A stretch of DNA of 26,488 nucleotides from positions 1 through 26,488 of the IMG/VR virus record IMGVR_UViG_3300042539_001453. One strand, given 5' to 3'. Within the stretch, counting starts at the first letter, position 1, and each line of letters begins with the position of its first letter. Below the pieces are notes generated by a model. The model had not been told where the DNA came from. It searched no databases and was given only the letters and a program-made list of their open reading frames with translations. Both the position numbers and the translations under genes were made by a program. Source of the DNA: a virus. Shown in pieces: positions 1 to 26,488 of this stretch.

Positions 1-1
1 A

Positions 2-88
2 CTAAGCAGAGAAGACAGAGAAATAATTGCAAAGCTAATTGAAGACAATTTAGAAATTACTAAGAAGACTCAACTTCCGTTTTTTTAA
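2..88 (+). CDS. C-terminal end of a plus-strand protein, truncated by the window edge
   Basis: An open frame enters from the left edge and ends at TAA 86-88. It encodes 28 residues ending in KKTQLPFF, and the visible part is charged and probably helical (REDREIIAKLIEDNLEI). I do not recognise the family from so short a piece. It converges on the minus-strand gene at 85-852, and the four bases TTAA at 85-88 supply the stop codon of both genes. The start and most of the protein lie outside the window. The frame could be chance, but its clean charge pattern and the shared stop make a real gene end more likely. Confidence 0.55.
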   Translation, partial: LSREDREIIAKLIEDNLEITKKTQLPFF

Positions 89-852
89 ATTGTCATTCCT
101 AAAAATTTGCTCTTAAATTCTACAACTTTTTTCTTCTTAAGTTTCTTCTTTTCTTTAGCTTCTCTAATACCTTTATCGGCAGCAGCTTTAATAGCTAGTT
201 TGTCCTGAGCAGTTTGTTGGAATGGAGCTTTAGCTTTAGCTGCATCAGCCGCAGCTTTAATAGCCGCATCTTTTTGTGCATTTGCAGCATTTGCCTGTTT
301 AGTAGCATTCATTTGTTGAACTGCTGCTGCTTGATCAGCTTGTCCTTTTGCTTGCTTGTCTGCTGCTGCTTTTGCAGGATCATATGTAGTACCTTGAGTA
401 GGTGGAGCACTTGCTGCTGGTGCAGCAGGTTGTTTTTCTAAAGCATCTATTGCTTTTTGCTTATCTTCGGGAGATAATTTTTCAATATCTGAAATAATAT
501 TATCTAAATTTGCATCACTTGCAGCTGGAGCGACTGCTGGAGCACTACTACTTGCAGGCGCTGCGATAGAACTTGCAGCAGGTGTACTACTACCTGTAGT
601 TGATGCAGCACTTGCAGCGGGCCTACTACCACTTGTACTTGTTGCAGGAGCACTGCTACCTGTAGTTGGAGCTGGTGTTCCGGCATCTCCGCCATACTGT
701 GATCTTGCTTGAGCATACCCTTGTTTAGCACCAGACCACCAATCTTTAGCACCGCCTACAACATTACCTGCTAGTTTGCCCATGCCTTGACCAATGCCTC
801 TCATGCTTAATTCATCTAATTGATCTTCTGAAAGTAATTCATTGATTTTCAT
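85..852 (-). CDS. Ala/Pro/Ser-rich basic protein, candidate internal head or other virion protein
   Basis: This 255-residue protein is unrecognised beyond its composition. Residues 1-20 are amphipathic and acidic (MKINELLSEDQLDEL), followed by a Gly-rich stretch (GIGQGMGKLAGNVVGG) and WWSGAKQGYAQARSQYGG. A low-complexity Ala/Ser/Thr/Pro linker covers about residues 57-112. A helical Ala/Lys/Gln-rich segment follows, and the end is very basic (KEKKKLKKKK, then VVEFKSKFLGMTI). The start is supported by AGGAA at 862-866, 9 nt before the ATG. An exact T4 late promoter octamer lies upstream at 930-937, so expression should be late. T4 internal head proteins begin with a short targeting peptide cut by protease gp21 after (L/I)xE; LLSE at residues 6-9 fits that rule. 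The packaged-protein role is inference. Frames on the opposite strand here look like shadows of the biased composition. Confidence 0.8.
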   Translation of the reverse strand: MKINELLSEDQLDELSMRGIGQGMGKLAGNVVGGAKDWWSGAKQGYAQARSQYGGDAGTPAPTTGSSAPATSTSGSRPAASAASTTGSSTPAASSIAAPASSSAPAVAPAASDANLDNIISDIEKLSPEDKQKAIDALEKQPAAPAASAPPTQGTTYDPAKAAADKQAKGQADQAAAVQQMNATKQANAANAQKDAAIKAAADAAKAKAPFQQTAQDKLAIKAAADKGIREAKEKKKLKKKKVVEFKSKFLGMTI

Positions 853-879
853 ATTAAACTGTTCCTAATTTTTTAAATG

Positions 880-889
880 GGCAATTGCC
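880..889. repeat. 10-bp perfect palindrome in the leader of the Ala-rich gene
   Basis: GGCAATTGCC is a perfect palindrome between the late promoter at 930-937 and the ribosome binding site at 862-866. In the leader RNA it could form a small hairpin or a dimer contact, or it could be a protein site in DNA. At this length it could also be chance. Confidence 0.3.
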
Positions 890-929
890 TTTAATTGATA
901 TTATTTACATTTATTTCCAAATTATTGTT

Positions 930-937
930 TATTTATA
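930..937 (-). promoter_or_regulatory. T4-type late promoter, exact TATAAATA
   Basis: The minus strand reads TATAAATA at 937 down to 930, an exact match to the T4 late promoter octamer recognised by RNA polymerase carrying gp55, and gp55 is encoded in this window (5151-6047). Transcription would start about 5-7 bases downstream, near 924, giving a leader of about 70 nt before the ATG at 852. The first T overlaps the last base of the hairpin at 937-955. Confidence 0.7.
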
Positions 938-955
938 AACGAACTACGTTCGTTT
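937..955 (-). terminator. 8-bp hairpin closing the structured region, possible terminator
   Basis: AAACGAAC (937-944) and GTTCGTTT (948-955) form a perfect 8-bp stem with a 3-base loop. Minus-strand transcripts from the GIY-YIG gene and the structured region would meet it at their 3' side. The sequence after it on the minus strand is ATAAATAAAC rather than a U-run, so it is not a classical intrinsic terminator and may be an RNA-end or processing signal. It shares 954-955 with an alternative stem (954-960 with 975-981). Confidence 0.4.
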
Positions 956-1393
956 GCTCTTTCATCTTCGATTCAGAGCAACTTTAGTTAGTAAGAGATA
1001 GCTGCGAAGTGTTAACGAAGCAGTGTATTAATATCATTCAGATTAAGCGGTCACACTAAAGCCCGTTAGGGCCAAGAGTGCATCATTCGAGTAGCACAGT
1101 CACATAGCGTTAAAGCATTACAGTGGCGGTTGTCCGGTACCACGAGCTTCGTCTTCACAACGGCAGTTATACTACTCAACGCTATCTGTGTAGTATAACC
1201 TGGTCTTTTTAGACCATCTTTTTGCCTATTCTCTTACTTCAAACAATCAAACCGCGGCGAGTTTGCGATCTTCATCCCTTTCGGGGTAGTGATTGAGTGC
1301 TCACAACGACTAGAGACTTCCATCCCTGCGATCCGAGATCCAGGTTTAGGGCACCCGAGATTAGCTGGTGCTTGCTATTACCGTTTATTAGCC
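937..1393 (-). ncRNA. candidate large structured non-coding RNA, about 450 nt
   Basis: No convincing reading frame covers 853-1393, and 937-1393 is visibly richer in G+C than its AT-rich surroundings. Complementary pairs (plus coordinates): 990-998 with 1230-1238 (9 bp), extended by 999-1001 with 1226-1228 after a bulge; 1015-1021 with 1146-1152; 1022-1026 with 1053-1057 and 1028-1032 with 1042-1046; 1061-1064 with 1069-1072; 1166-1175 with 1190-1199 (10 bp); 1201-1206 with 1211-1216; 1244-1249 with 1290-1295; 1276-1278 with 1283-1285; 1325-1328 with 1341-1344 plus 1330-1333 with 1337-1340; 1351-1355 with 1367-1371. ATAGCGTT (1104-1111) matches AACGCTAT in the 1176-1189 loop, giving a pseudoknot. 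Minus strand is favoured because two short stems then carry GAAA and UAAC loops (GNRA and UMAC types), and flanking genes are minus. GOLLD-like phage RNA is one possibility; I cannot assign a family. The exact ends are unknown. Confidence 0.6.
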
Positions 1394-1822
1394 TTAAATT
1401 TTAGATTTTATATGTGAGCCATGGACGCGGACTTGAATGTGGCCGTTATAGTAATCGTCTGATTCTAATACACGGTATTCAAATTGAAGTTTTGCTTCTA
1501 TATATGAGCACTCCGCTTTTGATTTACAATAGTATAATATTTCTCTACTAAACTTTTCTGTACCTAGATTCTTTACATCTTCGTTTAGTTGTGTGTTTGA
1601 GCCGTAATATGTTTGCCAGTCTGATTCAATTTTGCTTTTAATTCGTTTTCTTTTTTTGTTGCCGTTCTTTAACTTAACAGTCTTGTAGGTCGTTTTACTA
1701 AATTTGCTTAATTTTTTTCCGATATATTTTTTACCCGTGACTACATTGGTTATTACGTATACATAACCTACGCAATCATCGGGTAATTCCGATACAATTT
1801 GTCCTTGATAGGTCCAGGACAT
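1394..1822 (-). CDS. GIY-YIG family endonuclease, Seg-like
   Basis: This 142-residue protein belongs to the GIY-YIG nuclease family of small phage endonucleases. The two hallmark strands are seen as GYVYVITN (residues 19-26) and KKYIGKK (about 31-37). Further along come W-TYYGSN, F-REILYYC, a Glu in EAKLQFEY that fits the catalytic metal-binding Glu position, and a YYNGHI segment as in T4-like phage members. It probably cleaves DNA, as a free-standing homing nuclease or in a repair role; no separate DNA-binding domain is obvious. The gene starts 3 nt after the stop of the Hc1-like gene, with no strong Shine-Dalgarno, so translational coupling is likely. The structured RNA begins immediately after its stop codon, a neighbourhood that could reflect mobility. 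Confidence 0.82.
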   Translation of the reverse strand: MSWTYQGQIVSELPDDCVGYVYVITNVVTGKKYIGKKLSKFSKTTYKTVKLKNGNKKRKRIKSKIESDWQTYYGSNTQLNEDVKNLGTEKFSREILYYCKSKAECSYIEAKLQFEYRVLESDDYYNGHIQVRVHGSHIKSKI

Positions 1823-1825
1823 TGA

Positions 1826-2023
1826 TTATTTTGTTACTTTTGCTTCTTTGCGAGCGTTTTTCTCAGCAGTAATTTCATTACGGCGAGCTTTTACTAGCTT
1901 ACCTAATTCTGCAAGTGCTTTACGAGCACGAGTCCCTGCTGCTGAATTTCCAGAAGTGAATTTTAAATCTTCTTTTAAAAATTCTTCGAATGTTGTTTGC
2001 ATTTGTACAGTTGTATTATTCAT
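1826..2023 (-). CDS. small basic protein resembling histone H1-like protein Hc1
   Basis: This 65-residue protein has an N-terminal FEEFLKEDLKF helix and a C-terminal basic helical half. The segment SGNSAAGTRARKALAELG, followed by KLVKARRNEITAEKNARK, matches the spacing of Arg, Lys and Glu residues in the chlamydial Hc1 histone-like family (GN-AA-R-R, then KL-K--R-E--AEK). By analogy it may bind DNA without sequence specificity, in the host cell or in the capsid. The start is supported by AGGAAGG about 10 nt upstream, and it overlaps the end of the preceding gene by 8 nt. It lies in the recombination-gene operon. The family resemblance is by eye; the gene itself is well supported by packing and ribosome binding site. 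Confidence 0.72.
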   Translation of the reverse strand: MNNTTVQMQTTFEEFLKEDLKFTSGNSAAGTRARKALAELGKLVKARRNEITAEKNARKEAKVTK

Positions 2024-2315
2024 GTTTTCTTGGCCTTCCTCTTTTTAATGGGTTTTCTTTTCTATAAGCACGGTCTGTTCTTTTCTGTGCTAATCTTTCT
2101 TTGGTATTATTTCTATTTTCTCTATAACTAGATAAGCTAGATTCTTGTAATTCTTTATGTAGTATAGCTAATTTTTTTGCAACTTTTCGTAATTCTCTAA
2201 CAGATTCTCTTCCAAAATTTTTCTTATAGATCATATGCTTGTTATGCAATTCGACCATAGTTTCTAAAATTAGATCGTATGTTCTAAGATAACGGTCATA
2301 TTCAACTTTCAACAT
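2016..2315 (-). CDS. hypothetical basic helical protein with C-terminal AT-hook-like motif
   Basis: I do not recognise this 99-residue protein as a named family. Residues 1-65 look helical and charged (MLKVEYDRYLRTYDLILETM, later VRELRKVAKKLAILHKELQ). The C-terminal third is strongly basic, with KERLAQKRTDRAYRKE and the final KRGRPRKHE. RGRPRK matches the core of an AT-hook, a minor-groove DNA-binding motif for AT-rich DNA. The start codon lies 14 nt inside the end of gene 46 and the stop overlaps the start of the Hc1-like gene, so it belongs to the same operon and is probably coupled in translation. A DNA-binding role is inferred from the motif and composition. Confidence 0.72.
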   Translation of the reverse strand: MLKVEYDRYLRTYDLILETMVELHNKHMIYKKNFGRESVRELRKVAKKLAILHKELQESSLSSYRENRNNTKERLAQKRTDRAYRKENPLKRGRPRKHE

Positions 2316-4086
2316 AATCTATATTATTGGAATAATTTGTAAATCCATTTTCTTTTACTACACGAAGAACATTGTTTACTCTACCTATTAATTCATCCTT
2401 ATGACTTATTAAGTATATATTCTTATTCCTCTCCCTGGCCATCTTTTTTAGGACAGCTAGAGCACTTTCTACTCCTGCTGCATCCATTCCTGCATCAACT
2501 AGTTCATCTATAAACAATAAATTAATATTTTGATACAATCCTTCCCAAACATCTCTAAAAGCAAAGCTCATAGACAGGATTAATCTATTCCGTTCACCTC
2601 TTGATAAATTATCAAAATCTAAATCTTGCCCTAGTTGAGTTATTTCAACATTTAGATCGTTTTGAAAAATTACACGATGTGGTAAACCTAACTTGTCGAT
2701 ATAATAGCTTAATCGTTTATTGAGATAAGTTAAGTTTTGATCAATTATTTTCTTACGCACAAAACTATCTTTATTGGTAAGAAGTTTGAGTAAGAACTCT
2801 TGATGGTCCTTTACTTTGGTTAAGGTGTTTATATGATCCCATGTAATTTCTTGAATTGCAGTTTTTTTCAATTCTTCAATTTGTTCATCATATGGATTTT
2901 GATCATTAACTTTATCTTCTAAACTTTTTTCTAATTGTTCTAAATTATTTTTATGTCCTAGTGCTTCTGCTTCTGTTTCGTAAAATGTAGTAGGTTTTTT
3001 ACCTTGCTTACCTATAGATTCTATTTCGTTGTTAATGATGCCTAGATCAGATATTACTTTTTGAGCATATGTATTAGCATCTTGAATATTTTTCTTAACT
3101 TCATCGACCATTTCTTTATGTTTGTGGTCGTGGATTTCTTGTTCACATGCAGGACATTTTTTATCTTTGAGCTTTTCTAGCTCTTTATTATATTTGTCAA
3201 ACGTTTTTCCAGCCTGTGTTACGGCTGTTTCTAACGTAGCTCGTTGTTTTGTTAATGCAGATAATCGTGTATTGTTATCGATCCATTTTTGTAGATCTTT
3301 ATGTGCTTGCAACTCGGCATTAATGTCAACATTTTCTAATTGCATTATAGCTTTTGCAATGTTCTCTATCTCAGTTTCTTTTTTAGTATTCCATGCTGAG
3401 CTTTTAATTTTAAGACTATCGATACTTTTTTGAATATTATCGTTTGCAGTTTTAACACCTTCAATACGATATTGCTCTTGTTGAATAGAATCTTTAGTTT
3501 CTTTAATTGAAGATTTTAATATCTCTGCTTTTTCACTTAGAAGCGTAATTCCTAGCAATTGTTCAATTACTTCTCTTTGATCAGCAGCCTTCATTGCTAA
3601 AAATGGCTCTGTATAAGTGTTAAGAGCCACTAAATGTTTAAACATAGTATGGCTCATTTCGAGCATCTGTTCAATTGCTTTTTGAGTTTCTCTACTATCT
3701 CCTTGACTATCGTCTTCTTCTTCTGTTTTTAACTGTTGGTTATTAACAAACAATTTAAGAACATTAGGTTTACGGCCTCTTTCAATACGATAGTTAATAT
3801 TATTTTTTTGAAATTTTACAGTAACTAACATATGTTTCCCATTAATTTTATTAATGAGATTTTCTTTTTTAATGTTAGTCAATGCTTGTCCATATAACGC
3901 ATAGCTTAAAGCGTTAATGATGGTAGTTTTTCCTGTGCCGTTACGACTACCAGTATCGTCACCACCGAGATCTAAGTTGCTTCCTAATACTAAGGTTAAG
4001 TGTTCTCGATCAAAATCAACTGCTTGAGTTTGATTTCCTACACTCATGAAGTTTTTTACAGTAATGTTTTCAATTAAGAAGCTCAT
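2302..4086 (-). CDS. 46: gp46, recombination endonuclease subunit (Rad50/SbcC-like ATPase)
   Basis: This 594-residue protein is the ATPase half of the phage gp46-gp47 complex, which resects DNA ends to start recombination-dependent replication and repair. Walker A is at residues 46-54 (GSRNGTGKT). A coiled coil of roughly residues 185-405 is interrupted by a zinc-hook CPAC at 311-314. The ABC signature LSRGER is at 494-499, Walker B NLLFIDE at 522-528, and the His-loop ISHKDE at 560-565. All key ATPase motifs are intact, and the length is near that of T4 gp46 (560). The start overlaps the stop of gene 47 in an ATGA arrangement, as expected for a coupled complex. The short coiled coil is normal for phage versions. 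Confidence 0.96.
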   Translation of the reverse strand: MSFLIENITVKNFMSVGNQTQAVDFDREHLTLVLGSNLDLGGDDTGSRNGTGKTTIINALSYALYGQALTNIKKENLINKINGKHMLVTVKFQKNNINYRIERGRKPNVLKLFVNNQQLKTEEEDDSQGDSRETQKAIEQMLEMSHTMFKHLVALNTYTEPFLAMKAADQREVIEQLLGITLLSEKAEILKSSIKETKDSIQQEQYRIEGVKTANDNIQKSIDSLKIKSSAWNTKKETEIENIAKAIMQLENVDINAELQAHKDLQKWIDNNTRLSALTKQRATLETAVTQAGKTFDKYNKELEKLKDKKCPACEQEIHDHKHKEMVDEVKKNIQDANTYAQKVISDLGIINNEIESIGKQGKKPTTFYETEAEALGHKNNLEQLEKSLEDKVNDQNPYDEQIEELKKTAIQEITWDHINTLTKVKDHQEFLLKLLTNKDSFVRKKIIDQNLTYLNKRLSYYIDKLGLPHRVIFQNDLNVEITQLGQDLDFDNLSRGERNRLILSMSFAFRDVWEGLYQNINLLFIDELVDAGMDAAGVESALAVLKKMARERNKNIYLISHKDELIGRVNNVLRVVKENGFTNYSNNIDYVES

Positions 4087-5099
4087 AGATTGTTATAAAT
4101 TTCTAGTAAAATTTTCTTATCAAATTGTTCTGATTCAACAGCTACTAAACTTTCAGTTACAATTTGATCTACACTTTCAAATTTTGTATCAGGATTATCT
4201 TCGACTGAAGTATCGAGACTTACTTTATCTTGAATCAAGCTAATTTCTCGAATGTCATATTCGTTTGTAAATGTTTCTTTAATAAAATTTGCTTCTTCAA
4301 AAGTAATATCAATATCGAGATTTACTTTTAAGTACATCTTACTTTTCATAATTTGATCTTTTTGATCAAGTAGTTCACTTAATTTAACATGTCTAAATTT
4401 TGGACAGTTATCCCAATTGATAAATTGAGGAGTTCCGCCCCATTCTAAAATCATCATTCCTCGTTCATCATCCCAGGTATCACTGAAGTTATGAGGAAAT
4501 GCGTTACCTATATACCAAATTTTACCTCTGTTTTGGCGTTTATGGAAATGCCCACTGAATACATATTCTTGATGTTTAAAATGTTCTGGTTGTAGTTCAC
4601 CGTGATCAGGCATTTGAACCATAGCGTTCATATAAAACAATGGTAATTCAAAATGACCAAACATATATCGGCTCTTAACTTTGCTGATATTTTTCCATTC
4701 GTCACCTACCAACCAAGGTACTAAGGTTACATCACCTATGGTGCATACATCTTCGACCACAGTGACGCCTGGAATATGTCGCCCGAATGCAGAACTATGA
4801 ATATCACGTTTATCTTTATAGAACAAATCGTGATTTCCTGGAAACCAAAAAAACTGATCAAAGGCTGCGCCGAGTTTTTCTAAACAACGTATGCTAGTAT
4901 CTAAGGTTGCTAAATTTATGTTATTTCTATTGTTATGCCAGTCTCCCATAAAGATACCAATATCGCAATCTTGTAATTGTGATTGTCTAATAAACCAGTC
5001 AACAAACTCTTCGCAATCTTTATTATGAATACTACTATTAGACTTAAGGCCGATATGTAAATCAGTAAATGCTGCACATTTTTTAAATAATTGTTTCAT
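4083..5099 (-). CDS. 47: gp47, recombination endonuclease subunit (Mre11/SbcD-like nuclease)
   Basis: This 338-residue metallophosphoesterase is the nuclease partner of gp46. The motifs appear in order: DLHIG (residues 13-17), GDWH (52-55), GNHD (88-91), a GHFE segment (148-151) and SGHFHKRQ (182-189), which supply the metal ligands and catalytic His residues of the Mre11 family. The C-terminal part (about 225-338) is the region expected to contact the base of the gp46 coiled coil. It lies 51 nt downstream of gene 55; the ribosome binding site is weak (GGAT close to the ATG), so expression may depend on read-through from gene 55. The length matches T4 gp47 (339). Confidence 0.96.
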   Translation of the reverse strand: MKQLFKKCAAFTDLHIGLKSNSSIHNKDCEEFVDWFIRQSQLQDCDIGIFMGDWHNNRNNINLATLDTSIRCLEKLGAAFDQFFWFPGNHDLFYKDKRDIHSSAFGRHIPGVTVVEDVCTIGDVTLVPWLVGDEWKNISKVKSRYMFGHFELPLFYMNAMVQMPDHGELQPEHFKHQEYVFSGHFHKRQNRGKIWYIGNAFPHNFSDTWDDERGMMILEWGGTPQFINWDNCPKFRHVKLSELLDQKDQIMKSKMYLKVNLDIDITFEEANFIKETFTNEYDIREISLIQDKVSLDTSVEDNPDTKFESVDQIVTESLVAVESEQFDKKILLEIYNNL

Positions 5100-5150
5100 C
5101 TACAATCCGTTATAGGGTCTCTTAATTTTATAATCTTGTATCCCTTAAAG

Positions 5151-6047
5151 TCAAACTTCTTGGTCATCGTCTTCAACCGTTTCTTCGCTCTTAGGCATTC
5201 TAAAGTTTTTATAAAGTTCTGCTTGACGTGCAGTTTCTTCTGCATATTCCTGTTGATATTGTCTAGTTAAGCTAGGTGTTAGACCTGCTTCTTCTAACAT
5301 ATCGTCTCGAATATTTTGATTTTTCTTTTCGATATTTAAAATTCTAGTAAAGCTATTAGTGACTGCTGCGGTGTAATATGCAAATGGATTTTCTGATTTT
5401 GATTCGTCGAATTGTAATCCAATTTGACTAAGTTGAAGTATTGCTTGCCCCTTCATCTCTTCAATATAGGTGTATCCTCTCCAATTTGCTCGTTGTGCAT
5501 ATCTTTCGGATAATTTTAAAAACATGCGTCCTAGTTCTTCAGTAATTCTACCGTGGTCTTTGGAAAATTTACCTTTTTCGATAGAGCCTTTCCAGTGACT
5601 TTTACCTACACAAACTAATTCTTCGTCTTCAAATTTCCAATGTTGGAATGGAGGAAAATTTACTTTATCATGACTATCTGCTGTAGTTTTTGTGGTCTTT
5701 TTTCTTCCTGGTGCTAGCGGAATATGCTCAAATGTCATTATTCTAAATACTAGATCAGTTTTTTCTATAGTTTTATAATCTGGAGTAACTTCTGCTAGTT
5801 TTATTTTCTTATTTCCTGCGTTTCTTTCAGCAGTAAATGCCTGTAACCCTATTCTTTTTGCTCTATTTCGTTTAGCTTCTGCAATAGTTCTAATATTAAT
5901 TTTTTCTAAACTAGTTAAAATTATGTCATGTTGACTATATTCTTTTTTTGTAAAAGTTGAAAAACTGCATTTACTTTTATGTATTTCGGACAGTAAATCT
6001 CTATTATTTAAATATTTTACTTTTCGTATTGATGGCAAGGCTGTCAT
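5151..6047 (-). CDS. 55: gp55, late-transcription sigma factor with long N-terminal extension
   Basis: This protein directs host RNA polymerase core to phage late promoters. The sigma-like region is residues about 168-262: ITEELGRMFLKLSERYAQRANW, then YTYIEEMKGQAILQLSQIG, FDESKSENPFAYYTAAVTNS and FTRILNIEKKNQNIRDD, which parallels the region-2-like part of T4 gp55. The protein is 298 residues against 185 in T4. The extra N-terminal portion contains NIRTIAEAKRNRAKR and a block with FRIMTFEHIPLAPGRKK and NFPPFQHWKF. The C-terminus is acidic (SEETVEDDDQEV), where T4 gp55 has its clamp-binding tail; a hydrophobic clamp-binding motif is not obvious here. AAAGGA at 6060-6065 supports the start. The gene heads the leftward operon under the strong promoter at 6073-6101. 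Confidence 0.9.
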   Translation of the reverse strand: MTALPSIRKVKYLNNRDLLSEIHKSKCSFSTFTKKEYSQHDIILTSLEKINIRTIAEAKRNRAKRIGLQAFTAERNAGNKKIKLAEVTPDYKTIEKTDLVFRIMTFEHIPLAPGRKKTTKTTADSHDKVNFPPFQHWKFEDEELVCVGKSHWKGSIEKGKFSKDHGRITEELGRMFLKLSERYAQRANWRGYTYIEEMKGQAILQLSQIGLQFDESKSENPFAYYTAAVTNSFTRILNIEKKNQNIRDDMLEEAGLTPSLTRQYQQEYAEETARQAELYKNFRMPKSEETVEDDDQEV

Positions 6048-6072
6048 TATTGTTATTTTTCCTTTAATGGTT

Positions 6073-6101
6073 ATTATAGCAATAGAATTTTGCTATGTCA
6101 A
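6073..6101 (-). promoter_or_regulatory. consensus sigma70 promoter with extended -10, driving gene 55 and the leftward operon
   Basis: On the minus strand, TTGACA (6101-6096) and TATAAT (6078-6073) are both perfect consensus hexamers, separated by exactly 17 bases. The base triplet before the -10 is TGC, an extended -10 (TGn). Transcription would start near 6066, one base before the AAAGGA ribosome binding site, giving a leader of only about 19 nt to the ATG at 6047. This is an early-type promoter for unmodified host polymerase. Confidence 0.88.
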
Positions 6102-6129
6102 ATAGGTTATCAGAGCATTTTATTTATTG

Positions 6130-6137
6130 GTTAAATA
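6130..6137 (+). promoter_or_regulatory. possible late promoter for the baseplate block (GTTAAATA)
   Basis: GTTAAATA matches six of the eight bases of TATAAATA, including all of TAAATA. A start 5-7 bases later would fall near 6143, just before the AAGGA ribosome binding site at 6146-6150 and the ATG at 6158. It is the best late-type candidate in the 110-bp divergent gap between gene 55 and the tail gene. The match is imperfect. Confidence 0.4.
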
Positions 6138-6157
6138 TACTATATAAGGAATTTTTT

Positions 6158-6931
6158 ATGTCTACAAATTTTGTTGCCGGAAGTAGTGATGCAGGTGGAG
6201 GGCAATCGTCTTCGGCCTTTGCTGCAATGGATCCTAGAAGATTTGATTTAATGCAAAAAGTTCCGGATGGTGCCGAACGACAGCAAATGCCCCCAACAGA
6301 AGTCAATGCAACTGATGCTAGTGGTAAACAACTGGGCGATGATATGCGAGTAAAAATTAGGGTTCCTCCTGGATACCTTACTAATTTAACATCTGGGTTT
6401 AATGGAAAATTGGCTAACAATTTTGGTGGTATTGTGTTTCCTTATACGCCGACACTTAGTTATGAATTAAAAGCAGATTACAAACCACAAGACCCTACAC
6501 ATTCAAATTTTTCGATAAACTTTTTTCAAAAAAGCAGTATAGGACAAATATTAATTAATGGTAAATTTACTGTAGAAAATGCTGCCGATGCTCAAACGTA
6601 TTTTTCTACAGTTCATTTATTAAGAGCATTAACAAGAATGCGATTCGGAACAGACCCGGATGCAGGAGCACCTCCGCCAGTTTGTAGATTAGATGCTTAC
6701 GGAGACATGATGTTAAAAAATGTACCAGTTGCGATATCGTCTTTTAGAGTTGAGTTACCGGATGATGTCGATTATTTTACCATGCCGGCAGTTAATGGGC
6801 AAGGAACAAGTGCAGCCCCAACTCGTTCTACCATTTCTATTGCATGTGTACCGATGTATAGTAGAAATGAAATGCAAGGATTTTCTGTCACAGGATATCT
6901 TGGCTCTAGAGATAGCAGAGGATTTGTATAA
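6158..6931 (+). CDS. 48: gp48-like baseplate tail tube cap protein
   Basis: This 257-residue protein begins MSTNFVAGSSDAGGG. The start at 6158 is chosen because AAGGA at 6146-6150 precedes it. An upstream in-frame ATG at 6095 lacks a ribosome binding site and lies inside the divergent promoter. The core has GGIVFPYTPTLSYELKADYK, DPTHSNFSINFFQKSSIGQI, then FSTVHLLRALTRMRFG and PPPVCRLDAYGDMMLKNVP, followed by SSFRVELPDDVDYF and a final PMYSRNEMQGFSVTGYL. This pattern is that of proteins annotated as gp48 (tail tube cap) in marine T4-like phages, which sits between baseplate and tail tube. It is shorter than T4 gp48 (364), and gp54 or a tube-like paralogue is an alternative. Its stop overlaps the gp53 start (TAATG). 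Confidence 0.7.
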   Translation: MSTNFVAGSSDAGGGQSSSAFAAMDPRRFDLMQKVPDGAERQQMPPTEVNATDASGKQLGDDMRVKIRVPPGYLTNLTSGFNGKLANNFGGIVFPYTPTLSYELKADYKPQDPTHSNFSINFFQKSSIGQILINGKFTVENAADAQTYFSTVHLLRALTRMRFGTDPDAGAPPPVCRLDAYGDMMLKNVPVAISSFRVELPDDVDYFTMPAVNGQGTSAAPTRSTISIACVPMYSRNEMQGFSVTGYLGSRDSRGFV

Positions 6932-7230
6932 TGACAATATATAAAAAAACTAGCCCCTATTATAAAACCAATGTAGTAAATGAATATTTAGATGTTATTA
7001 ATTTTAGAGATATCCCTGCCGAAAGAGATGATCATTTATTTGAAATTACCAAAACTTATGAAAATAGGCCAGATTTGTTAGCCTATGATTTATATAAAGA
7101 CAGCGGGCTTTGGTGGGTATTTTCTGTTAGGAATAAAAGTTTAATTAAAGATCCTATTTTTGATTTTTCATCTGGCAAGAAGATTTATCTTCCTAAGTTA
7201 TCTACATTAAGAAGTTCGTTAGGAATATAA
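6931..7230 (+). CDS. 53: gp53, baseplate wedge protein
   Basis: This 99-residue protein corresponds to the wedge component gp53, which in T4 contacts neighbouring wedges and helps close the baseplate around the hub. Diagnostic segments are RPDLLAYDLYKDSGLWWVF (residues 48-66) and DFSSGKKIYLP near the C-terminus, a LysM-like fold in the T4 structure. T4 gp53 is 196 residues; the short form is typical of marine relatives. It starts at the ATG overlapping the gene 48 stop, with no separate Shine-Dalgarno, so it is probably translated by coupling. The next gene starts 1 nt after its stop. Confidence 0.87.
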   Translation: MTIYKKTSPYYKTNVVNEYLDVINFRDIPAERDDHLFEITKTYENRPDLLAYDLYKDSGLWWVFSVRNKSLIKDPIFDFSSGKKIYLPKLSTLRSSLGI

Positions 7231-7231
7231 T

Positions 7232-10200
7232 ATGAGTGAATATACTGGGTATGAATCAGCATTCGTTCCGTCACCCGCGGCAGAAACTGCTTCGCCGGAA
7301 GTAGAAAGAAAAACTAGTACTTCTAAAAGTAATCCTGACAACGATTCTAAATCAGCTGCTGAAACAAAACAACAAGCAGCAGGAACACAAAAAGAATCAA
7401 ATGTTTTAAATGGGTATAGATCTATAACATATAATTTTATCCTAGCAGGATTACCGAAAGATTACTTAACAAAACCCGAAGCTTATCGTGAAGGAGAATT
7501 AAATTTAGTAATTTTAAAATCAGGTGGTAAAGGTGATAGTAGTGTAACTCCGCCGGCTGGTCCTACATCTGACGAAACTCGTCGAGCACAAGCAGATCCG
7601 AACGATGATGTTCGTGACAAGAGATTTAAAACTTCACAGAAATCGGCTAATGATTTAAAAACACAAAATGCCGGAATAGTTCAAGGATTTAATCAAGAAA
7701 GTCCCGGCAGGTTTGATATGTTCATTGATAGTGTTGAAATAGAAACACTAATGGCATTTACTCCTACTTCCGGAACTACACTTCCTACAAAAATTAAATT
7801 TGATATATACGAACCATACAGTGTTAATGGATTCATCGAAGCATTGCACGTCACTGCACTTGCAGCAGGTTATACTTCATATGTAAATGCTAGTTATTTG
7901 CTTAAGGTCGAATTTTGGGGGTATGCAGACGATGATGTCGATCAATTTAAAGACCCTGTTAAAATTGAAGGAGCAGAAAGATATTTTCCAATAGGTTTTA
8001 CAAATTTGGAAGTTGAAATAACTGAACGAGGAACCAAATATGTATGTTCAGCAGTTCCTTATAATGATCGTGCATTTGGGCAACCTAGTGTTATTAAAAA
8101 GCCTATTAAAATGGAAGGCGAGACCGTAAAAACTATTTTAGATAATCTTATAAAATCAGTAAACGAACAAGTAGTTAAGTCGGATCAGGACGGTAGAAAA
8201 ATTGTAAATCATCATGATGAATATGTTATTAAGTATGTAAAATGGGATACTGCGAATGGTTGGATAGATGCTCCTGAATCAGAGATACCTAGCAGTAAGT
8301 TGCTTGAACTATTTGAGGATAATGTTCTTTATAAATTTGCAACACCTGACGAAGGAAATAACGCATACAAACCAGGAACTGCACCAAAGAGTATAAAATA
8401 TAATCCAAAAGGCGCAGCAATAAATTTTCCAGAAAATAGAAATATACATGAAATCATTACTGCTGTAATTCGTGATTGTGTGTTTATTAGAGACTTATTA
8501 AAAGATATGTCCGATAAAGCTAAAGCCAAAAGCCGAGTTGACAGTTACGGAATGGTTGAATATTTTTCAGTTCGTATCGAAACTACAAATAAAGAAGTGT
8601 TTGATCCAATAACAAAGAGACCTTATCAAACATTTACGTTTGTAGTTGCTCCGTATAAAGTTCATTTCACTAGATTGCCTACATACGGTCAAGTACAGTT
8701 AGAAGAAAAAGAATTTTCTAAATTAACCCTAAGAGAATACAATTACATCTATACAGGAAAAAACATAGATGTAATGTCATTTAAATTAAATTTTAATACG
8801 TTATACTTTGAAGCTATACCAAAATCTATGGCGGATCAAAATGCACCAAACGTACAAGAAGGTGCAAAACCAAGTTCCGGAATGCATCGAAAAGTAGAAG
8901 CACCGTCAAAGGAAATACAAGAATCAACAAACCCGTCTCATCCTATGCCTCCGGTAATAGAGACTACATCTCCGGCTCATCCTAGAGATGGTTCTGCAAT
9001 ACCTCATCAATATGATTCGTATAATACAATGGCCCGACATATGCACGAAGCAATTATAAATTCTAAGGCCAGTATGATTACAGGAGAAATAGATATTTTA
9101 GGAGATCCGTTTTATCTAGTAACTGGCGGAATGGGAAATTATAATCCTAAACCTTATAATGGACAATGGGGTAAAGTAGGAAAAAATGAAGTAGCACACA
9201 CCTATGGTGAAGTTAATATTCTAATTAATTTTAGAAATCCTATCGATATAGGGCCTGATGGTTTTGTGCAATTTGATCCTAAACGTGTTCCTTTTAGTGG
9301 CGTGTATAGAGTAACGTCGGCATTACATACATTTCGAGAAGGTGTGTTTAAACAGCGTCTTCAAATAATAAGAGTACCTGGCCAAATTATTGATACTGAT
9401 GCTAAGGTAGTAAAAGTTAATGAAATAACTGATACAGTATCTGATAAAAATAGTATAGTTGTGTCTGGACCAGCGGCCGATGCAGCACCGAGCCAGCGGC
9501 TTGATAGTGTAGGAATTTCTGATATGTTCAGTAGAGGAATACCAAATGTCGGTGACGCATCTAATCCGAGCAATTTTACAAATGCTGTAGGTGGACTAGG
9601 TGGTACAGAAAATTTAGCAGGAAATCAAACATTTGGAGCTATACCATCTTTGAGTGAATTATCTTCAGCGGCCGGGTCAATTGGTCAACTAACTTCTCTT
9701 GATTCGTTGTCTAAAGTAAATTTGAATATAGATGAATTGGCTAAAACAGGTTTAGATAATTTTGCACCAGCAGCATTGTTATCATCGGCAGCAGGAACTA
9801 TTCAAGGAAATATGCCTACACTTGACGGTATAAAAGCAATGGCTAGTTCTATAGTAAATCCAATTTTAGATAATGCATTAAACATTTCAAATATAGGATC
9901 AGGTATAGGCGAAGGTGCTACATTGTCGATTTCTAAATTGTCATCTACTTTGCAAGATGCTACTGCTCTTGATATTAAAGCAGGTGCGTTAGTTAATACA
10001 ATAAAATTAGAAGCAAATTCTGTTAACAATATAGCATCAAAAATTGTAAATGGTTTAGATGAAAATGCAATAGCTTCGGCAAACAGGTTAGGTGCCCAAG
10101 CATCTAATTTAGTTAATGATATAAGTAAAAATATTAAATCTTCTTTAGGATCAATTGCAGATCCTAAAGCTGTTGCTGCAAATTTAGGATTAAATGCATC

Positions 10201-10645
10201 TAAAATATCCGGATTATCTAATAACTTACAGAGTAAATTAACTAATCAGATTAATGATTTAAAGAATTCTATTCCTAAAAATGTTGATTTGGCAAAAGCG
10301 TTTAGTAATGGAGTAGCAATTGATAAAATGTCTCCGTCACAGATTGCAAATATTCCACCAACTACTCCATATATGAGGGCACCGGAGCCTACATCAATAG
10401 CTGGAACAATATTAAATGCGGCCCAAAACCCATTAAAGAACATAACACGTAATGCAAATCCAGTTGATAAGACAATGTTAGGTGATAAGATCAACACTGT
10501 TAAAAATCAATTATATGGACTCACTGGAAATGTAAATATTGTTGATAAAGCAGTAAATGGGTCAGTTGGTGCAATTTTTGGAAGTAAAAATTCAAATAAT
10601 AATCCGTTAGAACAATTAATTAAAAAAATAGGTGGATCTGGATAA
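7232..10645 (+). CDS. large baseplate hub protein with long helical C-terminal extension
   Basis: This 1137-residue protein lies between gp53 and the spike gene, where the baseplate hub is expected. Residues about 1-140 hold a polar low-complexity linker and a small domain (YRSITYNFILAGLPKDYL). Residues about 145-720 carry hub-like beta domains: RFDMFIDSVEIETLM, YLLKVEFWGYADDD, FPIGFTNLEVEITERGTKY, later LREYNYIYTGKNIDVMSFKL, GDPFYLVTGG and GVYRVTSALHTFREGVFKQR, as in gp27 or phage late-control-D type hubs. Residues about 760-1137 are Ala/Asn/Ser/Ile-rich and mostly helical with few aromatics. In T4 the hub also anchors the tape measure gp29, so this tail may do part of that job; that is speculation. 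AGGA before the ATG supports the start. The hub role is inferred from fold-like motifs and position. Confidence 0.72.
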   Translation: MSEYTGYESAFVPSPAAETASPEVERKTSTSKSNPDNDSKSAAETKQQAAGTQKESNVLNGYRSITYNFILAGLPKDYLTKPEAYREGELNLVILKSGGKGDSSVTPPAGPTSDETRRAQADPNDDVRDKRFKTSQKSANDLKTQNAGIVQGFNQESPGRFDMFIDSVEIETLMAFTPTSGTTLPTKIKFDIYEPYSVNGFIEALHVTALAAGYTSYVNASYLLKVEFWGYADDDVDQFKDPVKIEGAERYFPIGFTNLEVEITERGTKYVCSAVPYNDRAFGQPSVIKKPIKMEGETVKTILDNLIKSVNEQVVKSDQDGRKIVNHHDEYVIKYVKWDTANGWIDAPESEIPSSKLLELFEDNVLYKFATPDEGNNAYKPGTAPKSIKYNPKGAAINFPENRNIHEIITAVIRDCVFIRDLLKDMSDKAKAKSRVDSYGMVEYFSVRIETTNKEVFDPITKRPYQTFTFVVAPYKVHFTRLPTYGQVQLEEKEFSKLTLREYNYIYTGKNIDVMSFKLNFNTLYFEAIPKSMADQNAPNVQEGAKPSSGMHRKVEAPSKEIQESTNPSHPMPPVIETTSPAHPRDGSAIPHQYDSYNTMARHMHEAIINSKASMITGEIDILGDPFYLVTGGMGNYNPKPYNGQWGKVGKNEVAHTYGEVNILINFRNPIDIGPDGFVQFDPKRVPFSGVYRVTSALHTFREGVFKQRLQIIRVPGQIIDTDAKVVKVNEITDTVSDKNSIVVSGPAADAAPSQRLDSVGISDMFSRGIPNVGDASNPSNFTNAVGGLGGTENLAGNQTFGAIPSLSELSSAAGSIGQLTSLDSLSKVNLNIDELAKTGLDNFAPAALLSSAAGTIQGNMPTLDGIKAMASSIVNPILDNALNISNIGSGIGEGATLSISKLSSTLQDATALDIKAGALVNTIKLEANSVNNIASKIVNGLDENAIASANRLGAQASNLVNDISKNIKSSLGSIADPKAVAANLGLNASKISGLSNNLQSKLTNQINDLKNSIPKNVDLAKAFSNGVAIDKMSPSQIANIPPTTPYMRAPEPTSIAGTILNAAQNPLKNITRNANPVDKTMLGDKINTVKNQLYGLTGNVNIVDKAVNGSVGAIFGSKNSNNNPLEQLIKKIGGSG

Positions 10646-10648
10646 ACT

Positions 10649-12961
10649 ATGGCAAATCAAACACGCTCACGAGGGTCATTGGGCTCTCCCGGACCTTATC
10701 TAGCTGAAGTTACAAGTCATTTAGATACAACTTATATGGGCGGCCTTGAAGTAGCCCTTGTAAAAGGAGTAGCCAGTGTTATCGAAAACCAAGGTGAAAC
10801 TTACATTGTAAGATATCTAAGCCCCTTTGCCGGCTCGACTTCTGTTCGATTTGAAGGAACTGATCCTGCAAAATTCAATGATGTTCAAAAATCATATGGA
10901 TTTTGGATGATTCCTCCTGATGTCGGTACTAGAGTAATGGTAATTTTTATCGACGGCGATCCTAATCAAGGGTATTGGTTTGGGTGTGTTCAGGACATGT
11001 TTCAGAACCATATGGTTCCTGGGCTTGCTGCTAGTGAAAATGTATTAATAACAGAAGAGCAAAGAAGAAAGTATGGAACATCTTATTTGCCAGTTGCTGA
11101 ATTTCTTAAAGCTACACAGAAGTTAGAAAACCCTAACATTAAAACTATACCAAAACCTATACATCCATTCGCTGATAGGTTAGTTCAACAAGGCCTATTA
11201 ATAGATACAACTAGAGGAGTAACATCGAGTTCTGCTCGTAGAGAAGTACCTAGCAGTGTATTTGGAATAAGTACGCCTGGGCCATTAGATCCTAACGGTA
11301 GAAAAGGAAAAATTGGTTATAGAGAAAAAAATATCGAAGCTCCTATTAGTCGATTAGGCGGAACAACCTTTGTTATGGATGACGGTGACCCAACAGGAGA
11401 AAATGAACTTGTTCGATTAAGGACACGAACAGGACATCAAATACTCTTACATAATAGTCAAGATTTAATATACATTGCAAATAGCAAAGGAACTGCATGG
11501 ATTGAATTAACTAGCAACGGAAAAATAGATATTTTTGCTCAAGATAGCGTAAGTATTCATACAGAAAATGATTTTAATTTTAAAGCCGACAGAGATATTA
11601 ATATTGAAGCCGGTAGAAATATCCATATTAAAGCTAATAAAAATATGGAAACAAATGTTGTTGGATATTATTATCTTACCATAGATGATAATTGTAAGAT
11701 CTCTGTAAGAGGTACACACGACGAAACAATTAATCAAACTGCAAAAATTACTGTAGGACAGAATTTAAATTTTAATACAGCAAATAGTACATTAATAACT
11801 TCGGGAACCGGTTTAGATTTAAAGGCAGGATCGTATATCAAAGAGACTGCTGGCAGGATTGATTTAAATGGACCAACTGCTGCTACAGCTGATACAGCAG
11901 ATGTTCCGCCAGATTTGCCATTGTTTAGTTTACCTAACAGAGCAGTTCCTGCAGGATGGGAAAATAGCAATTTTTATAAAACAGCTGACCTTAAGAGTAT
12001 TATGCAACGAGTTCCTACTCACGAACCGTGGCCTCAACATGAAAATTATAATCCTGTTCAGTTTAGTGCACAGGCAACAGATGTAACATTGGCAGATAGA
12101 ACAAAAGATGGAATTGCTCCTCATCCTACACAAACTACATCAACAGCAGCAACATCTACTACTGGGCCAACAGTAACAACACCGCAGAAACAACCATCGG
12201 AGCAACAACCAGCAAATCCTCCTCAAGTAACTCCCGGTACTTGTGATCCTTCTTATGCTAAAGCAATCAATAGTTCTGCTTCTCAACAAGGAGTTCAGGC
12301 ATTAAAAGATGCTGCTGCTAAGTTAGGACTAACTAATCCAAATGCAGTCGCTTCTTTACTTGGAATTGCAGGTGGCGAATGTGCCTGGAAAGTCCAAAAA
12401 GAAAACTTCAATTATTCAGCTGATAGATTGTTGCAAGTATTTCCTAGTGTGTTTAAAGGTGATCGAGCATTGGCTGAAAAATACGCAGGCAATCCTAATA
12501 ATTCTCTTCCTGAATTTTTATATGGAGCTAATACTTCAAAAGGAAAAGGCTTAGGAAATACTCAACCCGGTGATGGTGCAAAGTTTATCGGCCGAGGTTA
12601 TATACAACTTACTGGGCGTGCAAATTATGCAAGGTATTCTCAAATGATGTATGAAAAAGGTCTAGTGCCATCGCCTACTTCGTTAGTTGATAACCCCGAA
12701 CTTGTAAACGATCCAAAAATTGCAGCAGAAGTTAGTGTTTTATATTTTCAAGATAGAGTTAAAACTTCTCAAGATGATCCCGGGTATTTTGAAAAAGCAT
12801 GTAAGGCTGTGGGATACAACACTACAGACATTAAAGCTAAAAAACAAGGTTATTATGAATGCTTTGCTTCACAATTATCAGGAAAAACAGTTGGTACAGG
12901 CTCTGGTGGAATATTAACAGACAGTAGCGGAAACCCTGTTAGAACTGGTTCTGGCGGCTAA
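10649..12961 (+). CDS. 5: gp5-like baseplate spike with C-terminal GH19 chitinase/lysozyme domain
   Basis: This 770-residue spike protein begins with a gp5-type OB-fold (residues about 30-125: GGLEVALVKGVASVIENQG, MIPPDVGTRVMVIFIDGDP, GYWFGCVQDMFQNHMVPG). A beta-helix needle region of VgrG/gp5 type follows (about 235-410: LVRLRTRTGHQILLHNS, then DIFAQDSVSIHTENDFN and DINIEAGRNIHIKANKNM). A Thr/Pro/Gln-rich linker covers about 480-530. A GH19 domain occupies about 545-745, with GGECAW (likely catalytic Glu577), NFNYSADRLLQVFPSVF and the signature FIGRGYIQLTGRANY at 646-660. It should pierce the outer membrane and cut peptidoglycan at infection. T4 gp5 instead carries its lysozyme between OB-fold and helix, so domain order and enzyme family differ. 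GGTGGA upstream supports the start. Confidence 0.9.
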   Translation: MANQTRSRGSLGSPGPYLAEVTSHLDTTYMGGLEVALVKGVASVIENQGETYIVRYLSPFAGSTSVRFEGTDPAKFNDVQKSYGFWMIPPDVGTRVMVIFIDGDPNQGYWFGCVQDMFQNHMVPGLAASENVLITEEQRRKYGTSYLPVAEFLKATQKLENPNIKTIPKPIHPFADRLVQQGLLIDTTRGVTSSSARREVPSSVFGISTPGPLDPNGRKGKIGYREKNIEAPISRLGGTTFVMDDGDPTGENELVRLRTRTGHQILLHNSQDLIYIANSKGTAWIELTSNGKIDIFAQDSVSIHTENDFNFKADRDINIEAGRNIHIKANKNMETNVVGYYYLTIDDNCKISVRGTHDETINQTAKITVGQNLNFNTANSTLITSGTGLDLKAGSYIKETAGRIDLNGPTAATADTADVPPDLPLFSLPNRAVPAGWENSNFYKTADLKSIMQRVPTHEPWPQHENYNPVQFSAQATDVTLADRTKDGIAPHPTQTTSTAATSTTGPTVTTPQKQPSEQQPANPPQVTPGTCDPSYAKAINSSASQQGVQALKDAAAKLGLTNPNAVASLLGIAGGECAWKVQKENFNYSADRLLQVFPSVFKGDRALAEKYAGNPNNSLPEFLYGANTSKGKGLGNTQPGDGAKFIGRGYIQLTGRANYARYSQMMYEKGLVPSPTSLVDNPELVNDPKIAAEVSVLYFQDRVKTSQDDPGYFEKACKAVGYNTTDIKAKKQGYYECFASQLSGKTVGTGSGGILTDSSGNPVRTGSGG

Positions 12962-12967
12962 TAAATA
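12960..12967 (+). promoter_or_regulatory. late-promoter-like octamer AATAAATA directly before gene 25
   Basis: AATAAATA matches seven of eight bases of the T4 late octamer and ends 5 nt before the gene 25 ATG at 12973. A normal start site 5-7 bases downstream would coincide with the ATG, which would make a leaderless message. AT-rich sequence makes chance matches common, but the same arrangement precedes gene 6. Confidence 0.4.
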
Positions 12968-12972
12968 TAGTT

Positions 12973-13410
12973 ATGCCATACAAAAATTTAGAAATTAGCC
13001 CTTCGAAATATAATAAAACGTTCACCGATAAAAAAAGTCAATTTTATCGAGGATTTAGTACACTTATTCCTGAGAATAGAGGAACAAAATTATATGATTA
13101 TGATTTAGTAAAGCAAAATATCATCAATCATTTTAATACTCGAAAAGGCAGTAGGGTTATGAATCCCGAATTTGGAACAATTATTTGGGATATGTTAATG
13201 GAACCGTTAACAGATGATACAAAAAATGTATTGTTACAAGACATTACTAAAATTTGTAAATTTGATCCTAGGGCATATCCATTGCAAATTAATTTAGTTG
13301 AGTATGAGCAAGGGTATTTGGTAGAAATTACGCTAATGTTAAAAAATACCGATCAGTCATCTGTGTTAAGATTGGCATTTGATCAAAAACTAGGTCTACA
13401 AGTACAATAA
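12973..13410 (+). CDS. 25: gp25, baseplate wedge protein
   Basis: This 145-residue protein is the wedge subunit gp25, conserved from phages to type VI secretion (TssE), which helps nucleate sheath assembly in the baseplate. The core has YDLVKQNIINHFNTRKGSRV, then MNPEFGTIIWDMLMEPLTDD, which includes the conserved region around the EPR-type motif, and a C-terminal YLVEITLMLKN strand pair. The length fits T4 gp25 (132). No Shine-Dalgarno is visible before the ATG; the preceding bases read AATAAATATAGTT. It begins 11 nt after the stop of the spike gene and lies 33 nt before gene 6, its direct partner in the wedge. Confidence 0.94.
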   Translation: MPYKNLEISPSKYNKTFTDKKSQFYRGFSTLIPENRGTKLYDYDLVKQNIINHFNTRKGSRVMNPEFGTIIWDMLMEPLTDDTKNVLLQDITKICKFDPRAYPLQINLVEYEQGYLVEITLMLKNTDQSSVLRLAFDQKLGLQVQ

Positions 13411-13421
13411 AATACCTAGTT
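13388..13421 (+). other. inverted repeat across the gene 25 stop codon
   Basis: AACTAGGT (13388-13395) and ACCTAGTT (13414-13421) form a perfect 8-bp inverted repeat with an 18-base loop containing the gene 25 stop codon. AATATTTTC follows, which is only a weak T-run. It could be a weak terminator, an RNA-stability hairpin or a regulator of gene 6 translation. Confidence 0.35.
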
Positions 13422-13430
13422 AATATTTTC

Positions 13431-13438
13431 AATAAATA
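13431..13438 (+). promoter_or_regulatory. late-promoter-like octamer AATAAATA directly before gene 6
   Basis: AATAAATA again ends 5 nt before an ATG, here that of gene 6 at 13444, and no Shine-Dalgarno is present between the hairpin and the start codon. The predicted late start would fall on or next to the ATG. The arrangement copies that before gene 25. Confidence 0.42.
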
Positions 13439-13443
13439 TTATT

Positions 13444-16400
13444 ATGATTCCAGCAACAAATAATAAAGTATTAGTCAGTGAAGATTGGAAAAAAATATAT
13501 CAGTCTTTTAAAAATGCAGACTTTAAAAGCTACGACTTTGATACTTTAAAACGTACAATGATTTCTTATCTTCAGGAAAATTTTCCTGAAGAATTTAATG
13601 ATTTTATTGATTCAAGCGAATATATCGCGTTAATAGACCTAATTGCATATCTAGGGCAAAATTTAAGTTTTAGAATTGATCTAAATGCAAGAGAAAACTT
13701 TTTAGAAACTGCACAACGTAGAGACAGTATTCTAAGATTGGCACAACTTATAAGTTACAATCCTGCTAGAAATATTCCGGCAACTGGTTTTTTAAAATTA
13801 ACTGCAATATCTACAACTGATAATGTTATTGATTCAAATGGTACAAATTTAGCAAATACTACGATTGCATGGAATGATGCTACTAATCCTGATTGGTATC
13901 AACAATTTATTAATATATTAAATTCTACAATGGGATCTTCGTTTGGAAATCCATTAGATAGACAAACAATTAATGGAGTGTTAACTGAACAATATAGTAT
14001 CAATAGTTCAAATACTGATGTTCCTATATATAGTTTTTCTAAAGCAATTAACGGAACTCCTATGACGTTTGAAGTTGTTCCTTGTACATTTGCTAATAAA
14101 GAATTTGTTTATGAACTTGCTCCTGAACCTGCAGGGCCATTTACATTTATATATAAAAATGATAATCAAGGATCCGGGAGTGTTAATACTGGATTCTTTG
14201 CTCATTTTAGACAAGGCAGCATTAATGTTTCTCAATTTAGTTTAGATAATCCTGTGCCAAATGAAATTGTAGGTATTAATGCACCCGGCATTAATAATTC
14301 TGATGTTTGGTTGTGGCAATTAGATAAAGATGGTAACTTTGATACATTGTGGACCCCTGTCGAAACAGTATCGGGCGCAAGTAACAATATAATTTATAAT
14401 AGTCTTAATAAAAATCTACGTAAGATATACGCAGTCTCTACTAGAGATGATGACCAGGTAGATTTAAATTTTTCTGATGGTATTTTTGGTGATTTACCTA
14501 AGGGAGATTTTAGATTATTTTATAGACAAAGTAATGGGCAGACTTATGTAATTAAGCCTGAACAAATGAGCGGGATATCAATTTCTATCCCATATACAAA
14601 TGGTATTGGACAATCACATGTTTTACAATTAACATTAAGTTTACAATACACTGTTAGCAATAGCTCTGGGCCTGAAACAAATTCTAGCATTCAAACAAAA
14701 GCACCGCAAAACTATTACATTCAGAATAGAATGATAACTGGTGAAGATTATAATATTGCTCCGTTAATTGCAGGTGCAGATATTTTAAAATTAAAAAGCA
14801 TTAATAGAATATCTAGTGGATTGAGCAAATATTTTGACGTATCTGATATTACAGGAAAATATAATAGTACAAACATTTTTGGTACCGATGGTATGCTGTA
14901 TCAAGAAGAAATTGAAAAGTACTTTGAGTTTGAACCAACAAGTCGTAATCAAATTATATCAGTTATTAAAAATAATCTAGCGCCTATTGTTGCATCGCCG
15001 GAAATAAGATCTTTTTATCTAGACAAATATGTACGTTTTAATTTGTCTTCATCGATGCTTGCTTGGACAGAAGTTAATAAAACACCAAATCAAAGTCGAG
15101 GATATTTAAGTAATTCGTACGGTGTTGCATCTGTCGGGGTTTTTAATACCACAGCGTTGACATTTTTAAAAGTTGGATCTTTAGTGAGATTCAATGCTCC
15201 TACTGGTAGATATTTTGATCAAAAAAATAATTTAAAAATTACTCCATCAAATGGAATACTTCCGATTGGTGGTAAGTCATATATATGGACAACTGTTGTT
15301 CAAATTATCGATGACGGTTCTGGAAACGGTGTAGGAGTATTATCAGACGGAACAGGTCCGATTATATTCTCGTCGAGAGTACCTACCGGTGCTTTAATTT
15401 CTCGTATTATACCTAAATATGTCAACCTACTAGATTTTTCTGTAGAAACTGAAGTTGCAAATATTTGTGTATCTCAACGAAATTTTGGTCTTACTATAAA
15501 CAATATAACCAGACAATGGGATATTATTTTAAGTTCTAATCTAGATTTAATATCAGCATTTAGTTTAAGTAACCAAAGCAATAGTGAAGATAGAGGATTA
15601 GATGCTAGTTGGCTTATTGCGTTTATCTGGGACGGTAAAAAATATAGAGTAAGGTATAGAACTCTTAATCATATTTTTGAAAGCGAAGCAGAAACAGCAT
15701 TCCATGTTGATAATTCTTCGATTAATTATGATTATATTTCTAATACAGTTATTAAAGATAAAATTAACGTATTAGGAATTAATCCTTTCCCTACAATACT
15801 TGGTAGTTTAGGGGTAGACTACATTTGGCAAATAGACGGTCCTGTAGTTGAATCAGACGGTTATATAGAACCAAAAAAAGTAAAAATTAGTTTTTATGAT
15901 TATAATAATTCCGGACAAATTACTGATCCTGATGCATTTTATAATATAGTAAATCCTTTAAGTACAAGTACTGATACTAATTATAGAGATAAGTTTTTAT
16001 ATTTTAAAAAATCAGATGACGGTTTAAGATATAGTCTTGTTACAGATGAAGTTATTACAGCATTTCCAGACGATAGAACTTTCTTAATTCAGAATCCAAA
16101 TCAATCAATTATTGAAGATAATTCTTTATATTATTTTTATTCACCTGATATTAATGCAGTAAAATATTGGTCTACAACTACAGGTTCGTTAGTATATACA
16201 GATCAATATTTTGGTCGTTCAGGTAGATCATCATTAAAGTTTCACTATCAACATAATAGTGGCGATGAAAGAAGAATAGATCCTAGTAAAACAAATATTA
16301 TAGATATATATGTTTTAACATTATCTTATGATACAGAATTTAAGAGTTGGCTGTTAGGTAATAGTCCAACAGAACCGTTGCCGCCAACAAGCCAAAGTTT

Positions 16401-16854
16401 AGAACAAAATTACGGCGAAAAATTAGAATTAATAAAATCTATTAGTGATGAAATTGTATTCCATCCTGTAAAATATAAAGTATTATTTGGAGATAAAAGC
16501 TCTTCAAGTTTACAAGCAACATTTAAGGCAGTTAGAAATTCAAATAGAACAACAAGTGATAGTGATTTAAGATCTAGGATATTACTTGCTATCAATGATT
16601 TTTTTGCATTAGAAAATTGGGAGTTTGGACAAAGTTTCTATTTCAGTGAGGTATCGGCTTATGTAATGAATAGGCTAACACCTGATATTACAAATTTTGT
16701 TATAGTTCCTAATTCCGGATCATCGTTCGGAAGTTTATATGAAATAGCATGTCAATCTAATGAAATCTTTATAAGCGGTGCTACAGTAAATAATATTGAA
16801 ATAATTAGTGCAATTACATTGTCGCAATTAAAATCAACATCTAGCGGAAGTTAA
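13444..16854 (+). CDS. 6: gp6, baseplate wedge protein, enlarged form
   Basis: This is the main wedge scaffold that dimerises to form the inner ring of the baseplate. The N-terminus is typical: DWKKIYQSFKNADFKSYDFD, MISYLQENFPEEFNDFIDSS, EYIALIDLIAYLGQNLSFRID, NARENFLETAQRRDSILRLA, QLISYNPARNIPA. Residues about 335-360 (VDLNFSDGIFGDLPKGDFRLFYRQSNG) match the conserved central gp6/J-type region, followed by NYYIQNRMITGEDYNIAPL. The C-terminus has RSRILLAINDFF and WEFGQSFYFSEVSAYVMN, again typical. The protein is 1136 residues against 660 in T4, with the surplus mainly between about 550 and 1000, a beta-rich insertion of unknown role. The start ATG lacks a Shine-Dalgarno and follows AATAAATA. 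The stop is 1 nt before the next start. Confidence 0.92.
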   Translation: MIPATNNKVLVSEDWKKIYQSFKNADFKSYDFDTLKRTMISYLQENFPEEFNDFIDSSEYIALIDLIAYLGQNLSFRIDLNARENFLETAQRRDSILRLAQLISYNPARNIPATGFLKLTAISTTDNVIDSNGTNLANTTIAWNDATNPDWYQQFINILNSTMGSSFGNPLDRQTINGVLTEQYSINSSNTDVPIYSFSKAINGTPMTFEVVPCTFANKEFVYELAPEPAGPFTFIYKNDNQGSGSVNTGFFAHFRQGSINVSQFSLDNPVPNEIVGINAPGINNSDVWLWQLDKDGNFDTLWTPVETVSGASNNIIYNSLNKNLRKIYAVSTRDDDQVDLNFSDGIFGDLPKGDFRLFYRQSNGQTYVIKPEQMSGISISIPYTNGIGQSHVLQLTLSLQYTVSNSSGPETNSSIQTKAPQNYYIQNRMITGEDYNIAPLIAGADILKLKSINRISSGLSKYFDVSDITGKYNSTNIFGTDGMLYQEEIEKYFEFEPTSRNQIISVIKNNLAPIVASPEIRSFYLDKYVRFNLSSSMLAWTEVNKTPNQSRGYLSNSYGVASVGVFNTTALTFLKVGSLVRFNAPTGRYFDQKNNLKITPSNGILPIGGKSYIWTTVVQIIDDGSGNGVGVLSDGTGPIIFSSRVPTGALISRIIPKYVNLLDFSVETEVANICVSQRNFGLTINNITRQWDIILSSNLDLISAFSLSNQSNSEDRGLDASWLIAFIWDGKKYRVRYRTLNHIFESEAETAFHVDNSSINYDYISNTVIKDKINVLGINPFPTILGSLGVDYIWQIDGPVVESDGYIEPKKVKISFYDYNNSGQITDPDAFYNIVNPLSTSTDTNYRDKFLYFKKSDDGLRYSLVTDEVITAFPDDRTFLIQNPNQSIIEDNSLYYFYSPDINAVKYWSTTTGSLVYTDQYFGRSGRSSLKFHYQHNSGDERRIDPSKTNIIDIYVLTLSYDTEFKSWLLGNSPTEPLPPTSQSLEQNYGEKLELIKSISDEIVFHPVKYKVLFGDKSSSSLQATFKAVRNSNRTTSDSDLRSRILLAINDFFALENWEFGQSFYFSEVSAYVMNRLTPDITNFVIVPNSGSSFGSLYEIACQSNEIFISGATVNNIEIISAITLSQLKSTSSGS

Positions 16855-16855
16855 A

Positions 16856-19800
16856 ATGGCGGATAAAAAGTCGATTAATTTATTACCGGAGTTTTTAAGA
16901 ACAGATAAAAATGCAAAATTTTTGTCTAGTGCGTTTGATCCTTTAATACAAACTCCTCAATTAGAAAGAATTGACGGGTACATTGGATCAAAAATTACTC
17001 CTACTTTTAATCCAAAAACTGATTTTTATTTAGATGAAGTTTCTTACTTAAGAAAAAGTTATCCTTTAGAACCTGCGTTAGTACTAAAAAATAGTACATC
17101 TGAAATTACAGACGTTATCTCATATGATGATTTAATCAATGAAATAGGAGTACAAGGCGGTAAGAATAAAAATTTAGACAGATTATTTAGATCAACTTTT
17201 TATTCTTACGATCCCTTAATAGATTGGGATAAACTTGTTAATTACCCTGAATATTATTGGTTACCGAACGGCCCAGATCCAATTTTAATTAAAGTTGAAG
17301 GATTGGATTTAGAAAATTCATCCGAGACAATGATAGGAAAAACATCCTATACATTACCGTCTGGACATAAACTTAGTAATGGAATGAAAATTACATTTCT
17401 AAATGATGTTGTGCCAGCTTCATATAGAGATAAGACTTTTATAGTAGAAGGTGTAGGAAGTTCGATAACATTAGTTGATTTTACATTATTAGAAGCACAA
17501 GAGTCTTTATCTCGAGTATACAATGAAGTTTTCGATGGTGACATTTTTGACGAATATCCTTTTGACGGCGACCAACGATTACCGTTAGATCCAGAATACG
17601 TTACTATTAATAAAGCTAGTAAAGATCTAAATCCATGGACAAGATATAATAGATGGTTCCACGGCGAAATAATTAGATTAACTGCTGAGATAAACGGCGA
17701 CGCTCCAGTTTATCCTTTAGCATTTAAAGCAAAAAGACCTATTATAGAATTTAAACCAAATTTACAATTATATAATTTTGGTAAAACTGGTATTCGAAAT
17801 GTTGACTTATTAGACACTGATACTCGCGATGCATTTAAATCAGTAGAAGGTACATTCGGCTATTACGTTGATGGTGTTTTATTAGAAGAAGGTAATAGAG
17901 TAATTTTTAATGCAGATTCAGATGCTAACGTTAGAGGTAAAATTTATGAAGTAAGATATGATCTTACAGCCCCTACACCTATATTACATTTAGAAGAAGC
18001 TGACGATTTTACACCAGACGATTTTGATTCTATATCAGTTAATTATGGATTGGTCAACTCTGGAAAAACTTTTTATTATAATGCATTGACGAATAAATGG
18101 ATAGAAGCACAACAAAGAACATTATTGAATGAAACTCCATTGTTTGATTTATTTGACAGCGACGGAGTTAGCTATACTCAAATAGCTGATAAAAATAATT
18201 TTGTTGGTAATAAAATTTTTGGCTATGATGTAGGTACAGGTACTCCTGACCCTATATTAAATTTTCCTTTAAAATATCAAAACAGTGTAGGTGTCGGAAG
18301 TTATCTATTTAAAAATTATTTTATGACTGATGTTATTTCGATAACATCAAATGCAGTGAGTAATCTTGTTTCGACAGGTATCGCATATATTAAAATTAAT
18401 AATAGTAATTCATATACATTATTAAATGTTTGGAACAATAATGTTCAAGATTATAAAATTCCTATTACAGAAGTTCAGACTGTTAACAGCACTACTAGTA
18501 CATTATCTATTTCATCCCTTAATACACCTATAAGTTATCCGTTAACTGTTACTGCTTTTGTTAACGGATCTAAGCAAAATGTTTCTATTAATACAGGATC
18601 GAACGTTGTTACTTTTTCTACTCCGTTGGCAGCTAATGATACTGTATTACTAAAAATTATCACAGATCAACTACCTAATGAAAACGGTGCATATGAAGTT
18701 CCTATTAGTTTAACTAATAATCCTTTAAATGGACCAATTTCTGATTTAACTTTAAGTGAACTATCTGATCATGTGTTTACTATGGTTAGCAAAATTACAG
18801 GATTTGAAGGAAAGTTTCCTGGTACTAGTAACTTAAGAGATCTTTCAGATTATTCAAAATATGGAACTAGATTATTAATAAATTCTAATCCTATTGCTTT
18901 CTCTCAATTTTTCTTAGGCAAAAAAGAACACAATGTTGTTGATGCAATACGATTCGGCGGCGAACAATATAATCAATTTAAATTAAATTTAATAAACTAT
19001 TCTAAAAAAATTGACGGCCAACTCCTACCAAAAGATGCATTAGATGAAATCTTAAGAGAATTTGGTAAAAATAAAAATTTAGAATCTCCTTATTATAGAT
19101 CTGATATGTTAGGTTTTGGACCAAATAAAATTGTTAGGTCGTATACAGTATCAAATCCGGATATAGTAGAATATGCTACAAGTTTAGATTTTAAATATAC
19201 TGAATTAAGCTTTAGATCGGTTTTAATTTATGTAAACAATGTACAATTGGTTCTAAATAGAGATTATACTGTAGATCCAATTAATGAAACTGTAACTTTT
19301 TTAGTAACGTTATTTGACAATGATACAATTGACATTGTTCATTATTTAGATACTAGGGGATGTTATATTCCGCCTACACCGTCTAAATTAGGACTATATC
19401 CTACTTTTGTTCCTGAAATATTTGAAGATAATTCTTATGTTGATAGTCCTATTAAATTTATTAGAGGTCACGACGGTAGTTTAACTAAAGCATTTAATGA
19501 TTATAGAGATAATATTATTTTAGAGTTTGAAAAAAGAGTTTTTAATAATATTAAAGTTGAATACAATAATAACATTTTTGATGTTATGTCAATAATGCCC
19601 GGTGCATTTAGAACTACTGAATATAATTTAGATGAAGTAAATGATTTAATTGTTAGAGATTTTATGAAGTGGTGCGGTGCATACGGAGTAGATGCATTTA
19701 CTAATAATACTTTTGACGATACCGATTCTTTTACATGGAATTATAAAAATACTATTGATCTAGTATTTGATAAAAAAGTTCCAGGTCATTGGAGAGGAAT

Positions 19801-22800
19801 ATACAAATATTTCTTTGACACTGATGCACCAAATTTGAGACCGTGGGAAATGTTAGGTCTAGGTAAAATGCCTGATTGGTGGGAATCAAAATACGGAGTA
19901 GCACCTTATACTAGTTCTAACACTTGGCTATGGCAAGATTTAGAAGAAGGTTTCTTGTGGAATGTAGATTCGCCGAGAGTAACTAAACAAGGAATAACTC
20001 TTATACGATATGCAAGGCCAGGACTATCGAGCATTATTCCAGTTAATGCTACTGGCGAGTTAAAAAGCCCTGCAATATTCTTAACTACACAAAGTACTTA
20101 TTTTGACAAATCTAGCAAATGGAAATTTGGAGATATATCTCCTGCAGAAAGTGCATGGAGAAAAAGTAGTTGGTATCCTTTTGCAGTAAATGCAATGTGT
20201 GCGTTGCTTGAACCCTGTAATTACATTTCTAAAATGTACGATCTAAGCAGATCAAATATTAACAGTTTGGGACAAATAACTTATTTTGAAGATGACCTAT
20301 ATTTAAATTTAAAGAAGTTGGTCATCGACGGTGACGATGGTAACCAAACAGCAGGATATAGTGTATTTTTGGTCGAAAAAGGTCAAAGAAAAAATCAAAA
20401 TTATATCGAAATCTTAAAGCAAGATTTATCATATCTAGATTTTAATCTCTTTCACAAACTAGGCGGATTTGCTAGCAAAGAAAAATTACAAATAAACATT
20501 GACTCAGTTGATCCGGTTTCTAGAAGTCCCGGTGTTGTATTACCACCTGAAGATTATAATTTAATACTAAACATAAGTAATCCAATAAAAGCAGTTAGTA
20601 TATCCGGGATAATTGTCCAAAAATCAAATGGAAAATTTATAGTTAAAGGATATAATGTTGCAGAACCATATTTTGAAATTTTAAATCCTATAAAATCAGC
20701 CACATCAGGTGCACTTACTGTCGGGGGTAAATCCGAGACATTTACAGAGTGGTCTGGGTTTAATAGTAGTTCTACTACTTCGCGTTATTATAAACAAGGG
20801 CAAATTGTTAGGTATGGTGATAAATTTTATCGAGTAAAAGTTAGCCATACAGCACAAAGTACATTTGATCCGACATTATTTCAGCAATTATCATCATTGC
20901 CATTAAAAGGTGGAGTGTCTGTAAAACTTGCATCAAAGTTTGAAACATCTTCTACTATAGTACCATACGGCACAGAGCTTTCTAATCCGCAAGAAGTTTT
21001 TGATTTTATTATTGGATACGGTGCTTGGTTAGAATCACAGGGATTTGTATTCGATCAATATAATATTGATTTAAATGAAATCATTAATTGGAGATTTTCA
21101 GGTAAAGAATTTTTATATTGGACAACACAAAATTGGTCAAATAATAATGTTATTACATTAAGTCCTTTTTCAGACTATTTAAAATTTCAATCTAATATTT
21201 CAGTAGTTGATAATTTAATAAATGAAAACTATGACTATAAATTGTTAACTGCAAATGGATCTCTCTTTCCAATAGATAAATTTAATCTGACAAGAGAAGA
21301 CGGCTATTGTTTATTAAAAACAGTAGATACACAAGACGGTGTATTTTTTGCTAATTTAAGATTAGTACAAAAAGAACATGCATTTATTTTTAATAATTCA
21401 ACAATTTTTAACGATACAATTTATGATATTGAGACAGGGTACAAACAAGCTCGTGTAAAATTGTCTGGATTTAGAACTAAACAATGGAATGGAGATTTCT
21501 TTAGTCCTGGCTTTATATATGATAACGTTTCAGTAACTGATTGGCAAGAATATAAATCTTACTTACCCGGTCAAGTAGTAAGATATAATAGTAACTATTA
21601 TCAGGCAAATGAAAAAATATTAAATTCTAAGAATTTTGAGTTTTCAAAATGGAGTAAACTTCCTGAAAAACCAATTCCTGATTTAATTCCAAATTTTGAT
21701 TATAAGATTAATCAATTTGAAGATTTTTATAGTTTGGATATTGACAATTTCGATTATGGTCAACAACAACTAGCTCAACATTTAGTAGGATATACTCCGA
21801 GAGAATATTTAAACAATATTTTCTTTAATCCTATTAGTCAATATAAATTTTATCAAGGATTTATAAAAGAAAAAGGAACACGTAGTGCTTTTGATAAACT
21901 AACTAAGGCCACCTTGTTTAATAATCAAGGTGATGTTAATTTTAATGAAGAGTGGGCATTTAGAGTCGGTCATTATGGAAGTTTCTCTACATATAATGAA
22001 TTAGAATTTTCTTTAACAGAAGGTTCTTATTTAGAAAATCCATATATTGTTAAATTTGTTGATACACTACCTTCAGTCACAAATCCATTAGTACATTATA
22101 CATCTGCAACTAATTTTTTATTAACACCTGATAATTATATTTCTTCTCAAACTTTTGTAACTTATCCTGGTACGTTTAATGAAAATAATATAGAGTTATT
22201 AACAGCAGGATATGCAAGATTAGATGATGTAACAGCTACAGCTTTCAATAAAAATAGTTTATTAGATATTGCCAACAACGATCAGATTGCTGAAAATTCT
22301 ACAATATGGTTAGGATTTTTAGAAAACGGAGATTGGACAATTTATAGATATGCACAACAACGTGCTAAAATAACAGGAGTATATGTTAAATCTCCCGGAT
22401 CAGAAATTGCATTTGTTACTGATAAAGAACATCAATTGTCTAAAGGTGATATTGTATCTGTTGTAAGATTTAATGGACAAGTTGATGGGGTGCACATTGT
22501 AAAAGAAGTTGTAAGTTTAAAACAATTCTCAGTAGCATCTACATTATCGACTATCGTTGATGAAGATTTAATTAATCCCGGTACACTATTTAAATTTGAA
22601 CTTGCTAGATTTAATAATGTAAGTTCATTGGCTAACAAAAAATTGTTTAGTTTAAATGACGGAGATTTAATTTGGCTAGATAGAGACATTGATGATAAAT
22701 GGAAAGTGTTTAAAAAAGTAGATAATTATTCTACTAAAACTTATGAATCTGTTGATGTATATGGTGGCCAACAATTAGGATATACCATACATACAACTGA

Positions 22801-25800
22801 AAATTCTCCTATATTGCTTGCAGCAGCACCTGGACAATGGGTATTAGGTGAAGATACGTATGGTAAAGTTCTTGTATATCAAAAAACAGCTAGTGGTTTA
22901 GAAAAAAGATTTGATTATTTCTTAGAAACAGATTATCATGCAAGTAATACAGCAACACAGTTCGGTTACTCATTAGCATACGATGAAGGTAAAAAATTAT
23001 ATTTTGCTAGTGCACCAGCAGCTAGTAAAATTAAAGCCAGCTTAACTACAGGTACAGTTGTAAGCAGTACAGGAACAGAAACATCAAAGCTATTTGATAG
23101 CGAAGGTGTTGTTAAAATTAGTAGTCCATCGGTTAATTTTGATTATGAAAATACTGAATTTGTTTTAGTAAGTCCGTTTGCAACTACAACAGCAACAGCA
23201 CAAAATTCTAGATTTGGTAATTCTATATATATTAATCAAGTTAGTAATACTGAAGATACATTACTTCTTGTTAGCGCTCCCGGTGATGCAGAATTTAATG
23301 GAACTGGTGCGGTATATGCTTATCAAATAACCACAGTTACAAATACACTAACAAATTTAACAACAATTTTTGTTAGTCGTCATCCTAACGGAATAACGGT
23401 AGAAAATACATCTACTGTTACGTTTAGTGCAAAAAGTAGAATTGGAACAAAAATAGTAGGAGATAGAGTAGGCAATAACATTGCTATCTCTGCTCCGGGA
23501 TTTAATTCAACAGTAACTAGTAAAATCGGTGTTGTTCAAATTTATGATAATAATTTAGCATGTAAACAGACATTAGCATCACCATATAATAATAAAGAAG
23601 TTTATGGTGACGACATTTTTATGTCAAGCAGCGGAAAATATTTGTTAGTATCGTCAGTAAATGAAAAAGTAGGATATCAAACATATGGTAAAGTATATGT
23701 ATATCAATTAAGTTCTGATAATAATAAGTATTATAGAATTCAAATATTAGAAAATCCTATTCCGGAGTCTGATTTAAAATTCGGGTATTCATTATCAATT
23801 TCAGACGATGATACAACAATAACTGTTTCGGCATTAGGAACCAATCGATCTCAAGTAGTTAATTTTGATACCAATACAGGTACACAGAATTTAACAACAT
23901 TTGACGGAAATACAACTAAGATTATAAATGATATTCCTGATGCCGGTACTGTGTATGTATATACTAAAATTGGAAATTATTTTATACCTGTTACAGAATT
24001 ATATGATACTCTAATTTTAAGTGGAAGCAAATATGGTCACGATGTTTTAGCTACAAATAATAGCATATACATAGGAGCCCCTTCTTCTACTGGTGTAGGT
24101 ATCGGTAGTTTATCATTAACAACTCCGGTCGAAGTTGGTATAAGTGAAACCTTAACAGTAGATATTGATTCTCCTGCAAATAGCAACGGAGTTGAACCTA
24201 CTGTAACCATTAACTATTTTGAAATTTCGACGTCAACAAAATCAGTTGTTAGTATAACAATTACAAATCCTGGTTCTGGATATCGATATATTCCTAATGC
24301 GTATTTGAAGAACGGATCAGGGGCTGTATTAAATGTATTAACAGTAGCATTAGAACCAGATGATTCTAAAATTTATCAATTTAATAAAATTGATTCTTCT
24401 ATAAACGGATATAAAGTTTTAAGGCAACAAGAAGATTTAGTAGATGTTGCAAAGGTTAAAAAAATAGCATTAATTGATTCGTTTAAAGAAGAAATTATAG
24501 ATTACTTAGATGTAATTGATCCTTTAAAAGGAAAAATTGCTGGAATTGCAGAGCAAGAGTTAAAATACAAAACAGCATTTGATCCTGCTATATATTCAAT
24601 AGGTACATCGGGTACAGTTAATGATAAAAATGTTAATTGGTTAGATGATCATATCGGTGAATTGTGGTGGGATTTAAGTAACGCAAAATACGTATGGTAT
24701 GAGCAAGGCGATGAAGTTTATAAGAAAAATAATTGGGGTAAATTATTCCCTGGATCTAGTATTGACGTATATGAATGGGTAAAAACAGATTTACTTCCTT
24801 CAGAATGGGCAGCACAAGCTGATACAAATGATGGATTATCTAAAGGAGTAAGCGGCCAACCAAAATACCCTAATAATTCTGTAATTTCAGTTAAACAAGT
24901 TTATAACACTGTAACTGGTGTATTTGAAAATGTTTACTATTATTGGGTAAAAAATAAAACTATTTTACCTAATGTAAAAAATAGAAGAATTAGTGCGTTT
25001 GAAGTATCTTCGATTATAGCCGATCCAATTGCTGCCGGATTAAAATTTGCAGAAGTTCTATCTAATGATGCTATCGCCTTTGCAAATATACAACCGTCTT
25101 TAATTAGCAATAGGATAAATGTTAATGTTGCAGTTGATGTTTTAGATAATCAAATTCCAAGACATACTGAATGGTTACTATTAGAAGAAGGTAATCCAAA
25201 AAGTGTACCTACAACATTATTAGAGAAAAAATTAATAGATAGTTTATTAGGGCATGACCCGGATGGTCGTGTAGTTCCTGCTGCAAATTTATCATACAGA
25301 AATAGATATGGATTAGGAATAAGACCTCAACAAACATTGTTTAAAGATCGTATCGAAGCATTAAGAAATATTGTAGAATTTTCTAATTCAATTTTAGAAA
25401 AAAATATAATTACTGGAAAATATAGTTTTGAAAATTTAAACAAAGAAGAACAGATACCTACTGAAGAATCTGGAGAATACGATTTAATATTTGAAGATTT
25501 TGTAGAGCTTGACGCATTAGATACTACAAGTTATGTACGTGCAGAGTTACAGTGTTTTATCTCAAACGGACAGATAAGAAATGTAACAGTAATTAATCCT
25601 GGGTACGGTTATACATTTTCTCCGGAAATATATATCAATGGTTCGTTATCTTCTGGTGCTAAATTAATTGCAGATATAGATAACGAAGGTAGAATACTCA
25701 GAGTAAATGTATCGATACCGGGTAGCAATTTTACTTCGGCTCCTATACTAACAGTTCGTCCTCATACTATTATCATTAGTAATGACCCAACTGCTGGTAA

Positions 25801-26488
25801 TAAATGGACAAAAAATATTTTTAACTATGAATCTAGAACATGGGTAAAGCTTAAAACTCAATCATATAACACTCCGTTGTATTGGGAATACATTGACTGG
25901 AAAAAATCTACATTTGATCAGTATAAGGGCATTCGATATCTAGTTAATGATCCTCTTGAAGTGTCTAAAATATCAAACATTTCAGCCGGTGATTATGTAA
26001 AAATTAAAAATTTCGGTGATGGTAGATTTGTTATTTTAGAAAAACTTCCAACAGGCCAGCTCGGAGATTTCTCGACCGACTATAATATTGTATATAGCGA
26101 AAACGGAACACTTCGAATCAAAGATACATTGTGGAATTTTAAATTAACAAGGTATACTTATGATGATTTAACGTTAGAAGAGTCATTGTATGATCAAACA
26201 CCCGACCTTGAAATATTTTATATAATCACAGCATTAAAAGAAAATATTTTTGTTAACGAATTAAAAGTTAATTGGAATTTATTATTCTTCACAGCAGTCA
26301 AATATGCTTTAACTGAGCAAAAATTATTAGATTGGGCGTTTAAAACTTCTTTCATAAGTGTGCAATCGTCTTTTGGTAATTTAGATCAACGACCTGTATA
26401 TAAATTAGACAACGACGAATACTTCGAAAAATACATAGATGAAGTAAAACCTTATAGAACAAAGGTAAGAAATTACACATCTAAATAT
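16856..26488 (+). CDS. giant virion structural protein with FG-GAP-like propeller, C-terminus outside the window
   Basis: An uninterrupted frame of 3211 codons runs to the window end without a stop; I followed the frame through most of its length and read its last third fully. It starts 1 nt after gene 6, with GGAAG as ribosome binding site. The N-terminus (KSINLLPEFLRTDKNAKF, TDFYLDEVSYLRKSYPLEPA, LVNYPEYYWLPNGPDP) matches a giant structural protein found after gene 6 in marine T4-like phages, where T4 has gp7. Residues about 1998-2412 hold FG-GAP-like repeats: FGYSLAYDEGKKLYFASAP, RFGNSIYINQ with LLLVSAPG, VGNNIAISAPG, YGKVYVYQL, KFGYSLSISDDDTTITVSA and YGHDVLATNNSIYIGAPS. Two PGxGY modules occur near residues 2467 and 2911. 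The visible end contains EYFEKYIDEVKPYRTKVR. A peripheral baseplate or host-contact role is inference. Confidence 0.88.
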   Translation, partial: MADKKSINLLPEFLRTDKNAKFLSSAFDPLIQTPQLERIDGYIGSKITPTFNPKTDFYLDEVSYLRKSYPLEPALVLKNSTSEITDVISYDDLINEIGVQGGKNKNLDRLFRSTFYSYDPLIDWDKLVNYPEYYWLPNGPDPILIKVEGLDLENSSETMIGKTSYTLPSGHKLSNGMKITFLNDVVPASYRDKTFIVEGVGSSITLVDFTLLEAQESLSRVYNEVFDGDIFDEYPFDGDQRLPLDPEYVTINKASKDLNPWTRYNRWFHGEIIRLTAEINGDAPVYPLAFKAKRPIIEFKPNLQLYNFGKTGIRNVDLLDTDTRDAFKSVEGTFGYYVDGVLLEEGNRVIFNADSDANVRGKIYEVRYDLTAPTPILHLEEADDFTPDDFDSISVNYGLVNSGKTFYYNALTNKWIEAQQRTLLNETPLFDLFDSDGVSYTQIADKNNFVGNKIFGYDVGTGTPDPILNFPLKYQNSVGVGSYLFKNYFMTDVISITSNAVSNLVSTGIAYIKINNSNSYTLLNVWNNNVQDYKIPITEVQTVNSTTSTLSISSLNTPISYPLTVTAFVNGSKQNVSINTGSNVVTFSTPLAANDTVLLKIITDQLPNENGAYEVPISLTNNPLNGPISDLTLSELSDHVFTMVSKITGFEGKFPGTSNLRDLSDYSKYGTRLLINSNPIAFSQFFLGKKEHNVVDAIRFGGEQYNQFKLNLINYSKKIDGQLLPKDALDEILREFGKNKNLESPYYRSDMLGFGPNKIVRSYTVSNPDIVEYATSLDFKYTELSFRSVLIYVNNVQLVLNRDYTVDPINETVTFLVTLFDNDTIDIVHYLDTRGCYIPPTPSKLGLYPTFVPEIFEDNSYVDSPIKFIRGHDGSLTKAFNDYRDNIILEFEKRVFNNIKVEYNNNIFDVMSIMPGAFRTTEYNLDEVNDLIVRDFMKWCGAYGVDAFTNNTFDDTDSFTWNYKNTIDLVFDKKVPGHWRGIYKYFFDTDAPNLRPWEMLGLGKMPDWWESKYGVAPYTSSNTWLWQDLEEGFLWNVDSPRVTKQGITLIRYARPGLSSIIPVNATGELKSPAIFLTTQSTYFDKSSKWKFGDISPAESAWRKSSWYPFAVNAMCALLEPCNYISKMYDLSRSNINSLGQITYFEDDLYLNLKKLVIDGDDGNQTAGYSVFLVEKGQRKNQNYIEILKQDLSYLDFNLFHKLGGFASKEKLQINIDSVDPVSRSPGVVLPPEDYNLILNISNPIKAVSISGIIVQKSNGKFIVKGYNVAEPYFEILNPIKSATSGALTVGGKSETFTEWSGFNSSSTTSRYYKQGQIVRYGDKFYRVKVSHTAQSTFDPTLFQQLSSLPLKGGVSVKLASKFETSSTIVPYGTELSNPQEVFDFIIGYGAWLESQGFVFDQYNIDLNEIINWRFSGKEFLYWTTQNWSNNNVITLSPFSDYLKFQSNISVVDNLINENYDYKLLTANGSLFPIDKFNLTREDGYCLLKTVDTQDGVFFANLRLVQKEHAFIFNNSTIFNDTIYDIETGYKQARVKLSGFRTKQWNGDFFSPGFIYDNVSVTDWQEYKSYLPGQVVRYNSNYYQANEKILNSKNFEFSKWSKLPEKPIPDLIPNFDYKINQFEDFYSLDIDNFDYGQQQLAQHLVGYTPREYLNNIFFNPISQYKFYQGFIKEKGTRSAFDKLTKATLFNNQGDVNFNEEWAFRVGHYGSFSTYNELEFSLTEGSYLENPYIVKFVDTLPSVTNPLVHYTSATNFLLTPDNYISSQTFVTYPGTFNENNIELLTAGYARLDDVTATAFNKNSLLDIANNDQIAENSTIWLGFLENGDWTIYRYAQQRAKITGVYVKSPGSEIAFVTDKEHQLSKGDIVSVVRFNGQVDGVHIVKEVVSLKQFSVASTLSTIVDEDLINPGTLFKFELARFNNVSSLANKKLFSLNDGDLIWLDRDIDDKWKVFKKVDNYSTKTYESVDVYGGQQLGYTIHTTENSPILLAAAPGQWVLGEDTYGKVLVYQKTASGLEKRFDYFLETDYHASNTATQFGYSLAYDEGKKLYFASAPAASKIKASLTTGTVVSSTGTETSKLFDSEGVVKISSPSVNFDYENTEFVLVSPFATTTATAQNSRFGNSIYINQVSNTEDTLLLVSAPGDAEFNGTGAVYAYQITTVTNTLTNLTTIFVSRHPNGITVENTSTVTFSAKSRIGTKIVGDRVGNNIAISAPGFNSTVTSKIGVVQIYDNNLACKQTLASPYNNKEVYGDDIFMSSSGKYLLVSSVNEKVGYQTYGKVYVYQLSSDNNKYYRIQILENPIPESDLKFGYSLSISDDDTTITVSALGTNRSQVVNFDTNTGTQNLTTFDGNTTKIINDIPDAGTVYVYTKIGNYFIPVTELYDTLILSGSKYGHDVLATNNSIYIGAPSSTGVGIGSLSLTTPVEVGISETLTVDIDSPANSNGVEPTVTINYFEISTSTKSVVSITITNPGSGYRYIPNAYLKNGSGAVLNVLTVALEPDDSKIYQFNKIDSSINGYKVLRQQEDLVDVAKVKKIALIDSFKEEIIDYLDVIDPLKGKIAGIAEQELKYKTAFDPAIYSIGTSGTVNDKNVNWLDDHIGELWWDLSNAKYVWYEQGDEVYKKNNWGKLFPGSSIDVYEWVKTDLLPSEWAAQADTNDGLSKGVSGQPKYPNNSVISVKQVYNTVTGVFENVYYYWVKNKTILPNVKNRRISAFEVSSIIADPIAAGLKFAEVLSNDAIAFANIQPSLISNRINVNVAVDVLDNQIPRHTEWLLLEEGNPKSVPTTLLEKKLIDSLLGHDPDGRVVPAANLSYRNRYGLGIRPQQTLFKDRIEALRNIVEFSNSILEKNIITGKYSFENLNKEEQIPTEESGEYDLIFEDFVELDALDTTSYVRAELQCFISNGQIRNVTVINPGYGYTFSPEIYINGSLSSGAKLIADIDNEGRILRVNVSIPGSNFTSAPILTVRPHTIIISNDPTAGNKWTKNIFNYESRTWVKLKTQSYNTPLYWEYIDWKKSTFDQYKGIRYLVNDPLEVSKISNISAGDYVKIKNFGDGRFVILEKLPTGQLGDFSTDYNIVYSENGTLRIKDTLWNFKLTRYTYDDLTLEESLYDQTPDLEIFYIITALKENIFVNELKVNWNLLFFTAVKYALTEQKLLDWAFKTSFISVQSSFGNLDQRPVYKLDNDEYFEKYIDEVKPYRTKVRNYTSKY

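Follow-up and report, generated by a model that had tools for sequence, protein, structure and literature searches.

The window, by which we mean the whole 26,488-nt stretch of viral DNA analysed here, carries on its minus strand genes for a gp55-like late sigma factor and for gp47- and gp46-like recombination subunits, followed by small ORFs on the same strand and by a GIY-YIG endonuclease gene directly upstream of a gap (Table 1). The gap, at 937-1393, contains no long ORF, and its GC content is 45.1%, compared with 32.7% for the window and 39.1% and 31.5% for the flanks, so that its initial annotation as a GC-rich non-coding stretch is borne out. Within the gp46-nuclease operon we also observed a 65-aa protein (1826-2023, minus strand) with a match to histone H1-like Hc1 (PF07432).

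Table 1. Coordinates of the RNA gene, its structural elements and the neighbouring genes in the window
Feature	Position	Strand	Evidence
T4-late-promoter-like TATAAATA, right after the terminal hairpin, facing ORF 85-852	930..937	-	sequence
Whole structured RNA gene	937..1393, read 1393 -> 937	-	full-length homology in 268 IMG/VR loci; covariation
P18, terminal 8-bp hairpin	937..955	-	six covarying pairs, 949-954/938-943
P17, GAGCGnnAGCG-type hairpin	957..978	-	978/957 covary; same element in island RNAs
Core region, covariance model R1	1030..1171	-	alignment A1; window scores 125.7 bits
Unit 2, AUCU + same 7-mer GAAUGAU	1033..1043 (7-mer 1033-1039)	-	identity-coupled with unit 1
P15, GC hairpin separating the two units	1056..1076	-	1073/1059 covary
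Unit 1, ACUC + 7-mer GAAUGAU	1082..1092 (7-mer 1082-1088)	-	identity-coupled with unit 2
Core P11 (1157-1161/1129-1133), P12 (1140-1143/1123-1126), P13 (1146-1149/1113-1116)	1113..1161	-	covarying pairs 1159/1131, 1142/1124, 1149/1113, 1148/1114
P10, long hairpin	1167..1198	-	1187/1178 covary
5' domain, Rfam RF01718 Polynucleobacter-1	1241..1376	-	cmscan 113.6 bits (gathering 37), model 1-141 complete
P1 (1380-1384 pairs with 1306-1310)	1306..1384	-	covarying pair 1382/1308
GIY-YIG endonuclease gene, immediately 5' of the RNA	1394..1822	-	PF19835 SegE_GIY-YIG, E 1.9e-32; phrog_447
T4 gp46-like recombination subunit	2302..4086	-	phrog_77
T4 gp47-like subunit	4083..5099	-	phrog_100
T4 gp55-like late sigma factor	5151..6047	-	phrog_12791

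A large, modular minus-strand RNA

The initial annotation had read the gap as a folded RNA and had proposed a search against Rfam. In that search, RF01718 was the sole RNA called by Rfam 15 across the whole window, as a full-length, high-scoring match on the minus strand, and the remaining ~300 nt, to 937, matched no Rfam 15 family at E <= 1. The suggestion of a new family therefore holds only in part, as 136 nt are RF01718. Because the Rfam match and all homologues lie on the minus strand, the RNA is assigned to that strand; its 5' end is approximate, as the first conserved helix strand begins near 1384. The folding energy of the gap is modestly better than that of dinucleotide-shuffled sequence on both strands (minus, z -2.1, 3 of 100 shuffles equally good; plus, z -2.8, 0 of 100), and the folded state is further upheld by 268 homologous loci and by covariation in about a dozen helices.

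A pattern built from the 5' domain retrieved 67 IMG/VR contigs, among which similarity passes the end of RF01718 and reaches the terminal 8-bp hairpin ~415 nt past the CCCTAAACC motif. A second pattern, from the part that lacks an Rfam family, retrieved at least 120 contigs, and an nhmmer profile of the same part found 268 IMG/VR loci with 214 distinct cores; the 3' part, which bears no family name, thus occurs at least as widely as the named 5' part. At 27 loci another, unnamed 5' domain precedes the same core, which indicates that the RNA is modular, with the R1 core common to RNAs that have different 5' domains. The alternative 5' domain is ~250 nt long and highly conserved (L137, L140, L161, L089, L113 and 22 others), has no Rfam match and is a candidate RNA family of its own. 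Among 50,697 cultured-phage records, no homologue of the RNA was found at blastn sensitivity.

The habitat published for RF01718, 'Burkholderiales, fresh water/estuary' (Weinberg et al. 2010, PMC2864571), fits the window's copy. However, RF01718 comprises 141 positions, whereas homology and covariation here continue to 937 and make the RNA about three times as long; unlike RF01718 as defined, the RNA has a conserved 3' part that is also joined to other 5' domains. Only one third of the ~450-nt RNA was previously known, and the phage location, the nuclease linkage and the twin segments considered below are absent from the accessible part of the family description (PMC2864571). Comparative evidence identifies the product of the gap as a free-standing, structured non-coding RNA that is ~440-460 nt long, is encoded on the minus strand and has RF01718 as its 5' domain; a functional structured RNA of this extent is almost certain.

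Helices, pseudoknots and covariation

For the structure, 150 dereplicated sequences were aligned and folded jointly, and all column pairs were compared with a null model in which substitutions are relocated along the tree, using our own script of the R-scape idea rather than R-scape itself. Forty column pairs were significant at E <= 0.05 in these 150 sequences, mostly base pairs with compensatory changes that fall in P1-P5, P7, P9, P10, P12, P13, P15, P17, the terminal hairpin and two crossing interactions. This covariation supports about a dozen helices, two pseudoknots included. In the first pseudoknot, the loop of P10 (~1180-1184) pairs with ~1105-1109, and 1182/1107 covary; the second is formed by P11-P13 around GGUACCGG..ACCGCC, where P11 (1159/1131) crosses through the loop of P12. 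In some relatives (for example, L009, L011 and L013) the GIY-YIG gene reaches with its last codons or its stop into the 5' strand of P1, and P18 is the probable 3' end or terminator, with a weak U tract.

The complementary segments quoted in the initial annotation are present in the sequence as written; the long-range helices that it listed mostly differ from the conserved ones. The proposed 12-bp closing helix (990-1001/1226-1238) is confined to this sequence, with standard pairs in 31% of aligned cells, few sequences being aligned there, and the 7-bp helix (1015-1021/1146-1152) is 64% paired and competes with the covarying P13; both look like chance matches. The outer stem of the hairpin at 1022-1057 is 58% paired and lacks significant covariation. 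In contrast, the GC stem near 1061-1072 is recovered as P15, and the several stems placed in 1244-1371 are those of RF01718.

Two further observations concern possible tertiary structure. P3 is flanked, at 1325-1350 (minus strand) and in relatives, by CCUAAA and GAUGG, which together resemble the 11-nt receptor of GNRA tetraloops; the P6 loop is often GAAA, and a tertiary contact between the two is possible, judged from the motifs. For window positions 1059 and 1156 (columns 254/353), there is a significant association between like bases (AA, UU, GG); as column 353 pairs with 339, a base triple is possible.

GOLLD assembles into a homo-14-mer nanocage, and an RNA of the GOLLD or ROOL kind would act here as a homo-oligomeric ornate RNA that provides a cage or scaffold during lysis. 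The phage habitat, the pseudoknots and the joining of a conserved 3' part to alternative 5' parts favour such a reading, and this layout resembles that of GOLLD, which was described as having a universally conserved 3' region and a less conserved 5' region (PMC12286853). However, GOLLD measures 800 nt and occurs in tRNA islands, compared with ~450 nt beside gp46 and a nuclease here; the RNA has about half the GOLLD/ROOL length. There are no adjacent tRNAs, none being found in the window itself or at the seven related loci, and cmscan of 850-1450 at E <= 10 gave no match to GOLLD or ROOL. We consider this reading unlikely, and of the GOLLD membership raised in the initial annotation only the likeness of layout is left. 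ROOL and OLE, too, are large ornate RNAs of bacteria or phages whose function is unsettled, but the RNA described here has no Rfam match to either and a different context. Other known classes were also rejected: a group I intron, as there is no Rfam intron match at E <= 10 and the RNA splits no gene and lies at the end of an operon; a HEARO/OMEGA-type guide RNA, as there is no Rfam HEARO match and the nuclease is of the GIY-YIG or PD-(D/E)XK type; and tRNA or tmRNA, which gave no matches.

Twin 7-nt segments

Two units ~50 nt apart flank the hairpin P15, and each contains a copy of the same 7-mer. The two copies agree in 246 of 247 phage loci, in 12 variants; a relaxed search added six phage loci, all agreeing (252 of 253), and 195 of 196 agree when distinct cores are counted. 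Four positions of the 7-mer are fully coupled; their histories on the tree comprise 32, 10, 12 and 8 changes, and each of these 62 struck both copies on the same branch. The bases just outside the 7-mers constantly differ between the copies, which argues against simple copying of a longer tract. The island RNAs described below follow the same rule with other sequences (AGCGAAA, AGAGAAA, GGAGAAA, AACAAAA and ATCAAAA), and L319 and L321 have identical 9-10-mers. Mismatched pairs are rare and were seen in L061 and, among the islands, in L293, L301 and L070.

A folding program paired the units with each other (columns 320-325/369-374). This was rejected, because the C/A variants at the second position break the pairing and the coupled columns 326/377 and 328/379 fall outside the proposed helix. 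Gene conversion as the sole cause is less likely, given that the flanks differ one base away and that mismatched pairs occur in the islands. Within the RNA, no other column follows the changes of the 7-mer, as a partner in cis would. In neighbouring phage DNA, the complement of the 7-mer shows no enrichment (107 observed, 101 expected), and the 7-mer itself on the same strand gives nothing clear beyond the RNA (152 observed, 128 expected). The twin 7-mers are likely to be the working surface of the RNA, as far as their pattern of change reveals it. The coupling suggests that, within one RNA, both segments would touch a common partner, or else the position of the other segment, in which case the 7-mer could drift in sequence only when both copies drift together. 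That the twin 7-mers may bind one shared partner is put forward tentatively.

Phage operons and bacterial islands

The pairing of a large structured RNA with a GIY-YIG gene, on which the initial annotation had remarked, receives strong support from gene order, which is kept in 250 of 268 loci. Most of the 18 others are contig ends, as inspection of their coordinates showed; in three that have long upstream DNA and no GIY-YIG gene, a PDDEXK_15 nuclease gene lies upstream instead, adjoining the RNA in L035 and L102 and farther off in L160, and this nuclease occurs in 0 of the 250 loci with a GIY-YIG gene. Conversely, the RNA core lies downstream in 74 of 79 loci found by the GIY-YIG protein; of the remaining five, L257 has a gene inserted ahead of the RNA, and four are contigs that stop just past the nuclease gene. 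Where the upstream DNA exceeds 3.5 kb, it includes the gene for gp46 in 153 of 159 loci. The interval between nuclease and RNA is an insertion hotspot with varied cargo (L083, L146, L189, L225, L257 and others), by eye SGNH-hydrolase-like, methyltransferase-like and other proteins.

These data strongly indicate that the RNA closes a T4-like gp47-gp46-nuclease operon. The next downstream gene is on the minus strand in 113 loci and on the plus strand in 99, which argues against the RNA being a leader of that gene. A TAwAAATA motif lies at most 200 nt downstream in 42 of 240 loci, compared with 0.03 expected per 200 nt, and no conserved or late promoter was seen ahead of the RNA in phages. Because the 5' helix lies on or after the nuclease stop, no conserved promoter precedes it and a hairpin closes the RNA, we infer that the phage RNA is probably the 3' end of the operon transcript, made by read-through and processing.

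Relatives of the RNA occur in bacterial chromosomes. Two genome-contig matches are betaproteobacterial MAG contigs, and RF01718 is found in 20 of 186 genomes of the genus of one contig and in 1 of 301 genomes of the wider family of the other; the island-bearing genus is likely to be Polynucleobacter, going by the published habitat of RF01718. The three islands that were opened (L307-L309) carry a tyrosine integrase (next to tRNA-Phe in one of them), candidate defence genes (type II restriction-modification or others), a short tyrosine recombinase, a DUF6641 gene and a clamp-loader-like AAA ATPase of ~220-240 aa. Being integrative elements that combine an integrase with defence cargo and phage-like genes, they have the make-up of a satellite. 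In most RNA-bearing genomes the AAA gene is ~2.4-4.2 kb from the RNA; in L309 its product best matches the clamp loader phrog_168 (E 3e-21), over the first two thirds only, and an ATPase lacking the C-terminal part is a possible decoy for the phage clamp loader. Upstream of the island RNA, all 20 of 20 loci have TATAAATA or CTAAATA, which is rare elsewhere in the islands, so that relatives of the RNA with a late-promoter-like start are strongly indicated for mobile islands. Neither the island core motif in viral contigs nor the island RNA in phages and plasmids was found. In the sibling islands L315, L316 and L323, a different RNA body occupies the same slot together with a small ORF, and the late-promoter-like motif and the same two 3' hairpins are kept.

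In T4, TATAAATA is the late promoter, which gp55 recognises together with the sliding clamp (PMC1524935). Along with the clamp-loader-like gene, the promoter-like motif suggests that the islands respond to T4-like phages, which they may parasitise, and that the island version of the RNA would be driven by a late-type promoter readable by a gp55-type sigma factor of the phage. With integrases, an insertion at tRNA-Phe and defence cargo, the islands resemble PICI, PLE and other tRNA-integrated elements, although their status as satellites is deduced from the late-promoter-like motif and the clamp-loader-like gene. We put at about even the chance that the island copy is a feature of a satellite or parasite and makes use of phage late transcription.

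The islands also bear on three other readings. If the GIY-YIG nuclease or its PD-(D/E)XK substitute formed a ribonucleoprotein with the RNA, the twin 7-mers would be its recognition segments; almost every phage locus has a nuclease gene ahead of the RNA, in many cases overlapping the 5' helix, and the type of nuclease can be swapped. However, the island RNAs have twin segments without a GIY-YIG gene, in about 15 phage loci the nuclease and the RNA are separated by another gene, and recombination or repair accounts for the presence of a nuclease next to gp46/47. Moreover, relatives of the GIY-YIG protein occur in 471 cultured-phage records (at most 50% identical), and in the annotated loci that were opened the next genes follow without an RNA-sized gap, nor did model R1 find the RNA there. 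A nuclease ribonucleoprotein is thus very unlikely.

Overlap and realignment sites typically show repeats that are free in sequence but bound in identity, as the twin segments are. The RNA gene could accordingly mark a strand-transfer element, an RNA-primed origin or a recombination or realignment site, whose copies must match since one strand moves between them and which the islands share for replication by phage enzymes. The RNA gene adjoins recombination genes, and the islands have a clamp-loader-like protein and tyrosine recombinases; however, the elaborate covariation reflects selection on the RNA, and the rare mismatched pairs do not fit. We regard strand transfer as highly improbable.

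The RNA might also be a local 3' element of the gp46-nuclease mRNA, a stabiliser or terminator without function in trans, as it always lies at the operon end, followed by a hairpin and by downstream genes on either strand. In contrast to this expectation, it is far more elaborate than required, it is retained despite replacement of the upstream gene or insertion of another, and in the islands it stands alone behind its own promoter-like motif. A purely local element is therefore improbable, and action of the RNA in trans is probable.

Taken as a whole, the explanation towards which we lean slightly is an infection-phase non-coding RNA of T4-like phages and satellite-like islands, which would work as RNA during infection by T4-like phages and whose twin segments would touch a shared partner. 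It is conceivable, though on balance doubtful, that the paired, hypervariable yet identical segments of 7-10 nt represent a new RNA architecture, serving as interchangeable address labels shared by T4-like phages and chromosomal satellites that read phage late-transcription signals.

In summary, a little-studied 141-nt Rfam motif becomes a defined phage RNA of ~450 nt with hundreds of homologues, which is large, covarying and modular, is encoded on the minus strand and contains RF01718. Judged by its homologues, this RNA is common to many T4-like freshwater phages and to mobile islands in bacterial chromosomes, and it connects lytic phages with these islands. In addition, the twin segments raise the testable question of how identity is enforced while the sequence stays free, the answer to which may be a new kind of recognition in which the RNA is bivalent, or a step of phage replication that involves strand transfer.
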